A program made the translations under genes and the position numbers. Of a DNA stretch of 64,000 nt, positions 1 to 64,000 are shown piece by piece. This DNA is from Firmicutes bacterium HGW-Firmicutes-8 (lineage in GTDB: Bacteria; Bacillota; Thermincolia; Thermincolales; UBA2595): contig PGZN01000003.1 of the NCBI GenBank assembly GCA_002840165.1, positions 17,734-81,733 of the forward strand, in the 5' to 3' direction. The notes under the pieces are model-generated. The model was not told the origin of the DNA. It did not search any database and saw nothing but the letters and a program-made list of their open reading frames with translations. Position 1 is the first letter of the stretch. Each line of letters starts with the position of its first letter.

Positions 1-1
1 G

Positions 2-650
2 CATGCCGGCGGGTACAGCGGGTACCACAACCTCTCGGAAAACATTACGGTGATTGGCTGCTGGGCACACTGCCGCCGCAAATACGACGATGCTTTGAAA
101 GCCATTCTGGAGAAAGACCGGGAGGGCTCTGACATCTTGCGCGGAAAGCAGTAATGCGACAGACTGTTCGCCATTGAAAAGAAACTGGCGGAGTGCCTGC
201 CGGAAGAACGATATACGAAGCGTCAGGAACTTGCAAAGCCGATACTTGACGAGCTTTCTGCGTGGCCTTCCGTGCTGAAACTGGTGCCGAAAGCCGCAAT
301 TGGCAAGGCGATATACTAACACGCAGGAGCAATGGCCGTGGCTGACGCGGTATCTGTTAGATGGTCGGCTTGAGATCAGCAACAACCGGGCGGAACGTAG
401 CATTAAGCCGTTCGTCAATGACCGCAAGAACTTCCTGTTTGCCAACACGCCCCGCAGTGCAAAGTCCAGTACCCTTATTTTCAGTATCATAGAGACGGCA
501 AAAGAGAATGGCCTGAATCCATACAAATACCTGACACACATATTCAAAACCGCACCAAATCTGGACCTTGCGGAGTATCCGGAACGCATTGCTCAGCTGT
601 TGCCGGATTCTGCTCCGGATCAGTGCAAGACCGCCGCTGCTGCCAACTGA
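2..650 (+). pseudogene. IS66-family transposase, 5'-cut by window and broken
   Basis: This is the C-terminal half of an IS66 DDE transposase. The reading frame from base 2 gives the family signatures GCWAHCRRK and, further on, DRLFAIEKKLAE. It meets a TAA stop at 152-154 and shifts by one base near 305-320. The last 116 codons are then in another frame and carry the diagnostic LEISNNRAERSIKPFV and the IS66 C-terminal region (IETAKENGLNP). With one internal stop and one frameshift the copy cannot make a full transposase. A GTAAGAGTC-like sequence on the minus strand at about 681-694 resembles an IS66 terminal repeat and may mark the right end of the element. Confidence 0.9.
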
Positions 651-707
651 TGGCCGCTGCGGCAGTTTCTTTTATTTCTCGGTTTGACTCTTACATTGAA
701 GCAACAA

Positions 708-756
708 AAAAACTGCAGTGTGTACGCTAAATCATCGTTCACTGCAGTTTTTTCTA
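708..756. terminator. bidirectional hairpin terminator
   Basis: Inverted arms ACTGCAGTG and CACTGCAGT are separated by about 19 bases and flanked by A-runs on one side and T-runs on the other. The hairpin can therefore terminate transcription in both directions. It sits between the IS66 remnant (plus) and the flavodoxin fragment (minus). Confidence 0.7.
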
Positions 757-759
757 TAA

Positions 760-951
760 TTATTTGACCAAAACCTGTCCCATTGACAGGTAATCTACCT
801 CTGCTTGCTTATTTGGTGCTTCATTGCAAATAACACAATCATAGACCAAATTAGCTCCAGCATTACGGCAAGTTTTCTCCCAATTCCGTATCCATTCACC
901 ATCACCCCAACCATAGGAACCAAACAGTATAATGTATAAATTATTATTCAT
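760..951 (-). pseudogene. flavodoxin C-terminal fragment
   Basis: The 63 codons match the second half of short-chain flavodoxins, as also found in the flavodoxin domain of flavo-diiron proteins. The FGSYGWGDGEW stretch forms part of the FMN site, and NEAPNKQ lies near the end. The N-terminal half with the FMN phosphate-binding loop (S/T-x-T-G-x-T) is missing, and a typical flavodoxin is about 140 residues. No Shine-Dalgarno is visible before the ATG, which lies 6 bases after the stop of the carbonic-anhydrase-like gene. It is best read as a fragment left by a deletion that joined it to that gene. A translationally coupled short product cannot be excluded. Confidence 0.75.
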
Positions 952-957
952 GTAATA

Positions 958-1491
958 TTAAAAAATTGCACTCAGCATATTGTCTTCAACGCTATATAAC
1001 AATGGAACAACCATAACTTCTGGGTATTTTTCCGAAAGTCTCCTTGACTCTTTAAAAACAAATTCTATTTCGTTATCTATTTCGAACATAGGAGCATAGT
1101 TCATAAAATGTTCTTCTGCTCGGCTCTTACTCCAGCCAGCATTTTTACAAAGTCCTTCAATGAATTGATCTCTTTTTGACACAAGGTTTACCATCCCACA
1201 ATTATCATGAGCTATCAAAGCTATATGCTTAACCCCGCCTATCGCAATTGCAAATGATACTTTAAATTCACAATAACGCAAGTTTGCACCGCCAGTTCTA
1301 ATTATAAATGCAAAATTTTCCGGTATGCGAAGTTGTTTTCTATTATCCATACACATTCCAACTAATAACTGGGCTACATTATAATTCTTGAAGCTTTCTG
1401 ACAGATTCTGATATTTTATAAGTTCCCCGATAGGAGTATCGTTATATTCTATCGGGATTTGCTCCGCAGAGGTTATTTTCAATAGATTCAT
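958..1491 (-). CDS. beta-carbonic-anhydrase-like protein
   Basis: The 177-residue protein has the layout of beta-class carbonic anhydrases, cytoplasmic zinc enzymes that interconvert CO2 and bicarbonate. CMDNR (about residue 47) matches the C-x-D-x-R zinc and dyad motif. FAIIRTGGANLR matches the 'RNAGG' strand. AHDNCGM (about residue 95) matches the H-x2-C zinc motif, so the Cys-His-Cys ligand set is present. The ATG follows an AGAGGATTGA ribosome-binding site. It is the fourth gene of a minus-strand string purE-purC-small ORF-this gene. Divergent homologues of this kind are often annotated only as carbonic anhydrase-like, so activity is inferred, not shown. Confidence 0.75.
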   Translation of the reverse strand: MNLLKITSAEQIPIEYNDTPIGELIKYQNLSESFKNYNVAQLLVGMCMDNRKQLRIPENFAFIIRTGGANLRYCEFKVSFAIAIGGVKHIALIAHDNCGMVNLVSKRDQFIEGLCKNAGWSKSRAEEHFMNYAPMFEIDNEIEFVFKESRRLSEKYPEVMVVPLLYSVEDNMLSAIF

Positions 1492-1503
1492 TCAATCCTC
1501 TTT

Positions 1504-1620
1504 CTAAAATGTGTTAGTAGTATTATATAAAGCAATTGGAACTACAAAATTAACCCCACCTTCAATTATTTCTTTTAGTTCCGCAGGTAAAATAATCTTA
1601 TCTAAAATGTTTGTATCCAT
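1504..1620 (-). CDS. small ORF between purC and the carbonic-anhydrase-like gene
   Basis: This 38-codon frame starts at ATG with a good ribosome-binding site (AAGGAGT, 6 bases upstream). It lies 17 bases after purC and stops 12 bases before the next gene, so it fits an operon position. The product starts MDTNILDKIILPAELKE and ends in NTTNTF. No family is recognised. It may be a real small protein or the N-terminal remnant of a longer gene removed by deletion, as neighbouring genes in this patch are truncated. Confidence 0.4.
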   Translation of the reverse strand: MDTNILDKIILPAELKEIIEGGVNFVVPIALYNTTNTF

Positions 1621-1637
1621 CTGAATACTCCTTATAA

Positions 1638-2519
1638 TCACATCAGCTTAATGCCTGTAATTATTTCAAATGCTTCTAAATATTTTCGTTCAGTCTGACC
1701 TATAACATCATTTGGCAGGCTTGGTGCAGGAGGTGTTTTGTTCCACCCTATATTTTCAAGATAGTCACGTACGAACTGTTTGTCGAAGCTTTTCTGGGAC
1801 TTTCCAATTTCATATTCATCTAAAAGCCAAAATCTTGAAGAATCAGGTGTGAAAAGTTCATCTGCCAGTATCAGATTCCCCTCCAAAATACCAAATTCAA
1901 ACTTGGAATCTGCTAGTATTAACCCCCTACTCTCAGCATATTTGCTTGCTCTTGCATAGAGAGATAAACTCTTTTCCATTATTTCCTGCGTTAATTCCTT
2001 GCCAATCAAATTCTCCAACTCATTTGTAGTTATATTCTCATCGTGACCATGATGAGCTTTTGTAGTTGGTGTAAATATTGGCTCAGGAAGTTTTGAACTT
2101 TCCTTAAGTCCTTCTGGAAGTTTAATCCCACAAATGCTCCTACACTTTTCATACTCCTTCAGAGCTGAACCTGTGAGATACCCTCGCACTATGCATTCAG
2201 CTTTAACCATATCAACCTTTTTTACAAGCATGGATCTGTGCTGCAAGTATTCCATATATTGTGAAAGTGGTTCAGGATATTCACTAATGTCTGTCGTTAT
2301 CATATGGTTTTTAACAATATCTTCTGTATAGTTAAACCAAAATTCGGAAATTTTGTTTAGAATCCTTCCTTTATTTGGTATTTCGTTTGGGAAGACTACA
2401 TCAAATGCTGATATCCTGTCAGTTACAACAATCAGTAGCTTATCCTCCAAATCATACACATCTCGAACTTTACCTTTAATTAATAGAGGAAGATTTAAAA
2501 TCAAATCGTCATGTACCAT
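1638..2519 (-). CDS. purC: SAICAR synthase
   Basis: Phosphoribosylaminoimidazole-succinocarboxamide synthase ligates aspartate to CAIR using ATP, a cytoplasmic step of purine synthesis. The 293-residue product has the family start KGKVRDVYDL, then RISAFDVVFPNEIPNKG, the ECIVRGYLTGSALKEYE block and ILADSKFEFG with LADELFTPDSSR. This is the length of the longer, yeast/plant-like PurC type (about 290), not the 235-residue B. subtilis type. The gene follows purE by 18 bases. Its AT-rich codon use contrasts with the GC-richer core genes further on, which suggests acquisition. It looks intact although its partner purE is truncated. Confidence 0.9.
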   Translation of the reverse strand: MVHDDLILNLPLLIKGKVRDVYDLEDKLLIVVTDRISAFDVVFPNEIPNKGRILNKISEFWFNYTEDIVKNHMITTDISEYPEPLSQYMEYLQHRSMLVKKVDMVKAECIVRGYLTGSALKEYEKCRSICGIKLPEGLKESSKLPEPIFTPTTKAHHGHDENITTNELENLIGKELTQEIMEKSLSLYARASKYAESRGLILADSKFEFGILEGNLILADELFTPDSSRFWLLDEYEIGKSQKSFDKQFVRDYLENIGWNKTPPAPSLPNDVIGQTERKYLEAFEIITGIKLM

Positions 2520-2537
2520 TGTTATCTCAATACCCCC

Positions 2538-2959
2538 TTATTCTTCAAGCTTTTCTTTCAGTGCTATGTCTTTTTCCTCGACCTTTATTGCCAACTGTAT
2601 TTTGTATTCCTTAAGTTTTTCCTTGATGCTATCATGCCCTATAGCTAGAATTTGAGCAGCCAGTATTGCAGCATTTTCAGCTCCATCTATTGCAACAGTG
2701 GCAACAGGAATACCAGAAGGCATCTGTACTATTGATAAGAGTGAATCCAATCCGTCAAGTGTAGAAGATTTAATCGGTATCCCAATAACAGGCAGGGTAG
2801 TGTATGCTGCTATGACTCCAGGCAGGTGGGCGGCTTTCCCTGCCGCTGCAATAATTACACTAAATCCGTTTTTATCAGCATTTTTAGCAAACTCACTAGC
2901 CCTATCAGGTGTCCTATGTGCCGACATAACTGAAATCTCAGTTTTAATACCAAATTCTT
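2538..2959 (-). pseudogene. purE: 5'-truncated purE (N5-CAIR mutase)
   Basis: The frame matches class I PurE, which converts N5-CAIR to CAIR just before PurC acts. It has SAHRTPDRA, the [14 protein letters not shown] loop, [19 protein letters not shown] and [11 protein letters not shown]. Homology begins only at [10 protein letters not shown] (about 2959). The first 25-30 residues, including the GSxSD nucleotide-binding start, are absent and replaced by unrelated sequence belonging to a small membrane-protein ORF. Translation could start at the ATG at 2927, giving 129 residues, but that lacks the N-terminal strand and would probably be inactive. It is upstream of purC in the same direction. 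Confidence 0.85.
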
Positions 2960-3099
2960 AGTGGTCGTAAAGCCGCAAACAAAGAACTACCCAAGCCCAG
3001 AACTGCTAAAAACGGAGCAATAAATGCGCCGAAGATGAACCCTATAATGAGCCCTATTTTGTTATTCAACAACCATTGTGTAATTTTGTTTCTTGTCAT
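2944..3099 (-). CDS. small membrane protein, C-terminus altered by the purE junction
   Basis: A 51-codon frame starts at the ATG that follows GGGAGGAG. It begins [16 protein letters not shown] and has one or two hydrophobic segments ([20 protein letters not shown]) of the kind seen in phage-type and glycine-zipper membrane proteins. Its last codons run into the sequence that restarts as purE, so its natural end was probably lost when the two were joined. No specific family is recognised. Confidence 0.45.
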
Positions 3100-3297
3100 A
3101 AACTCTCCTCCCGAACTACCTGGGACAGACATACATATCTTTTGTAATGTAAACTTTTCTAAAACTCATCATCTATCAGGCTCCACCACCTAAATGTTGA
3201 AGGTTCAGTAGCATTGTATTGGTCTTTTTCTAATACAGAAGGCTCGTTATAGTTCGTCCAGCTATAATAACGAGATTTGTCTTTAGGGCGCAAATAT

Positions 3298-3341
3298 AAA
3301 GGAACCCCAGACGAATGCTGCACCACTCATCTTAGTTCCCT
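3298..3341 (-). terminator. hairpin of the dispersed repeat family (copy A) acting as terminator
   Basis: This 17-18 bp imperfect stem with a GTGCAG loop and T-rich 3' side starts 7 bases after the stop of the DUF2284 gene and points the same way, so it can serve as its terminator. The sequence matches the hairpins at about 9580, 12983, 32463 and 33411 nearly base for base. Unlike those, it has no linked -10/-35 segment. Confidence 0.7.
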
Positions 3342-3347
3342 CTATAT

Positions 3348-3890
3348 TTAATCAATCAGCACAAGTGCAAAGTAATTCCATTTTCCATAGGTCTCTTTTT
3401 TGGTATCAATATGAAAACCATTGTCCCTGGCAGTTTTGAAAACGTCTATTCCACATGCTTCCATCAAGGGTCTGGCATCCTTATTTTTTTCTTGTGCCCC
3501 TTGTGACTCAGCCTGAGTCACATTAGTATCCTTTTGTCAGGAAGGACCCTCGCCAAATGGAAGGGCTATCAACGCAAAAGCTTTATAAAATCCGGATGTG
3601 TATGCCTCATGTTCAATTTTAATGGCTTTCTTAGAAAGCTCCGGTCCATTTGAGCCATTAAGCAATAAAGCCTTATCGTATTCCTGAAGCACCTTTTTGG
3701 TTTCTTCAGCGTTTGGCGCAAGGGGTGGATGTAAAGAATCCTTATCATAGAAAGGACAACCGTACTGGCATTTCCAGCGTACCCATTCTGCCACGGAAAT
3801 AGTACTGGAATCAATTATCTTGGCTTCTTCAACTCCCAGTTCCCCAGCCTTTTTAATTAGGAAATCAAATTTGTTTAAGCTCTGGTCCAT
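3348..3890 (-). CDS. DUF2284 metal-binding protein with in-frame UGA (possible selenoprotein)
   Basis: The ATG at 3890 follows GAGGAGGAATATC. The first 117 codons have the DUF2284 pattern (RWKCQYGCPFY, then PPLAPNAEETKKVLQEY). Codon 118 is TGA at 3537-3539. The same frame then stays open for 62 codons and carries the family's C-terminal core ARPLMEACGIDVFKTARDNG, ending WNYFALVLID. Fourteen bases after the UGA is a perfect 9-bp stem (arms TGTGACTCA and TGAGTCACA, loop GGC). The spacing and the G-starting loop fit bacterial SECIS elements. The usual Cys-rich GPCRLCxxC loop is replaced by GPS-UGA and a Cys-free linker, and the SCPP motif reads HPP. The alternative is a pseudogene with a nonsense mutation, since its neighbours are decayed. 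Confidence 0.6.
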
Positions 3891-4007
3891 GATATTCCTC
3901 CTCACCGTCTTAATATTATAAGGGGTCTCATCTATTTTAAAATAGGGACACTATTCTATTTATAAATCGGGAAATCCTTCTTTTTGGTATGGCAATGGCC
4001 AAATGTT

Positions 4008-4672
4008 TTATTGCTCCTGTATAGCAGCCCAGAACTCGCCTTGAATATCAATCAAATCCCTGATCTCCGTGAACGGTACTTTGAACATTCGGAACCCGGC
4101 TGCGTATGGCCCGACTTCATAAGGATAAAAGTAGATTTCGAGAGAATCCTGATGCAAAATGAACTGTTGATTGGACTCTATGCCGATGAAACTGGCCGTC
4201 CATAGACCTTCACTGTCCGCCCTGGCCTGGATCTGTTTTTTTATAATGGCACTGACAGGGGCATTCCATGGGCGGCGCCAAGCATGTAATCATATCCGCT
4301 CATTTTAATGGATACCAAAGCCGGAGTATGAAAATCTACCTCGAAATTACCCTCGTATGTGCTCTCATATTCTTCATCCGCTTTTGGGTTTTCAGCAATT
4401 GCCAGATTTTCAAGCTCTTTGTTAAGTTTGGCCTGGACCTGAGAATCGGCCAGACCGCTGAATTCAGGATAATAAACAAGGGTATTCCGGTCAGGCCGGT
4501 ATTTTTTTTCGGAAATAGCCGCCCCATTCCCGAGGTCGTACTTAAGCTGTTGCTCCCAAACAACAGTACCATCCTTGCATGTCTCCGGCTTCTGCGTTGC
4601 CTTGGGCTGTATCTGCCCGTTTCCTTTGGGGGAGCAGCCGCCGGCAATTACTATTAAGAAGATTACCAACAC
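4008..4672 (-). pseudogene. broken DUF3298/DUF4163-type lipoprotein
   Basis: The frame begins inside a lipoprotein signal peptide (hydrophobic run, then AGGC as lipobox). It continues through a PdaC/RsiV-like N-terminal domain (KKYRPDRNTLVYYPEFSGL; SGYDYMLGAAHGMP). It stops at 4241 just after the AHGMP motif. A shifted frame then resumes with the family's C-terminal DUF3298 block (QDSLEIYFYPYEVGPYAAG), ending at 4008. About 50-60 residues between the two blocks are missing and the frame is shifted at a run of seven A. A stop also lies where the signal peptide's first codons should be. This is a decayed gene for an extracytoplasmic lipoprotein. Confidence 0.8.
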
Positions 4673-4702
4673 AAAGAAAACCGTTAGTTTCTAAGGGAAA
4701 GA

Positions 4703-4978
4703 TTATTCACTGACTATCCGTTGGACTCTGCCCACCTGGCCGGTGGTCAGTCTGACCTTGATTCCTCTGGGATGTACCTGACTTGATGTCAGTATATTTT
4801 GCACTTCACCTGTCGTTGTTTTGCCGGATCTCTGGTTTTGCTTTTCAACTATTTCCACCGGCTGCCCTGGTTTGATATTTTTTCTGTAGGTGTGTTCATT
4901 TGACAAAGATTTACCACCTCTTAACGATTCTCTAAATTGCCATGTAAGACCATTCTGATTATTGGCTATTTGACCCAT
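4703..4978 (-). CDS. YwbE-like protein (DUF2196)
   Basis: The 91-residue protein ends in a full YwbE domain: IKPGQPVEIVEKQNQRSGKTT, a strand with GEVQNILTSS, HPRGIKVRL and GQVGRVQRI. Members are small cytoplasmic proteins of unknown role, predicted to form an SH3-like or OB-like barrel. The N-terminal 35 residues are not part of the domain. The first ATG is used because no closer start has a better ribosome-binding site. It is a single gene with no clear operon partner. Confidence 0.8.
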   Translation of the reverse strand: MGQIANNQNGLTWQFRESLRGGKSLSNEHTYRKNIKPGQPVEIVEKQNQRSGKTTTGEVQNILTSSQVHPRGIKVRLTTGQVGRVQRIVSE

Positions 4979-5058
4979 GATTCCATTTATCGGCGGAGAT
5001 GTTTAGTACTCTACTTTAAGTGAAATAATAACACCAATATAGAGATGAGGTGTTAAAA

Positions 5059-5511
5059 ATGAAAGATACTATTGACAGAACAGTTATTGGTGCAGTAGGA
5101 GGGATAATGGGTGGATTAGCGTCAGCTATCAGTCTCGAAACCTTCGGCATATTTATTGAGAAATCATATCCAAAAGTAATGCATATTGCTCTCCTCTTTA
5201 TCCCTGCCGGTCAAGACCACACTTTTGGGGGTAAATTGATAGCATACTTCGCACAGTTTACAATTGCATCACTATTAGGCATTTTATACGTCAATATTTT
5301 CAGACTCACTGGTCGAGATTGGGCAACCACAAAAGGTCTAATATTTGGTGCAGCTACATGGATCATTATATTTGGGATAATGGGAAAACTTTTAAACTTA
5401 CCAGAACAGGGTGATATCACCGTTGCTTTCATATTGATCATAGGTCACTTGATTTTTGGAGTTGTTACTTCATGGAGCGTGTATTGGCTAAGCGAAAAAG
5501 CTAAATTATAG
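5059..5511 (+). CDS. four-helix membrane protein, paralogue of 13379-13900
   Basis: The 150-residue hydrophobic protein has about four membrane segments: near residues 8-25, 38-50, 72-92 and 100-130, with a last helix before the basic end. The ATG at 5059 is chosen over an upstream GTG because GATGAGGTG sits at the right distance. The general plan (GGxxGGxxS near the start, a LLFIPAGQD-type loop, GxxxGxxTWxxxF, LLNLP) resembles the protein at 13379-13900, so the two appear to be distant paralogues. Function is unknown. YqhR-like sporulation membrane proteins have a similar size, but assignment to that family is uncertain. Confidence 0.6.
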   Translation: MKDTIDRTVIGAVGGIMGGLASAISLETFGIFIEKSYPKVMHIALLFIPAGQDHTFGGKLIAYFAQFTIASLLGILYVNIFRLTGRDWATTKGLIFGAATWIIIFGIMGKLLNLPEQGDITVAFILIIGHLIFGVVTSWSVYWLSEKAKL

Positions 5512-5529
5512 ACGTATTAGCTAAGGGTT

Positions 5530-5722
5530 TTAAAAACCTGCCAAATTCAAAGAATAGGCTATCGGGTAATCGTACATCTGGTTACGCCAAGCAGGGTATT
5601 CGGCCAGGGTTTTCAAGGTCATTATTCCAGGGTTGCCGTTAGCTTCTATCAGCCAAGGTTTACCCGACGGATCAACTATTATATCTAATCCAACCCAGCC
5701 GAGTTGTTGGTGAGGAATCTAC
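5530..5722 (-). pseudogene. relic of a YheC/YheD-like ATP-grasp protein
   Basis: On the minus strand an open stretch of about 62 codons reads QLGWVGLDIIVDPSGKPW, then IEANGNPG and a tail typical of ATP-grasp spore-coat proteins (YheC/YheD), with the metal-binding E-x-N of the fold. It has no start codon or ribosome-binding site, and upstream sequence is unrelated or shifted. Only the C-terminal end of the gene remains. Confidence 0.65.
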
Positions 5723-5843
5723 CGGGTTTTGCCACCCTTGCAAAGATAGCTGGAACTAACCAATTAATTCCCGTTACATAACAGTTACATTGCATAAAAA
5801 ATTGTAAATCAAGGCACTATATATTACGGAGGTGTAGTAATTT

Positions 5844-6317
5844 ATGACCATAAACTTAACTCAAAAAGAAAGGCTTTTATTGGAGGACCAGAAAAAACAC
5901 GAGGAGATTTGTATTCAAAAGTACACCAGTTATGCAAACCAAGCTCAGGATCCCCAGTTAAAACAAATGTTTAACAACCATGCCCAACATGAGCGACAGC
6001 ACCTGAATACAATTAATCAAATTCTGGCAGGTCAGGTGCCAAACGTACAATCCCAAAGCATGCAACAAGGGCAGCAGCCAAATATTCATAACCAGGGACA
6101 GCCGGGAATGGGGCTAACCAACGCAAATGATGCGGTACTGTGTAACGACCTGTTAATGACTGAAAAATTTGTATCAGGGACATATGATACTGCCATCTTT
6201 GAAATGACAGATACTAACGTGCGCAAGGCTCTTAACCATATTCAGAAAGAGGAACAGCAACATGGAGAAGATATATTCAATTATATGAAGAGCAAGGGTA
6301 TGTATAATCCACAATAA
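5844..6317 (+). CDS. CotF-type spore coat protein (ferritin-like)
   Basis: The 157-residue protein has two helical pairs, at residues 5-60 and 95-155, joined by a Gln/Asn-rich linker (about residues 65-90). This is the layout of Coat_F family proteins. The ExxH-type signature of ferritin-like bundles is visible (HEEICIQKY, HAQHERQHLN, KEEQQHGEDIFNYM). The family is found in spore coats of Bacillus and Clostridia, with a structural or unknown role. TACGGAGGTG precedes the ATG. It is monocistronic and followed by a hairpin. It supports a spore-forming host. Confidence 0.85.
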   Translation: MTINLTQKERLLLEDQKKHEEICIQKYTSYANQAQDPQLKQMFNNHAQHERQHLNTINQILAGQVPNVQSQSMQQGQQPNIHNQGQPGMGLTNANDAVLCNDLLMTEKFVSGTYDTAIFEMTDTNVRKALNHIQKEEQQHGEDIFNYMKSKGMYNPQ

Positions 6318-6335
6318 CAATTTATCCCCTTAATT

Positions 6336-6367
6336 ACGCCGGCTCATAGGGCCGGTCATTTATTTTC
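6336..6367 (+). terminator. terminator after the CotF-like gene
   Basis: The hairpin CCGGC/GCCGG with a short loop is followed by TCATTTATTTTCTT. It lies 20 bases downstream of the coat-protein stop and points in the same direction. Confidence 0.6.
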
Positions 6368-6421
6368 TTAGCAGCTCCGTTCTTCCTGGCCCGGATTTGC
6401 CACATTAGATTGCCTATTCTA

Positions 6422-6847
6422 TCATTTTATTCTTCTCTGTCTGCATTTCGGCGGGTGCAATAGTTCGGCCACAATAATGCCGTTGATTATGTTATAGGAA
6501 TCAAACAGCGGCAGTAATTCTCCGGGCACGTTCTGCTCTTGATTCACAGCGCGGACCAGCGCTTGGTCAAGCGTTTCCCCTAGAGTTATGCCAGGTCCGG
6601 TTTCTGCCGCGGGTGTTTCATCTAGTCCTGGAATTCGCTCCTCCGGAGCTTTACCGGTTATTGGACCAGGGCTCGCTTCTTCTGAATCCTCAGTTAAATC
6701 CCATGGAAAAACCATTTCCCTAAGGATGGGAGGTAATTGTTCGCCTTCCCAGTCCCTCGGCAAATTTCCTTTTACATCGGAAAACTTTCTAAATGCCCGA
6801 AAGAGTATTGCAAGCACAAAGATAATAACCCATATACTACCTTCCAA
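6422..6847 (-). CDS. small membrane protein, third gene of the nfeD-floA operon
   Basis: The most likely start is the TTG at 6847, preceded by AAAGGAG at good spacing. It gives 141 residues beginning MEGSIWVIIFVLAILFRAFRK, one N-terminal membrane helix followed by an acidic, Pro-rich soluble region. It begins 28 bases after the floA stop. A protein of this kind commonly follows floA in related spore formers, but no characterised family is recognised. Longer starts would overlap floA and lack a ribosome-binding site. It probably acts with the flotillin/NfeD pair at the membrane, by position only. Confidence 0.6.
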   Translation of the reverse strand: MEGSIWVIIFVLAILFRAFRKFSDVKGNLPRDWEGEQLPPILREMVFPWDLTEDSEEASPGPITGKAPEERIPGLDETPAAETGPGITLGETLDQALVRAVNQEQNVPGELLPLFDSYNIINGIIVAELLHPPKCRQRRIK

Positions 6848-6875
6848 TTTGGCAGCTCCTTTCCGCTTTAACTCC

Positions 6876-7889
6876 TTACTTGGCAGGGGGTTGGGGACTT
6901 GGATTATCCCTGCCTTTGGCTTTGGGCGAAAGTTGGCCAATGGAATCCCTCATCTGGGTGTCGGCCTGCAAGTTTTGCAGGTTGTAGTAATCCATTACGC
7001 CAAGGTTGCCGTTACGTAATGCATCCGCCAAAGCCTGCGGCACCGCAGCCTCGGCTTCAACTACTTTAGCGCGCATTTCCTGTACTGCTGCAATCATCTC
7101 CTGCTCTCTGGCCACTGCCATGGCCCGGCGTTCTTCAGCCTTGGCCTGGGCTATGCGTTTGTCGGCTTCAGCCTGGTCGGTCTGTAGTTGAGCGCCAATG
7201 TTTCTGCCTACGTCTACGTCAGCAATATCTATGGAAAGAATCTCAAAGGCTGTTCCGGAGTCTAATCCTTTGCCCAGTACAGTAGTTGAGATAAGGTCGG
7301 GATTCTCCAGTACCGCCTTATGGTTAACAGCCGAACCTACTGTTGTAACAACACCTTCGCCGACCCGAGCGATGATAGTTTCCTCTCCTGCCCCCCCGAC
7401 CAATCTGTCAATATTGGCTCTAACCGTAACCCGGGCTATAGCCTTTACTTCAATACCGTCTTTGGCCACTGCGGAGATTAACGGGGTCTCAATTACCTTG
7501 GGGTTTACGCTCATCTGCACAGCTTCCAGAACATTTCTTCCTGCCAGGTCAATGGCAGCAGCCCTCTCAAAGAGAAGCGGAATATTAGCCCTTTCTGCGG
7601 CGATAAGCGCATCTATCACCCGGTCCACATTGCCACCGGCCAGATAATGGGCCTCCAGTTGGTTGTCGGTTACTGTCAGGCCAGCCTTGAGGGCCTTGAT
7701 TAAGGGGTTAACGATCCTGGACGGAACTACCCTCCTTAACCGCATCCCAATTAATGTGACTATCCTGATTTTAACGCCTGCCGCAAGGGCTGAAATCCAT
7801 AGCCCCACAGGTATATAACTGAAAACAATGGCTAACCCGATAACAGCTAAAGCAATAATTACTAAAGGAATCAAAGCAGCAATCTCCAT
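6876..7889 (-). CDS. floA: flotillin-like protein FloA
   Basis: FloA organises functional membrane microdomains in Bacillus. The 337-residue product has an N-terminal membrane hairpin (residues 1-40), then the family core with [19 protein letters not shown], the SPFH-like domain ([17 protein letters not shown] strand near residue 155), and [12 protein letters not shown] charged Ala/Glu/Gln helix follows (residues 235-295: [19 protein letters not shown]). Length matches B. subtilis FloA (331). It follows the NfeD gene by 3 bases, and pairing of NfeD with FloA is the usual arrangement. The end is Pro-rich. Confidence 0.95.
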
Positions 7890-7892
7890 TTT

Positions 7893-9284
7893 TTAAACCT
7901 CCTCGTTTTTTGTACTTTGGACCGGTTTCACTACAATCCGGGCGCCTTCTACCAAGATAACCTTAACCCACGACCCCTGAGGAATAAATCTACCATCGCT
8001 GACAACATCCACCCGGTCGCCGGCCAGTTCAGCGCTGCCGGCCGGCCGCAAAGGTGTTAAAGCAACTCCCGTTAAATCAAGATATTTTTCCATCCCCTTT
8101 TTGGGAGAATTGTAACCTGATGCAGAGTCAAGCTTGGTGCCCAGGATAAGCTTGGTAAACATGCCCCTGTGCCCCAACACCTTTATCATGATATATATGA
8201 GAACAATACTTCCCACAGTGGCCACTGTAAGAGATATGAACGCCTGGAGAGGGCTGGTTGATGCTAAAAAAATACCCCAGACCACCAGCGCCAAGCCAAT
8301 AATCCCGGCAGCTCCAAACCCGGGTATGACAATGATCTCCAGCAAAATGGCGACCACGCCCAGGATAAAAACAAATATAGCGAGCCATCCCGTAACTCCG
8401 GCCATCATATGACCGCCAAAGTATATACCTAAAGCCACTAGGCCAATAGTCCCGCCTACTCCCCATCCGGGTGTAAAGGCCTCTGCCATAAGCCCTGCAA
8501 ACCCTATGAGCAATAAAAGAGGCGCGACAAAGGGATTAATTATCCACCAAGCCAGAGTTTCGCCCCATCCTGGCGTAATATCAACAGCCTGGTAATATAC
8601 CCCGTCCTTTTGAGCCAATTCGGTAAGTAAACCGTTTCTGTTTCTTACCGTCTGATCGGCTATGCCTAATTCTACGGCTTTCTTGGCGGAAAGGGAGAGA
8701 ATCTCCCCCTTCTTTTTCACGTTTTCAATGACCATGTTACGGTCAACCATTGCGGCGACTATGTCTGCTCTACGCCCTCTGGCTTCTGCCGCCGATTCTA
8801 GGTCAGAACGCCAGGAGGCGCGAACTTTTTCTGTATTAGGGGTTGGTTCTGCCGCTCCAATGCTGGCAGCCGGACTCATATAGATCTCTTCAGCCGCCAG
8901 GGCCACCAGCACCCCGGCTGATTTGGCTTCACCGCTGACGAAGGCTGCCGTGGGCACTTTACTGGCAAACACCAGAGACTTAATCTTTTGTGCTGAATCG
9001 ATTAGTCCTCCAGGGGTGTCTATCTCCAAAACCACCTTTTTTGCTCCCATTCGGAAGGCTTTATCCAGACTGCGTTCAACAAAGCCGGACATACCTGGTT
9101 CGATTGTCCCCTTGATAGGGATAAAAACAATCTGAGCCTGGTCGGTTGCCGCGTTTCCAGGCCAGATACTACCCCAAATTCCCACTGCCAGGACACAAAC
9201 AAAAATTAAGCGCTTTAAACATAAGCTAATAGTTAATCCCTCCTTAACCAATCTCCCCTTTGGTGAGGTAGAATACTTCTTCAT
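7893..9284 (-). CDS. NfeD membrane-bound serine protease (ClpP class)
   Basis: The 463-residue long-form NfeD has a signal/anchor helix (residues 23-43) and a ClpP/SppA-like serine protease domain (GTIEPGMSGFVERSL; EIDTPGGLIDSAQ; SGEAKSAGVLVALAAEEIYMSP with the catalytic Ser in the KSAG motif). Four to five membrane helices follow (about residues 245-370). The C-terminal OB-fold NfeD domain (GVALTPLRPAGSAELAGDRVDV; GSWVKVI) ends the protein. It works with flotillin-type proteins in membrane quality control. It is the first gene of the operon with floA and the small membrane protein. Confidence 0.93.
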   Translation of the reverse strand: MKKYSTSPKGRLVKEGLTISLCLKRLIFVCVLAVGIWGSIWPGNAATDQAQIVFIPIKGTIEPGMSGFVERSLDKAFRMGAKKVVLEIDTPGGLIDSAQKIKSLVFASKVPTAAFVSGEAKSAGVLVALAAEEIYMSPAASIGAAEPTPNTEKVRASWRSDLESAAEARGRRADIVAAMVDRNMVIENVKKKGEILSLSAKKAVELGIADQTVRNRNGLLTELAQKDGVYYQAVDITPGWGETLAWWIINPFVAPLLLLIGFAGLMAEAFTPGWGVGGTIGLVALGIYFGGHMMAGVTGWLAIFVFILGVVAILLEIIVIPGFGAAGIIGLALVVWGIFLASTSPLQAFISLTVATVGSIVLIYIMIKVLGHRGMFTKLILGTKLDSASGYNSPKKGMEKYLDLTGVALTPLRPAGSAELAGDRVDVVSDGRFIPQGSWVKVILVEGARIVVKPVQSTKNEEV

Positions 9285-9575
9285 ATATAAATTCCCCCAA
9301 AACTATGGGAGTTATAATGGCTATGAAATATTTCGATTGGAACACTGCCATCACTAAACAGCATTCTATGTAAGATGGTTAACCCTGACACCCATACAGC
9401 GCCCTCTAAATATGCGCACAAATTCTATCCTGCCCTCTACGGCCGCAGTTAAGAGTTTTTCTCCTTTTTCCCTGGAAGCGGTTGTTGGGTCTCCCAGTGT
9501 CCCCGTATCCGATATGGTACTCCAATACGGGATTGGCGGGATATCGCTGGGTAACAGCATAGGCCAAGCAAAACA

Positions 9576-9681
9576 AAAAGGAAACCAGTACGAATGCTGC
9601 ACCACTCATCTTAGTTCCCCTTTACTTTTGCTTAGTCCCAGCTTAATACATATTATACTTCACATAGATAGGCTTTGTCTA
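9576..9681 (-). ncRNA. dispersed small-RNA-like repeat, copy B
   Basis: Read on the minus strand this is a compact transcription cassette: -35 TAGACA (9676-9681), an 18-base spacer, -10 TATAAT (9652-9657), about 35 bases of leader, and then a 17-bp GU-tolerant hairpin with loop GTGCAG followed by TTTTTG (to about 9576). It would yield an RNA of about 75 nt ending in its own terminator. An ATG inside the hairpin (MSGAAFVLVSFLF...) opens a 67-codon frame, but that frame differs after 12 codons in every copy, so an RNA is preferred over a protein. The rest of 9285-9790 shows no gene. Confidence 0.5.
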
Positions 9682-9800
9682 TTCTTATGGAAAATGAAGG
9701 AACTTGTGGATTTTTGCAGAATAAGTGCTTACTGACAGACAAAAAAGTCTTAATAATTTATTTGTCCCCGGGGTTAAGCAGGTGAAAAGAGGTGATAGTT

Positions 9801-10079
9801 TTGGGAATACCGGATGAGAAAAATATGGAGATAATCAGGAACGTTGCCAGTAAAATTGCTCTTAGTTATGTGGAAGGTTTCAAGGAAGTCGGCTCCCCCG
9901 CTACAAAAGGCTGGGTTTGTGGGACATTATGCGGCGGCGGGTGCAGTGCGGGCTGTGGTGGAGGATGTGTGGGGGGCTGTGCCGCCGACGGTCCACTTCC
10001 TATAGGTGATGTTTATGCTGCCGGCGGAGCCGGCGGAGCAGCCGGTGGAGTTGCCACCGGGGCTGCAGAAAGTTATTAA
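9801..10079 (+). CDS. RiPP precursor peptide with six Cys in CX3 spacing
   Basis: TTG at 9801 (after AAAGAGGTG) gives 92 residues; an upstream GTG at 9792 would add three. Residues 1-37 form an amphipathic leader (KNMEIIRNVASKIALSYVEGF). The core then has six cysteines, each separated by exactly three mostly Gly/Ala residues (CGTLCGGGCSAGCGGGC and two more), and a Gly/Ala-rich tail (GGAGGAAGGVATGA). This fits Cys-rich peptides modified by radical SAM enzymes, such as the CXXX-repeat targets and ranthipeptide/sactipeptide-type products, in which Cys sulfur is linked to an acceptor residue. Two radical SAM genes follow directly. The product and its activity are unknown. Confidence 0.8.
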   Translation: MGIPDEKNMEIIRNVASKIALSYVEGFKEVGSPATKGWVCGTLCGGGCSAGCGGGCVGGCAADGPLPIGDVYAAGGAGGAAGGVATGAAESY

Positions 10080-10143
10080 TTGTCCTCAGGCCTGTCACAT
10101 CTTCCATTAGTTTTTTAGACAAAAATAAAGAAGGACGATACAC

Positions 10144-11610
10144 ATGAAAAAAACACTTCGGGGACTTTTCTTTAAAACTGACAGCAGAGCGGAGTATTAT
10201 TATGACGATTACTCAGGGATGGTTTATCCATGTCCCGATGGGCTAAAGAAGACACTTCAGGGTTTGGAATCGGAATCAGACGGCTGGAGTACATTTATCA
10301 GTGAAAGATACCATAAATACGGCGCATTCTGGGGAATTGACCGTCCTCCTGAAAATCCCGCTGAACCGGATGCCGAAAAAATAGCCGCAACTGTAAAACA
10401 AAACGGTTTCAGGCAGATAATTCTTACAGTTACCGGAAATTGTAATATGAAGTGCAGATACTGCATTAATTCCGATATTTATCCTTACACTGATAAAATG
10501 ACCTTTGACTCTATGCCTTTTTCGGTTGCCAGGGCAGCATTGAATTATTATTTAGATAACCTGGAACGTATCAGGAAAACTGACCCCGGCAGGACTGCGG
10601 TAATCACTTTTTACGGTGGTGAACCGCTGCTTGAGTTTTCACTGATTAAAGAAATAGTACAGTATGTCAGGTCAAAAAAGGTAAAAAACCTGTTATTTAC
10701 GCTTACCACCAACGGGCTTCTGCTTAACGAAGAAATCTCGGATTTCCTGGTGGCAAACAAATTTGCTGTCTGGGTGAGCATCGACGGTCCTAAAAACCAA
10801 CATGACCGCAACCGTATAATGGCAGGTGAAAAAGGAACTTTTCAACGTGTTTTCAGCAATATCCGGAATTTTCGTCATCGGTATCCGGATTATTACTTGA
10901 TAGGATTCCTGGTTACTTATGACTGGAAAACAGACATAAGTGAATTGAGAAAATTTTTTTACAACAATATAGAATTCAAAAACTCTCTTTTTATGTTCAA
11001 TCCTGTTGGCTCTTACTTTACCAAGTATTATTCCAGGTTTTCAGACAAAGAAAGGAATCATTTTGCAGAACAGGTTAATAAGATAAAAAAAGAGTTGCGT
11101 GCCTCTCCCATAGATTTTAATGACCCGGTAATAAACTTCTTCATCACAACTCCCTATCGCCTGCAGCTCATGAGAAAAATCCTTGGTTCTCCCGGTCGTC
11201 CTGAGATACCGGCAACCGGCACATGTATACCCGGTGAAAAAATATGTGTCCTGCCTGACGGCAGGTTCCAGCCATGTGAACGGGTACCTGGCCTGGCAAA
11301 TATCGGAGATGTCACCGAAGGCCTTGATTTCGATAAAATTGCCCGGCTGATCAGCCTTTATAACAAAAACATTGCCAACAATTGCTGGGGATGCCCGGTT
11401 ATGCAGTTATGCAAGACGTGTTTTTCCCACTTCTGGTCAGGGAAAGAATTTAAGAAACCGTTACCTTCATTTTGTAAAGACCAGATCCTCTGGATCAGGA
11501 CAATACTGGAAGAAACATACAGCCTTATTGAGGCAAGACCTGAATATTACGAAGAAATAATAAAACTATACCAGAAGCGATATAGCCGGCTGCTTTCCCT
11601 TAATTTTTAA
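10144..11610 (+). CDS. radical SAM/SPASM peptide maturase
   Basis: The 488-residue enzyme has an N-terminal region of about 85 residues resembling those of Cys-rich-peptide maturases. The radical SAM motif CNMKCRYC (Cys 100, 104, 107) binds the 4Fe-4S cluster that cleaves SAM, followed by FYGGEP. A C-terminal SPASM/twitch region with many Cys (GTCIPGEK, FQPCERVPG, CWGCPVMQLCKTC, FCKD) holds auxiliary clusters. Enzymes of this type form thioether or other crosslinks in ribosomal peptides. The gene starts 64 bases after the CX3 precursor and 22 bases before a second radical SAM gene, so the three probably form one operon. It resembles the clostridial CcpM group most, but the exact family cannot be fixed by eye. 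Confidence 0.85.
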   Translation: MKKTLRGLFFKTDSRAEYYYDDYSGMVYPCPDGLKKTLQGLESESDGWSTFISERYHKYGAFWGIDRPPENPAEPDAEKIAATVKQNGFRQIILTVTGNCNMKCRYCINSDIYPYTDKMTFDSMPFSVARAALNYYLDNLERIRKTDPGRTAVITFYGGEPLLEFSLIKEIVQYVRSKKVKNLLFTLTTNGLLLNEEISDFLVANKFAVWVSIDGPKNQHDRNRIMAGEKGTFQRVFSNIRNFRHRYPDYYLIGFLVTYDWKTDISELRKFFYNNIEFKNSLFMFNPVGSYFTKYYSRFSDKERNHFAEQVNKIKKELRASPIDFNDPVINFFITTPYRLQLMRKILGSPGRPEIPATGTCIPGEKICVLPDGRFQPCERVPGLANIGDVTEGLDFDKIARLISLYNKNIANNCWGCPVMQLCKTCFSHFWSGKEFKKPLPSFCKDQILWIRTILEETYSLIEARPEYYEEIIKLYQKRYSRLLSLNF

Positions 11611-11632
11611 TTACCGGAGAGGATGGAACATT

Positions 11633-12898
11633 TTGACACAAGCAAAACAGTTTTTCTGTTTGTTTCCCGAAACCATTTTTGTACCTGGGCCAATAGGTGG
11701 GGCGCTTTACCTACTGCTCAGGGAAAAGGTTTTTTCATTGGATGCGGTTCGAAGTAATATATTAAAACTAATTAAAAACAACTGTTCCTTGGAAGAGGTC
11801 TCCAACCGGCTTGGTTTACCGGCAAATGAAATAGAGGCATTTCTGTCAGCATTGGAAGCTGCCGGCGCCGGTTGTTTTGTTGACCGTCCTTACTTCGTGG
11901 AAAAAATACGCCCATTAAACCCTGTTGAAGAAATTACCTTTTTCCGTCCATCTCCCCGGCTTACAATATTACATATAACTCCTACCTGGTTCTGCAGCGG
12001 GAACTGTAAATTCTGCCGGCCCGGCAAACCAATATCCCGCCTGCAGCCCTGCCTTGGCTGCCGGCGGAAAGATACGGAAAAAATGCTCCTTCTAACCATC
12101 CCTCAAATTGAAAAGGCAATTGGGGAAGCAGCCTGTCTTGGGTGCCGTTCCCTGCTGCTGCATACCGGGTCTCCTGATTATTGTGCCGATCTGATCTTTG
12201 ACACCTTATTAACCGCCGAGAAATACGGTTATAATGTTCAACTGGCATCAGGCAGCCCCATACCTGAAAAATTCCTTAAACATCTTGCCAGACCGGGAAC
12301 AACCCTGATTTTTCAGATATTTTCCGATTCCGGCCCTGTTCACGATGAAATTGCCGGCAAAAAGGGAAGTTTCTCGCTTCTTATGAAGAATATTTCTTTC
12401 CTGAAGTCAAAAGAGTTACCTTTTAAGCTGGTATATCTTAATACAGGGAAAGACCCTGACCCCCATAGGGTTCTTTTAAACCTGGAGACTTTGAATCCAG
12501 GGGCAGTCTATGGTGACCGGCTGGTAGGACACAGTTCACAGACCGGAGACTTCTTGTACGGCTCGGAATCTTTACTACCACCTGATATAAGCAAATATGT
12601 TACCAGGGTCCAAGGGTATAATTGCCTTAATGGCAGGCTCGCGCTTAATCCTGATGGATACTTTTCCCCCTGCCCATCACATATTGAAAATAAAATGGCT
12701 CATATTTCGGATACTACAGTACAGGATTTATTTGCGGAAGAAACACTTCCAAAATACTGGCATGAAAGTAATAAGACAGGAGAGATATGTAACAGGTGTG
12801 AGTTTCAGTTTGCCTGTCACAGATGCCAAACGGCTTTATACAGTCAAAAAGGCAGTTGTATTTACGGGTATGACCCTGAAAAAGGGGAATGGAAATAA
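11633..12898 (+). CDS. second radical SAM protein of the RiPP cluster
   Basis: This 421-residue protein has an N-terminal PqqD-like or winged-helix region (residues 1-90; LREKVFSLDAVRSNILKLI, SLEEVSNRL) that could bind the leader peptide. A radical SAM motif CSGNCKFC (Cys 121, 125, 128) follows, and then an unusual Cys-rich insertion (QPCLGCRRK). The C-terminal SPASM-like cluster contains NCLNGRLALNPDGYFSPCPS and CNRCEFQFACHRC. Start TTG at 11633 is preceded by GGAGAGGATGG. Two different radical SAM enzymes beside one precursor is the arrangement of CXXX-repeat peptide systems. It may install a second modification or help the first enzyme. Confidence 0.8.
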   Translation: MTQAKQFFCLFPETIFVPGPIGGALYLLLREKVFSLDAVRSNILKLIKNNCSLEEVSNRLGLPANEIEAFLSALEAAGAGCFVDRPYFVEKIRPLNPVEEITFFRPSPRLTILHITPTWFCSGNCKFCRPGKPISRLQPCLGCRRKDTEKMLLLTIPQIEKAIGEAACLGCRSLLLHTGSPDYCADLIFDTLLTAEKYGYNVQLASGSPIPEKFLKHLARPGTTLIFQIFSDSGPVHDEIAGKKGSFSLLMKNISFLKSKELPFKLVYLNTGKDPDPHRVLLNLETLNPGAVYGDRLVGHSSQTGDFLYGSESLLPPDISKYVTRVQGYNCLNGRLALNPDGYFSPCPSHIENKMAHISDTTVQDLFAEETLPKYWHESNKTGEICNRCEFQFACHRCQTALYSQKGSCIYGYDPEKGEWK

Positions 12899-12979
12899 CT
12901 AAAGGCTCATTTCACCCAACGCATATTGGCTAAACGAACTGGCCCGACCCACAGGCTGGCGCTGGCAGGCCAAACAAAC

Positions 12980-13062
12980 AAAAAGGAAACCAAGATGAAT
13001 GCTGCACCACTCATCTTAGTTTCCCTTTATTTTTGCTTAGTCCCAGCTTAATACATATTATA
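12980..13062 (-). ncRNA. dispersed small-RNA-like repeat, copy C (-35 lost)
   Basis: The hairpin (12983-13024) is the most perfect of the family. Compared with the other copies one base changes in each arm, but each change still pairs. The -10 TATAAT (13057-13062) and leader are kept, while the conserved -35 segment is replaced by unrelated sequence. It is convergent with the RiPP operon, so the hairpin could also terminate that operon. Confidence 0.5.
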
Positions 13063-13101
13063 CTGCACAAAAAAAGTGGCTGCGCGCCACTAAGGTTCCT
13101 G

Positions 13102-13305
13102 TCAATTACCTGCTCTCTGCATAAGCTCTTGTTCCAAAGGAGTAACGTTCCGGATCTCAGGTCCCAGGTTTGTTTCTGCCGGGGCTTTGCGTTACAACCA
13201 CCAATCCTCGCCAGTATTGGTGATTACAATAGCTGGTTCCGGACTTCCTGATATATTCCCTGTACAAGCAGTTTTTGTCGGGCCAAGGTACAGCTGCGAG
13301 GGTAG
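13102..13305 (-). pseudogene. unidentified coding relic
   Basis: The minus strand keeps an open frame of about 68 codons with a single internal TAA. It reads SGSPEPAIVITNTGEDWW, stop, and then ETNLGPEIRNVTPLEQELMQ before TGA at 13102. The composition looks protein-like, but no start or family is recognised. Apart from this and repeat copy C, nothing else is seen between 12899 and 13378. Confidence 0.35.
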
Positions 13306-13378
13306 TATAGTGTTTAAATAAACTTTATAATGGGAAAGAATAAAATACAAGAACACCATAAGAAAGGCGGTTTAAGAC

Positions 13379-13900
13379 TTGAAAGACAGGTTTGCCAATG
13401 GTTTTATAGCCGGTTTTGCCGGTGCAGTCTCAATGAATATTTTTAATATGATAGGTCATTATTTACATACTGTTAAAGACCATTACTATGATTTTTCGGC
13501 AGTCCTGCTTTGGTACAAGCCAGCCGGCACTACCGGGGAAATTATTGTCTCGCTTACTGTACAGCTTTTCTTTACAGCTCTTTTGGGGACTATCTTTGCT
13601 TATCTGACCCCTTACCTGAATAAAAAGTACTATTTATTTAAGGGAGCATCTTTTGGACTTACTTGGTGGTTTTCTTTCTATACCGTAACTACACTGCTGA
13701 AGTTACCGGCAGTAGGGGAACATACCTTAGCAGGGTCTACTACTAATGGTATTGGTTCTGCCATTTACGGAATTGTATTAGCGTATTTATTTGGATTATT
13801 AGATAATAAAGATGAGCTTGAAAGTACAGAAGAAAAGAAAAAAGTGCCGACAAAGTATCGGATAATCCCAATGCCATCAAAAAAAATGAAACACCGCTGA
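13379..13900 (+). CDS. four-helix membrane protein, paralogue of 5059-5511
   Basis: The 173-residue protein starts at TTG (13379) after GAAAGGCGG. It has membrane segments at about residues 5-25, 60-80, 90-115 and 125-145 and a basic, charged C-terminal tail of 30 residues. GFIAGFAGAVSMNIFN, the SAVLLWYKPAG loop and TLLKLPAVGEHT parallel positions in the protein at 5059-5511. The two probably belong to one family of unknown function. It is a single gene. Confidence 0.6.
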   Translation: MKDRFANGFIAGFAGAVSMNIFNMIGHYLHTVKDHYYDFSAVLLWYKPAGTTGEIIVSLTVQLFFTALLGTIFAYLTPYLNKKYYLFKGASFGLTWWFSFYTVTTLLKLPAVGEHTLAGSTTNGIGSAIYGIVLAYLFGLLDNKDELESTEEKKKVPTKYRIIPMPSKKMKHR

Positions 13901-14060
13901 GAATACGCTGTTCTTCCCTGGCTCTCAAGTAAAGCATTGGTACAGCTAACAAATATGTCCCCACCAAGCCGCCGGGGCTTTTTAGTATTAAGCTGATGAC
14001 AAAATAAAACTGGAGATAAAACCTGATATTACTCCGGCTTTAAAAGACCTGGATAAAGAG

Positions 14061-14279
14061 TTATAGAAGAACATCGCTGTCCCGGAATAACGTACAGAAG
14101 GCCACCGCCGTTGTCCACCCTGCCTGTAACCTCCCCTTCTCGATTTGAATGAGGGTCTTTTTGGAAAGGCCAATTATCTCAGCCATATGGTCCTGGGTAA
14201 AATTAGCCTCAACGCGGACCAGTTTCATCTTATCACTTACAAGGGGCCTGTATTGTAATAACCCAATTTTGCCCGTCAT
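14061..14279 (-). CDS. XRE-type helix-turn-helix protein, possibly truncated
   Basis: The 72-residue product has a compact HTH_3 domain (LVRVEANFTQDHMAEIIGLSKKT, then IEKGR) followed by AVAFCTLFRDSDVL, the usual continuation in this regulator type. It ends abruptly, and another frame continues for about 20 codons, so the C-terminus may have been lost by a frameshift. The upstream region carries no obvious Shine-Dalgarno, so the start is uncertain. The role is probably DNA-binding regulation; the target is unknown. Confidence 0.6.
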   Translation of the reverse strand: MTGKIGLLQYRPLVSDKMKLVRVEANFTQDHMAEIIGLSKKTLIQIEKGRLQAGWTTAVAFCTLFRDSDVLL

Positions 14280-14287
14280 AAGAAAAA

Positions 14288-14336
14288 AAGGTGGCTGACC
14301 TAAATAGCTTTTAGGTCAGCCACCTTGCTTGTTTTA
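14288..14336. terminator. strong hairpin terminator
   Basis: Arms AAGGTGGCTGACCTAAA and TTTAGGTCAGCCACCTT form a 17-bp stem with a four-base loop, flanked by A-runs and T-rich sequence. It lies upstream of both the HTH gene (minus) and the LysM gene (plus), so it may be the end of a lost transcription unit or an attenuator before the LysM gene. Confidence 0.6.
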
Positions 14337-14402
14337 TATGGTATAACATTTTTGTCTTGTTTACATATAATGAATCAAGTAAATAAAAGGAGGTGTTATT
14401 AT

Positions 14403-14930
14403 ATGACCGATAAAAATAAAACCCGTCAAATTCCGTCGTGTCCCGGAGGGACTCTATACACTATCATACCTGGAGATTCGTATTTTGGCTTAGCTAAAAG
14501 GTTTAATATTACAGTGCAGCAGCTGATAGCTGCAAACCCGGGAACCGACCCGCAGAATTTACAGATAGGGCAGCAAATCTGCATTCCCGTACCTACTACA
14601 GGAACATGCCCCGGTGGTTTTCTTTATGTCATTAGAGCAGGAGACACTTATTACTCAATCGCCCGTCGTTTTGGGACCGTTGTACCGGCAATAATTGCCG
14701 CCAATCCTGGGGTTAATCCTGATCGGTTGGCGATTGGCCAGTCAATTTGTGTTCCCGCACCCCAACCTGTTCCATGTCCGGGCGGACGATTTTATACAAT
14801 CGTCTCAGGGGATACCTTGTATAGCATTGCCCGGCGGTTCAACACAACTGTGGCAGCAATAACTGCCGCGAATCAGGGGATAAATCCCAATAACCTGCAG
14901 CCGGGACAGGTAATATGTATTCCGGTATAA
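14403..14930 (+). CDS. triple LysM-domain protein
   Basis: The ATG at 14403 follows AGGAGGTG. The 175-residue protein is three near-identical LysM modules (about residues 15-62, 70-117, 124-171). Each begins with CPGG and contains YTI-x-GDT(S)xxxIA(K)RF, ANPG and IGQxICIPV. LysM binds peptidoglycan or chitin-like glycans. Short Cys-flanked LysM arrays with no signal peptide are typical of SafA-like spore coat or cortex proteins. It is monocistronic and related to the protein at 22124-22810. Confidence 0.85.
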   Translation: MTDKNKTRQIPSCPGGTLYTIIPGDSYFGLAKRFNITVQQLIAANPGTDPQNLQIGQQICIPVPTTGTCPGGFLYVIRAGDTYYSIARRFGTVVPAIIAANPGVNPDRLAIGQSICVPAPQPVPCPGGRFYTIVSGDTLYSIARRFNTTVAAITAANQGINPNNLQPGQVICIPV

Positions 14931-15061
14931 CCTATAAATCGAGGACCATAAAAACAGCACCCTCTAATGGGTTATATTAATAAGGCTCTATTTTCTTAGA
15001 ACCTAATGACTCATGAAGGCTGACTGCCACGCGTGTTTGGTCAATGAAATATTAAGGGGAC

Positions 15062-16144
15062 CTAGTTGGTCCCCTCGTTAAAATCATCCACTACCTTAAC
15101 GATAAAATATGTTAAGTTATTGATCAGCTCAATTGTTGGCTGATCGGTTATCTTCTGCCCGTTTTTATCGGTCAGAATTCTTACTCGCGGGCGGGTGGCA
15201 AAGTCTTTATATGACATAACAATTACAGCGATTTCCCCGGTGTTTAATTTTATAATTGTTGACTCCGGGTAAAGGGCTATACAATGTATGAACTGGTTGA
15301 CCAACTCGGGAGCAAAGACAGTACCGGCGCTGATCATTAAATATTCCACCGCCTCGTGAAACGGAATTCTCGGTTTTTCGGGGCAGTCTGTTGTTAGCAG
15401 GTCATATGAGTTGGCAATAGAGACAATTTTGGCATACTCATGAATTTCGGAACCGGGCAAATGCCTTGGGTATCCTTTACCGTCATACCTTTCGTGATGT
15501 TGAAAAGCGACATGAGCCGATAAAATACTCAAGTCTTTATTTTTCTTTAATATATCAAAACCCAATCCCGGGTGCTGGTTAAAATCGTCATGCGGTTTAC
15601 CTTCAACTTGACTGTGCTGGCAGGATATGTTTTCATAAAGGACTGTCTTCCCAATATCATGGAACAGAGCGCCTACCATTAATTCCTGTAGCTTGAGATG
15701 GGTGTACCCAAGGCTTATACCTACAATGCCGGATAAAATTGCCACATTGACACTATGAAAGTATGTATAATCACTGACGGAACGTATATCGATAAGTTTT
15801 ATCAGAAGCTCCTTGCTTGAGAGCAGTTCATCAATCAGACTATTGATTATTTTTTTACACTCTTTGGGTTCGAAGCCCTTTCCAAGCCTCATATTCTCCA
15901 TTACGTCTTTGACAAAGTTTCCTGCGTCTAAACGGGTCTGGTCACATATTACATCATCAATATCGATGTCTTCAAAGTATTCGTCTTGAATGTAAAGAGA
16001 AACTATGCCCAAGTCAACGAGACGTTTAATATATTTGTTTGTCAGAACAGTCCCCGTATTTAATAAGTTCTGATGTAAAGAGCCAAATATAGTTTTACCT
16101 ACAACCATACCGGGTTTAACGTTTTCAATCGCCGTGATTCTCAT
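15062..16144 (-). CDS. HD-GYP domain protein (predicted c-di-GMP phosphodiesterase)
   Basis: Of the 360 residues, about 1-120 form an N-terminal DUF3391-like region (TAIENVKPGMVVGKTIFGS). An HD-GYP domain follows, with ALFHDIGKT (HD pair and K), HHERYDGKGYP and the second metal ligands NQHPGLGFDIL. This domain hydrolyses c-di-GMP to pGpG or GMP in the cytoplasm. The C-terminal 70 residues form a small extra domain containing KLNTGEIAVIV. The gene lies 17 bases downstream of a CheX-like gene in the same direction, which suggests a joint signalling role. Confidence 0.88.
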   Translation of the reverse strand: MRITAIENVKPGMVVGKTIFGSLHQNLLNTGTVLTNKYIKRLVDLGIVSLYIQDEYFEDIDIDDVICDQTRLDAGNFVKDVMENMRLGKGFEPKECKKIINSLIDELLSSKELLIKLIDIRSVSDYTYFHSVNVAILSGIVGISLGYTHLKLQELMVGALFHDIGKTVLYENISCQHSQVEGKPHDDFNQHPGLGFDILKKNKDLSILSAHVAFQHHERYDGKGYPRHLPGSEIHEYAKIVSIANSYDLLTTDCPEKPRIPFHEAVEYLMISAGTVFAPELVNQFIHCIALYPESTIIKLNTGEIAVIVMSYKDFATRPRVRILTDKNGQKITDQPTIELINNLTYFIVKVVDDFNEGTN

Positions 16145-16161
16145 ATCCAGACCTCCAAAGT

Positions 16162-16614
16162 TTATTCCAAGGTAATTCGCAGGTCAATTTGGCCTACTTC
16201 TGTATCAAAATTAATAGCCACTTTTTTCGAAGCTAATGTGGAGAGAACCACACCCATGCTGTCAACCACCGTAGTCGGCGTGGGGCATACGTCGATTCCG
16301 ATTTTCTGCATGTTGCTGACAATAGCGGTCGCTATATCAGTTCCAATCATCGAAACTGTGTTGCCGGCAATAGCCAGGTCGTAAACAGGTCCGCGCAGGA
16401 TAAGGGTAGCCAGCTTTTTTGTGCCGCGAATTGACAATCCCATTACAATAGTACTGGAAACGGCGCCGCTAATACCAAAAACAACGTTGATTTCATGAGT
16501 GGTTTTCGGAATCTCGTCAACAGTCAGCCGTTCTTTTCTCAAAGTTAGCCCGTAGTTTTTAAGAACTAAAGCTGTGGAACTTATGAAAACATTTATTAAC
16601 TCTAGCTGGATCAT
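16162..16614 (-). CDS. CheX-like chemotaxis/signalling phosphatase domain protein
   Basis: The 150-residue protein has the CheX/CheC-like pattern: INVFISSTALVLKNYG at the start, GISGAVSSTIVMGLS in the middle, a central helix (AGNTVSMIGTDIATAIVSNMQ) and a C-terminal dimer strand. CheX dephosphorylates CheY-P with an E-x2-N motif in the central helix. Here that motif is not clear (ATAIVSN), so activity is doubtful. ATG at 16614 is chosen because GGTGAT lies just upstream. It is operonic with the HD-GYP gene. Confidence 0.75.
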   Translation of the reverse strand: MIQLELINVFISSTALVLKNYGLTLRKERLTVDEIPKTTHEINVVFGISGAVSSTIVMGLSIRGTKKLATLILRGPVYDLAIAGNTVSMIGTDIATAIVSNMQKIGIDVCPTPTTVVDSMGVVLSTLASKKVAINFDTEVGQIDLRITLE

Positions 16615-16807
16615 AATTTGCATCACCACTTCGACGGATTTTGCTAAAGAAGACTAATTATCCCGGGCCTTCATATAACTGGTTTTCGACATATATTAAC
16701 AAATACCTTCTTGTTTAGACAAAATGTATATTTATGGAACCTCAGTAAAGATTGGAAAATAACTATGGTCCAGTCACGGTAGGAAAATATTTCCCCCTCC
16801 CTTCAGG

Positions 16808-16836
16808 TTGACATCTATAACCTGATTTTTTATAAT
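16808..16836 (+). promoter_or_regulatory. sigma-A promoter of the mutasome operon
   Basis: TTGACA (16808-16813) and TATAAT (16831-16836) are separated by 17 bases, a textbook vegetative promoter. A LexA box lies 8 bases after the -10, over the expected transcription start. Confidence 0.85.
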
Positions 16837-16844
16837 TAAAGTAC

Positions 16845-16858
16845 CGAACACCAGTTCG
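16845..16858 (+). promoter_or_regulatory. LexA (SOS) operator
   Basis: CGAACACCAGTTCG matches the Gram-positive LexA/DinR box CGAAC-N4-GTTCG exactly. It overlaps the predicted transcription start of the ImuB-like gene, so LexA would block the promoter until DNA damage. Confidence 0.9.
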
Positions 16859-16905
16859 ATAATAACTGCGGGAGAATTAACTGCCTGCTGGGAGATTGAC
16901 TGTTG

Positions 16906-18168
16906 ATGAGATTAATTGCCCATGTATTTGTCCGCAATTTTTTTATAACCGCCGCCTGGACCGATCACCCGGACCTTGTGGGGATACCGCTGGCGGTAAT
17001 CAGGAAAAACCGGGTCAGTGACGTTTCGCCTGAGGCGGCGGCCGGCGGGGCTTTCCCCGGGATGACTAAGCGTCATGCCTTACAGGCCTGCCCGGGTCTG
17101 AAGCTTGTTGACTTTATGGCCCATGCTTACAGGTCTAAAACGGCCGCTCTGGCCGGGCATTGTTATGACTTGAGCCCAAGGGTCGAAGCGGCTGCCGAAA
17201 ACGAGGCGTTTATTGACCTGAGTGGGAGCAAGCCTCCTACTGTTCAGATCCTGCGCGGCCTGGCCGGAAATATTGTGCCATCTCTGGGCAGTTCCACTGT
17301 TATCAGCCTGGCCCCCTGCCGCCTGCTGGCCAAAGCGGCCACCTGTATTTGGCTTTCCGCGGCTCTGTGCGCTCACGCCCCTACCCCTGCTGTGCCGGTT
17401 ATCATCACCAAGGGTTATGATAACTTCCACCTTTGTGTAGTTAAAAACGAAACAGCCGGAATGTTTGCTTCCCGGCTGCCGGTGGAAGTGATGTGGCCAT
17501 TGGAGGGGGCTGTTATAAAACGATTAAAAGCCCTGGGTCTTAAGACATTTGGTGATATCACCGGGATACCGCCGGTTATGTTAAGGCAGCAGTTCGGTTC
17601 CCAGGCCCCTGTTATCATCGGTTACAGCCGGGGTTTAGATGAAACAAATATACCTGTTTTCCGTCCCCCGGATAAAGTTATTTACCATGCCTGCTGTGAA
17701 GGGGCTGACCGGACCCAGCTGGCCGAACTTTTAAAACAGGCTGCTGTATACACCGCCAAGACTCTTCAGGCTCGGGGAGAAAGCTGCCGCCAACTGACCC
17801 TGGCTGTTTTTTTGGCAGACTGCCGGACTGAAACGAAAACCTCCTCATTTACCAGGGGAAAGCACGAAATCCGTTCTATCTATTATGACAGTTTAAACCT
17901 TCTGAACAGGGCCCGGATTGACGGGGAAGTAACAGAGATATCCCTGGCTGCCGGGGAGCTGGTACCCAATCGCCACAGCCAGCTGGCCCTTTTTGAAGAC
18001 CCCGGAACCCTTAACTCTAAGGCCGCCGACCACCGTGAAAAGCTGGCCGGGCTGTGCCGGGACCTGGCGGTCAAATATGCCCCGGGGGTAATTGCGATGG
18101 GTAAGGCCCTCCCAACCAGCCGCCGGGAGCAGATGCTGATGTTTGTGGACCCTTTTCGCTATGACTAA
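16906..18168 (+). CDS. imuB: ImuB-like Y-family polymerase protein
   Basis: The 420-residue protein has the Y-family fold but lacks catalytic carboxylates. The first-strand Asp motif is replaced (IAHVFVRNFF), and the second motif reads AENEAFIDLSG. This is the hallmark of ImuB, the non-catalytic adaptor of SOS mutasomes. Recognisable parts are the palm/fingers (1-180), an HhH region (RLKALGLKTFGDITGIPP) and the little finger (240-350). SQLALFED near residue 357 is a canonical beta-clamp-binding motif (QLxLF). ATG at 16906 follows GGGAG. It overlaps the DUF6504 gene and precedes the DnaE2-like gene under a LexA box. No ImuA homologue is seen beside it. Confidence 0.82.
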   Translation: MRLIAHVFVRNFFITAAWTDHPDLVGIPLAVIRKNRVSDVSPEAAAGGAFPGMTKRHALQACPGLKLVDFMAHAYRSKTAALAGHCYDLSPRVEAAAENEAFIDLSGSKPPTVQILRGLAGNIVPSLGSSTVISLAPCRLLAKAATCIWLSAALCAHAPTPAVPVIITKGYDNFHLCVVKNETAGMFASRLPVEVMWPLEGAVIKRLKALGLKTFGDITGIPPVMLRQQFGSQAPVIIGYSRGLDETNIPVFRPPDKVIYHACCEGADRTQLAELLKQAAVYTAKTLQARGESCRQLTLAVFLADCRTETKTSSFTRGKHEIRSIYYDSLNLLNRARIDGEVTEISLAAGELVPNRHSQLALFEDPGTLNSKAADHREKLAGLCRDLAVKYAPGVIAMGKALPTSRREQMLMFVDPFRYD

Positions 18169-18409
18169 ATTTGTAGATAAGCGAGTTGAGGTCAGGTGTG
18201 ACGGCAAAAACGCCCCCCTGGCCTTCCGGTGGAACGGGAGATGGGCCCCTGTCAACCGGATTCTTGAAATATGGAAGGATACAGGCGCCTGGTGGGACGG
18301 GGAGGCCGAAAAAACCTTCTACCGCCTCGAGACCTCCGCCGGCGGGCTGTATGAACTGTACCTCGACAATGCGGACCAGACCTGGTTTTTATACCGGATA
18401 TATGATTGA
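18161..18409 (+). CDS. DUF6504 family protein of the mutasome cassette
   Basis: The 82-residue protein reads VEVRCDGKNAPLAFRWNGRW and continues with a Trp/Tyr-rich core (YELYLDN, WFLYRIYD). It matches the small DUF6504 proteins that accompany ImuB/DnaE2 genes in many bacteria. Its ATG overlaps the stop of the ImuB-like gene, so translation is coupled. Function is unknown; position suggests an accessory factor of translesion synthesis. Confidence 0.75.
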   Translation: MTKFVDKRVEVRCDGKNAPLAFRWNGRWAPVNRILEIWKDTGAWWDGEAEKTFYRLETSAGGLYELYLDNADQTWFLYRIYD

Positions 18410-18430
18410 AATTTAAAAAAAACATAAAAA

Positions 18431-18556
18431 ACAGCCACGGATGACACCGATGAACACGGATTGCCGTGAATTTGGGAGTAATAATAACTCTTTAGAGACA
18501 CCTGCTTAAAATCCGTGTTCATCCGAGCCCATCTGTGTTCATCCGTGGTTGTTTTT
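18431..18556. repeat. long imperfect inverted repeat between DUF6504 and dnaE2-like gene
   Basis: Related blocks CACGGATGACACCGATG and GATGAACACGGAT on the left recur in inverted form as ATCCGTGTTCATCCG and GTGTTCATCCGTG on the right, ending in a T7 run. It can fold as a large hairpin and could attenuate transcription inside the operon. The same 'gcggatgaacacgg' flavour recurs at 32160-32190, so it belongs to a dispersed low-complexity repeat class. Confidence 0.6.
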
Positions 18557-18684
18557 TTCGGTTTGAATATTTTGATTGCAGCTTTGCTGCGTTGTGAACT
18601 TTATGGTTTGACTTTTTAAACTTCGCCCGACAATTCCGACAAAACGGGGAAACCCCTGCCCCTCGTAGCCGTAGGGCATAAAAC

Positions 18685-18722
18685 ATTGTCAATTGTCAAT
18701 TGTCAATTGTCAATTGTCAATT
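18685..18722 (+). repeat. 7-bp tandem repeat before the dnaE2-like gene
   Basis: Five copies of ATTGTCA in a row end 18 bases before the ATG at 18741. The repeat keeps an upstream reading frame open (SIVNCQLSI), which would lengthen the polymerase artificially. The proper start has its own TAGGAGATG ribosome-binding site. Confidence 0.8.
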
Positions 18723-18740
18723 AAACTAGGAGATGAAACA

Positions 18741-21700
18741 ATGAGTTTTGTGCACCTGCATACCCACTCCCCGTTTTCTTTTCTGGACGGGGCCGGGGGG
18801 ATTGAGGATATGGTTGCGGCGGCTGCCGCCATGGGTATGCCTGCCCTGGCTGTGACAGACCACAACAACCTCTGTGCTGCCGTCTGTTTTTCTAAAATGG
18901 CCAAAAAAGCCGGGATCAAGCCCATTATTGGCACTGAGCTGACAATGGAGGATGGCAGCCACCTGACCCTGCTGGCCCAAAATCCCCGGGGTTACTCCAA
19001 CCTCTGCCGTATTCTCAGCACGGCCCACCTTGCCAGCCCACGCCTTGACCCCCAGGCCAAATTTGGCGTTTTGGAGGGTCACGGCCGGGATCTGGTAGCC
19101 TTATCCGGCTGCCGCCGGGGCAGCATTTCCAGGCTCATCCTCAGGGGCAAATACCATGAGGCCGAGGAGACCGCCGTAAAATACATAAATATCTTCGGGA
19201 GGGGAAATTTTTTTATTGAACTGGTTAATGATTTTCTGCCGGGAAGCCGTCACCTTAACAGTTCCCTGGCCGAACTGGCTGCTCATCTGGACCTCGAAAC
19301 GGCGGCTACGAACAATGTTCACTATATTAATAAGGAGCAGTTTAAAATCCATGACCTCCTGACATGTGTCCGGACCCTGACGAAACTTGAAGAAGTACAC
19401 CCGGAGCGGCGCCTTAACGGGGAAAATTATCTGAAATCCGCGGCCGAAATGCGGGAAATCTTTTCTGAATATCCCCGGGCGGCAGCTAACACGCTGATGA
19501 TAGCAGAAATGTGCGGGCCATCTTTACCGGCGTGTGACCGCCTTTTCCCTGCCTTTTCCGACCTTCCCCCGGGTGAAAACGCGGCCGGCTTCCTGCGGCG
19601 GCTGACCATGGCGGGCGCCCGCGAACGCTACGGCCGCCTAAACCAAGATGTGGCTTCCCGCCTGGAACATGAGCTTGATATTATCTGCCGCCTGGGTTAT
19701 GAGGATTACTTCCTTCTGGTTTGGGATGCCGTAAACTTTGCCCGCCGGGAAAAAATCCGCTATGCCGGGCGCGGTTCGGCCGCCGATTCGGCAGTAGCAT
19801 ACTGCCTGTATATCACTGAAGTTGACTCGATTGCCAGAGGGCTTCTCTTCGAACGCTTTATGAGCCTGGAGCGGGCCCAAAAGCCTGATATTGACATTGA
19901 TTTTGACTCCCGCTGGCGGGACCGGGTGTCAGCCTACATTTACCGGAAATACGGGGCTGACCGGGTAGCCACGGTCTGTACTTACAACACCTTCCGGGCC
20001 CGATCGGCGTTCCGGGACCTGGCCAAAGCGATGGATTTCCCGGCTGATGAAATCGACCGCCTGGCCAAAAGGCTCCCCCATATCCACTCTGACCAAATTG
20101 ACCTGGCTGTCGAACGCTTTCCCGAACTCCGGGAAAGCGGGCTTGATTCCCCCAAGTTCCGGGAACTGCTCGGCTGTTGTGCCGCCATATCAGGGTTCCC
20201 CCGGTTTATCAGCACCCACTTGGGGGGCATAATCGTCAGCCGTCTCCCGCTGGCTGATATTACACCCCTTCAGGAGGCCGCCAAAGGGGTAGTCGTCACC
20301 CAATTTGACAAGGAATTCGTAGAAGACCTGGGGTTAATAAAACTTGACCTGCTCTCCCTCAGGACTATGGCTGCTGTCGAAGACTCCATTCTGACGATTA
20401 GGGAAGAAGACAGTGAATTCGATTACGGAAAAATCCCCTTAGATGACAAAGACACCTTTGCGATGATTAACAAAGGTGAAACAATTGGGGTCTTCCAGTT
20501 GGAAAGCCCGGCCCAGCGGGCCCTGCAGAGCCGCCTGGAGGCTTCCGGGATGGAAGATATTATCGCCAGTGTGGCCTTAATCAGGCCCGGCCCGATCAAG
20601 GGCAATATGGTCGAGCCTTTTATCGCGAGGCGCCAGGGTCACGAACCGGTCACCTACCTGCATCCAAAACTCAGGCCTATCCTGGCCAAGACCTATGGAG
20701 TAGTCCTGTTTCAGGAACAGGTTATCGAAATAGCCACAGCTATCGCCGGGTTCACTCCCGGGGAAGCCGACCGTTTGCGCCGCGTCATGACTCATGCCCG
20801 CTCTCACCGGGATATGGCTGATATCGGGGCTGAATTTATCCGGAAAGCGATTGCTAACGGAATGAGTAATGAGATTGCGGAAACCATTTTTTCATATATT
20901 ATGGGTTATGCCAGTTACGGGTTCTGTGAAGCCCATGCGGCGGCATTTGCCACCACGGCATATAAAACAGCTTATCTCATCAGGCACTACCCGGCTCATT
21001 TCTTCGCCGCGGTGATGAGCCACCAGCCCATGGGTTTTTACGATTCCAACACCCTGGCTGTAGAAGTAAGAAGAAGAGGAGTGGAAATCCTTCCCCCTGA
21101 CATAAACCTCAGTTACGGAAATTTCACTGTGGAAGGCGGCGCCATCCGCATCTCTCTCCGGCAGGTTAAAGGGGTCAAGGACAGTGCCCTTGATTCGATT
21201 CTGGAAGCCAGGTCAGACGGACTTTTTAAGTCTTTTGACGATTTCCGCAGGCGCGCTTCGGTAGACCGGAATGCTCTGGAGAATATGATTACCTGTGGGG
21301 TTTTCGACACCCTCCACCCAAACCGCAAGCAGCTCCTGTGGGCTGTTTCAACTACTGAAAAAACCGGCGCCGGGGAGGTTGACGTAATAGCCGACACGGT
21401 CCCAAACCTGATTGACAATACGGCAACCCTACCCCCTATTCCTGATTTCACCCTGCGGGAGAAGTTTAATATGGAATATGAGGCATTGGGCATAGATATC
21501 CGCTGTCACTATATGAGCTACTGGCGCAGCAGGCTGGACCGTCTTGGTTTTACCGGCAGCAGGAACCTGTTTAAAATAAAAGCAGGCAGCCCCGTGAAAA
21601 TTGCCGGGCTGCCGATCCGGCCTCACCGTCCACCGACCAGGACAGGCAAGACAGCCGCTTTTTTCTCCCTGGAGGACGAATTTGGCCTGATCGATGTAAC

Positions 21701-21839
21701 CGTTTTCGAAAAAACTTACCAGAGATTTGGGGCCCTCCTGTTTACGAAACCGGTCCCTCCCTTACAGGTATGGGGGACTTTACAGCGCCGGGGTAACGGG
21801 GTTTCGGTGATTGCCCGCAAAATAGAAAGACTAGTCTAG
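18741..21839 (+). CDS. dnaE2: DnaE2-type error-prone DNA polymerase III alpha subunit
   Basis: The 1032-residue C-family polymerase starts with a PHP domain (HLHTHSPFSFLDG, TDHNN). The palm carries the first catalytic Asp pair in KPDIDIDFDSRWRD and the third in LGLIKLDLLSL. The thumb and fingers contain GVFQLESPAQR and RPGPIKGNMVEPF. The tail has tandem HhH (AIRISLRQVKGVKDSALDSIL) and an OB fold (VKIAGLPIRPHRPPTRTGK). At about 1030 residues it is nearer DnaE2 (about 1050) than replicative DnaE (about 1160). With ImuB-like and DUF6504 genes upstream under a LexA box it is the mutagenic translesion polymerase of the SOS response. Confidence 0.88.
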   Translation: MSFVHLHTHSPFSFLDGAGGIEDMVAAAAAMGMPALAVTDHNNLCAAVCFSKMAKKAGIKPIIGTELTMEDGSHLTLLAQNPRGYSNLCRILSTAHLASPRLDPQAKFGVLEGHGRDLVALSGCRRGSISRLILRGKYHEAEETAVKYINIFGRGNFFIELVNDFLPGSRHLNSSLAELAAHLDLETAATNNVHYINKEQFKIHDLLTCVRTLTKLEEVHPERRLNGENYLKSAAEMREIFSEYPRAAANTLMIAEMCGPSLPACDRLFPAFSDLPPGENAAGFLRRLTMAGARERYGRLNQDVASRLEHELDIICRLGYEDYFLLVWDAVNFARREKIRYAGRGSAADSAVAYCLYITEVDSIARGLLFERFMSLERAQKPDIDIDFDSRWRDRVSAYIYRKYGADRVATVCTYNTFRARSAFRDLAKAMDFPADEIDRLAKRLPHIHSDQIDLAVERFPELRESGLDSPKFRELLGCCAAISGFPRFISTHLGGIIVSRLPLADITPLQEAAKGVVVTQFDKEFVEDLGLIKLDLLSLRTMAAVEDSILTIREEDSEFDYGKIPLDDKDTFAMINKGETIGVFQLESPAQRALQSRLEASGMEDIIASVALIRPGPIKGNMVEPFIARRQGHEPVTYLHPKLRPILAKTYGVVLFQEQVIEIATAIAGFTPGEADRLRRVMTHARSHRDMADIGAEFIRKAIANGMSNEIAETIFSYIMGYASYGFCEAHAAAFATTAYKTAYLIRHYPAHFFAAVMSHQPMGFYDSNTLAVEVRRRGVEILPPDINLSYGNFTVEGGAIRISLRQVKGVKDSALDSILEARSDGLFKSFDDFRRRASVDRNALENMITCGVFDTLHPNRKQLLWAVSTTEKTGAGEVDVIADTVPNLIDNTATLPPIPDFTLREKFNMEYEALGIDIRCHYMSYWRSRLDRLGFTGSRNLFKIKAGSPVKIAGLPIRPHRPPTRTGKTAAFFSLEDEFGLIDVTVFEKTYQRFGALLFTKPVPPLQVWGTLQRRGNGVSVIARKIERLV

Positions 21840-21856
21840 GGGAGTATCTCAAGCAG

Positions 21857-21963
21857 GGGCTTGTTGACAAATAATACTGGGGCAAGGGGATGCCTGTTCA
21901 CAAAGGAAAGCCTTATGTGAACAGGCATCCCCTATATCTTAGGGGTTATTTGTCAACAAGCCC
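21857..21963. repeat. double-hairpin palindromic element (MITE-like), 107 bp
   Basis: Two nested perfect 18-bp inverted repeats are present. The outer arms are GGGCTTGTTGACAAATAA and its complement (21857-21874, 21946-21963). The inner arms are AGGGGATGCCTGTTCACA and its complement (21885-21902, 21916-21933). The element sits just after the dnaE2-like gene and may act as its terminator, but the arm length and symmetry resemble a small non-autonomous mobile element. Confidence 0.75.
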
Positions 21964-22017
21964 TAATGTTAAGGGATTACCCTCAACAATTTTGTCCAAT
22001 TTGAACCTGATATCAAA

Positions 22018-22050
22018 AAAACTGCCCTTTTGCGGGGCAGTTTTGTTCTT
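22018..22050 (+). terminator. hairpin terminator
   Basis: AAACTGCCC and GGGGCAGTTT pair around a short loop and are followed by TGTTCTT. It lies between the palindromic element and the next gene. No gene precedes it within 180 bases apart from the mutasome operon. Confidence 0.55.
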
Positions 22051-22123
22051 ATTGACATAAGATGTACTGACTAGGAATTAACCTGGGAGCATTTTGTGTA
22101 ATTAATTAAAGGAGGTATTTTTT

Positions 22124-22810
22124 ATGTCTATTAACTGCCCTGGGGGCCAGGTGTATATTATTAAGGGTATGGATACCCTTTACTCAATTGCGCGTAAGTT
22201 TAATACGACGGTGGCAGCAATCATCACCGCCAATCCCGGTATAAACCCCAATAATCTCAGGATCGGTCAGCAGATATGCATCCCTGTTCCGCCTGTTACC
22301 TGTCCGGACGGTGTCACCTATACCATCAAAGCCGGTGATACCCTTTATGCACTTGCCAAAGCATATAACACAACAGTTGCAGCCATAGTTGCCGCCAATC
22401 CGGGAATAAACCCGAATAACCTGAGGATTGGCCAGGTTATCTGTATCCCGCAGGTAGGTCCCCCGCCTCCGGTCCCGCGCCCCAAATGTGTAATCCTCAG
22501 CCCAACAGATTTAGCCCCCAATTCCAAGGGCATGGTCTTTGTTGAGACTGACCTTAATTCTGTAGTCGGGCTTATCACCAATGTCCCTGACCCGACAGTC
22601 CTGCCAGGGGGCGAGGTTTATAAGCTCTGGCTAAAACCGGTGGGAGCTGTTCAGTGGACAGTGACTATAATGAAAGAAGTCTTTCCTGATTACTGGATTG
22701 GCCGTCTTATCACGACTTTCCCGGTGACCGGGGTCGATGTGTTAATCTCGGCTGAACCGATTGCCAGCACCACTCCTGAGGGTACAGGCGTGGCTGTAGG
22801 AATTATTTAA
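22124..22810 (+). CDS. double LysM protein with C-terminal beta domain
   Basis: The ATG follows AAAGGAGGT. The 228-residue protein has two LysM modules (about 4-52 and 58-106; CPGGQVYIIKGMDTLYSIARK, ANPGINPNNLRIGQ). A Pro-rich hinge (QVGPPPPVPRP) leads to a C-terminal domain of about 110 residues (DLAPNSKGMVFVETD, GEVYKLWLKPVG, GVDVLISAEP) resembling anti-sigma-factor or zinc-ribbon-associated beta domains. No signal peptide is present. The LysM modules are close relatives of those at 14403-14930. It is likely a spore coat or cortex-binding protein, by similarity to SafA-like proteins. Confidence 0.8.
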   Translation: MSINCPGGQVYIIKGMDTLYSIARKFNTTVAAIITANPGINPNNLRIGQQICIPVPPVTCPDGVTYTIKAGDTLYALAKAYNTTVAAIVAANPGINPNNLRIGQVICIPQVGPPPPVPRPKCVILSPTDLAPNSKGMVFVETDLNSVVGLITNVPDPTVLPGGEVYKLWLKPVGAVQWTVTIMKEVFPDYWIGRLITTFPVTGVDVLISAEPIASTTPEGTGVAVGII

Positions 22811-22843
22811 CCCCATCACGACTGATTTGGTCTGGAGTTGCTG

Positions 22844-23611
22844 TTACCGCAGCATTTCCCTGATCATCCGGGCATTTCTGACTGCCTGTCCCTGGTAGTG
22901 GTTATTTAGGCTGACAAAAATTTTCTTGGCCTTAGCTTCTAATTCCCTGATTCTGGGCGCCCATTCGGCCAGCTCATCCTCCCGGTACAGGTAATTGTAT
23001 CTTTCATAAGACTCCTTATGGTTATACCATTGAGCAGCATTACGGCCATGGAACCTGACATATCCAATCCCGGCCGTAACCGCTGTCACGGGCTTAACCA
23101 GCCCTTTGACATCAGGTTCGTCGACACAGACATAGGCCAAGTTTTCACCTGAAAGGAACCTAAAGGTATCCTCACTAATCCATTTATGATTCCGAAATTC
23201 GACAGCCACAGGTATTCCTTCCAGGTTGGCAGCCATCCATTTAAGGTAATCCAGGTTTGCCTTCGTATAATGAAACGAATAAGGAAACTGGGCCAATACA
23301 CCGCCCAGTTTTTCCGCTTCTAATATAGGTTGGAGCGATTCCTTAAATTGGTCATAGACTTCCTTTCCTGCTGTACGCTGATGAGTCATGGACTGGTGGG
23401 TTTTAACGACAAACTGGAACCCTTCCGGGGTCTTTTTAACAAGGTTCCACATCATGTACCTGTTCGGCATCGCGTAATAAGTAGAGTTGATTTCCGTAAA
23501 CATAAATTCCCGGGCATAGTATTCCAGCATTTCGCTTTTCTTGGTTCCTACCGGATAAACAAGACCGACCCAATCCGGGTAACTGTAACCGGCCGTACCG
23601 ATAAGTATCAT
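22844..23611 (-). CDS. DUF72 (YecE-like) protein
   Basis: The 255-residue TIM-barrel protein starts MILIGTAGYSYPDWVG and contains FTEINSTYYAMP, FQFVVKTHQSMTHQR, LAQFPYSFHY, PVAVEFRNHKW and the C-terminal KIFVSLNNHYQGQAVRNA. These are all DUF72 signatures, at the usual length. Biochemical function is not established. It lies 18 bases downstream of the DedA gene in the same orientation. Confidence 0.9.
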   Translation of the reverse strand: MILIGTAGYSYPDWVGLVYPVGTKKSEMLEYYAREFMFTEINSTYYAMPNRYMMWNLVKKTPEGFQFVVKTHQSMTHQRTAGKEVYDQFKESLQPILEAEKLGGVLAQFPYSFHYTKANLDYLKWMAANLEGIPVAVEFRNHKWISEDTFRFLSGENLAYVCVDEPDVKGLVKPVTAVTAGIGYVRFHGRNAAQWYNHKESYERYNYLYREDELAEWAPRIRELEAKAKKIFVSLNNHYQGQAVRNARMIREMLR

Positions 23612-23629
23612 CCTGTCCTCCTGTATTCT

Positions 23630-24232
23630 CTACCTGTTATTCTTTTTCCGCCAGTATAGATAACCTACTACAATTATGGCGATGCCGGAAAAAGCCACTA
23701 TATTGAATTCATGCAGGTACAGCTGAAGCTCGTCCCACCTGTCTGTGAAGGTATAACCAAGGTAGACTAAAAGGAAGTTCCAGGGTAGTGAACCCAGAAA
23801 CGAGTATAGGCTGAACTTGACAATATTCATCCTGGCTATCCCGGCCGGTAAAGAAATAAATGTCCTGACAGCCGGAAGCATCCTGGACAGGAAAACAGTG
23901 GCCTCTCCCTTGGTGGCAAACCAGTGGTCAGCCATCGCCAGGTGTTTATGGGAAAGAAATATGTATTTTCCGTACCTGTCGATAAAAGACCTGCCCCCAA
24001 ACCTCCCGGCAGTATAGGCCAGCCAGCTCCCCGATAAATTCGCAATGGCGCCGACCAGGGTAGCCTGCCACATGGACAGGCTGCCCTTGGCTACCAGGTG
24101 GCCGGCATAGGGCATCACAACTTCGCTGGGAATAGGGATACAGGCGCTTTCAAGGGTCATCGTAATATATATGGCCAGCAGTTTATACTGCTCTATATCG
24201 GTTTTCAGGGTGTGCTCCAACCAGGCTAACAT
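23630..24232 (-). CDS. DedA family membrane protein
   Basis: The 200-residue polytopic protein has the DedA/SNARE-associated pattern: ESACIPIPSEVVMPYAGHLV, GSWLAYTAGRFGGRSFIDRYGKY, FLSRMLPAVRTFISLPAGIARM and GSLPWNFLLVYLGY. DedA proteins act in the cytoplasmic membrane as lipid-carrier or small-molecule transporters affecting envelope integrity. The glutamate and arginine motifs are intact. The ATG follows GGAGGTTATCT. Confidence 0.92.
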   Translation of the reverse strand: MLAWLEHTLKTDIEQYKLLAIYITMTLESACIPIPSEVVMPYAGHLVAKGSLSMWQATLVGAIANLSGSWLAYTAGRFGGRSFIDRYGKYIFLSHKHLAMADHWFATKGEATVFLSRMLPAVRTFISLPAGIARMNIVKFSLYSFLGSLPWNFLLVYLGYTFTDRWDELQLYLHEFNIVAFSGIAIIVVGYLYWRKKNNR

Positions 24233-24266
24233 AGATAACCTCCAACTTTAGTATGGCCCGTTTTTT

Positions 24267-25109
24267 TTAGTTGACCTTACATTTCACGGCAGATTTTGCA
24301 GGGAACAGTACCGATATAAGGATACTAAGAACGAGTAAAGAAAATATGACCAAAAGGGATGCTGCAAGTGGAATTTCAATATGGAAGAACAGGACTCCAA
24401 GTTTTATCCCGGTAAATATAAGGATAAGGGCAACACCGTATTTAACAAAACGAAACTTTTCGTGCACTTTTTCCAGCACAAAATACATGTTTCTGAGTCC
24501 AAGTATAGCAAATATATTGGAACTGTAAACAATAAAAGGGTCAGTGGTGATTGAAAAAATAGCCGGGATAGAGTCTATGGCAAAGAGAAGGTCTGTAAAT
24601 TCAATGAGGACAAGGATAGCAAAAAGCGGAGTAGCATAAAGGACCCCGTTCAGTCTGACAAAAAGCTTTTCCCCATGCAGAGAATCAGAAATCGGTATGA
24701 TTTTTCTGAGCCATTTAAGAATGCGGCTTTCCTGAATCTCCTGACAGTCATCCCGGTTAAAAAACATTTTGATGCCGCTAAAGATCAGGATTACGCCAAA
24801 CACGTAAAGGACCCAGTGAAACATGTTGACCACAGTAATACCAAGGAAAATGAAAATAAGGCGGAGGATAACGGCGCCGATTATACCGTAATTTAAAACC
24901 CTTCTCTGATACATGGGCGGAATTCCATAACAGCAAAAAATCAGCAGAAATACAAACAGGTTGTCCAGGCTGAGGCTCTGCTCAATGATATATCCTCCAA
25001 AGAACTCCAAGGCCTTTTGTTTGCCCATTACGAAATAAATTCCGGTATTAAAACACATCGCCAGAGTAATCCAAAAGATGACCCACTTTAAAGCTTTCTT
25101 TGTCGACAC
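24267..25109 (-). CDS. TerC family membrane protein (predicted Mn exporter)
   Basis: The 280-residue protein has about eight membrane helices with the TerC signatures EQSLSLDNLFVFLLIF and EFTDLLFAIDSIPAIFSIT, whose acidic residues probably bind metal. GTG at 25109 follows CAGGAGGTAATTTCT. A yybP-ykoY riboswitch lies just upstream, which indicates control by Mn2+ and a role in manganese export, as for YkoY/YceF-type proteins. Confidence 0.9.
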   Translation of the reverse strand: MSTKKALKWVIFWITLAMCFNTGIYFVMGKQKALEFFGGYIIEQSLSLDNLFVFLLIFCCYGIPPMYQRRVLNYGIIGAVILRLIFIFLGITVVNMFHWVLYVFGVILIFSGIKMFFNRDDCQEIQESRILKWLRKIIPISDSLHGEKLFVRLNGVLYATPLFAILVLIEFTDLLFAIDSIPAIFSITTDPFIVYSSNIFAILGLRNMYFVLEKVHEKFRFVKYGVALILIFTGIKLGVLFFHIEIPLAASLLVIFSLLVLSILISVLFPAKSAVKCKVN

Positions 25110-25146
25110 AGAAATTACCTCCTGTTTACAGACATCTATAAGAAAT

Positions 25147-25283
25147 TAAAAACCCTGCATCCATGCCAAATAGGCCGGATGCAGAGTCTCACAAGACTTA
25201 CGTCAACAAAGCCGGGCCCTATGGCCGTCCTGACGACTTTGTTTCCAGTCGGGAAAACTGGCAGTTACTCCCCCTGTCCAGTT
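25147..25283 (-). promoter_or_regulatory. yybP-ykoY manganese riboswitch with terminator
   Basis: On the minus strand the conserved elements appear in order: GGGGGAGTAACTG, a variable arm, CGTCAGGACGGCC, then CCCGGCTTTGTTGACG and CTTGTGAGACTC. A terminator hairpin (CTGCATCC/GGATGCAG plus T5) follows. The element ends about 40 bases before the TerC gene. Mn2+ binding would prevent the terminator and switch expression on. This is established for the riboswitch class and inferred here. Confidence 0.85.
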
Positions 25284-25352
25284 TATATTCTATCTTATCA
25301 TGGACAAACAATCAACCCTTAGAACAGGAAAACATTAGATAAAGGGAAAATA

Positions 25353-25559
25353 TCACTGATATTTCTTTTTAATTCTTGGAATTACGAGAGGCATCGATAT
25401 TATTATGGTTAAGATAAATACCCATATTGCCCCTCCGTACCTGGCCACAACCGGATAATTTCCGAGGGTGGTAATTACGAAAAACATTAATGATAATCCA
25501 AAAGAAATCCCCAGATACCAGACCGCACTTATTTTGGCTATCTTTCCTTCAGCGCTCAT
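25353..25559 (-). CDS. small two-helix membrane protein downstream of copA
   Basis: This 68-residue product starts at ATG 25559 after AAGGACGG. It has helices at about residues 12-30 and 40-60 and ends with a basic tail (PRIKKKYQ). It lies 31 bases after copA in the same direction, so it may be co-transcribed in the copper operon. No family is recognised. Confidence 0.55.
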   Translation of the reverse strand: MSAEGKIAKISAVWYLGISFGLSLMFFVITTLGNYPVVARYGGAIWVFILTIIISMPLVIPRIKKKYQ

Positions 25560-25589
25560 GGAATTCACCGTCCTTATGAGTATTAGAAC

Positions 25590-28109
25590 CTAAGCAGCTG
25601 CCTGCGCCTTTTTCATCGTAGGTACAAATTTCCTTAGGGTTAAGGTGTTCATCGTCACGGAAAAAGAACTTAGGGCCATGAAAAGTCCGGCCAACTGCGG
25701 GCTGACGAGCCATCCGGTAAACGGGTAGAGGACGCCGGCGGCAATTGGAATACCGAGCAGGTTATAACCAAATGCCCACCACAGATTTTGCTTAACCTTG
25801 TTCATCGTGGCCCTGCCCACTTCAATTGCGGAAACGACATCTCTCAGGTCTCCTCTAATCAGGATTACGTCACCTGTTTCCTTCGCCACATCTGTCCCGC
25901 TCCCGATAGCGATACCGACATCGGCCTGGGCCAAAGCCGGGGCATCATTTATGCCATCCCCGACCATGGCTACCTTCCGGCCCTGAGCCTGGAGTTTCTC
26001 TACTTCATTGGCTTTATCTTCAGGTAAAACCTCTGACATAACGTAATCAATCCCGGCCTGGCCGGCAATTGCTTCTGCGGTGCGGCGGTTGTCGCCTGTT
26101 AACATGCCAACCCGAATACCCATTTCCTTTAGGCGCCCGACAGCCTGAACCGAACTCTCTTTAAGGGTGTCTGCTACTGCGATTAACCCTGCAAATCCGC
26201 CGTCAACAGCTACCAGCATTACAGTTTTACCCATACTCTCTAAATTTTCAATCTGGGATTGAAATGCGGAAAAGTCAATATCTTTTATCTGGAGCAGCCG
26301 GCGGTTGCCGAGCAGAAATGTCCTGCCCTGAATCCCCGCCTCTATACCGTGGCCCGGAATAGCATTAAATGTATCGGTGTCTCCTACGGACAGCCCCTTG
26401 TCCAGTGCCCCTTTGACAATCGCTTCCCCGAGGGGGTGCTCCGAGTTTTTCTCAGCTGCAGCTGCCAAACCAAGCAGTTCATCCGAGTTCAGGTTTCCTG
26501 ATGGGACAACATCTGTCACTGAAGGTTCCCCCCTGGTAAGGGTCCCGGTTTTGTCAAAGATGATAGTATCAAGCTTGGCGGTGGTTTCAATAGCTTCCGC
26601 CCCTTTAAAGAGGATCCCGTTCTCAGCCCCCTTCCCTGACCCGGCCATAATCGCGCTGGGGGTTGCCAGCCCCAAAGCACATGGACAGGAAATCACCAGT
26701 ACAGTAAGGCTTAGCAGCATGGAAAAACCAAACACCTCGATTGAGCCCAGGCTGCCGGCCGTTAGCAGAAAACTGCTGGCCGGGGTAAACCACATGGAAT
26801 ACCCCACAAAAAACCAGAAGAAAAATACGATCAGGGAAAGAATGTGGACTCCCATAATAAAGTGACCGGCTACAAAGTCTGCCATTTTCTGAATGGGCGC
26901 CTTGGAACCCTGGGCATTTTCCACCAGGGTAATTATCTGGGCCAGGGCCGTATCTTTGCCGACCTTGGTGGCTTTAAATTTAAAAGTCCCGGTTTTGTTT
27001 ATCGTTCCCCCGATAACACTGTCCCCTTCTTTTTTCTCGACCGGGATACTTTCTCCGGTAATCATGGATTCATCAACCGCCGAATACCCTTCTGTTACAT
27101 CCCCGTCAACCGGAATGCTCTCACCGGGACGTACTGTTAAGAGGTCTTCTATTTCCACTTCATCTGCCGGTAATTCAATTTCCTGGCCGTGTCTGATAAC
27201 CCGGGCCACCTTTGGTTTTAAGCTCATTAGTTTACGGATAGCCTCTGAGGTCCGGCCCCTCGTCAGGGCTTCCAGGTAACGGCCCAGGATAATAAATGCC
27301 GTAAGCAGAGCGGCGGCCTCGTAAAAAGTGGCGCGGTGACCGCCGAATCCGGCCTTAGGCCAGATTGTATTGATTACAGCTATCAGATATGAGGCTCCAA
27401 TTCCGGTGGCGTACAGGAGGTTCATATCTGTAACTCCGCGCTTTAAGCCCCGCCAGCTGTTGACAAAGAACTGCCATCCTCCGAAGATTATCACCGGGGA
27501 CGTAATTACCATAAGAAAGTAGTTGTTTCCCATTAACTCGGGAATATATTTATCCAATCCCCACATATGTCTCATCGTGCCTACCATGGCAAGGAGTCCG
27601 AGGGGCCAGGTGAGCCACATGTTCCGTTTCTGTCGTGTTATTTCCGCTTCCCTGGCCTTCTGTTCACGGTCAAGTTCTGACTGGGCATCAGCCCTTTCCA
27701 AAACACCGTAACCCAGGTCCCTGATAATTCCCTTAATACCTGCTTTGTCTACCGTACCGGCATAAGATGTCACCCTGACACTGCCGGTAGACAGATTGAC
27801 CTCTGCCTCAATTACTCCGGGTATGGCTTTAATCGCCTTTTCAACCTTGCTCACACAAGCGGCGCAGGACATGCCCGATACCTTTAAGGATAACTCCTCT
27901 TTTCCCACCTCAAATCCTAATTCTGAAACGGCCTGTACCATTTCCGGCACCCCGGTTATTTGAGTGTCGTATTTCACTGACACCTTGGCTGTGGCCAGGT
28001 TTACCTCGGCTGATTCAACCCCTGCCAAGCCTTGCAGGGCTTTCTCCACATGGGCTACACAGGAGGCGCACATCATTCCGTTTACAGTTAAAATTACTGA
28101 GCCTTCCAT
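25590..28109 (-). CDS. copA: copper-translocating P1B-type ATPase
   Basis: The 839-residue ATPase has two N-terminal metal-binding domains (GMMCASC at 11-17, GMSCAAC at 79-85), eight membrane helices and the actuator GESIPV. The Cu+ site CPC lies in [15 protein letters not shown], the phosphorylation motif is DKTGTLT, HP is in SEHPLGEA, and [10 protein letters not shown] is the hinge. It exports Cu(I) from the cytosol. It lies 14 bases downstream of csoR and shares its CsoR-type operator. The size and domain order are those of B. subtilis CopA (802). Confidence 0.96.
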
Positions 28110-28123
28110 TATATCCGCTCCTT

Positions 28124-28396
28124 TTATTTTACGAACTTAGAGAGAATGTCTATAAGTTCATCAATATGTTCGTCTCCCTTGCCTTCTTTGATGGCCATGG
28201 ATACACATCCTCTGGTATGTGACTCCAGGATTGACAGGCCGATTTTATTGACACCTGCTTTTACTGCCGCCAACTGGACCAAAATATCTACACAATACCT
28301 GTCTTCTTCAACCATTTTGGCAATTCCGCGGACCTGCCCTTCAACCGTTTTCAAGCCGCTCAACAAGCCTTTTTTATACTTCTCGGTCCGGATCAA
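28124..28396 (-). CDS. csoR: copper-sensing repressor CsoR
   Basis: The TTG at 28396, after GGAGGTG, gives 90 residues (earlier GTG or TTG codons overlap the ribosome-binding site). The sequence has [21 protein letters not shown], with the conserved Cys, and ESHTRGC with the His and Cys ligands, so the C-H-C Cu(I) site is complete. CsoR represses until Cu(I) binds. It is the first gene of the csoR-copA-small membrane protein operon. Confidence 0.93.
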
Positions 28397-28412
28397 AGCA
28401 CACACCTCCAAC

Positions 28413-28432
28413 ACCCCACCCCCGGGGGGTAC
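28413..28432 (-). promoter_or_regulatory. csoR: CsoR-type operator before csoR
   Basis: A GC-rich near-palindrome with the TACCCC/GGGGGT character of CsoR boxes lies just upstream of the csoR ribosome-binding site. This fits autorepression. Confidence 0.75.
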
Positions 28433-28632
28433 AATTTGTTTATAATTCTATTGCGACGATGTGTAGTTGTCAATAGCGATAAAAAAATTCCTTTCAGAAT
28501 TTCGTGAGTTACAGAAAGGTTTGGTACAACCTGTCCTTATTATATGTAATTCTTGCTGTATAAAAACAATAATTATTTTATAAATAAAACCCTTGTAATC
28601 TTATGAACTAAGTTGTAGAATAAAAACAGATA

Positions 28633-28647
28633 TACCCCTGGGGGGTA
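28633..28647 (+). promoter_or_regulatory. CsoR-type operator before the FAD/Fe-S oxidoreductase gene
   Basis: TACCCCTGGGGGGTA is close to the CsoR consensus (TACCCC-N-GGGGTA). It lies 75 bases before the ATG at 28722 and about 200 bases from the first box. TTGTAG at about 28612 could be a -35 whose -10 falls on the box. Nothing else is seen in 28445-28721. Confidence 0.75.
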
Positions 28648-28721
28648 TGGGTATAAGGTGGAATAAACTAAATAAGTTTACTGAGGAGGATCAATTTCCT
28701 AAATGAAAGGGGCTATTTAAC

Positions 28722-31700
28722 ATGAAGCAGGAACTGGCATTAATGTTTGGGCAGCGGGTCAGTTTTGATGAAGCAGAAAGAATGCTTTATTCTCACGATG
28801 TGGCGAATTTACCCGGAGCTGTAGAGAAGATGGTCTTGAAGACGGCTGATGCGGTTGTCCAGCCGGAAACCGCAGACGAAATAATAGCATTGGTCAAGTT
28901 TGCCCGGGATAAGAGAATACCCCTTACCCCCAGGGGGGCTGGGACCAGCGGATATGGCGGGGTTATACCTATCAAAAAAGGTATTGTCGTTACATTCACA
29001 AGGATGAAAAAAATTAAACATATTGATAAAGACAAGATGAGTGTAACTGTTGAACCTGGGGTAATCTGGAACGATCTTGAAAAGGAACTTAACAGTCAGG
29101 GCCTGGCCCTCCGCCTCTATCCTTCCAGCGCGCCGGCGGCGACTGTCGGCGGTTGGGTCGGGGAAGGTGGTTCCGGTATCGGCAGTTATGAGTACGGCTA
29201 TTTCTCGGATAATCTGGTTGAAGTGAAGGTTGTAACACCTGAAGGTGAACTGCTGACCCTGGGTGGTGATGACCTGGAGATTATCAGCCGGTCCGAAGGC
29301 ATTACCGGTTTAGCGGTGGAGATTACCCTTCTTGTTCGCAAACTGGATGAGGAAATGAAGGTCCTCAGCGGATTTAGAGATTTCCGTGCCCTTATCAAAG
29401 CGATAGAACAGATTAATAATACCGGCCTACCGCTATGGCATGTGAATTTTACGACAGCAGATTTTGTCAAGAACAAGGCTGATGCTGTTGAACTAGCCTC
29501 CGGGATACCCGGTAACGGGCATTTGCGTTCACCTAAAGAAGATATTCCCCCTGCCGGTCTTCACCTACTGATGGTCGTCTATCCGGGAAAACGTGAAGCT
29601 GAAGTAGCAGGCAGACTGCAGGAAATATTGACCTCAAACGGGGGCCAAATACAGTCCGACCGGGCAGCCGAACACGAGTGGGAAGAACGGTTTTATACGA
29701 TGCGGGTGAAAAACCTGGGTCCCTCCCTCATCCCATCTGAGGCCATCATCCCTCTTAACGGGATTACCGGTGTCGTCGAAGAAGCGGCTGTTGAACTTGA
29801 AGGCATCTCTATTGAAGGCAGTATGGTTAACCAAGACAGGGTTACCCTGCTGGCCTTCCTGACCGGAGACGAAAGAACTTCAGCTTATAACATAGGGTTC
29901 GCCAAATCGCTGGTGATGATGGATATTTCCCGGAAACACGGCGGCAGGCCTTATTCTGTCGGCTTATATTTCACTGATCAGGCCGAGGAAGCCCTGGGGG
30001 CGGAACACCTGAAAAAGATGACTGATTTCAAAATGAAAACTGACCCTGATAATATCTTTAACCCTGGCAAGATTCTGGTTAATTCAGATAACCCTGTCCT
30101 TTTACGCGCGGCCATGAAGGCTGCTAGGATGGGTGAGCCGTTTTTCGGGTTGGCCGAAAAATTTCTCAGCGATAAACCCAAAGTCAAACGGAAAATGGCT
30201 GATATGATTGCCCGGGCCGCTTACGCCTGCGCCCAGTGCGGGTACTGCACCGAAACCTGTACCCTGTACCAGGGTTACAACTGGGAGAGCGCGTCTCCCA
30301 GAGGCAAATGGTATATCCTGCGCCAGTATTTAAAAGGGAATATCGAGCTTGACCAAAAAACCGTCGACAAATTCCTGATGTGCACGACCTGTAAACGCTG
30401 CAACCCAGTCTGCCAGGTAAACCTGCCAATCATGGAACTCTGGGATGAGTTCAGGCCAATGCTCGTCAATGAAATGGGGTTTGCCACTTATAATGGCTTT
30501 GAGATGATGAGTGAAAGTGTCCACAGTGACCTCAATATCTGGGCCGGCCGCAGGAGTGAACGGGATGACTGGGTTTCAGCCGATGTGCAGGTTGAAGAAC
30601 AGGCCGAAACAGCTTACTGGGCAGGCTGTACAGCATCGTTTGTAACAACCGATACGGCCGAAAATGCCGTTCATATCCTCCAGGAAGGCGGGGTTAAGTT
30701 CTGTACCCTCGGCAAAGATGAGGGCTGCTGTGGGACTCCGATGTTGGTGGCCGGGAAACTGGATACGTTTGAGTTTATTTTCCGGAACAATATTGAGGGT
30801 CTGCTAAAACGTGGTGTGAAGGAGATTGTCATTTCCTGTCCGGGCTGCTACATGGCTTTTGCTCATGCTTACCCCATCTGGGCTCAGAAACTCGGTTACG
30901 CTTATGATTTCAAGTTGACACACATCTCGGAAAAAGCTGAGGAATTGATAAAAGAAGGCAGGCTTAAGTTTAAATACCAGGTTAATAAAAAGGTTACCTG
31001 GCACGATTCTTGTCACATCGGCCGCCACAGCGGGATATATGAAGCTCCGCGAAATGTATTGAAGGCTATCCCCGGCCTTGAGCTTGTTGAAATGGAACAC
31101 AACCGGGCTGACGCGCTGTGCTGCGGCAGTGTCCTGACCAGGATCGGCGACCCTCCGGTGGCTGATAAACTAGGCGGGATGAGGATTAAGGAAGCGATTG
31201 CCGTGGAGGCAGACGCGATCATGGCCACCTGCCCCTGCTGCCAGGTCCAGCTGCGGGCGTCGGCTCAGCACAACAATATTGAGATGCCGGTGATTGATTT
31301 CAGTAATTTTGTCATGGAGGCCCTGGGATATGAATACAAAGACTCCTCCGACTATTCGATGTTTATGTGGGGAGTTTTTGAAAAGGCCCTGGAGATCATG
31401 ACTGTTGACGGTATTGTTGAAATGATGAGTGATATGCTGCCTGAGATTATGGCTGCAATGCCTGCGGCTATGCAGCCGATGCTCAAGGGAATGGAAGCCC
31501 TGCCGGGGTCGGTGCAGTCCCCTGCCCTCTCGATGATGGAAAAAATAATTCCTGTGCTGATGCCGAAACTGCTCCCTTCGATGATGCCGAAGCTGATGCC
31601 AAAGGTGCTGAAGCTGATGAAGGAATATATTCCGGAGATGCCTGTCCAGATGGAGGAAAAGCTGCCTACACTGCTGCCAGCCGTGATGGCTAAGATAATG

Positions 31701-31799
31701 CCTTATATGCTGCCTGAGGTGGCTCCTAAGCTGGCGCCTAGAATGACGGCTTATATGGCTGAGAATGGGAAGAAAAAGAAGAAGACTAAGATTAGCTAA
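28722..31799 (+). CDS. FAD-linked oxidase / Fe-S / CCG-domain fusion with Met-rich tail
   Basis: The 1025-residue protein fuses several parts: an FAD_binding_4 domain (residues 40-220; TPRGAGTSGYGGV), FAD-oxidase C domain (220-460; FNPGKILVN), two 4Fe-4S motifs (CAQCGYCTETC about 505, CTTCKRCNPVC about 560), and two CCG (HdrB/GlpC-like) domains (GCCGTPMLVAG, SCPGCYMAF; HDSCHIGRHS, CCGSVLTRIG, CPCCQVQL). It resembles a GlcD-GlcF or D-lactate dehydrogenase fusion that oxidises a 2-hydroxy acid and passes electrons on. Odd is the last 130 residues, rich in Met, Pro and Lys (MPKLLPSMMPKLMPKVLKLM). Together with the upstream CsoR box this suggests copper-linked control or binding, by inference. 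Confidence 0.85.
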   Translation: MKQELALMFGQRVSFDEAERMLYSHDVANLPGAVEKMVLKTADAVVQPETADEIIALVKFARDKRIPLTPRGAGTSGYGGVIPIKKGIVVTFTRMKKIKHIDKDKMSVTVEPGVIWNDLEKELNSQGLALRLYPSSAPAATVGGWVGEGGSGIGSYEYGYFSDNLVEVKVVTPEGELLTLGGDDLEIISRSEGITGLAVEITLLVRKLDEEMKVLSGFRDFRALIKAIEQINNTGLPLWHVNFTTADFVKNKADAVELASGIPGNGHLRSPKEDIPPAGLHLLMVVYPGKREAEVAGRLQEILTSNGGQIQSDRAAEHEWEERFYTMRVKNLGPSLIPSEAIIPLNGITGVVEEAAVELEGISIEGSMVNQDRVTLLAFLTGDERTSAYNIGFAKSLVMMDISRKHGGRPYSVGLYFTDQAEEALGAEHLKKMTDFKMKTDPDNIFNPGKILVNSDNPVLLRAAMKAARMGEPFFGLAEKFLSDKPKVKRKMADMIARAAYACAQCGYCTETCTLYQGYNWESASPRGKWYILRQYLKGNIELDQKTVDKFLMCTTCKRCNPVCQVNLPIMELWDEFRPMLVNEMGFATYNGFEMMSESVHSDLNIWAGRRSERDDWVSADVQVEEQAETAYWAGCTASFVTTDTAENAVHILQEGGVKFCTLGKDEGCCGTPMLVAGKLDTFEFIFRNNIEGLLKRGVKEIVISCPGCYMAFAHAYPIWAQKLGYAYDFKLTHISEKAEELIKEGRLKFKYQVNKKVTWHDSCHIGRHSGIYEAPRNVLKAIPGLELVEMEHNRADALCCGSVLTRIGDPPVADKLGGMRIKEAIAVEADAIMATCPCCQVQLRASAQHNNIEMPVIDFSNFVMEALGYEYKDSSDYSMFMWGVFEKALEIMTVDGIVEMMSDMLPEIMAAMPAAMQPMLKGMEALPGSVQSPALSMMEKIIPVLMPKLLPSMMPKLMPKVLKLMKEYIPEMPVQMEEKLPTLLPAVMAKIMPYMLPEVAPKLAPRMTAYMAENGKKKKKTKIS

Positions 31800-31835
31800 A
31801 AAAAGGGACTGTCTCGTGGGAGGCAGTCCTTTCTT
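31799..31835 (+). terminator. terminator of the oxidoreductase gene
   Basis: GGGACTGTCTC and GAGGCAGTCC pair around a short loop and are followed by TTTCTTT, right after the stop codon. Confidence 0.75.
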
Positions 31836-32390
31836 TACCTGGGTAGTTTATCAAATGCAATTTTTAACACAAAGGCTAAGGGGCACTGCTCAATGGTCTA
31901 AGGGCATAAGGTTCAATGTTGGGTCTTAAGATTACAAAGAGTCAGAGATACTACAAACTAAAGGTTTTCTAGCACAGTATTGATTTTTTTATTTAGTTAA
32001 ATGGTTTAAAAAAGTATGAAGAATTCTTGGGTAGAACTTTGTTGATGGCTTAATTGCATACTCTTTGTGACCTTTCTTTTTTTCCTTAGACCAAATAGGA
32101 ATGCCTGTTAGCCTTTGTGTTAAAGAAAGAACCCCGGCCTAGATTCATATTATTTTAAATTGGCCGCGGATGACGCGGATGAACGCGGATTGGACGACGC
32201 GGATAAAAAATTGAACCACAAAGTTCACAAAGACCACAAAGACCACAAAGAGTATGTGGTATTCTCAACTGCTGCGTTCTATCCCTACCTGAGTAGTTTA
32301 TAAAGAAAAAAGAATACACGGAGGGTACAGAGGTTTTCGATGATTCAGTAAAAATCGAGGACACGGAGAGATAGCGGCAACCCGTACTAT
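31836..32390. other. non-coding stretch with degenerate repeats
   Basis: No supported gene is seen. 32159-32205 has 'gcggatgaacgcggat'-type repeats like those at 18431-18556. 32213-32252 is a tandem of ACCACAAAG/TTCACAAAG units, which generates a false Cys/Leu-rich frame on the other strand. Confidence 0.6.
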
Positions 32391-32425
32391 CTTATACCCC
32401 TCCCCCGTATATTGGTTGCGGGCTG
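32391..32425. repeat. 35-bp repeat shared with 38177-38211
   Basis: CTTATACCCCTCCCCCGTAT and the following 15 bases recur at 38177-38211 with two differences. It lies just downstream of repeat copy D on that copy's strand. The second copy lies alone downstream of the formate-dehydrogenase operon. Confidence 0.75.
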
Positions 32426-32459
32426 CATTTTTACCAGGCAGCCGCAAACGCCACACAAA

Positions 32460-32571
32460 ACAAAAAGGAAACCCCAGACGAATGCCGCACCACTCATCTT
32501 GGTTCCCCTGATTATCTTCTTATAAGTCCCAGCTACTATAAATTATACTTCAAATTGACAGGCTTTGTCTA
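32460..32571 (-). ncRNA. dispersed small-RNA-like repeat, copy D
   Basis: It has the same cassette as copy B: -35 TAGACA (32566-32571), 18-base spacer, -10 TATAAT (32542-32547), a leader with the palindrome CTTATAAG, then the hairpin (32463-32508) with loop GTGCGG and TTTTTG. It is in direct orientation with copy E, about 945 bases away, and the pair brackets the MNT/HEPN genes. Confidence 0.55.
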
Positions 32572-32594
32572 TTAGTCCATATAACTGGTCCGTT

Positions 32595-32828
32595 TTATTT
32601 GCCATCCCTCAGCTTAATAATGCTTGCCAGTTCTGCTTTCAGAACAGGCATATCGTTCTTTACCGTATACCATACATCACCCATTTTCAGAGTTTGATAC
32701 TTATGGGCGGTGACATCCCTCATTCCAGCAATACTTTTCCACGGGATGGAAGTCGATACCACCTTGAAATCATCTGAAAGATTCTTGACAAGTTCGCCGA
32801 TATTAACCTGTTTATCTCTATTGTTCAT
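32595..32828 (-). CDS. HEPN (HepT-like) toxin with internal deletion
   Basis: The 77-residue product starts MNNRDK, as HepT proteins do, but then jumps directly to NIGELVKNLSDDF and the conserved IPWKSIAGMRDVTAH. About 40 residues of the first helices are missing, since normal HepT is 110-140 residues. The HEPN RNase motif R-x4-H (RDVTAH) is kept. It overlaps the upstream MNT gene by 11 bases, the usual toxin-antitoxin coupling. With helix loss it is probably inactive, or a shortened variant. Confidence 0.7.
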   Translation of the reverse strand: MNNRDKQVNIGELVKNLSDDFKVVSTSIPWKSIAGMRDVTAHKYQTLKMGDVWYTVKNDMPVLKAELASIIKLRDGK

Positions 32829-33105
32829 ATATTTTGATTACCTTTGTTGGATTAATCAAAGCACTCTCGTCAATAGGAGCATGAATGACATCCACGTCTT
32901 TGCACAATTTTTCTTCAATTTCATGTTTTAAACTTATAAGAGTCAATAAAGAAATGCTTGGAGTCAAAAATTCAACCAAAATATCAACATCACTATCTTC
33001 GGTAGCCGTATCCTCAGCATAGGAACCGAACAGCGATACCGTTTTTACCGGATATGAAGTGACTATTTCAGAAATCGTAGTTTTTATTCGGTCAAGGCTT
33101 AACAC
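32818..33105 (-). CDS. MNT-type minimal nucleotidyltransferase (MntA-like antitoxin)
   Basis: The 95-residue protein has the nucleotidyltransferase core LFGSYAEDTATEDSDVDILVEF, with GS and the DxD metal pair, and ends LINPTKVIKIYEQ. MntA-type proteins neutralise HepT by AMPylation of a Tyr near its active site. GTG at 33105 follows GGAGGGATAATAA. Length and motifs are complete. It is followed directly by the deleted HepT gene. Confidence 0.85.
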   Translation of the reverse strand: MLSLDRIKTTISEIVTSYPVKTVSLFGSYAEDTATEDSDVDILVEFLTPSISLLTLISLKHEIEEKLCKDVDVIHAPIDESALINPTKVIKIYEQ

Positions 33106-33130
33106 TTATTATCCCTCCATGTTTCTATCG

Positions 33131-33289
33131 TTACTGTTCATAGAGTAAAATTTCCTCCCCGCTTATACGCTGCAGGAATTTATCACTAAGACTATCAGTT
33201 GTCAGTACATCTACATTTGTATTAAACCTTTCTTCAATCTCACGTACACCGGCCTTGATTTCCTCAATAGTATAAGTCTGTGAGGTCAT
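33131..33289 (-). pseudogene. second MNT nucleotidyltransferase with core deleted
   Basis: The 52-codon frame joins the N-terminal piece of an MNT protein (MTSQTYTIEEIKAGVREIEE) directly to its C-terminal piece (VDVLTTDSLSDKFLQRI, EEILLYEQ). The catalytic middle (FGSYARG...DSDID) is lost in frame. It has a start but a weak ribosome-binding site. It lies 25 bases upstream of the intact MNT gene, so two such modules once stood here. Confidence 0.65.
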
Positions 33290-33406
33290 ATCCAAACGCC
33301 CCTTCTTATTGGCATTTTCTGTTATTATTATAACTTAAACATCAACGGACTTCAACTTGAAGTTAACCCATTACATACAGACACAAATGCATAGATTTAC
33401 ACATAC

Positions 33407-33515
33407 AAAAAAGGAAACCAAGACGAGTGCTGCACCACTCATCTTAGTTCCCTAATTATCTTCTTATAAGTCCCAGCTACTACATATTATACTTCAGATT
33501 GACAGGCTTTGTCTA
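33407..33515 (-). ncRNA. dispersed small-RNA-like repeat, copy E
   Basis: -35 TAGACA (33510-33515), an 18-base spacer, -10 TATAAT (33486-33491) and the hairpin (33411-33452) are all present. All 17 pairs of the stem form if three G-U pairs are allowed, loop GTGCAG, followed by TTTTTTG. This is the best-conserved copy next to D (leader nearly identical). Confidence 0.6.
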
Positions 33516-33668
33516 ACTGAATTGTTATCACCGCGCCCTCTTACTCCCAGTGAATCTCACTATCTCCGCGCTCTCCGCGGTTTTTTTATTGTTTTTCAAT
33601 ACTACTTAGGTATTAACATAATTTATTAGGAAACAATATCGTTGATTAATTTATGAAATGGTGAAAAA

Positions 33669-36608
33669 ATGACCATCAAATTAACCCGGAGAAAATTTCT
33701 CAAAATTTCCGCGATATTAACAACAAGTTTGCTGATGCCGCCGCGGGCCAAAAAGCCTGTTGCAGACGGCATACCTGACCTAACAAAAATCAGGGGTTCA
33801 CGGATAGTAATAAGTGTCTGCCAGTACTGTGGCGTGGGCTGCGGGGTGCTGGCATATGAGAGAGACGGTAAACTGGTAAACCTGGAAGGTGATCCGGTAA
33901 ATCCCATTAACAGGGGCACTCTTTGTCCCAAAGGGTTATTCATGTACCAAGTTACCACTTCACCCCGGCGGTTAACCGTACCACTCTACCGTAGTCCCGG
34001 CTCGAAAAACTGGCAGGAAATTTCCTGGGAAGAGGCAATCAGGGGGATTGCCTCCAAAATAAAAGAAACCAGGGACAAGTACTGGGACGAAACAAGAAGG
34101 TCAGCAGCCGGCCTGGCCGTATTGGGTTCAGCTCTTGTGACCAATGAAGAAGTATACCTGTTAACCAAACTTGCCAGGGTACTGGGGGTAACCAGCTATG
34201 ACCACCAGTGCCGGATGTGCCATGCTCCGACTATGTGGGGACTGCAGGTCAGTACCGGTCACGGGGGAATGCATAATACTTTTACGGATGTTGTCCACTC
34301 CCGCTGTATATTGATCCTGTCCAACCCGGCAGAGTGTCATCCCATAGCCATGAGACATATTGTCCAGGCAAAGGAAAAAGGAGCAAAGATAATTGTTGTG
34401 GATCCCAGGTTTACCCGGACGGCAGCCATGGCCGACCGCTACGTGAGGCTAAGGAGCGGGACGGATATCACTTTTATTGGAGGTATTATTAATTACCTGA
34501 TCCGGAATAACCTTTACGACAGGTGGTATGTGGAGCAGTTTACCAATGCCCTGTTTTTAGTGGATCAAGATTACAAATTTAATGAAGGAATTTTCTCCGG
34601 CTACAATAAAGAAACCGGATCTTACAACATGGAAAAGTGGAAATATCAGTTGGATGAAAAGGGCCAACCTAAACGCGCATCCTCCCTCAATCACCCCTGG
34701 TCGGTTTTTTCCCTGCTGAATAGTCATTTTTCCCGGTATACACCTGACCTGGTGGAAAACATAACCGGTGTTCCCCGGGAAATTCTGATGGAAGTTGCGG
34801 AAACCATGGCCCGTCATAAGCCCGGGGCGGTAGTTTTTTCAGTTGGTTCCACCCAACACACAACGGGAACCCAAAATACCCGTTCTTATGCCATTCTCCA
34901 ACTGTTACTGGGGAATGTGGGTAAAGCGGGCGGTGGTATTGTGCCTTACCGGGGACATTCCAACATACAGGGAGCTACGGACTTGGGAGCTAATTATGAA
35001 ACCCTTCCCGGTTATCCAGGGCAGTATCCCACGGAAAAGGAAAAGGACCTGGAAACATGGACAGAAACCTACGGGAAGAATGCCGAAAAAATACTGGTTG
35101 CTCTACTGAAGGCTTGGTTTGGGAACAGGGCTGATGCGTCCAACGACTGGGGCTACAGATTTCTCCCCTTGCGTAAAAGTGCGGTCAAGGAGTCCCTGGT
35201 AAATATATTTAAGGATTTCGGGAATATCAGGACCCTACTGTGTTTTGGAGAGAATCCTGCCGTGTCCAATCCAGACCAACATGCAGTTCTTCGGTCTTTG
35301 GCCAGACTGGAAACCCTGGTGGTGGTCGACCTGTTTGAAAATGAAACGGCCGCTTTCTGGAAAGCGCCGGGAGCAGATCCAGGTAATATAAATACAGAGG
35401 TTTATCTTCTGCCTGCCGCCGCAGGAGTTGAAAAAGAGGGAAGCCGTACCAATTCCTCCCGCTGGATACAGTGGGGGGATAAAGCGGTTAATCCCCCGGG
35501 AGAGGCGCAGCCTGACCTTTGGATAATAGATGCCTTGTTTAATGAAGTCAAGGGATTGTACCAGGGCAGTTCCCTGGCGAAGGATGCCCCTGTATTACAC
35601 TGCCAATGGGATTATGGAATACCACCCCGGGCCGAAAGTGTCCTTAAAGAAATCAGCGGTTATTATGCGGCCACCGGAGAACCGGTAAAAAGCAGGGAGG
35701 AAGCTAATTCTCGAAAGACCGGGGAAATAGCCGTAGGCTGCTGGATTTATGCGGGGGTGTTTGCCCGGGAAAACAGGGCAAAAGCACGGGATAATACCAA
35801 TGTGGGCGGTGTTGATATCTATCCTGGCTGGGCATACTCGTACCCGGATAACATCCGGGTACTTGGTAACAGGGCATCATGTAACGAAAATGGACAGCCG
35901 CTTAATCAAGCACTGACTTTAATCCGTTGGGACGGCAAGAAATGGACCGGTCCGGACATCCCCGATATTTTTATAGGGAATGCCCCCCCTACCACGGAAC
36001 CCGGAAAAAGCGCATTCATGTTAAACGCGGAAAACGTGGCCCGTCTCTGTGCCCTGAGTTACCGCAGTCCGGACAGGAAAAAAGTATCCCGGATGGTTGA
36101 AGACGGGCCGTTTCCTGAGCATTACGAACCGGTGGAAAGCCCGGTCCCTAACCTGCTCCATCCGGAAGTCCAAACTAACCCGGCGGTTGCTCCGCAGGAA
36201 AAAGGGGATCCTGCTCAATTTCCTCATATTTTAACCACTTACAGGGTAACAGAACACCATACAGGAGGACCTCTGACACGTAATTTGCCCTGGGCGGCCG
36301 AAATGGAGCCGGAACTGTTCGTGGAATTGAGTCCCGGAATGGGTAAGGCTCTGGGTGTAACCAGCGCTGATTATTTGGAGGTAAATACTGCCCGGGGCAG
36401 TATCCGGGGAAGAGCTTTGGTAAGCCCCCGCGTCCAGCCCTTAAAAGTGAACGGGCGTTTAATCGAACATATAGGCGTACCTTATCACTGGGGATTCATG
36501 GGCCTGGTAACCGGGGACAGCGCCAATATCCTCACCATCGATGCCCTTGACCCCACTGCCCAAATGCCACAATTAAAGGTATGCCTGTGTAACGTGAGAA
36601 AAATTTAG
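33669..36608 (+). CDS. Tat-exported molybdopterin oxidoreductase, formate-dehydrogenase-like large subunit
   Basis: The 979-residue protein has a Tat signal (RRKFLK at 7-12), a 4Fe-4S motif (Cys 51, 54, 58, 86) and the Mo/W-bis-MGD domains. At the active site it has RMCHAPTMWGL, where formate dehydrogenases have Sec or Cys followed by His, so Cys 184 is the predicted metal ligand. The C-terminal molydop_binding domain (TEHHTGGPLTRNLPWAAEMEPE; PYHWGFMG) is complete. It heads an operon with a 4-cluster ferredoxin subunit and an NrfD-like anchor, as in FdnGHI-type enzymes facing the outside of the membrane. Formate is the likely but unproven substrate. Confidence 0.87.
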   Translation: MTIKLTRRKFLKISAILTTSLLMPPRAKKPVADGIPDLTKIRGSRIVISVCQYCGVGCGVLAYERDGKLVNLEGDPVNPINRGTLCPKGLFMYQVTTSPRRLTVPLYRSPGSKNWQEISWEEAIRGIASKIKETRDKYWDETRRSAAGLAVLGSALVTNEEVYLLTKLARVLGVTSYDHQCRMCHAPTMWGLQVSTGHGGMHNTFTDVVHSRCILILSNPAECHPIAMRHIVQAKEKGAKIIVVDPRFTRTAAMADRYVRLRSGTDITFIGGIINYLIRNNLYDRWYVEQFTNALFLVDQDYKFNEGIFSGYNKETGSYNMEKWKYQLDEKGQPKRASSLNHPWSVFSLLNSHFSRYTPDLVENITGVPREILMEVAETMARHKPGAVVFSVGSTQHTTGTQNTRSYAILQLLLGNVGKAGGGIVPYRGHSNIQGATDLGANYETLPGYPGQYPTEKEKDLETWTETYGKNAEKILVALLKAWFGNRADASNDWGYRFLPLRKSAVKESLVNIFKDFGNIRTLLCFGENPAVSNPDQHAVLRSLARLETLVVVDLFENETAAFWKAPGADPGNINTEVYLLPAAAGVEKEGSRTNSSRWIQWGDKAVNPPGEAQPDLWIIDALFNEVKGLYQGSSLAKDAPVLHCQWDYGIPPRAESVLKEISGYYAATGEPVKSREEANSRKTGEIAVGCWIYAGVFARENRAKARDNTNVGGVDIYPGWAYSYPDNIRVLGNRASCNENGQPLNQALTLIRWDGKKWTGPDIPDIFIGNAPPTTEPGKSAFMLNAENVARLCALSYRSPDRKKVSRMVEDGPFPEHYEPVESPVPNLLHPEVQTNPAVAPQEKGDPAQFPHILTTYRVTEHHTGGPLTRNLPWAAEMEPELFVELSPGMGKALGVTSADYLEVNTARGSIRGRALVSPRVQPLKVNGRLIEHIGVPYHWGFMGLVTGDSANILTIDALDPTAQMPQLKVCLCNVRKI

Positions 36609-36619
36609 GGGTGATTGAC

Positions 36620-37339
36620 ATGTCCGATGTAGCAATGCTCTATAACCAGTACCGTTGTATCGGATGCCGGGCCTGTCAGGTGGCATGTAAGGCATGGAAT
36701 GAAAATCCCGGAGAGAAAACAACCTTTAACGGCAACTATGAAAATCCGCCAAGGCTTACCGGAACTACTTGGACCCGGATGATATTAAGAGATGAAAGCG
36801 GTTGGCTTTTCAGAGCGGAAAGGTGTATGCACTGTACTGATGCCAACTGTGTCACCGCCTGTCCCGTGGAGGCTCAAAGTTACTACCCTCAGGGATTTGT
36901 GGTTACTAACCAGGAGAGATGTATCGGGTGCCGGGCCTGTGTCCTGGCCTGCCCTTACGGTGTGGTTAATGAGGACCACGAATCCGGCACGGCAAAAAAA
37001 TGTCATTTCTGCTTTGACCGGGTGTTAAACGGAGCCGAACCCGCCTGTGTTAAGGCGTGTCCCACCGATGCTTTAACCTATGGGGACAGGAACAGTCTTT
37101 TAAGTGAGGCCAAAGAAAAAGCAAAAAAAAACGGGGGGATTGTTTATGGTGAAAAAGAATTTTTGGGTCTGCACCACCTGTATTTGCTAAAAGCCGGTAC
37201 ACATGAAAGTGAACTGCCAGAGTTCGGACATTCTATCTCCCTTGGCCTGGAAAGCGACTGGGCCATTGGATTGTTGGGAGTAGGCGGATTACTGGGTACA
37301 GCATACGCATTCTTAAATTGGCTGAAAGGAGATGAATAA
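36620..37339 (+). CDS. 4Fe-4S electron-transfer subunit of the formate-dehydrogenase-like complex
   Basis: The 239-residue protein has four Cys clusters: CIGCRACQVACKAWNE, the region around CMHCTDANCVTACP, CIGCRACVLACPYG, and CHFCFDRVLNGAEPACVKACP. This is the FdnH/FdhB pattern of four 4Fe-4S centres. A C-terminal hydrophobic helix (about 215-235, IGLLGVGGLLGTAYAFL) anchors it in the membrane, also as in FdnH. ATG at 36620 is preferred over GTG at 36611 because AGGGGTGAT then sits at proper distance. It passes electrons from the molybdenum subunit to the membrane anchor. Confidence 0.9.
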   Translation: MSDVAMLYNQYRCIGCRACQVACKAWNENPGEKTTFNGNYENPPRLTGTTWTRMILRDESGWLFRAERCMHCTDANCVTACPVEAQSYYPQGFVVTNQERCIGCRACVLACPYGVVNEDHESGTAKKCHFCFDRVLNGAEPACVKACPTDALTYGDRNSLLSEAKEKAKKNGGIVYGEKEFLGLHHLYLLKAGTHESELPEFGHSISLGLESDWAIGLLGVGGLLGTAYAFLNWLKGDE

Positions 37340-37340
37340 T

Positions 37341-38156
37341 ATGCTCCGGTGGTCAGGCCTATACGGAGTAACCCTCTGGATGACGGGAATTGCAGGCGCA
37401 GTTTATTTGCTGGCCCTCCTGGTAAACGTCAGGACCGGTTGGCAGCAGCGTAAACTCCTGGTAGGTTCAGTCCTGGTAGCAAGCGGGCTGATAGTAGTTG
37501 CCTTAATTATATTAATCATTGAGCTGGGCAGCCCCTTAAGGTTCTGGCACCTGCTTGTGTATCCCCGCTTTTACTCTCCCTTGTCTGTGGGTTCCTGGGT
37601 GCTAATGGGGCTTCTGGGAGTTTTGGCAGTTACCCTTCTTTTGAAAGCAAGTCCCTGGTTACCTATGCTATCGATTCTCGGAGCTGTCTTTGCATCACTG
37701 ACCATAGTTTACCCTGGTGTGGTACTTCATGCCACACACCGTCCATTATGGTATTTCACAAATCTGTTGCCCTTGATTTTTACCGCAACCTCCTTTGCCA
37801 CAGGTGCAGCAGTACTTATATTTATTAAACTGATCATAGACAGGAGTCTATTATCAAATATTTATTATTTCAGCGCCCTTGCGGCCGGAGCCGGTTTCAT
37901 TTTGGTCATCCTTTTTGTTACGACACTAAGATTTTCCCAGGCAACGGTGGCTAACCGGGCTTATGCACAATTAATGAGCGGTGGGAGCGGTATTCTGTTT
38001 ATGAGCGCAGTAAGTGTGGGAATGATTATCCCAATGATATCGGCCTGGATTATGAGAAAACGCCCAAATTTACCTGTTATTCTGGGCACAGAAGGGTTAA
38101 TCCTCGTCGGCGCCCTCTTGTTACGTCTCTCCTTTATCTACGGCGGCCAAGTTTAG
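37341..38156 (+). CDS. NrfD/PsrC-like membrane anchor subunit
   Basis: The 271-residue protein has about eight membrane helices and the NrfD-type feature ELGSPLRFWHLL in helix 2, plus HATHRPLWYF. NrfD-like anchors exchange electrons with menaquinone without heme. ATG at 37341 has AAAGGAG nine bases upstream; the ATG at 37332 is too close to it. It overlaps the context of the preceding stop and completes the three-subunit complex. Confidence 0.87.
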   Translation: MLRWSGLYGVTLWMTGIAGAVYLLALLVNVRTGWQQRKLLVGSVLVASGLIVVALIILIIELGSPLRFWHLLVYPRFYSPLSVGSWVLMGLLGVLAVTLLLKASPWLPMLSILGAVFASLTIVYPGVVLHATHRPLWYFTNLLPLIFTATSFATGAAVLIFIKLIIDRSLLSNIYYFSALAAGAGFILVILFVTTLRFSQATVANRAYAQLMSGGSGILFMSAVSVGMIIPMISAWIMRKRPNLPVILGTEGLILVGALLLRLSFIYGGQV

Positions 38157-38176
38157 TGGTTCCTGTTATCTTTTTT

Positions 38177-38211
38177 CTTATACCCCTCCCCCGTATATCG
38201 GCTGCGGGCTG
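38177..38211. repeat. 35-bp repeat shared with 32391-32425
   Basis: See 32391-32425. This copy lies 20 bases after the NrfD-like gene and is not joined to a promoter or hairpin. Confidence 0.75.
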
Positions 38212-38259
38212 TATAAGGTAACCACCCTATCTTATGATGAGACACATTGACTATAATCG

Positions 38260-39201
38260 TTACTTATAGAACACAATAGAATAATAGCTGGTGGTGTTAT
38301 TAGGATTGGTCCTAGCAATCCGGGCCGAGTTATCGTGGCCCAGGATTATACGGTTTGCTGCCCCGGCCTGATTCATGGAAGTTAGCAGAGCTATGGCCGC
38401 AGACGGTGAATCAAGGTTATCATTATCCATTAAGCTGATGGCCTGCAGGTCTCTTGTTTCAATAGCCCTGAGCGCACTCCGGTCCTTGATGTCAGCCTGT
38501 GAAACATTGAGATAATGAGAAAAATCTATTGATGACACAATAACGCTGTTTTTGTTCTTGACAAGATTTTGGATTCTCTGTCCTAACTCTGCTGATTCTT
38601 GCAGACCGTAGTGCCCTCTAACCAAGATAGGCAGTATTTTTGTGTTTGGCAGATAATACCTGATATAAGGCACGAGGCCGGAAATCGAGTGTTCCGCTTC
38701 CATCAGCCGGTTGTCAACTGCAGCGAGTTGACTGTTAACCAGGCTGTCTATTAAGGTTTTTTCTGCCTGCAGGATACCGAAGGGTGTTTCCCAATTCCAA
38801 TCAGCGATACTGACTTCCTTTTTCCCCAACCCTTTATGGTTTGGAGCTATGACAACAATAATTTCAGGGTTTTGCGATGAAAGTACATTAAAGAAATCGG
38901 CTATCATCCGGCCGGCTAACAGGTGATGCGGCACTATACCGCCTTTGATCTTAAGGCTGCCCACCTGCCTCTCCGGTAAATGACTAATTGATTTTTTAAA
39001 ATCCAGGTCGTTATAGTATTTACACTTAATGGTTTCGGAATTTACGATATCCGACAGTTTTGGGGCTCGGTAGTCAGATCCCGTGGACCTTGCAAGTGCA
39101 CGATTGACGGTTTGACTGGTTCCTTTGTTTACACAACCGGCTGCCAGCAAGGCGATTAAAAAAATAGTTAAGAGTATTGGAACCGTCTTAGTCGGTTTCA
39201 T
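38260..39201 (-). CDS. AmmeMemoRadiSam system protein B (Memo-like), lipoprotein
   Basis: The ATG at 39201 follows GGAGATGGAGG. The product has a lipoprotein signal (LALLAAGC-like lipobox at about 19-24) and the Memo domain: GGIVPHHLLAG, VIAPNHKGLG, EAEHSISGLVPYI, PILVRGHYG, SSIDFSHY. The histidines of the putative metal site are kept. Memo-like proteins often occur with AmmA and radical SAM partners; none is near here. It lies 23 bases downstream of the alpha-2-macroglobulin-like gene, so the two envelope proteins are probably co-expressed. Confidence 0.85.
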   Translation of the reverse strand: MKPTKTVPILLTIFLIALLAAGCVNKGTSQTVNRALARSTGSDYRAPKLSDIVNSETIKCKYYNDLDFKKSISHLPERQVGSLKIKGGIVPHHLLAGRMIADFFNVLSSQNPEIIVVIAPNHKGLGKKEVSIADWNWETPFGILQAEKTLIDSLVNSQLAAVDNRLMEAEHSISGLVPYIRYYLPNTKILPILVRGHYGLQESAELGQRIQNLVKNKNSVIVSSIDFSHYLNVSQADIKDRSALRAIETRDLQAISLMDNDNLDSPSAAIALLTSMNQAGAANRIILGHDNSARIARTNPNNTTSYYSIVFYK

Positions 39202-39224
39202 ACAATCCTCCATCTCCGTCCAAT

Positions 39225-42200
39225 CTAGTTGTCTATTATTAACTTGGTTCTGTCTGTAAACCCGGCAACATCACTATACCCGTGTTTAATCAAAGCGTTG
39301 TCAGCGGTAAATGCGCCCGGTGAAACTGCCCTAGCATAGTAGACTAATTTCCGCGGTTTATCTTTTTGAGGCCAAATCTCAAAGACCATCGTTTGGCCGC
39401 TAATTTGATAATAATACCATTCACTGTCGGAATTGGGTTCCACACCAACAAACCTTAAACCACTTGGCAGGATATCTGTAATTTCATAATAATCATCCGG
39501 GGCATTTCGTTCAAAACCGGGTTGAAGTGTTATTTTGATAAGGTCAGACTGTTTAAACCGTTTCTTGCTGACATCACCGACACTGTATGTCCTGGTTAGT
39601 TTAACAAGTTTATCTTTAGTGTTCATTAAATCCTTGATGGGGCCAACATAATGCTCAGCAGACATTATATCCCCTGAGAAATCCGAAAATTTTACCCTGG
39701 CTGCTTTCCCGCTGGTCAAGACCAGCTTATATCGTTCTATGTTTTTTAAAATAACATCCTTTTTAACCCCGTCAATCTCATAGCTAAATCTACCGACTTG
39801 GTTTGATTTGGGCAGTGAATTTGTCACAAACATCAGCTTCTCGAGGTTGAGTAATATGTCTTTAGGAGAATTATCCTTGACATAGTTAAACAAGGGGTTT
39901 TTATTCTTGTTCCCTATTTTCATGGCTAAAACTGAGCAGAGGGATGTGGCTTCGAGGGTATCATCCCTGTCTTTACCATATTGAATATACATGTAAGGTG
40001 CGACTGACATGCTGTTTTTAGCTATTACCCCGGTATAAACCTCCCTTGCCCCTTCCTCATCCCCGAGTTCGGCCAGGGCCAGACCTAGAATTATTTTCTG
40101 TTTTAAATCGATCTCTTTGGATTTGAGCAGGTTTTGTACCTCCAACAGAACCGGTTCTGACAGCGCCCCCAGGCCCCAGTATGATGCGGCTACATCTTCC
40201 GGGATTGATTCTTTATTATCGAGAATGCTGTAGAAATAATATCTCAGGGAGTTTTTATCAAAACTGTCCCGGTCGAGGGAACACATTTTAGCTGACAGGT
40301 CCGGTTCGCTGCTGCTGTATCTAAAAAGAGCAATACCTCCATCATTTGTCTGAAACATTTTCCCATCGAATTCTTCATCCCCCCACCAATAAGGTTCCTC
40401 ATTAAAGTAACGCTTCATCAACTCGCCGGCACGTTTTCTGGCGAGTTTCTGGTCGACCCTCTCCCCCCAGGCATAGAGCAGTGAGTTAAGTGCTTCATAG
40501 AACACAGCAGGTTCGGCATTATAGAAATATATTGTGGTTAGGGACTTCCCTTTTTCTAATTGGTAGCCATTAACAAGCTTTTTATATTTAACCCGGGTTG
40601 ATTCCATGAGGGTTTTTTCGACCCTAAAGTCCCTTTTAACTGCATCTCTGTATTTTCCACAGGAGGCCTCAATAGTAATTGAATACTTCCCTTCCTTTAA
40701 TTCTCCGAGTCCAATGTTGGTAAAATTATATCCCTTACCTGCGGAATTAAAGAGTTTCTTAAAACCGTTTGGACCTTGCATTATAGCCCGGTAGTTAATA
40801 TCTGTAGAGCTGTTTACTTCAGTCCCAAAAGACCGGACCGTAATATAAGGGGTATCCCCTTCCATAAATATTGAGTTGAAAATAGTATCAACAAAGAATG
40901 GCAGCTTGGTGGTAATATTAGTTTTCCCAGACCCGGCCCCGATGTCTTCAGTGACCCCCTGATAAGTTATCCTCCACGATGTCAGGTTATCCGGCAGCTT
41001 AAATTTAGTTTTCGCCCGGCCTTGGGCGTTTGTTTCAATCGACTGGAAAAAGGCTGTATCTTTAAATATCGACCTGGTAGCGGATTGGTCTCCACCTTCA
41101 CCGCCATATTCAGCACCACCAGAAATCAATTTTTTCAGGTCTTCATGGGAAATATAGTCAGCCAAAAGGCCGGAAGAAATCCGGGGGCTGTACAATTCAC
41201 TAAGGGTTTCTACCGTCTGGTCATAAAGGGCAAAAAACGATTCATCAACAACACTTAGATTCATACTGGCTTTTACCGGGCGGCCGTTAGGGTCCTTCAC
41301 TTCGATATCGACATCTGCGGTCTCACCCGGTTTGTATTGGTGTTTATCTGTCTTTAGAGTAATCTGCAAATTCTTTTCGGAATTGTCGTAACCTATTTCC
41401 CGCATATCGATTTTGGCCAAATTTGTACCGTCAAAGTAGACGGATTTTACATAAACATTGGGTATCAGCTCTTTTTTAAAATTAAATGAATATCTTGGTT
41501 TGGTTGAAGCAGTATAGTCAATTAAACCGTTTCTGAAGACAAGATATAATATCTTTCCATTCTTATTCAGTTTCAATTCCTTGTTATTATATTGCACGTT
41601 AAGAGATACCTTATCTCCCACCCTGTACGTAGTTGTGGGATCTTCGGTGACCATGTTATAACCCTCCGTTTTTTCGCCGTCAAAGAAATTATACCCGTAG
41701 ACCTCTTCTGTTTCGACAACTGTATTTTTCCTGGAATCAAATCCGGTTACTTCCACACGGTAATGTTTGTTCATGTCAAAAGGAAATTCAAATTGGTATT
41801 TTCCTTTAACTGTTGTAAACTGCAGGCTTTTAATAAGTTTATCAACTTCAAAGTACTCGTATTTTTTTTCGGTCCTTTTGTTAATAAAATCGTAGTAATC
41901 CCCGATTTCTTTTCTGTCCCAATACACCTCATATATTTGAGCTTTCAGTTTAATGTTCAAGGATAGTCCCCGATAATCATCTTCGGAGAAATATTCTATC
42001 GGTTTATTGTTTAGTGGAGCCAGATCAATTTTATTCGTCTGCACTACTACAATACCTTTATCAGCTGCTCTTTTTCCATCTACACTGATCATGGTATCAC
42101 GGGGGAAAACAGTTACATTGCGCCGTGCTCTTACCTCTTGTTCTTCAGCGCGGGCGTTGTTAATACTAAAATAAAATTCCGTTGGATGCCATGAGTCTCC

Positions 42201-44120
42201 TAATGAAACGGGAGGGACCTTGAAGCCTGCCGAACCATTTTTATCACAGTTCAGTTTGCCATCAGCTGAGTTGATACCTGAATTTAAGTGGTTGTTGTAT
42301 CGGTAATCATAAGCAAGCTTAAGCCCTGATACAGGCGTGCCTTCAAAGAAACTGGTCTGAATGTTCAAGTTGATGGGTTCCCATTCGAAGACGGCCTGTT
42401 TGTCTGAGGTTACATCTATCTTGTAAGCCGGTTTGGTATACTGGCTAACATCAAAATATTTTTCTATGACCAAGTTATTATCAATCCTGACCGCAATACT
42501 GTATGAGCCTGCAGTCAGATTAGGCAGTACAAAACCACCGGAAAGGGTCCCTGTAGGGGTAAGGTCAATCACCTTAGAATCAATTAAAGACTGTTCTGCA
42601 TCGTCTCCCCAGTTGGGTTGCCGCAGTTCAAGAGTTGCCTTTTTAGGCTGGCCCTTTTTAGTCCTGGATTTGATTAATCCCCATACATTTACCGTGTCGG
42701 TCGGCATATATAATCCTCTGTCAAAAAACAGATAATTCCAGTAAAGATTGTTCGCATTATTTGAATCATAATCAAAATATACATTACTGAAGTCATAAGA
42801 GTAATCTGGCCGGTAGCTTACCACTGCGAAAAGATTTGGGTTCATGTTCGACGCAATCTTAAAGTAATAGTTGCTTTGGTTTTCATTTACCGATATTTCG
42901 CCGGGGATTATTGCTATCCCATCATTATTTGTATTAACCGCCTGTTTATCATCCGCAGTCACGGTACAACCTTCCACGGGTTGCCCGGACCCGGCATTAT
43001 TGACCCAGATAAGGGTCTTGTCTTTGGCCACCGTAATGTATGACACAAGGTTATTTACCTGGATATGGGTCTGGGCTTTAGCGCTGCCCGCAGTACAGTT
43101 TATTAAGTAATAACCTTCCGGCAGCGGCGTGGGGAAACAAAGATAGTCCTGGTAGTCTACCGTAACAATCTTTGTTTTAAAGGTAGTTACTTTATCTAAC
43201 CCCGCGGTTTTAAAACTAGTCCGAGCTTTTGCGTTATAAGCCCAGTATGGTGATGAACCCAATGTTTTAAGGTTGTCCAAAAAACCTTTGTCACCTGGGT
43301 ATCTGTATACCTCAACAGTAACACTGTTGTTTGCATTGGAAGTGTTTGCATATGTTCTGATAACAGGAGCTGTTTTGGGTAAAACATTATGTAAATCTTC
43401 GAAAAAAATGTGATCCGAATACGTCTTTTTTTCGGTTTCGAATTGAAATACGTAATCTTTGTCAATTCGGTCATTACTTCCTTTAAGGGAAACGCCTTTT
43501 TTTAATTTTACCGTATAAACAGTCGCTTCGGCTAACCCCTTCGGTACAAATACGACGGTCTTCTTATGCCTTTCAAACCTGCCTTTTACCGGAGGCGATA
43601 TTTCAAAATAATTGTTGATGTCATCATAATTGTCATGGCTGAATGTTATCTCTATACCTGAATCTGTGGGTACCCAGGCGCCCTTATCCCTAGGCATAGT
43701 CCTGACCACCCGAAAGGTCTTTTTGGTCTGAAAAGCCCAAGAACGCTTATTGTCCGCATCTTTTACATTGAGGCTGAACTTATAGATGCGGTTAGCCTGG
43801 AGGGCCTTTTCAAATCTTAACAGGTAATCATTGCCTGATGCCTTTGATAATTTATATGGTTCATTTGGAGTAACCGTAAGGGCTGATTTAATCTGAGACT
43901 TGTCATACTCTTCGCCACAAACTATCTTAAAATCAGATTTGGGGTCCACCCCTATGCTGTCCGAATTTACGGCAACAATCCTAATCTTGGCCGGGTCAAT
44001 TGGTTTTGGCGGATTTGTTTCCTTCAGGACAAAAAATGCTGCCGTACAGACTATTACTGTGATTACACAAATTGAAGCGATACAGAAAGTTTTGTTTTTC
44101 AGGATATCTTTGTAATTCAT
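39225..44120 (-). CDS. giant alpha-2-macroglobulin-like surface protein, no thioester
   Basis: The 1631-residue protein has one N-terminal membrane helix (residues 12-32), so it is probably anchored outside the cell. Ig-like domains follow (40-220), then MG domains with RGLYMPTDTVNVWGLIKSR-type motifs and the MG2/A2M core (LPDNLTSWRITYQGVTEDIGAG). An alpha-toroid with a terpenoid-cyclase-like region (about 1190-1440) and a C-terminal receptor-type domain complete it. Where active A2Ms have C-x-E-Q, this one reads YAWGERVDQKLARK, so no thioester bond can form. It may be a structural or protease-binding protein instead of a covalent trap. The Memo-like lipoprotein follows. Confidence 0.82.
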   Translation of the reverse strand: MNYKDILKNKTFCIASICVITVIVCTAAFFVLKETNPPKPIDPAKIRIVAVNSDSIGVDPKSDFKIVCGEEYDKSQIKSALTVTPNEPYKLSKASGNDYLLRFEKALQANRIYKFSLNVKDADNKRSWAFQTKKTFRVVRTMPRDKGAWVPTDSGIEITFSHDNYDDINNYFEISPPVKGRFERHKKTVVFVPKGLAEATVYTVKLKKGVSLKGSNDRIDKDYVFQFETEKKTYSDHIFFEDLHNVLPKTAPVIRTYANTSNANNSVTVEVYRYPGDKGFLDNLKTLGSSPYWAYNAKARTSFKTAGLDKVTTFKTKIVTVDYQDYLCFPTPLPEGYYLINCTAGSAKAQTHIQVNNLVSYITVAKDKTLIWVNNAGSGQPVEGCTVTADDKQAVNTNNDGIAIIPGEISVNENQSNYYFKIASNMNPNLFAVVSYRPDYSYDFSNVYFDYDSNNANNLYWNYLFFDRGLYMPTDTVNVWGLIKSRTKKGQPKKATLELRQPNWGDDAEQSLIDSKVIDLTPTGTLSGGFVLPNLTAGSYSIAVRIDNNLVIEKYFDVSQYTKPAYKIDVTSDKQAVFEWEPINLNIQTSFFEGTPVSGLKLAYDYRYNNHLNSGINSADGKLNCDKNGSAGFKVPPVSLGDSWHPTEFYFSINNARAEEQEVRARRNVTVFPRDTMISVDGKRAADKGIVVVQTNKIDLAPLNNKPIEYFSEDDYRGLSLNIKLKAQIYEVYWDRKEIGDYYDFINKRTEKKYEYFEVDKLIKSLQFTTVKGKYQFEFPFDMNKHYRVEVTGFDSRKNTVVETEEVYGYNFFDGEKTEGYNMVTEDPTTTYRVGDKVSLNVQYNNKELKLNKNGKILYLVFRNGLIDYTASTKPRYSFNFKKELIPNVYVKSVYFDGTNLAKIDMREIGYDNSEKNLQITLKTDKHQYKPGETADVDIEVKDPNGRPVKASMNLSVVDESFFALYDQTVETLSELYSPRISSGLLADYISHEDLKKLISGGAEYGGEGGDQSATRSIFKDTAFFQSIETNAQGRAKTKFKLPDNLTSWRITYQGVTEDIGAGSGKTNITTKLPFFVDTIFNSIFMEGDTPYITVRSFGTEVNSSTDINYRAIMQGPNGFKKLFNSAGKGYNFTNIGLGELKEGKYSITIEASCGKYRDAVKRDFRVEKTLMESTRVKYKKLVNGYQLEKGKSLTTIYFYNAEPAVFYEALNSLLYAWGERVDQKLARKRAGELMKRYFNEEPYWWGDEEFDGKMFQTNDGGIALFRYSSSEPDLSAKMCSLDRDSFDKNSLRYYFYSILDNKESIPEDVAASYWGLGALSEPVLLEVQNLLKSKEIDLKQKIILGLALAELGDEEGAREVYTGVIAKNSMSVAPYMYIQYGKDRDDTLEATSLCSVLAMKIGNKNKNPLFNYVKDNSPKDILLNLEKLMFVTNSLPKSNQVGRFSYEIDGVKKDVILKNIERYKLVLTSGKAARVKFSDFSGDIMSAEHYVGPIKDLMNTKDKLVKLTRTYSVGDVSKKRFKQSDLIKITLQPGFERNAPDDYYEITDILPSGLRFVGVEPNSDSEWYYYQISGQTMVFEIWPQKDKPRKLVYYARAVSPGAFTADNALIKHGYSDVAGFTDRTKLIIDN

Positions 44121-44213
44121 ACCTTTTCCCCCTTTGAAACAATCTTTGCGGATTCTCGTATCGCCCTCAAAATAGTGTGGAGGAGAGCGTAACCAGTCAA
44201 CATGCTCAGTTTT

Positions 44214-44243
44214 AAAAAACCCCCGGATAAACCGGGGGTTTTG
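44214..44243. terminator. hairpin terminator
   Basis: ACCCCCGG and CCGGGGGT pair around a four-base loop, with A-runs on one side and TTTTGTC on the other. It follows the relic at 44248 on the minus strand and precedes the alpha-2-macroglobulin-like gene. Confidence 0.75.
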
Positions 44244-44247
44244 TCTG

Positions 44248-44345
44248 TTATTTTAAATCAGCAGGTTTTGCGACCTTAAAATCCTTGTTGATATCGGAAT
44301 ACTCAACGACAAATTGGGCAAATCCAGGCTCTTCAAGCTCTGTCC
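44248..44345 (-). pseudogene. C-terminal relic of a LolA/LppX-like lipoprotein
   Basis: An open minus-strand stretch reads ELEEPGFAQFVVEYSDINKD and then FKVAKPADLK before TAA. This is the typical end of LppX/LprAFG or DUF6612-type lipoproteins ('YSDinkdf-v-kPadlk'). No start or upstream domain is present. Confidence 0.5.
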
Positions 44346-44399
44346 TTTTTTTGGTTCCTTTTTATGGAATGTCGAAAATTCGGGTTTCGTGGGTCTTTT

Positions 44400-44678
44400 T
44401 TACCCTGCTTGGAAGTTGGGTATTCGATTTTTCACCTCTTCAAGTGAATCTTTGGAGATATACTCAGCCTGAGGGGGAATCTTTACCCTGGAAATGTGTG
44501 TGCCATGTAAGCAGGAAGCACACCAAACACACAAGAATCCGATACCGGTTGTCTTGTCGCCAACATACTGAAATTCAACGTTCGGAACCCCGCATCTTGG
44601 GCAGTTGAGAGAAGGAACCGTAGGTAGGTGGTCTGCGATAATCCCGGCCAGTTTTAACCAAGATATGTCCTTTTTCAT
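44400..44678 (-). CDS. small zinc-ribbon protein
   Basis: ATG at 44678, after GAGAGGAAAA, gives 92 residues. A treble-clef or zinc-ribbon pattern is visible: CPRCGVPNVEFQYVGD, then LCVWCASC, two Cys pairs about 25 residues apart. No catalytic domain is present. Function is unknown. Confidence 0.65.
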   Translation of the reverse strand: MKKDISWLKLAGIIADHLPTVPSLNCPRCGVPNVEFQYVGDKTTGIGFLCVWCASCLHGTHISRVKIPPQAEYISKDSLEEVKNRIPNFQAG

Positions 44679-44829
44679 TAATGCATTTTCCTCTCTTTTT
44701 CTAAAATTAACCTTATTTACGTTTTTCGACACGCCGGTTATATTTACCTGCCCTTAAGTCAGCGATTACTAAAAGATATATCATACCGGCTCTTTATGGG
44801 CCGGCAGCAGTTACTGAGAAGTTTAATTT

Positions 44830-45234
44830 TTAGTGGCAGCCGCAGTTAAAAGGCTCCACGTTAAATAGAAGATTACCGGGCATTTCCATGATGAAACCCA
44901 TCGCCTGGTCTTTATCCTTGGGAAGTTGATTAGCCAGATTCGGGTTGACCGTCAGGCGGACACCTTCCCCTTCATCTTTGTTGTAGACTGACCAAGACTG
45001 TGTTTTCCCCTGGCGGTTAATCAGCTTACCGTTTTCAATTGTGCAGTCCAGGAGAAACTTCACGGCATCCCGGTCACATGCGCCGTTTTCTATCAGTACC
45101 ATCATATTGTCCGAACGGCCGATTATCTCTTCCGCATACTTACATGCTTTGTAACCGAGCAGCACACCAAAACAGAGGTGTCCGTGATAGTTCATTAAAC
45201 CCTGGAGGTCATCGGGAACAGCGTAATTCATCAA
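44830..45234 (-). CDS. FmdE family protein, short form
   Basis: The 134-residue protein has the FmdE core: NYHGHLCFGVLLGYKACKYA with its metal-type HxH/C set, ENGACDRDAVKFLLDCTIENGKL and the end VEPFNCGCH. FmdE was named from a molybdenum formylmethanofuran dehydrogenase operon but is widespread in anaerobes, with unknown function. It lacks the C-terminal zinc finger of longer members (about 190 residues). Confidence 0.85.
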   Translation of the reverse strand: MMNYAVPDDLQGLMNYHGHLCFGVLLGYKACKYAEEIIGRSDNMMVLIENGACDRDAVKFLLDCTIENGKLINRQGKTQSWSVYNKDEGEGVRLTVNPNLANQLPKDKDQAMGFIMEMPGNLLFNVEPFNCGCH

Positions 45235-45291
45235 AACTCCCCCTCGTATACATTCTAAGTGGTTCAGCCGTAATCGTTATCCCTGGAAAGC

Positions 45292-45384
45292 TCATATATT
45301 ATATGCGGTAATGACGAGGAGAATTCCGATAAAGGATGAAATTATCATTTTTATCAGCTGATTTTTTGACAATTCACACGGCAC
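45292..45384 (-). CDS. possible very small membrane peptide
   Basis: A 30-codon frame opens with GTG just after AAAGGAG. It contains one predicted membrane helix (MIISSFIGILLVITAYNI). The distance between the ribosome-binding site and GTG is too short, so this is a weak candidate. Confidence 0.22.
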   Translation of the reverse strand: MPCELSKNQLIKMIISSFIGILLVITAYNI

Positions 45385-45445
45385 TCTCCTTTTAGTTAGG
45401 TTTTTCTTAGATTTCGACAAGGCGTCCCGGATTCCTGCCCTAAGG

Positions 45446-45470
45446 CAATAAAAAAAGCCGCATCTGCGGC
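45446..45470 (-). terminator. terminator of the Flp pilin gene
   Basis: GCCGCAGATGCGGC followed by TTTTTTTATT on the minus strand, directly after the pilin stop codon. Confidence 0.85.
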
Positions 45471-45632
45471 TTAATTAATCTGGGCACTGGTGTTGGCAAA
45501 GAGGGCCGAAACCTTTGGCCCTACAAGCATAACACCACAAATAACAGTTATTACGAAAACTGCTAATATGAGACCATATTCAGTTAGACCCTGGCCCTTG
45601 TTACCCACAAGTAATTCCAACAGTAGTTTCAC
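45471..45632 (-). CDS. Flp/Fap-type pilin
   Basis: This 53-residue product starts at GTG 45632 with GGAAGGGAG upstream. It has the Flp pilin signature GNKGQGLTEYGLIL (prepilin peptidase cut after the first G, giving the G-x4-EY rule), followed by one hydrophobic helix (AVFVITVICGVMLVG). Flp pilins form tad-type adhesive pili. No tad assembly gene is in this window, so it is an orphan pilin here, with its own terminator. Confidence 0.8.
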   Translation of the reverse strand: MKLLLELLVGNKGQGLTEYGLILAVFVITVICGVMLVGPKVSALFANTSAQIN

Positions 45633-45756
45633 CGGATTTTCTCCCTTCCAGTAGTTTAATAATGATTCCGGAGTCGAAACAATGATACGTCACATGGATA
45701 TTATCGTTCTTCCTGCTGTTTTACTTTAGAATAACCTCGAATAGGCTGATTTACCG

Positions 45757-47031
45757 TTATGAGACGAGTTCTTCATTTTCGAATTGGATAGTTTTTAGGG
45801 ATTTAATAAATGATTCGACGAGCTGGGGGTCAAACTGGGTTCCTGAGCACCTGAGAAGCTCTTGAACCGCCTCATTTAAGGAACGCGCCTTTTGATAGGG
45901 CCGGACGGTTGTCATCGCATCAAAACTATCAGCGATGGCTAGGATTCTGGCATTTAAGGGAATATCCGTACCTACCAGTCCATTGGGATATCCTCCGCCA
46001 TCAAAGCGTTCGTGATGGTACAGAATCTGGGGTAAAATCTGTTTTAAGGCATTGACCGGTTTGACAATATCTGCTCCCCACTGAGGATGGCATTTAAGGA
46101 GAGACCATTCATCCAAGGCTAAAGGCTCATTTTTATTCAGAATGTCACGCCCAATCTCTGTTTTGCCAATGTCGTGAAGGTAAGCGCCGTATTTAATATA
46201 TTTTACCTGCTCCTCACCCAAACCAAGCTGTTCCGCCAGTACTGAAGAATAACGGACAACTCTCTCGGAATGGCCAAAGGTATATTTATCTTTGGCATTA
46301 ATTACTGTAATAAGGGTCTTAATCGTATTTAAGAGACTAAGGTCTGACTGGTCGAGTTCTGTTTTCAAATCATCAAAAACCGAAAAATACAGGGCGACTC
46401 TGCTCTTAGACGTATGTTTGGCCCTGTAAAGCGCTTCTTCGGCAACTCTGAGCAGATCTTCCTTACTGGAAGCGTTTGCTGGGTATGTAGCCACACCGAC
46501 TGAGACAGTAAGTTTTCCCTTCGGCTGTATCTCTCTGCCCTCAAAAGGGTAATTTTCGATAGAAGTCCGAATTCGCTCCGCTACTTCAAAGCCCAGTTTG
46601 GAATCGGCATCGGTAAGGATGATGGCAAATTCTTCGCCTCCGTACCTGGTAACTATATCCCTTGTACGCACAAGGGCGCTCAGCATGTTGGCAAACTCTG
46701 ACAGGAGCTTGTCCCCTGCCGGATACCCGAGGACGTCATTATAGTGTCTAAAATAGTCAATGTCTAGCATAACTATTGAGACACTGGAATTTTGGAGATA
46801 TGACCGGTGTACCTCTTCGGCGAGGCGCTCGTGAAAATACTTATGGTTGTATAGGTTAGTAAGGTTATCAACTATCGATAGCGCATCTGCCGACCTGGCG
46901 CCGAGTAGGGGTGATGAGACTGTTTTGGACTGCCGGTTACTCTGCCCCCGGATAACGGCCTTTACTTCGATAATGTCATTTGACGCATTTGAGATAGGAT
47001 AAAATCCTTCTAAACCATAGAAAAATTTGCC
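45757..47031 (-). CDS. GGDEF + HD-GYP protein lacking an obvious start codon
   Basis: The open frame runs from 47031 to 45757. A complete GGDEF domain (LTNLYNHKYF, MLDIDYFRHYND, RYGGEEFAIIL) is followed by an HD-GYP domain (FGHSERVVRYS, YLHDIGKTEIG, HHERFDGGGYPNG). It thus combines c-di-GMP synthesis and breakdown modules. The first ATG/GTG/TTG in frame is 46770, inside the GGDEF domain, which would delete its first 40 residues. The sequence upstream (SNASNDIIEVKAVIRG...) is open but starts right after another gene's terminator. Either an ATT/ATC start is used or the gene lost its 5' part. Confidence 0.8.
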   Translation of the reverse strand, partial: GKFFYGLEGFYPISNASNDIIEVKAVIRGQSNRQSKTVSSPLLGARSADALSIVDNLTNLYNHKYFHERLAEEVHRSYLQNSSVSIVMLDIDYFRHYNDVLGYPAGDKLLSEFANMLSALVRTRDIVTRYGGEEFAIILTDADSKLGFEVAERIRTSIENYPFEGREIQPKGKLTVSVGVATYPANASSKEDLLRVAEEALYRAKHTSKSRVALYFSVFDDLKTELDQSDLSLLNTIKTLITVINAKDKYTFGHSERVVRYSSVLAEQLGLGEEQVKYIKYGAYLHDIGKTEIGRDILNKNEPLALDEWSLLKCHPQWGADIVKPVNALKQILPQILYHHERFDGGGYPNGLVGTDIPLNARILAIADSFDAMTTVRPYQKARSLNEAVQELLRCSGTQFDPQLVESFIKSLKTIQFENEELVS

Positions 47032-47039
47032 TTAAAAGA

Positions 47040-47060
47040 AAAAACGCCTTTAAAAGGCGT
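47040..47060 (-). terminator. terminator after the small membrane protein gene
   Basis: AAACGCC and GGCGTTT pair around a TTTTAAA-type loop, followed by a T-run on the minus strand. It directly precedes the open frame of the GGDEF/HD-GYP gene. Confidence 0.75.
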
Positions 47061-47177
47061 TTAGGTTTTGGATTTCATTTTATTTAGGTCGACCCTGGCT
47101 ACAACACTGGCTATTACACCGATAAAAAACGTTATTACAATCCCGAAAACAATGCCATTCACCCAAGAATCAAACAT
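47061..47177 (-). CDS. small single-helix membrane protein
   Basis: This 38-residue product (MFDSWVNGIVFGIVITFFIG...) has one transmembrane helix and a short basic tail. GAAGGGGG precedes the ATG and a terminator follows, so it looks like a real monocistronic small gene. No family is recognised. Confidence 0.55.
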   Translation of the reverse strand: MFDSWVNGIVFGIVITFFIGVIASVVARVDLNKMKSKT

Positions 47178-47224
47178 AGCACAACCCCCTTCAATAAGTA
47201 GTATATTTTGTCAGCTTAAATTGA

Positions 47225-47392
47225 TTACATCGGTTTATGAGGCTTCTGCCCTTCTTTTGCCTCGTGGAATGTTCGGGCCATACATAAACTGCAAATAAAA
47301 ACGGCCTTAGGGTTTTTTTGAATTTTCCGGTATTCAACGTGATCCTTTTCAATGCCTTCTTTTCTGCCGCACATCATACATCTGACCTCCAT
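47225..47392 (-). CDS. YlaI-like small zinc-finger protein (DUF2197)
   Basis: The 55-residue protein begins MEVRCMMCGRKEGIEKD and has a second Cys pair, FICSLCM. The Cx2C...Cx2C layout and the spacing match DUF2197 (B. subtilis YlaI, about 70 residues). Function is unknown. The start ATG is preceded by GGGGGAGCC. Confidence 0.65.
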   Translation of the reverse strand: MEVRCMMCGRKEGIEKDHVEYRKIQKNPKAVFICSLCMARTFHEAKEGQKPHKPM

Positions 47393-47470
47393 TTGGCTCC
47401 CCCCTTTTTTTAGGCTCTCCCTAATACTAATATATCATAAATATGTAATTTTGGGTAAACAGTTTTTTCA

Positions 47471-47740
47471 TTATCCCTGGTGATGAGGCAATTTTTCAAC
47501 TTGCATAGATGCCTTAATAATTTCTGTGACGACTTTTGTGCGGATTTCCAAATAAGTTGCCAGTAGTTTGGAGTAAACCTCACCCTTTTCTGATACATAG
47601 TATTGTGGTGGTAGATTGTTAAGGGCAATTGCCATTATATCCAGACGACATTTTTCACACTGACAAACTTCTTTCCTTTTTGATAAAACCTCATTAAGAA
47701 CTTCCTTGACTACTGTTTCGGTGTAGTTGTGAAGTTCCAT
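47471..47740 (-). CDS. ComFB-type late competence protein
   Basis: The ATG at 47740 gives 89 residues. The ComFB pattern is clear: MELHNYTETVVKEVLNEVL, CQCEKCRLDIMAIALNNLPP, YVSEKGEVYSKL. The C-x2-C plus the first Cys may bind metal. ComFB is encoded with DNA-uptake genes in Bacillus, and related domains occur in c-di-AMP/c-di-GMP signalling. Here it stands alone among signalling and envelope genes. Confidence 0.8.
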   Translation of the reverse strand: MELHNYTETVVKEVLNEVLSKRKEVCQCEKCRLDIMAIALNNLPPQYYVSEKGEVYSKLLATYLEIRTKVVTEIIKASMQVEKLPHHQG

Positions 47741-47848
47741 GGCAATCACATCCTTCCGGTTTGATTGCTGAATTCTAAAGATATTCAGCAAGGAGTATGT
47801 GAATTCCTTCAAAAAATGACCTGATTCTTAAAAAAAGTAATCAATGGA

Positions 47849-48397
47849 TTATAGAAGTGGATTGAAGAATTCAGTAAAGGAGTTGGCCATAGACTGGTAT
47901 CCGAATTTACTTGGGTGTACATCATCATTGAAGCATTCCCGGTTGATAGTGCCGTCAGGCAGCAGCATCACCGAAGAAAAGTCGAGCAGGCGACAGTTGT
48001 TGGCGTGAGTGAACTTCTCTAACCAAGAACGGTATTTATTTAGGGTGTGCTCTAAAATATGGTCCCCGGTAGGGGTAGGCAGTCCCCAAAGAGAAACGAT
48101 TTTATAACAAAGAGCCCGGGCGTGCATCTTCAATACTTTATCCTGAAAAGATTCCAAAGGAATATTTATACTGGCATCATTAATACCCGCCATAATAAAA
48201 ACGTGAGAAGGCTTATAGGCCAGGACATCCCGGCCAAACCGAAAAAGCAGGTCCTCGGCAGTATCTCCGTTGACCCCGCGGTTAATCATCGGAAGACCCA
48301 GGGTTTTGGCGGATATATCTACCCAAGAGCAGCTCGGACCAAAGGGGAAACCCCATGTAATACTGTCTCCCAAACAGACTAACTTAGTAACTTCCAT
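47849..48397 (-). CDS. SGNH/GDSL hydrolase
   Basis: The product of about 182 residues has block I GDSITWG (Ser nucleophile), block II GVNGDTAEDLL (Gly), block III AGINDASI (Asn) and block V DDVHPSKFGY (Asp and His). All four catalytic blocks of the SGNH esterase/lipase family are therefore present. There is no signal peptide, so it acts inside the cell. It overlaps the end of the K+ channel gene, so the two are translationally linked. Confidence 0.88.
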   Translation of the reverse strand: MEVTKLVCLGDSITWGFPFGPSCSWVDISAKTLGLPMINRGVNGDTAEDLLFRFGRDVLAYKPSHVFIMAGINDASINIPLESFQDKVLKMHARALCYKIVSLWGLPTPTGDHILEHTLNKYRSWLEKFTHANNCRLLDFSSVMLLPDGTINRECFNDDVHPSKFGYQSMANSFTEFFNPLL

Positions 48398-49412
48398 AAA
48401 CCTTACCATTTCGCGTTGACGCCAGCTGTTCTAACTTGGCCAGTTGGGTCCTGGTGCCGATAGCGATAAGCAGGTCACCGGTAACGATTACCTCGGCGGC
48501 CCCGGGGTTGGAAATAATATCCTCTTTTCTTTTGATCGCAACTATCATCGCCCCTGTTTGCTGTTTTACCTGGGACTCCTGCAGTGATTTACCGATCAAC
48601 GGCGAACTGCCGGAGGTTATGATTTCCTCAATTTCAAATTCAAAATCCTTTTTATGAATCAGGGTTTCTACAAAATCAACACTGACAGGTTTTAAAATGG
48701 AAATGGCCATCCTCCTGCCACCGATAACAGATGGGGAGATTACCTTATCGGCTCCGGCCCTGATCAGCTTCGGTTTTGATTCGGCCAGGTCGCCTCTGGC
48801 GATGATCCTGATATCGTGGTTCAATTCCTTCGCTGTCAATGTAACAAAAACATTATCTGCATCGCCGGCTAATGCTGTAATCAGACCTTTAGCCCTCTTG
48901 ATGCCGGCTTCAACCAGAACCTCGTCTTTCGTAGCGTCATTATTAATAAATAAGACCCCTTCTTCCATTAATTTCTTCGTAGTCTCTTCATTTTTATCAA
49001 TAACGACAAAAGGCACCTTTTCCATGACGAGTCTGGAAATAACATGATACCCTACCCTTCCGGCGCCACAGAGGATAACGTGATCTTTTAAACCCGCTAT
49101 TTTTTTGTGCATTTTAGACCGCCCCATCAAATTTTTTATCTGGCCCTCAAGGACCAGGCTGATTATAGTTCCAAAGGCATAAGCAACCATACTTACACCC
49201 ACTATGATTAATACCAGAGTGAAGATCTTGCCGGGAATAGATAGGGGAATCATGCTCCCGTACCCTATTGCAGTAGTTGTCAGGAGGGATATCGTTACAG
49301 CAAAGGAGTCAAGGAAAGAATAGCCTTCGATAATACAGAACCCAACTGTGCCAATAATTACTATAACCATCAGGGAAGAGATGGCCAGGGCAAGTTTTTG
49401 ATAAGGATTCAA
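48384..49412 (-). CDS. two-helix potassium channel with TrkA (RCK) domains
   Basis: Of the 342 residues, the first 90 form a TM-pore-TM module with selectivity filter TAIGYG. A TrkA_N Rossmann domain (HVILCGAGRVGYHV) and a TrkA_C domain (EEIITSGSSPLIGKSLQESQV) follow. This is the MthK/Kch-type K+ channel gated by a cytoplasmic ligand such as Ca2+ or a nucleotide. It is upstream of and overlaps the SGNH hydrolase gene. Confidence 0.92.
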   Translation of the reverse strand: MNPYQKLALAISSLMVIVIIGTVGFCIIEGYSFLDSFAVTISLLTTTAIGYGSMIPLSIPGKIFTLVLIIVGVSMVAYAFGTIISLVLEGQIKNLMGRSKMHKKIAGLKDHVILCGAGRVGYHVISRLVMEKVPFVVIDKNEETTKKLMEEGVLFINNDATKDEVLVEAGIKRAKGLITALAGDADNVFVTLTAKELNHDIRIIARGDLAESKPKLIRAGADKVISPSVIGGRRMAISILKPVSVDFVETLIHKKDFEFEIEEIITSGSSPLIGKSLQESQVKQQTGAMIVAIKRKEDIISNPGAAEVIVTGDLLIAIGTRTQLAKLEQLASTRNGKVYGSY

Positions 49413-49633
49413 TAAGTACCACTCCCAAATTTCTACTTATTACTCACTATTCGCCTAAAATGAGATAAAATCCTCCTCGTTTCGAGTTAATTTATCCCAT
49501 TCCGCGAAATGCTGGACATCTTTTCTCAGGGAATTAAAAACAAAAGAAATAATTGTAACATCAACCCCAGGCTCTGTATGATAAAAAGCAGCTAAGCCGC
49601 CTGGCGTTTCGACAAATTGGGGAAACCCCTCCC

Positions 49634-49665
49634 GAAAAAAAAGCCTCAAGCAATATGCTTAAGGC
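49634..49665 (-). terminator. terminator of the ddl operon
   Basis: GCCTTAAGCATATTGCTTGAGGC followed by T8 on the minus strand, about 115 bases after the ddl stop. A 64-codon frame overlapping it (49455-49649) is not accepted as a gene. Confidence 0.8.
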
Positions 49666-49781
49666 AAACACCTTAAATATATAAGGTGAAGGCGGGCTAT
49701 TTTGGAAACGCTTTATATTATTCTACAATAATCGCCAAATTCCTTCAATTGGACTAATAATATCGAAAATGTTTTTAAATA

Positions 49782-50711
49782 TTAGTGGTTTTCTAACGCA
49801 AAACTGATTAGTTTTTCTATTAAATCAGGAAAACTGAGACCCATTGCCTTGGCAGCGTCAGGAAACAGGCTGGTAGCCGTCATGCCCGGGCTTGTATTGA
49901 CTTCCAGGACAAATGGCTGACCGGTTTCATCGAGCAGGAAATCAACCCTTGATAACCCGGTACAGCCGACAGCCTGATAAGTTTTAACTGCCAGTTCTTT
50001 AATCCGGGCATCTGTTTCCTCCGGCAGATCGGCCACGAAATGACTGCTGGCCCCAGCAGTGTATTTGGCGTGATAATCGTAAACGCCGGAAGAAGACAGT
50101 ATTTCCAAAGTCGGGAGAGCGACCGGATTTGAGCTGCCAATAATCGAAACAGTCAATTCCCTGCCTTTGACATATTGTTCGACCAGTATTTCCTGATCAT
50201 ATTTCAGACATTCCTCAAGTCCGGATATCACATCGGTGTTATTGAAGGCGAAGTAAACCCCGATCGATGAACCCTGGTTGGCGGCTTTAATTACCAAGGG
50301 GGGCTGCAGTTTACTTAAGATATTTTCGGCCAGGGAAGCCGCAGTTCCCTCGTTACCATTCAGCACAATGAAGCCAGGGGTGGGAATTCCTTCAAAGGCA
50401 AGGAGTTTCTTTGTCATTATCTTGTTCATAGCTATCGAACTGGCCATCACCCCGGGGCCGGTGTAAGGGATGTTCAGCATCTCCAGGACTCCCTGGATAC
50501 AGCCATCTTCACCGTATCTGCCGTGAAGCGCGATAAATGCCACATCGGGGTTAACCTCTTTAAGCTTTTGCATGATGTCCCGGTCCACATCGATTAAGGT
50601 TGTCTGAAAGTCTTTGCCCTGCAGGGCGTCATAGACGGCTTTTCCGGAACGAAGGGAAACCTCTCTCTCGGTAGAAAGTCCTCCATAGAGGACGACTACT
50701 TTTTTAGCCAT
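49782..50711 (-). CDS. ddl: D-alanine--D-alanine ligase
   Basis: The 309-residue ATP-grasp enzyme joins two D-Ala for peptidoglycan. Family motifs are LYGGLSTEREVSLRSG, FIALHGRYGEDG, YTGPGVMASSIAMNK, ANQGSSIGVYF, VEQYVKGRELTVS and VLEVNTSPGMTATSLFP. Length is typical of short DdlB-type enzymes. It lies 22 bases downstream of the PHP gene. Confidence 0.95.
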   Translation of the reverse strand: MAKKVVVLYGGLSTEREVSLRSGKAVYDALQGKDFQTTLIDVDRDIMQKLKEVNPDVAFIALHGRYGEDGCIQGVLEMLNIPYTGPGVMASSIAMNKIMTKKLLAFEGIPTPGFIVLNGNEGTAASLAENILSKLQPPLVIKAANQGSSIGVYFAFNNTDVISGLEECLKYDQEILVEQYVKGRELTVSIIGSSNPVALPTLEILSSSGVYDYHAKYTAGASSHFVADLPEETDARIKELAVKTYQAVGCTGLSRVDFLLDETGQPFVLEVNTSPGMTATSLFPDAAKAMGLSFPDLIEKLISFALENH

Positions 50712-50733
50712 AAAACACCTCCTCTAAAATATT

Positions 50734-51567
50734 TTAAAATAACCCGAAGAGCTTCAGAAAGTCCTTGACACCCTCAAGGGGGACTGAGTTCTCACCGAGT
50801 ACAACCGGTGTATATGTCCCGTGATAGTCACTGCCGCCGGTCTTTAAAAGACTTTTATCATCGGCCAGAGCGCTGTATTTCTGGACCCGTTCTTCCCTAT
50901 GTTGGCCAAAATAATAATAAAATACCTCTAAACCGTCAATATCTTTGGCACAAAGTTCGGTCACGATTTTGTCATCTCTGATCAGGCCAGGGTGAGCCAG
51001 GACAGGAATACCGTCAGCATCCCTAATCAGGGCAACTGCATCATCAAACGGGAATGGATGGCAGATGTAGGCCAACCCTTCGACATTTAGGTATTTTACG
51101 AGTATGTCCAAGGCATCGCCACGTTCTTTAATATATCCGGCATTGTTGAGGGCCTGCATTAAATGGCCTTTGCTGACCGGGCCGCCCGGCTGGGCAAGTT
51201 TCTCGACATCCCGCCAGGAAATATGAAACCCGTATTCCTGCAGTTTTTCGACCGATGCTTTGGCGCAAAGAGTCCTTTGGTGGCGCAACTCGGCAAGCTG
51301 ATTCTGCAGGCAGGTATGGTCCGGGTCCGGGAAATAACCGAGGACATGGACTTCCTTGTCTTTGTAAAAACTCATAATCTCTACCGCCGGAACAACTATT
51401 AATCCATAGGCTGTACTTTCCTGCCGGGCGGGGTGATAACCGTCGGTACTTTCATGGTCTGCCAAAGCGATTATTTTGAGTCCCGCCCCGGCGGCCATCC
51501 TGACAATTGATACTGGGTCGATGTCCCCGTCCGAAGCGGTTGAATGAATATGTAAGTCTATGGACAT
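50734..51567 (-). CDS. PHP-domain phosphoesterase
   Basis: The 277-residue protein has the PHP metal sites DLHIHSTASDGD, ALADHESTDG, VEIMSFYKDKEVHVLGY and GLEVFYYYFG, and ends GGSDYHGTY. It resembles RNase AM/YciV-type 3',5'-nucleoside bisphosphate phosphatases. It is the upstream gene of a two-gene unit with ddl; the link in function is not obvious. Confidence 0.88.
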   Translation of the reverse strand: MSIDLHIHSTASDGDIDPVSIVRMAAGAGLKIIALADHESTDGYHPARQESTAYGLIVVPAVEIMSFYKDKEVHVLGYFPDPDHTCLQNQLAELRHQRTLCAKASVEKLQEYGFHISWRDVEKLAQPGGPVSKGHLMQALNNAGYIKERGDALDILVKYLNVEGLAYICHPFPFDDAVALIRDADGIPVLAHPGLIRDDKIVTELCAKDIDGLEVFYYYFGQHREERVQKYSALADDKSLLKTGGSDYHGTYTPVVLGENSVPLEGVKDFLKLFGLF

Positions 51568-51657
51568 AATTACCTCCGGGTGAGATAAAGTGTTCTCTAT
51601 TGACGAAAGGGCTATTTTCGTTTATACTAGATGATGTTCAAGAATTAAATATGATAC

Positions 51658-51733
51658 AGGGGAGTAGCTCAATTGGTAGAGTAGCGGTCTCCAAAACCGT
51701 TGGTTGCGGGTTCAAGTCCTGTCTCCCCTGCCA
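51658..51733 (+). tRNA. tRNA-Trp (CCA anticodon)
   Basis: The 76 bases fold as a cloverleaf with acceptor AGGGGAG/CTCCCCT, D-arm AGCTCAATTGGTAGAGT, anticodon stem GCGGT/ACCGT with loop CTCCAAA (anticodon CCA), T-arm GCGGGTTCAAGTCCTGT and an encoded CCA end. Its 3' half is the integration site of the island that follows (copy at 56241). Confidence 0.96.
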
Positions 51734-51735
51734 TT
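51695..51735 (+). repeat. attL: 3' end of tRNA-Trp
   Basis: The 41 bases from the anticodon-stem 3' strand through CCATT recur at 56241-56281 with two mismatches. The similarity continues into a following AACTGCAAG/TTGCAGTTTTTT terminator at both places. This is the classic footprint of tyrosine-recombinase insertion into a tRNA 3' end. Confidence 0.88.
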
Positions 51736-51802
51736 TAGTCACTTACAACTGCAAGGAATTGCAGTTTTTTTATTTTCTGGCCCGACAGGTCAAAAAAGCT
51801 TT

Positions 51803-51852
51803 TTAGCGACACTTTAGCGACACTTTCTTTTTTAGCGACATTCTAGCGACAG
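51803..51852 (+). repeat. four direct repeats, likely integrase arm-binding sites
   Basis: TAGCGACA occurs four times, starting at about 51804, 51815, 51833 and 51844. This gives two pairs, 11 bases apart within a pair, the pairs 29 bases apart. They lie 70-115 bases inside the island from attL, where phage-type integrases have arm sites. A short open frame on the minus strand also crosses them (VARMSLKKKVSLKC), so a coding origin is possible. Confidence 0.5.
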
Positions 51853-52012
51853 CGGCCTGGTTTTTTAGCCTAAATATGTTTCTACATTCAAACACATATT
51901 CCCTTTTATTATATGCGGTTTTAGAACTTAATTTCTTCTTAATTTCTTCCCTGGTTTCTGCGGCAGAAATAAAAATGCGGGACGCTCCCGCGAAATAAAA
52001 AAGAAGGAGCTG

Positions 52013-52462
52013 TTAGGCTCCCTGTAAATCCAATAAAAGTTTATAGATTTCTTTAATATGATTATAGTATTTTGATTGCCAATTATCATTGAAATCTGTT
52101 TCGTTACATAATACAATTTCTTTACCATTTTTAAACTTAATCTTTAATTCATTAAATAACAAATGAGTTGATGATTTATAAACTATTTCTTCAAGCATTT
52201 TTATTTTTATAGCTGTAATTTCAAAGCAATTGTCATTGCCGATAAATTTTATACTATATATGATGTTTTTGTTAGTCAAAATAAGTATTTCAAGTTTTTT
52301 ATGGTCTTCGGAAAACAGGTTCTTTGCATAAGCAATTTGAATGTCTTTTTCGTTAATAACTTCTTCTATCTTAGAAAATAATCCTTCAACAACAAACGCA
52401 ATATCAGGCTTTTTTTTCTTAGCAAAATTCCTAATCTCTTGATATGTAATTTTTTGTTCCAT
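52013..52462 (-). CDS. DUF3908-like island protein
   Basis: The 149-residue AT-rich gene starts at ATG with AAGGAGGGGAA upstream. The product begins MEQKITYQEIRNFAKKKKPD and has a central beta-rich part (ILILTNKNIIYSIKFIG, FEITAIKIKMLEEIVY, LKIKFKNGKEIVL) resembling a PH-like fold. It has a general similarity to Bacillus DUF3908 proteins, but this is a guess. Function is unknown. Confidence 0.5.
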   Translation of the reverse strand: MEQKITYQEIRNFAKKKKPDIAFVVEGLFSKIEEVINEKDIQIAYAKNLFSEDHKKLEILILTNKNIIYSIKFIGNDNCFEITAIKIKMLEEIVYKSSTHLLFNELKIKFKNGKEIVLCNETDFNDNWQSKYYNHIKEIYKLLLDLQGA

Positions 52463-52555
52463 TTATTTCCCCTCCTTCCTGTCGTTTTTTATTACCTTAG
52501 ACACCTTACAATAATTTCCTTGACAAAAATTGTTACATATTTCGACAAATAAAAA

Positions 52556-52577
52556 AGCGGGGCATTACCCCCGCTGA
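52556..52577 (-). terminator. terminator after the 65-residue gene
   Basis: AGCGGGG and CCCCGCT pair around ATTA-type loop bases, followed by a T-run on the minus strand, right after the stop at 52581. Confidence 0.75.
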
Positions 52578-52580
52578 AGG

Positions 52581-52778
52581 CTATTCTTCTTCACCCACAT
52601 ATACCCCAGGTTCGACCTCCCCTAACATTTTTGCCTCCGGGTATTCTTCCCGGAATTCGCCCACATAGTCCCTGTTTACCAGTATTGTCTCCGTTGTTAC
52701 TATCCACATAATTCTACAGCGCAAATCTAATACCTCAATAGTCTTGTCGGCCATTTTTTTGATTGTCGGGTCTTGCAT
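52581..52778 (-). CDS. small island protein (65 residues)
   Basis: MQDPTIKKMADKTIEVLDLR continues with an acidic C-terminus (EPGVYVGEEE). It begins directly at the end of the preceding gene (stop and start adjacent), so the two are translated together. No family is recognised. Confidence 0.55.
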   Translation of the reverse strand: MQDPTIKKMADKTIEVLDLRCRIMWIVTTETILVNRDYVGEFREEYPEAKMLGEVEPGVYVGEEE

Positions 52779-53054
52779 TTACTCAGCCTCCAAGTTATGA
52801 CGTTCCAGGAGCTTACCCAACATCAAGCCATCACTAAAGCCTCTCAGGTATCCGTGAAGTTCAACTACCTGCTGATAGAGAACTTTATTTTTCTGTAGCT
52901 GCTCAACAAGTTTTGCCCCTTCCTCCGGTATCTTATCGGCGATAACAGCCTTGATCTGCTGCTCGCACTCACTTGCTTCCTGCCAAAGCGGGTTTTTAAG
53001 TACCGGTCCGTAATTGCTTCCTGTCCGGTCAGTAACATAATCCACAATATTCAA
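52779..53054 (-). CDS. small helical island protein (91 residues)
   Basis: The product is mostly alpha-helical and contains LWQEASECEQQIKAVIAD, EGAKLVEQLQ and YLRGFSDGLMLGKLLERH. It resembles short phage-type proteins of the DUF6809 kind found in Firmicute elements, with low certainty. GGAGGGATAGG precedes the ATG. It is coupled to the next gene. Confidence 0.55.
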   Translation of the reverse strand: MNIVDYVTDRTGSNYGPVLKNPLWQEASECEQQIKAVIADKIPEEGAKLVEQLQKNKVLYQQVVELHGYLRGFSDGLMLGKLLERHNLEAE

Positions 53055-53168
53055 ACCTATCCCTCCTTGAAATTTGACCCAAAGGAGGATATAATAAAAT
53101 CATCCATTGTCCTTCGGGACTTTGGTGACTGAGTGACAGAACTGCTTCGCGGTGGGACTGTCACTCTA

Positions 53169-53339
53169 TTACTTTCCATTGCACTTCTTAATAAACTTCT
53201 GTAGTTCTGATTCTTTGACCCGCCAGAGTTTGCCAAGTTTAGTGCCTTTTATTTTGCCGGAACGAAGCCATGTCCTGACGGTTTCGGCCTTAACGCCAAG
53301 TATTTCTGCAACTTCTTCAATATTAAACAGCTGCTCCAT
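53169..53339 (-). CDS. excisionase-type HTH protein
   Basis: ATG at 53339 follows GGGGAGGTAAGA. The 56-residue protein is a complete HTH_17 (MerR-like winged helix) domain: LFNIEEVAEILGVKAETVRT, then LRSGKIKGTKLGKLWRV. Such proteins act as excisionases or small regulators on integrated elements. It supports the mobile nature of the island. Confidence 0.85.
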   Translation of the reverse strand: MEQLFNIEEVAEILGVKAETVRTWLRSGKIKGTKLGKLWRVKESELQKFIKKCNGK

Positions 53340-53423
53340 TCTTACCTCCCCTCTCACTTGTTTTTACTTCTAATTATAATTTACTACTTGTTATTACTTG
53401 TGTCAACAATTATTTTCCACAAA

Positions 53424-53447
53424 AAAAAGAGCCGTTAGGCTCTCTCT
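53424..53447 (-). terminator. terminator with GAGCC/GGCTC stem
   Basis: GAGAGCC-TAAC-GGCTCT followed by T-run on the minus strand, just after the gene at 53435. The same stem and loop recur at 52004-52022 and 54027-54047 after other island genes. Confidence 0.75.
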
Positions 53448-53644
53448 AAATCAAATACTATGGCTTCAATGCCAGTATCAAAACACATTTCTTTAATTTC
53501 ATATTTTATATCATGTACTTTAACAAATCCGGCTATTTTCATAGCCTGTATTTCTTCCACAGTATTGGTCCATGCTGGAAAATTAAGGTCTTTTCCATTT
53601 TCTTTAAACCATACTCTAACTTTTACTGGGCCTTCATCACACAT
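53435..53644 (-). CDS. small island protein (69 residues)
   Basis: The product MCDEGPVKVRVWFKENGKDL, rich in beta strands, contains IKYEIKEMCFDTGIEAIVFD. GGGAGGGATAGG precedes the ATG. No family is recognised. Its stop overlaps the hairpin at 53424. Confidence 0.55.
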   Translation of the reverse strand: MCDEGPVKVRVWFKENGKDLNFPAWTNTVEEIQAMKIAGFVKVHDIKYEIKEMCFDTGIEAIVFDLERA

Positions 53645-53734
53645 TATTCCTATCCCTCCCTCCTGCTTAGTCCTTCGACAAAAGGAAGGTTTTTCCTCCC
53701 ATTTAATGGAATTATTATTTGGGAGGTGAAATAT

Positions 53735-53869
53735 TTGAAAACAAAAAAAGAGAGTACCAACATCGGCAAAACATCAGAAATGTTTTTCAAAATATCCGGC
53801 CTATACATCTACTGTGAGGACTGCGGGGCTATCATTACATGGGTTCCAAAGCCTATTTACATGGTTTAG
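53735..53869 (+). CDS. small zinc-knuckle-like protein, divergent
   Basis: A 44-codon frame starts with TTG after GGGAGGTGAAA. It contains YIYCEDCGAIITWVPKP, a Cx2C pair that could be half of a zinc site. It is the only plus-strand gene candidate of the island and diverges from the gene at 53435-53644. Function unknown. Confidence 0.45.
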   Translation: MKTKKESTNIGKTSEMFFKISGLYIYCEDCGAIITWVPKPIYMV

Positions 53870-54026
53870 ACTCAGAATTCACGGAAAAGCCCTTAATTTG
53901 CTCTGTAATGATTTCATGGGTATAACCTCTATACTGACCACCCCGTTTAAAACGAAACTGTGCCAATCTGTGAAGCCGCCAATGCGAATATGCGTTTGGT
54001 TTCTCCTTTACTGTGGCGAACCAAAT

Positions 54027-54047
54027 AAAAAGAGCCGTTAGGCTCTT
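54027..54047 (-). terminator. terminator of the proteasome-like operon
   Basis: AAGAGCC-TAAC-GGCTCTTTTT on the minus strand, 40 bases after the stop of the Ntn-hydrolase gene. Confidence 0.8.
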
Positions 54048-54086
54048 AGATCTACAGCTTTCCATTTTCTTAAATTATAAAATCTT

Positions 54087-54776
54087 TTACAATACATTTT
54101 TAATCAGAGATTGCCTAAAAGAACAAATTTTTGGTTGAATAGCATTAATAATCTTGTCAACTTCCTCATTACCAATTTTTGTGAAGCCTCTGTCATATGT
54201 AATTTCGGCCAATTGTATAGGGCCGCCTACTGTATCCTCGACAGAAGAAGTACTAGTCATTAGAAGAACAGCTAACTCTTTAAGTTTACCAACAGTTATC
54301 TCAGGATAATATAATATGGTCATTAGAAATTTTGATAAAGGCCATTGTGCTCTCATTAGCGACCCATTAGCCTCTTCAAATATCTCGAAATCTGGCGATT
54401 CCCAGTTGACAATTTTAAATTGATTAGCTTCGATACTATCATAACCTGCAAGTATAAAACCTACCAAGGGGGGATCACCTAGCATACCCTGCTTTTTAAT
54501 TTGGGCTACCGTATCTTCATATTCTTTTTTAAAAATTGTTTCTGCAGCAGTTGATATTTGGCTGAAGTGAGCTAGTTGGTTATCTTTTACATGTTCCACA
54601 AGCCTTTTTATACCTATATTGCCCGGGGTTGTCCAACCATAAGTCATAACACCAACATCTCTGTTCACTTGCATAAATTTTTCCGAAGTATCTTGACTAC
54701 TTCCCCATCCACTCTTACGGCTATCACTGGCCAAAACAAGACCATTGGAACCCCTTAATGCGAGGGCTAATGTCAT
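54087..54776 (-). CDS. proteasome/HslV-like Ntn-hydrolase, predicted active subunit
   Basis: The 229-residue protein begins MTLALALRGSNGLVLASDSR, which aligns with 20S beta and HslV subunits (T1, then 'GVVLAADSR'). Removal of the initiator Met would expose Thr1. Asp18 (ASDSR) and Lys33 (SEKFMQV) fall where proteasomes have Asp17 and Lys33, so the catalytic triad is complete. VGGPIQLAEITYDRGF near the end matches the 'GG...v..i...G' element of the fold. It is the last gene of a three-gene operon, 19 bases after a second member of the fold. It is not HslV itself (about 180 residues; no hslU is present) nor Anbu by obvious signature. Substrates and unfoldase are unknown. Confidence 0.75.
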   Translation of the reverse strand: MTLALALRGSNGLVLASDSRKSGWGSSQDTSEKFMQVNRDVGVMTYGWTTPGNIGIKRLVEHVKDNQLAHFSQISTAAETIFKKEYEDTVAQIKKQGMLGDPPLVGFILAGYDSIEANQFKIVNWESPDFEIFEEANGSLMRAQWPLSKFLMTILYYPEITVGKLKELAVLLMTSTSSVEDTVGGPIQLAEITYDRGFTKIGNEEVDKIINAIQPKICSFRQSLIKNVL

Positions 54777-54795
54777 ATATTATCTCCCTCCAAAA

Positions 54796-55419
54796 CTAAC
54801 AAAAAAGAAACGCGTTGTCTTCTTTGATTTTATTGAACGCGTTTGAATTCTTTAACCGTAAGGCCTGAAGATCGTTATCAGATAAGAAAACCGTTTTACC
54901 CGGTGTAATTTGGCAAACACCGTATTGGCATGTCCTAGCCAACCCAGTACTTAGCTCTTGGGTCAAAGTGAATGACAATACCTCCGAGGCTTTGTTTAAA
55001 TCCAATCCCCGATGAAACAAAATCGTCCAAATGTATTTAGGTATCATGGACGCATCAGTAGTTCCAATAGGATCGAACCTTCTAAAAGGAAAATCCGGAC
55101 TACTGGTGCCAAACACTTGAGGGAAACCCTCATTATCGTATCCTAAAATAAAAATTCCTATATACCCATGAATTGCTTCGTCATAGGTTTTAGCTAGTTC
55201 AGCCCTTAGATAATCTGTTATGTCAACAACGTCGTTGGTGGGGTTTTTATGCAATATTCCTTTTACGAGTGATAATCCTTTTTGTAGTTCTCCATGAACT
55301 AAAACTAAAAGACCATCGGTAATTTGGACTATAAACTCATCATTAAGACTCGGTCTCCGTTCATATACACCAACTATTCCATTAACTGTTTTGCCTATTA
55401 TTATCGTAACTTCTTCCAT
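54796..55419 (-). CDS. second proteasome-fold protein, predicted inactive partner
   Basis: The 207-residue protein has the same strand pattern as its neighbour (VTIIIGKTVNGIVGVYE; GLLVLVHGE; GYIGIFILGYDNEG; GLARTCQYGVCQITPGK), so it is probably an Ntn-fold paralogue. It has no Thr at position 2 and no Asp in the GVYERR segment, so it is unlikely to be catalytic. It could play the role of an alpha-type or structural subunit. ATG at 55419 lies inside the end of the upstream 79-codon gene. Confidence 0.6.
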   Translation of the reverse strand: MEEVTIIIGKTVNGIVGVYERRPSLNDEFIVQITDGLLVLVHGELQKGLSLVKGILHKNPTNDVVDITDYLRAELAKTYDEAIHGYIGIFILGYDNEGFPQVFGTSSPDFPFRRFDPIGTTDASMIPKYIWTILFHRGLDLNKASEVLSFTLTQELSTGLARTCQYGVCQITPGKTVFLSDNDLQALRLKNSNAFNKIKEDNAFLFC

Positions 55420-55640
55420 ATTGAATCACCCTTAGCTTGGCAAGAATACCTTGATCTAAAAGACTTATCAGCTTTTTTTTCAAAACTCTTGGGGTCGTTG
55501 GCAGTCTCATTGGCAGTCTCTTTTGAGTCAACAGAAAAGGAATTGTACTTTTTATACCAATCCTTGGCTTTTAATTCTGAGTTGTTATGCACTCCACTAA
55601 CCCCCTTTCTGTTTACCAAGCACTCCTTGGCAAACCACAT
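55401..55640 (-). CDS. small Lys/Ser-rich protein heading the proteasome-like operon
   Basis: The gene has the strongest ribosome-binding site of the island (AAAGGAGG, 8 bases before ATG). The 79-residue product is hydrophilic and looks largely disordered: SELKAKDWYKKYNSFS, ETANETANDPKSFEKKAD, ending DSIWKKLR. Its end overlaps the next gene. Being first in an operon with two proteasome-like proteins it might be a substrate, tag or assembly factor, but that is speculation. No homology is recognised. Confidence 0.55.
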   Translation of the reverse strand: MWFAKECLVNRKGVSGVHNNSELKAKDWYKKYNSFSVDSKETANETANDPKSFEKKADKSFRSRYSCQAKGDSIWKKLR

Positions 55641-55752
55641 TATATTTTCCTCCTTTCTACACTTGTCAAATTATTCCTGCCTAATATTTGTTTTTTTAAA
55701 AATATTTCTAAGCTTTATCTATAAATTACTCAGTAGTATGCCTAAAAATAAC

Positions 55753-55965
55753 TCAGGTAATCCACTTTACCAAAATATCCCAATTACCAGTCGCTCTATT
55801 GGAGGGGTTATCAAAAAAAATAGTGGGGCATCGGCCTGCCAGCCATGCCCCAAAATCAATAATCAATGTGCTACCGACTACTGTTCCATATGGAATATAA
55901 CTCAGGTTCAAAATTGCATTTTTTGCCGAGATAAACATCTTCATTGTTTTCGGCAAATTTAGCAA
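55753..55965 (-). CDS. doubtful ORF upstream of the proteasome-like operon
   Basis: A 70-codon frame with TTG start (or ATG eight codons later), no visible ribosome-binding site and some hydrophobic character (GSTLIIDFGAWLAG). It may be a decayed gene or promoter DNA. The remaining island sequence up to 56240 shows no convincing gene. Confidence 0.25.
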   Translation of the reverse strand: MLNLPKTMKMFISAKNAILNLSYIPYGTVVGSTLIIDFGAWLAGRCPTIFFDNPSNRATGNWDILVKWIT

Positions 55966-56240
55966 TACAGGCCCTTATTCAAAAAGTCACTTGGATAAAC
56001 GGAGGCAGACCGACCACAACCACCGGCGCCAGGGTGCTTTTTGAAAATTAACCGTTCTATTTCGACTTTTCCCAAATACCGGAAATTTTTTTTGGGAAAC
56101 TGCTTTGGGGGATTGGAATAATTTGAAATTGAACCGTTACACTGGAGGAAATCATCGGAAGGCTTAATAGGGCGACCTCTCGACCGAAAGGGCGGGAAGA
56201 ACCCCCCGCCGTCCCTCTCATGTTAGGTAACGCATACATA

Positions 56241-56281
56241 AACCGTTGGTTACGGGTTCAAGTCCTTTCTCCCCTGCCATT
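56241..56281 (+). repeat. attR: duplicated tRNA-Trp 3' end
   Basis: 39 of 41 bases match 51695-51735. The following AACTGCAAGAGATTGCAGTTTTTT hairpin matches the terminator just after the tRNA gene. Between here and 56583 no gene is seen; 56503-56528 holds short ACTGTCA repeats. Confidence 0.88.
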
Positions 56282-56583
56282 AAAAAAGGTTTAACTGCAA
56301 GAGATTGCAGTTTTTTCTCTCCGCCTTTTTTATAGAATGTTTAGTTTTATGCCAAATGACAGTTATGGTCTCTTTGTGTCCTTTGACCTTTAAGCAGTAC
56401 CTGTGAGCCTTTTGTGGTGAAAGATTTTTGTTTTATATAATCGAGAGTTTGCGACAGCAAACTCTTCCGATCCCCTCGAAGCCGAAGGCGTAGAGACCAC
56501 TGTCAACTGCTAACTGTCAACTGTCAACTAGATTGTCTTATCTTATCTTTAGTGATAAAATACTTTCAAAGGAGGTGGGTTTC

Positions 56584-56826
56584 TTGTATAAAGAGATGGT
56601 AATTGACGAAATTGTAATCTTTTATCAAGTCAATAATCTTAATTTTGACATCGCTTTAAGTTTTCAACTTCTACTTAAAACAACAGGTCTCTCCAGTGAC
56701 GGTCTGGACGAAATACTTCGCTTGTTTGATGACCAGGGTTTTTTAAAGGATATATGCTGGGCCGATGAAGTTGCTTTTGAATTCTCTTTGAGTAAACTAG
56801 GCCAGAAAGAGTTTGGACTCATATAA
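56584..56826 (+). CDS. small winged-helix-like protein
   Basis: TTG at 56584 follows AAAGGAGGTG. The 80-residue product has alternating helices and a final beta pair (GLSSDGLDEILRLFDDQGF, AFEFSLSKLGQKEFGLI) that resembles a winged-helix end. No family is recognised with confidence. It is convergent with the GNAT gene. Confidence 0.55.
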   Translation: MYKEMVIDEIVIFYQVNNLNFDIALSFQLLLKTTGLSSDGLDEILRLFDDQGFLKDICWADEVAFEFSLSKLGQKEFGLI

Positions 56827-56863
56827 TTCCTCAGGCTGCTGACGAGAAAGTCAGCAGTTTTTA

Positions 56864-57439
56864 TTATTTAATGTTAAAATAATCGCTGACTTTTGGATGG
56901 GGAACGCCATGTATCTTGACAAAATCCTCCTTAGTAATACCCATCAGGTAAATATCATGGTACTTGTTGTTCCTGCACAGTCCCTGTCTCTGCATGCCTT
57001 CAATGATAAATCCTATTTTCCCGTATGCTTTTTTAGCCCTCTGGTTGTATTCAAAAACTTCCAATCCAATCCGGTTGAAGTCCATCTCAAAGAAGAGATG
57101 TCTGAGCAGGGTGACGAGAGCATCTGTGCCATATCCGTTGTCCCAGTAATCTTTCTCCCCGATAAGCATACCGATTTCAGCTTTTTTATTGTCTTTGTCA
57201 ATTTCAACGAGGGAAATAAAACCGATAGGTTTACCGGCCAGGGTCTCAATCATTAATCTGATGATATCGCTTTCACTAAGGCCTCTTTCAAATCTCCGGC
57301 TCTCTATCTCAAATGTCGTGTTAATGGAACCGCCCCGGACCAAATCACCAATTTCCGGGTCGTTTTTCCATTTCACCAACAGAGATACATCAGCTCTTGT
57401 AATGTTTTTTACCCTTACCTTTGCTCCTGTCAAATTCAT
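56864..57439 (-). CDS. GNAT acetyltransferase, RimJ/RimL type
   Basis: The 191-residue protein has the GNAT_3 pattern: VRVKNITRADVSLLVKWKND, GKPIGFISLVEID, AEIGMLIGEKDYWDNGYGTD (acetyl-CoA loop), NRIGLEVFEYNQRAKKAYGK and GFIIEGMQRQ. Related proteins acetylate ribosomal protein N-termini, polyamines (SpeG-like) or sugars. The substrate cannot be told. Confidence 0.9.
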   Translation of the reverse strand: MNLTGAKVRVKNITRADVSLLVKWKNDPEIGDLVRGGSINTTFEIESRRFERGLSESDIIRLMIETLAGKPIGFISLVEIDKDNKKAEIGMLIGEKDYWDNGYGTDALVTLLRHLFFEMDFNRIGLEVFEYNQRAKKAYGKIGFIIEGMQRQGLCRNNKYHDIYLMGITKEDFVKIHGVPHPKVSDYFNIK

Positions 57440-57507
57440 TGCCCCAGAGTCCTCTCAGTTATCTGTATTAATATTGTATTTGACATCACCGCAGGGGATT
57501 CCTTTAC

Positions 57508-58278
57508 TTAGAGAATATTGTTCAGGTTCCAGCCCTTAATTAAATCAATAAATTGGTGGTCAGTTACATCAAAAAGCAGAGGCGTTATGGAGATCTCACC
57601 TTTTTTCACCGAATCAATGTCCGTTCCCAGGTCAGCCTGCACGTCGAGGACTTCCCCACCCATCCAGTAATACGTTTTCCCGCGGGGGTCCAGGCGCTTT
57701 TCAAAGATGTTTTCGTACCGTCTCTTACCCAATCGCGTAACATTTATCCGGGGTGGGTTTTTACTGCGGTCGAAGGCAGGGATATTTACATTAAGCAGAG
57801 TTTCTTCAGGCAGCCCTTTGTCTAAAACAACCCTGACCAACCTGACTGTAAAATCGGCAGCATAACCAAAGTCAGGGGCATCCCAGGAAGCCAGAGATAC
57901 GGCAATGGCCGGGACATCATTGATTACCCCTTCTAAGGCGGCCGAAACGGTCCCGGAATACAGCACGTCTGTACCGAGGTTGGGCCCGAGGTTAATCCCT
58001 GAGACGACAATGTCCGGTTTGACAGGCAGCAGCGCCTGAATAGCAATTTTTACACAATCTGATGGGGTTCCATTAACAGCATAACCCCGGGCCTTACTGT
58101 CCGCGAATGTTACATCTTCCACGCGAAGTGGTTTATGGATTGTAATACCGAGCCCGGTGGCGCTCCGTGGTCTGTCCGGGGCGACGACAAAGACATCACC
58201 AAGGGGCTCTAAACTTGCCCTTAACGAATTAATACCAGGGGCATGAATTCCGTCATCATTGCTGATTAAAATAAGCAT
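57508..58278 (-). CDS. surE: 5'/3'-nucleotidase SurE
   Basis: ATG at 58278 is chosen because TTGGAGGGAAAA precedes it and it gives the family start MLILISNDDGIHAPGI. The 256-residue enzyme has the metal site NDDG, VVAPDRPRSATG, VNGTPSDCVKIA, SGINLGPNLGTDVLYSGTVSAA and DVQADLGTDIDSVKKGEISITPL. SurE dephosphorylates nucleoside monophosphates in the cytoplasm. Confidence 0.95.
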   Translation of the reverse strand: MLILISNDDGIHAPGINSLRASLEPLGDVFVVAPDRPRSATGLGITIHKPLRVEDVTFADSKARGYAVNGTPSDCVKIAIQALLPVKPDIVVSGINLGPNLGTDVLYSGTVSAALEGVINDVPAIAVSLASWDAPDFGYAADFTVRLVRVVLDKGLPEETLLNVNIPAFDRSKNPPRINVTRLGKRRYENIFEKRLDPRGKTYYWMGGEVLDVQADLGTDIDSVKKGEISITPLLFDVTDHQFIDLIKGWNLNNIL

Positions 58279-58352
58279 TTTTCCCTCCAAGGAGCACGCA
58301 GGCGTTATTACCAAGTAAAACCAATAGTATAAAAAAGCAGGGATTACCTGCT

Positions 58353-58532
58353 TTATATTTCATATATGGTAATTGTCATTGTGCCGTCTTCACTGTTTTT
58401 CTGGAGACCGAACATCACTTTTTTGTGTTTTAGATTTTTATTTAAATAGTCAACTATTTTATACATCTCATCATTTGGTTTAAAATTCTTTGACGCGATC
58501 AATTCAAGCTTGTCGCGGTTCTGTTCGTCCAT
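58353..58532 (-). CDS. DUF4264 (YpmA-like) protein
   Basis: ATG at 58532 follows AAGGAGT and gives 59 residues starting MDEQNRDKLELIASKNFKP, then NEMYKIVDYLNKNLKHKKVMFG-type core and TMTITIYEI. This is the conserved small YpmA/DUF4264 family of spore formers, with unknown function. A short hairpin follows. Confidence 0.85.
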   Translation of the reverse strand: MDEQNRDKLELIASKNFKPNDEMYKIVDYLNKNLKHKKVMFGLQKNSEDGTMTITIYEI

Positions 58533-58609
58533 AAACACGAGTACTCCTTCCAAAGGCGCCCAAAATAATTTTATTCAATTCGGGAGGATAAATCAAGCAG
58601 GTGGCCTCC

Positions 58610-59176
58610 TTAGCGGTGGCCTTTAATCAGAGAAAATGCCTCAGCCCGGGTAGCCTGTTTTGTTTTAAACAGCCCGCGTACTGCCGAAGTAAGGGTCATC
58701 GAACCAGGTTTCTTGATACCCCTCATCGTCATACACATGTGTTCAGCCTCAACGACGACCATTACCCCCAGGGGGTTTAAAGCTTCCATGATCATATCGG
58801 CGATCGTGAAGGTCAGCCGTTCCTGAAGCTGAGGCCTCTTGGCAATCGTTTCCACGGTCCTGGCCAGCTTCGACAGGCCTGTAATCCTGCCTTTGCGGGG
58901 GATATAAGCCACGTGGGCCTTGCCGAAAAACGGAAGCAGGTGGTGTTCGCACATCGAATAAAAAGATATGTCTTTGACGAGGACCAATTCTTCGTGATCT
59001 TCTGTAAAAAGAACCTGTAAATGCTGCTTGGGGTCTTCATCCATACCACAAAATATTTCCTGATACATTCTGGCAACCCTAGCCGGAGTGTCCACCAGGC
59101 CCTCTCTATCCGGGTTGTCACCAATCGCTTCGAGAATCATGTGGACTGCTTTTTCAATCTTTTTCTGATCAACCAT
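58610..59176 (-). CDS. folE: GTP cyclohydrolase I
   Basis: FolE makes 7,8-dihydroneopterin triphosphate from GTP, the first step to folate and, through QueD, to queuosine. The 188-residue protein has the zinc and active-site block [30 protein letters not shown] and [20 protein letters not shown] at 59176 follows AAGGAGG. It begins 14 bases after queE, so the pair probably feeds 7-deazaguanine synthesis. Confidence 0.95.
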
Positions 59177-59190
59177 CAAAGAAATCCTCC

Positions 59191-59928
59191 TTACAACTGT
59201 CCCAGATATTTATGGGTCTGCGGTATTACTCTGACATCGGTGAGATAATCCAGGGCCAGTTCTTGTAATTTTATTACCCTGCGTATGGACGGGCTTTTTC
59301 CGGGGTATCCCGAATGTGAGCTTACAGGTTGGATTATTAAAGGGATCTTCGGGTTAACCCCTTTGATTATTTTGCAGGCCTCAATAATTTCAGGCTCAGT
59401 TGTACTTGATGAAACAACAGTTTTGACAAAGACTTCTTTGGATGAACAAGTCTGCAAAAACTCGCTGTGGGTGTCCCACAACCCACTTAGTTCGGATGTG
59501 CTGGGCAGTTTGATGTCCATGCTGACAATATCTATCACCGGGATCAGTATGGCTAAATGGGAAGGCAGCGTTCCGTTTGTCTCAAGATAAAACATTGTCC
59601 CCTCTGCTTTTAAAAGCCGGCTTAACTGCAGAATAAATTTGGTGTGCAGAAGGGGTTCGCCGCCGGTCAGGCTGATACTGTGATGCTTTTTCAGGTTAAA
59701 CTTCTTTATTATCTCAGCGGTTTCGTCCGGCCCGGCCGGATTTGAGTAGTTGACAAATTCCCTGGTCCCGGCTGGAAACTCCACACGGAACCGGGGGTTT
59801 GGTTCGTAGGGGGTGTCACAGTAGGCGCATTTAAGATTGCAACCGCTGAACCGGACAAATACCTGCCTGGCTCCGGTATATATACCTTCTCCCTGAATTG
59901 AGGAGAATATTTCAACCAGATTTGTCAC
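59191..59928 (-). CDS. queE: 7-carboxy-7-deazaguanine synthase
   Basis: The 245-residue radical SAM enzyme converts CPH4 to CDG in queuosine synthesis. [20 protein letters not shown] precedes the cluster motif CNLKCAYC (C-x3-C-x2-C), and LTGGEPLLH, then [13 protein letters not shown] in the C-terminal part. GTG at 59928 follows GAGGAGTATG. queC and queD are not in the window. Confidence 0.93.
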
Positions 59929-60161
59929 GAATCATACTCCTCTTGTTTGCGGCTGTCCAAGGATTTGCCCGGCTTCTCGCCGATATCGAAGGATCATATA
60001 TAGTATAACTAATTTTCGCGAAATATTTTGCACTCAAGATTACAGTTTCGAGATTTTAATTAATCCTCCTGCCTATATCACCGAAAATTATTATAAAGGA
60101 GGAAAATGTCAAAAAAAAACGAATTTCTTCCATCAGGAACTAATCAAAGGGGGATCAAAAA

Positions 60162-61184
60162 TTGATAAAGGAAGCTTTCTTTGAACAACAAAAGGTTTGC
60201 CCTGTCTGCAAAACAAAGTTCACTATTACAAGGATCCGCAGTTCGGCCTGTATGGTACAGGAACGGGAAACCGATTTCCATGTGAAATACCGTGATGTCG
60301 ACCCTCTTTTGTATAGTATATGGGTTTGTCCCAACTGTCAATATGCCAGTTCAGATAAGGATTTTGAAACAGATATTAAACCCCAGGAGATGGAAAGACT
60401 AAAAAAAGGACTCCCGATGCTGAAATCTGAGGAACCCGATTTTTCGAGTCAGCGCGTGCCCCAGGCAGCACTGCGAACCTTTGAACTGGGCCTGCGAACC
60501 GCTATGATAAAGCAGTCTCCCGCTATCGTCGTGGCCGGCCTTTATCTACGGGCGGCCTGGATGTACAGGGAGATGGGGAAAAAAGAAGAAGAAATCAATT
60601 ATATCGAGCAGGCCAGAAAACTGTATCAGCATTCCTTTGAAAAAGAGTGGGGCCACTACGCGGCGAAAATGAGTGATTCCAGAATTATGTATTTAATCGG
60701 TGAACTGTACCATCGCTGTGGTGATTACGAGGAAGCCATTAAATGGTTCAGCCGTACTGTGATGAACAAAGACATAAAAAAAGAACCGGAGATTAACCGG
60801 TTGGTAAGAGCTCAATGGGAAACAGCCAGAGAGGGGTATAAGGCCCAGCAGGGCGGAAAGGTCAGCAGCCAGGCGGCGGATAACGAACAAAAAGAAGTTA
60901 CACCCGAAAAAGCGCCTGATAAACCGGAAGAAATAATAGAAAAACCACCCCAGCCCAAGTCGAGGGGCAGCAAAGTTAAAATGTTTGTCAGCCTTTACAT
61001 GGATCAGGTGGAATGGCTGAAGGTAACAGCTAACAAGCCGTATGAAAAACACAAAGTATTTTTGGGAAAAGAATCTGTAGCCAGAGCTGTTATTGACGCC
61101 GTCATGGAAAAAATCCCCGACCCCGGTAAGTTCAAGTCCGAGGAAGAACTAAAACAGATGATCATGAACAAGATAAGCGGTTAA
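60162..61184 (+). CDS. DUF2225 protein with zinc site and TPR-like region
   Basis: The 340-residue protein has an N-terminal zinc-binding part (KVCPVCKTKFTITRIRSS, WVCPNCQYASSDKDF), the DUF2225 family hallmark. A TPR-like helical region (about 110-220) and a charged linker (EVTPEKAPDKPEEIIEKPPQ) follow. A C-terminal domain of about 75 residues ends it. TTG at 60162 is preceded by AAAGGGGGATC. Function is unknown; family members are common in Clostridia. Confidence 0.85.
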   Translation: MIKEAFFEQQKVCPVCKTKFTITRIRSSACMVQERETDFHVKYRDVDPLLYSIWVCPNCQYASSDKDFETDIKPQEMERLKKGLPMLKSEEPDFSSQRVPQAALRTFELGLRTAMIKQSPAIVVAGLYLRAAWMYREMGKKEEEINYIEQARKLYQHSFEKEWGHYAAKMSDSRIMYLIGELYHRCGDYEEAIKWFSRTVMNKDIKKEPEINRLVRAQWETAREGYKAQQGGKVSSQAADNEQKEVTPEKAPDKPEEIIEKPPQPKSRGSKVKMFVSLYMDQVEWLKVTANKPYEKHKVFLGKESVARAVIDAVMEKIPDPGKFKSEEELKQMIMNKISG

Positions 61185-61329
61185 CCAATTTATTTGACAA
61201 GTTCAAGTTTCTCGACGGTCTTGGTTGACAAAACCGAATAATTTTCGGCAAGATTGTCAAGTAGGTTGATCAGGTTATTTATGACAGCTGTCTCTTGAGC
61301 GTAATGCCCAGCTAAAGGGAGGTGTTCAA

Positions 61330-62412
61330 GTGAAATATGCGAGTCAAAACGAGTATGAAGTTTTTGCTGTTAAAGTAAGATGGTTGGCTGTATTAAGCGC
61401 CCCAGTACTCGTATGGTTTTACACGCGCAGCATCTCCTATGGGTTGGCTTTAGGCACATTAATTTTAATCCTGTTTAACGGTTTTACTGGCTTTTATTTA
61501 TCAAGAAAGATTAACACACATGATTATTCTCTTCTCTTCTCATTAATTGATGCTGTTTACCTCACGAGCATTTATGTTTATACTCTGCCAAATCTGGGAG
61601 GGCTCCCCCAGCTTTATTACTTTCTGATGCTGATCATGGGGATACGCCACGGTATGGCGAAATATTACTGGATTGTTTTGATCAACGTTTTGTTGTATGT
61701 CTCCTCAACTGGTCTTGGAAGCTGCTACAATGGGTTAAAAATTGATCAAGTTATTTTATTTACTAATATATTTTTTTTAATCTCTTTTGGGGCCATGAGC
61801 TCATATATTCTAAACAGATATTATGAACAGCAGCTCGAAAAGGAAGAACTTATCACCGAGCTCCAGGCAGCCTACGAGCAGCTCTGTGTTTACAATATTC
61901 AGGTCGAGGAATTAGCTAACACGGACCCTCTTACAGGTCTGTATAACTACCGGTTTTTTACGGAACGCCTGGAAAAAGAAATAAAAGCTTCAAAAAGGTA
62001 TAACCGTTCCCTGTCACTTATCATTATAGATATTGACCATTTTAAGGATTTTAACGACACTTACGGTCATCCGGCAGGCGATGTGGCTCTTAAGGAAACG
62101 TCAAATATTTTCAAACAGAAAGTCAGGGACAAAGATGTATTATCAAGATACGGCGGAGAAGAATTTTTGATCCTCCTCCCGTCAACCGGAATTGAAGAGG
62201 CTTACAAGTGCGCCGAGCGAATCAGAGAGGCAGTTCAGCAGCACAAAATCCATATTGATGAAAAACACGAGGATGTAAGTATAACTATCAGCGGAGGCGT
62301 AGCCTGTTTCCCCTCAGATGCCTCTACCGGTGAACAGCTGCTGCGGATTGCCGATGAAGTCCTCTATTCCGCCAAGCACAAAGGAAGAAATAAGATCTAC
62401 CGCCGACTGTAA
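61330..62412 (+). CDS. membrane-anchored diguanylate cyclase (GGDEF)
   Basis: Of the 360 residues, about 1-170 contain five or six membrane helices. A short coiled coil (EKEELITELQAAYEQL) leads to a GGDEF domain with DPLTGLYNYRFF, IIDIDHFKDFNDTYGHPAGD and RYGGEEFLILLP. The GGEEF signature is intact, so c-di-GMP synthesis is expected; no RxxD I-site is obvious just upstream. GTG at 61330 follows GGGAGGTG. Confidence 0.92.
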   Translation: MKYASQNEYEVFAVKVRWLAVLSAPVLVWFYTRSISYGLALGTLILILFNGFTGFYLSRKINTHDYSLLFSLIDAVYLTSIYVYTLPNLGGLPQLYYFLMLIMGIRHGMAKYYWIVLINVLLYVSSTGLGSCYNGLKIDQVILFTNIFFLISFGAMSSYILNRYYEQQLEKEELITELQAAYEQLCVYNIQVEELANTDPLTGLYNYRFFTERLEKEIKASKRYNRSLSLIIIDIDHFKDFNDTYGHPAGDVALKETSNIFKQKVRDKDVLSRYGGEEFLILLPSTGIEEAYKCAERIREAVQQHKIHIDEKHEDVSITISGGVACFPSDASTGEQLLRIADEVLYSAKHKGRNKIYRRL

Positions 62413-62454
62413 AAAGAAAACACAGAGATCCTAGCGCAGCAAAGCTGCAATCAA

Positions 62455-63015
62455 ATTTAATTACAACCGCGGAGAGCGCGGAGATAACGGAGTGACGCGG
62501 AGAATAAATAAAAAATGGAATTAAACCAACAACAGCCCTCTATTTAAAGATTTCTTTTTGTAATAATATGTTTTCCCTCCGCGGTCTCCGCATCCTCTGC
62601 GGTCTCCGCGGTTTAAGCTTTTCCGATTTACTCCAAAACGGTAAGAAGATTTATCTGGCAAAAATTTAGTTTAAAAAACAAACTTTCACGAAGTAGTAGT
62701 ACAGAGAAGAACAGAGGACACAGAGAGTAAGCGATAACCTTTACCAGATTCCTTCTATCGAAGTACGCTGATAATTTAAACAAAATATATACAAAACAAA
62801 AAAACAGTTACAGGTCATATGAGTATTCTCTTCTACCCAATATAGTTCTGCTATATCATACAAAACCGCGGAGACCGCAGAGGATGCGGAGAGCGCGGAA
62901 ATTAAAAATTGATTTGTTAAGTTTTTTAAGGGATCTTATTTTATAAAACAAAAAAATATTATTTCTCCTCCGCGTGCTCCGTTATCTCCGCGAACTCCGC
63001 GTTATTAAAGAGCTG
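62455..63015. repeat. dispersed GCGGAGA-type inverted repeats
   Basis: Short blocks of CCGCGGAGA and GCGGAGATAACGGAG type occur in both orientations. The clearest are a block at about 62575-62614 (CTCCGCGGTCTCCGCATCC) and its inverted copy at about 62868-62903, with further pieces at 62466-62505 and 62968-63003. Similar units occur at about 33555-33585. No gene is seen between 62413 and 63150. Confidence 0.7.
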
Positions 63016-63149
63016 CGAAGCAACTAGGACTCTATAGATTAATTACCGGAGGTTACATCTGTGTAGGTGAGAAAATCGAGTGTATGAATATCTGATTAGT
63101 AAATTTGTTTTTATATTGATAATTTCTTAAGGTACAGAGTTACTAAATT

Positions 63150-64000
63150 GAACTGAGGAGTAGGTATTACTGATTACTGTCGGGATAGAGGACAGGCGCG
63201 CGCACCTCTCAGAGTAAGTCACGTTTCCTGCCGCCCCCCTACGATTCCGGACGGTCGGATTTCCCGAGTCCGGTTCCCAAATCGCCCTAAGCTTAAATGG
63301 TGACACCCATATACACCCATTGACCATCTGGTTTGCTCAAGGACTAGCCCTTCTTCCAGATGTGCGTGAATCAGGCTCCGTAAGTCCTGCGCACCCTTGG
63401 GCGTCCAAGTGCCCAGAGGCCCTTCGCTCTGCCTAGTCGTTAACCGGCAGAAGTCCAGTTTTCCTGTACTTAAGAGGACGTTACTCCTCTCTCATCGCTA
63501 CTACAACCTCATGCGCCAGTCCTAAATCCTCCACGACCCTTCGCTTGTCTGCTATAGCCGTGGTCTTTGCCGGTTGTTGTCATCCCAAGCAGGAAGTAGG
63601 ACTTTCCCGACGTTATCTCTGAGAAACTTTCCCTAAATGCCAGAACCCATACCCCGGTTGCTTCTGAGGTGCACTTAGCCGTTTCTTCCCTCAGAACATC
63701 GGCCTTCCCCACACAGAGACCAGGTCGGCGCTATACAAATATCCCTTCAACAGCTTCAGAAGGGCAGAGATTTCGGGGCTGCAGTATTCGTTATTCCTTC
63801 TGGCCTTTAAGTTTGCTCGCCACACCGGCTGTTTCGACCTTATGCTTTGCTGCATAGGCCGCCGTGGCTTTTACATCCAAGCGGAACGTGGCTTGTTACC
63901 TCCCCACGCATTGGATATGCTAGTCACCCGAATCGGCTAATTGGTGACAGGAGACTTTCACTCCATTAGTTACTCAGCCTTGTCGGCTGCTCCCTCTGTG
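63150..64000 (-). other. probable group II intron fragment (ribozyme part)
   Basis: This GC-rich 850-base stretch has no supported protein but reads on the minus strand like the 5' structured RNA of bacterial group II introns: GAGTGAAAGTCTCC, then AAGGTCGAAACAGCCGG, and many short complementary arms. A 67-codon frame (63509-63712) inside it is of the kind that group II introns generate by chance. No reverse transcriptase ORF follows towards lower coordinates, so this copy is truncated. The identification is by overall resemblance; domain V was not found. Confidence 0.4.

Follow-up and report, generated by a model that had tools for sequence, protein, structure and literature searches.

What is the role of two adjacent proteasome-like genes, one with the catalytic residues of the family and one without them, in an island at a tRNA gene of Firmicutes bacterium HGW-Firmicutes-8? 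Most prokaryotic proteasome homologues beyond HslV and the 20S proteasome have no known job. The two genes, ORF A and ORF B, lie in a stretch of 64,000 nucleotides that was analysed as a whole and is called the window here (Table 1). Our leading explanation, held tentatively and at somewhat less than an even chance, is that A and B together make up a putative two-subunit protease of the proteasome-like kind, dedicated to the control of a toxin or of some other small protein encoded with them in the operon. This reading is preferred because the pairs of the relatives cluster with predicted RNA-cutting toxins.

Table 1. Features of the proteasome-like operon and of the island that carries it, in window coordinates
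Feature	Position	Strand	Description
tRNA-Trp	51658..51733	+	Insertion site; repeat arm 51694-51735
Excisionase-like HTH protein	53169..53357	-	62 aa; HTH_17 60.1 bits; TIGR01764 52.8 bits
Terminator-like hairpin	54030..54047	-	Directly 3' of A
ORF A	54087..54776	-	229 aa; PF00227; Thr2, Asp18, Lys33, Gly47; predicted catalytic, beta-like subunit
ORF B	54796..55419	-	207 aa; diverged sister of A that lacks N-terminal Thr, Asp18 and Lys33; predicted non-catalytic partner
79-aa ORF	55401..55640	-	Basic, hydrophilic (pI 9.7, gravy -1.17); first operon gene; strong ribosome site AAGGAGG before ATG
tRNA-Trp 3'-part copy	56240..56281	+	42 bp, 95%; far island end

The N-terminus of ORF A reads MTLALALRG, and ASDSR and TSEKF follow downstream in the chain, which places T2, D18 and K33 where the initial annotation had put them; Gly47 is present too. 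ORF A matches the Pfam Proteasome family with 31.5 bits (gathering cut-off 22.4). Across the 61 aligned members of the A family, D18, K33 and G47 are invariant; at residue 2, 55 members have T and six have S. The AlphaFold model of ORF A has a pLDDT of 92.9, with 20S subunits as its structural match. It contains helices H1 (49-66) and H2 (71-95), and no long insertion separates strands 34-36 and 41-47. HslV resembles A in having Thr directly after Met1, no propeptide and the same catalytic set, but the HslV models gave no match to ORF A at E up to 1 and no HslU adjoins it among the 18 ORFs in or beside the island. The host carries a separate, ordinary hslV-hslU pair, and its HslV scores 282.6 and 288.7 bits against the HslV models. 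With the NCBIfam archaeal alpha model, ORF A reached 17.4 bits, far below the cut-off of 219. Anbu is a single-subunit system, and its usual operon partners were not recognised in the island. ORF A is filed as a branch of the proteasome-like family and is predicted to be a catalytic, beta-like subunit whose Thr2 is exposed by removal of Met1.

ORF B is filed as a diverged sister of A. In a joint alignment with A, it has E at Asp18 and F at Lys33 and retains Gly at column 47. It also has a Thr at the Thr2 column; this Thr is preceded by MEEV and therefore would not be N-terminal after Met removal. ORF B had no match in Pfam (best E 0.11, below cut-off), and PF00227 matched 2 of 29 B-family rows at E up to 0.1, one of them, with 14.6 bits and below cut-off, from the Dehalococcoides relative described below. 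By BLASTP, A and B align with 25% over 71 residues (E 0.008). Window B scored 5.6 bits against the A-family HMM and 8.9 bits against a B-family HMM built without window B, compared to 3.3 and 4.2 bits for the best of 500 shuffles. A profile comparison of the B family, window B among its rows, with A by hhalign gave 99.5% (E 9.2e-23), a value driven mainly by the B rows other than window B; window B alone gave 13% (E 0.0021) against the B profile without window B and 55% (E 0.00012) against the A profile. No homologue was found in a single-sequence search with window B, and a profile search with B retrieved 26 further proteins; the search of 5.8 billion proteins was queried with A, B and the B alignment. 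Taken together, the relatedness of A and B is real and, by sequence, weak.

The ORF B model has a pLDDT of 75 and the same fold as A. It was built from alignment A5, which includes nine A-family rows, because alignment A4 misplaces the middle part of window B. An Ntn/proteasome fold is predicted for both proteins, strongly for A and moderately for B. The best structural rows of ORF A look like beta chains, judged from their numbering, with alpha rows at most 1.6 Z behind, and for ORF B a beta row comes within 1 Z of the best ones; these rows leave the alpha versus beta identity of A and B unsettled. The initial annotation named three results that would overturn it: models lacking the Ntn fold, homologues lacking the conserved Thr2, and a second gene unrelated to the first. 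We found the fold in both models, Thr or Ser at residue 2 throughout the A family and a paralogue of A, lacking its catalytic set, in B, with the low sequence similarity of B as the weakest point. Compared to the 20S proteasome of archaea and actinobacteria, A shares the beta catalytic set and the fold, and a silent paralogue is encoded alongside. In contrast to that system, A is very distant in sequence, the B model begins with coil (1-5) and a strand (6-10) without the N-terminal gating helix, and the island has no recognised ATPase. ORF B is predicted to be silent and alpha-like, with a part in assembly, gating or recognition.

The three ORFs have the layout of one operon headed by the 79-aa gene with its strong ribosome site, as had been described. 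The 79-aa ORF and B overlap by 19 bp, 19 bp separate the end of B from the start of A, and the ribosome sites are GGAGGGAG upstream of A and a weak AGGGTGA upstream of B. The transcript likely ends behind A because of the terminator-like hairpin there. A 70-aa ORF behind A (53853-54065) was discarded for its overlap with the hairpin and its lack of a ribosome site. The 79-aa protein had no match among viral contigs and phage records. Its role may be that of a substrate or an adaptor, or it may be a toxin that escaped recognition; we infer that it is the likeliest substrate in the window.

The initial annotation had located these genes in an island in tRNA-Trp, and comparison with related genomes agrees. 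The 42-bp copy of the tRNA 3' part sits within a 77-nt repeat whose two copies begin at a distance of 4546 bp; the island measures 4.5 kb. The locus was looked for in eight relatives from the same family and located in five of them. In all five, a PHP gene, tRNA-Trp and a GNAT gene adjoin and the island is absent; the distance from tRNA-Trp to the GNAT gene is 53, 346, 40, 40 and 75 bp, compared to 5130 bp in the window. A relative from the same order has the PHP gene, and the GNAT gene was not seen within its available stretch. An insertion at tRNA-Trp is thus supported. The island also encodes a DUF3908 protein (27 bits, cut-off 22.9). Neither an integrase nor an ATPase was recognised by Pfam among the 18 ORFs in or beside the island, in accordance with the earlier remark that no ATPase is encoded nearby. 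Likewise, no toxin family was above the Pfam cut-off in the window operon or among these ORFs, and ten of these ORFs, among which one lies 5' of the 79-aa gene and another follows A, matched no Pfam family at cut-off. Three near-identical hairpin repeats (51999-52021, 53421-53443 and 54024-54046) lie behind the minus-strand DUF3908, 69-aa and A genes. Since the 69-aa and DUF3908 genes also end in a repeat of this kind, the island resembles a row of separate small units, and it may be built from units with one common terminator type.

Next, we examined relatives of A whose gene context could be read. There are three, about 47% identical to A: L003 (Anaerolineae), L004 (Chloroflexi) and L005 (Dehalococcoides sp. 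JdFR-54). A B-type gene lies immediately upstream of A in all three and, with the window, in 4/4 loci; the pairing is therefore no local accident. Identity to the window is only 16-22% for B, compared to 47% for A. Directly downstream of A, the relatives encode a small acidic protein (119, 119 and 89 aa with pI 4.3, 4.1 and 4.1 in L003, L004 and L005), which is followed by a toxin-family gene: PemK/MazF in L003 and L004 (49.5 and 45.7 bits) and PIN in L005 (43.2 bits), all above the Pfam cut-off. The genes of these operons overlap by 4 bp or are separated by gaps of at most 28 bp. A sigma-70-like promoter, judged by eye, with TATACT as its second hexamer, lies just upstream of B at each locus. 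Because two of the three relatives are close to each other (77% in A), these data amount to two independent toxin acquisitions only. The 79-aa protein of the window is basic, in contrast to the acidic small proteins of the relatives, and gave no convincing alignment with them. The initial annotation had also proposed a check for co-occurrence of this protein with homologues of the pair; no similar protein was found next to the relatives. The proposal of a minimal two-subunit protease is strengthened by the pairing in 4/4 loci. In 3/4 operons, the pair is accompanied by the gene for a small acidic protein and by one of a toxin family, which favours toxin control over general turnover as its role.

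L003 and L004 have exactly one block in common (1314-3570 and 5346-7602; 2.26 kb, 75% identical), which starts 62 bp upstream of B and stops 10-13 bp short of the end of the toxin gene. None of the L003 ORFs outside the block matched L004. L003 is flanked by an N6/N4 methylase (best PADLOC type III) and by a weak match to a restriction family that scores far under the cut-off, and L004 by a corrinoid methyltransferase and a molybdenum-cofactor gene. One shared block between such unlike flanks suggests that the four genes act together as a single unit. In a search of 120 genomes of the class, the small protein of L003 and L004 turned up in two, both of which bear the pair, and never without the pair. 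The toxin was found in six of the 120; it is 84-100% identical only in the two pair-bearing genomes and 27-31% in the other four. L005 adjoins a type IIG restriction-methylase, and about 10-13 kb further along its contig there is another proteasome-like gene, as well as one whose product is matched by candidate defence models. This second proteasome-like gene (L055:5233-6777, 249 aa) overlaps a DUF5678 gene, which in turn overlaps a gene for a retropepsin-like aspartyl protease (24.4 bits, cut-off 24.3), so that two of the three overlapping genes are protease-like.

Neighbours were also surveyed around 53 distinct proteasome-like ORFs, mostly distant and single, with the window excluded. After removal of four centres, namely three B genes and half of a split gene, 49 remained. 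Their neighbours on the same strand, up to 900 bp away, were scanned, and those of 60-520 aa without unread bases were kept; 1 of 129 downstream ORFs (overlapping) and 2 of 125 upstream ORFs (inside B genes) were dropped by hand. Among the best 25 of 43 downstream families, there were at least three PemK and at least two Fic toxins; with one PIN and one ParE-like toxin added, the sum is at least 7 of 49 loci and at least 7 of 101 short ORFs. Among the best 25 of 38 upstream families, at least two HigB and at least one PIN were found, taken as at least 3 of 89 short ORFs on the assumption that the two HigB and one PIN are among these 89. Since the counts come from the best families, further single toxins may be hidden. 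The control, which is imperfectly matched, consisted of 75 ORFs of 60-160 aa on both strands more than 1.2 kb away, and none of them had a toxin family. With loci that are partly non-independent, p was 0.019 for downstream versus distant ORFs and 0.22 for downstream versus upstream ORFs. Such proteasome-like genes keep company with toxin genes, without a clear excess of downstream over upstream toxins. The main argument for a link to toxins is the conserved unit of L003 and L004 rather than this survey.

Close relatives of A (E < 1e-90) were found only in the genomes of the window, L003, L004 and L005, in surveys of 199, 7, 400, 396, 393, 195, 148 and 3 genomes, sets that overlap. No relative of A was found in phage or plasmid records; three viral contigs have only distant relatives (22%). 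Viral contigs yielded no relatives of B or of the L004 toxin, and the latter was not found in plasmids.

Small PF00227 homologues of prokaryotes have been described before as WPH, PMI, PHI and other families; several of them lie on mobile DNA, with PPH and AAH on phages (Fuchs et al. 2021, PMC8665760). The accessible part of that paper, which defines 22 new families, states that neither suggestive contexts in the genomes nor co-occurring AAA+ partners were seen, and it describes no fixed active/inactive pair, unlike A and B (Fuchs et al. 2021). The accessible part of a 2026 proteasome review citing it makes no mention of connectase, Anbu, toxin or operon (PMC13022661). No printed account of the A-B pairing or of a toxin link was found in the accessible open-access literature, with subscription papers outside this scope. 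The PADLOC 2023 models had no match to A or B at E up to 0.01. What seems to be new is a proteasome-like pair tied to toxin modules; proteasome homologues themselves are known.

Could A act alone, as a homo-oligomer, with window B as a decaying or unrelated neighbour? The failure of window B to find a homologue by itself and its 8.9 bits against the B profile would fit, as would the distant A-like genes, which, one split gene excepted, have no second adjoining proteasome-like ORF (E 1e-3). However, B has kept its position, length, open frame and predicted fold, the B family is clearly related to A by hhalign, and B precedes A at all four readable loci, so we regard this explanation as improbable. 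Still more improbable is that the pair joins or trims peptides in the manner of connectase, likely modifying the small partner. Connectase shows that the fold can act as a specific ligase (Fuchs et al. 2021), and A is a single-copy island gene without an adjoining unfoldase. On the other hand, connectase lacks H1 and H2 and has a two-helix insertion between S3 and S4, and the A model has both helices and no such insertion.

Another possible explanation is that the pair is mere cargo, a peptidase that needs no ATP and acts generally on unfolded or damaged proteins, and that the toxins are ordinary company in mobile, defence-rich regions. This is unlikely on balance, yet it has the most behind it of the alternatives: distant A-like genes are mostly alone and some are near housekeeping genes, PemK, Fic, HigB and PIN genes lie both upstream and downstream of proteasome-like genes, the window has no toxin, and such a role was proposed for uncapped homologues (Fuchs et al. 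2021). It does not account well for the L003-L004 block, which spans from the promoter region to the toxin and nothing beyond, or for a small protein that never occurred without the pair in 120 genomes. The protease could also act as a restraint that degrades the toxin with the small protein as its adaptor, an antitoxin or safety valve and no trigger. The gene neighbourhood is the same under this explanation as under the preferred one, and the window has kept the pair although no toxin is recognised there, something for which a trigger would have no need. Nevertheless, the small acidic proteins occupy the usual antitoxin position, and in type II modules the toxin is usually the stable partner and the antitoxin the labile one; thus, we consider a restraint rather unlikely.

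We return to the preferred reading, that of a dedicated protease controlling a toxin or small partner. Like type II toxin-antitoxin modules (MazEF/PemIK and VapBC-type PIN), L003-L005 have a small acidic protein before PemK/MazF or PIN, and their operons differ in additionally encoding the proteasome-like pair. Classical type II modules rely on general host proteases. Here, an A-B complex would form, and removal of Met1 would expose Thr2 of A. B may sense a cue, e.g., infection or stress, upon which A-B would degrade the small acidic protein in the antitoxin position; its loss would free the toxin and lead to cell arrest. In the window, the toxin half would be missing or unrecognised. Several observations speak against this reading. 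The window has no recognised toxin together with a terminator right behind A, window B is barely above shuffles and its model drew on A-family rows, and the basic 79-aa protein is unlike the acidic proteins of the relatives. Moreover, the relatives with a readable context are only three, close A was confined to four genomes in the surveys, and toxins were not clearly commoner downstream than upstream of proteasome-like genes. The complete version, a toxin switch made of a mini-proteasome (catalytic A and a fast-evolving sensor B), a swappable MazF-type or PIN toxin and a labile acidic partner destroyed on a specific cue such as phage infection, is possible but doubtful.

The recurring active/silent pair that travels with toxin genes suggests a concrete, testable job: a protease carried alongside the toxin module that it possibly controls, instead of borrowed Lon or Clp. 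If so, it would be a second, far smaller case of the catalytic-plus-silent subunit design of the proteasome. If the toxin switch were true, toxin control could be the missing job of many uncharacterised prokaryotic proteasome homologues, and the window island would be a mobile form with the pair and the 79-aa partner as cargo. One-subunit versions beside PemK, ParE-like and Fic toxins would then work likewise. Single distant proteasome-like genes are followed by ParE-like, PemK, Fic and Fic genes at L089:802-2190, L090:2670-4240, L092:4030-5501 and L098:2840-4381, respectively, with a small ORF in between at L089, L090 and L098; these four loci are possible one-subunit versions of the toxin-control principle.

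Two other loci have an ATPase gene nearby. At L087:1750-4650 (genome G475), a 727-aa CDC48-type AAA ATPase (CDC48_N and two AAA domains) is encoded 49 bp upstream of a split proteasome-like gene, which comprises two overlapping ORFs of 94 and 130 aa; an unfoldase next to a proteasome homologue is a combination that Fuchs et al. (2021) reported not seeing, in the accessible part of their paper. At L091:2258-4406, a proteasome-like gene lies about 190 bp before an AAA ATPase gene with weak, below-cut-off matches to RecF and to the defence ATPases MAD3 and PtuA. Finally, the protein family seems to be often mobile: a serine recombinase (L114:946-2238) and tyrosine recombinases (L006:8001-9976 and L007:3627-6129) are found no more than about 0.6 kb from distant proteasome-like genes.
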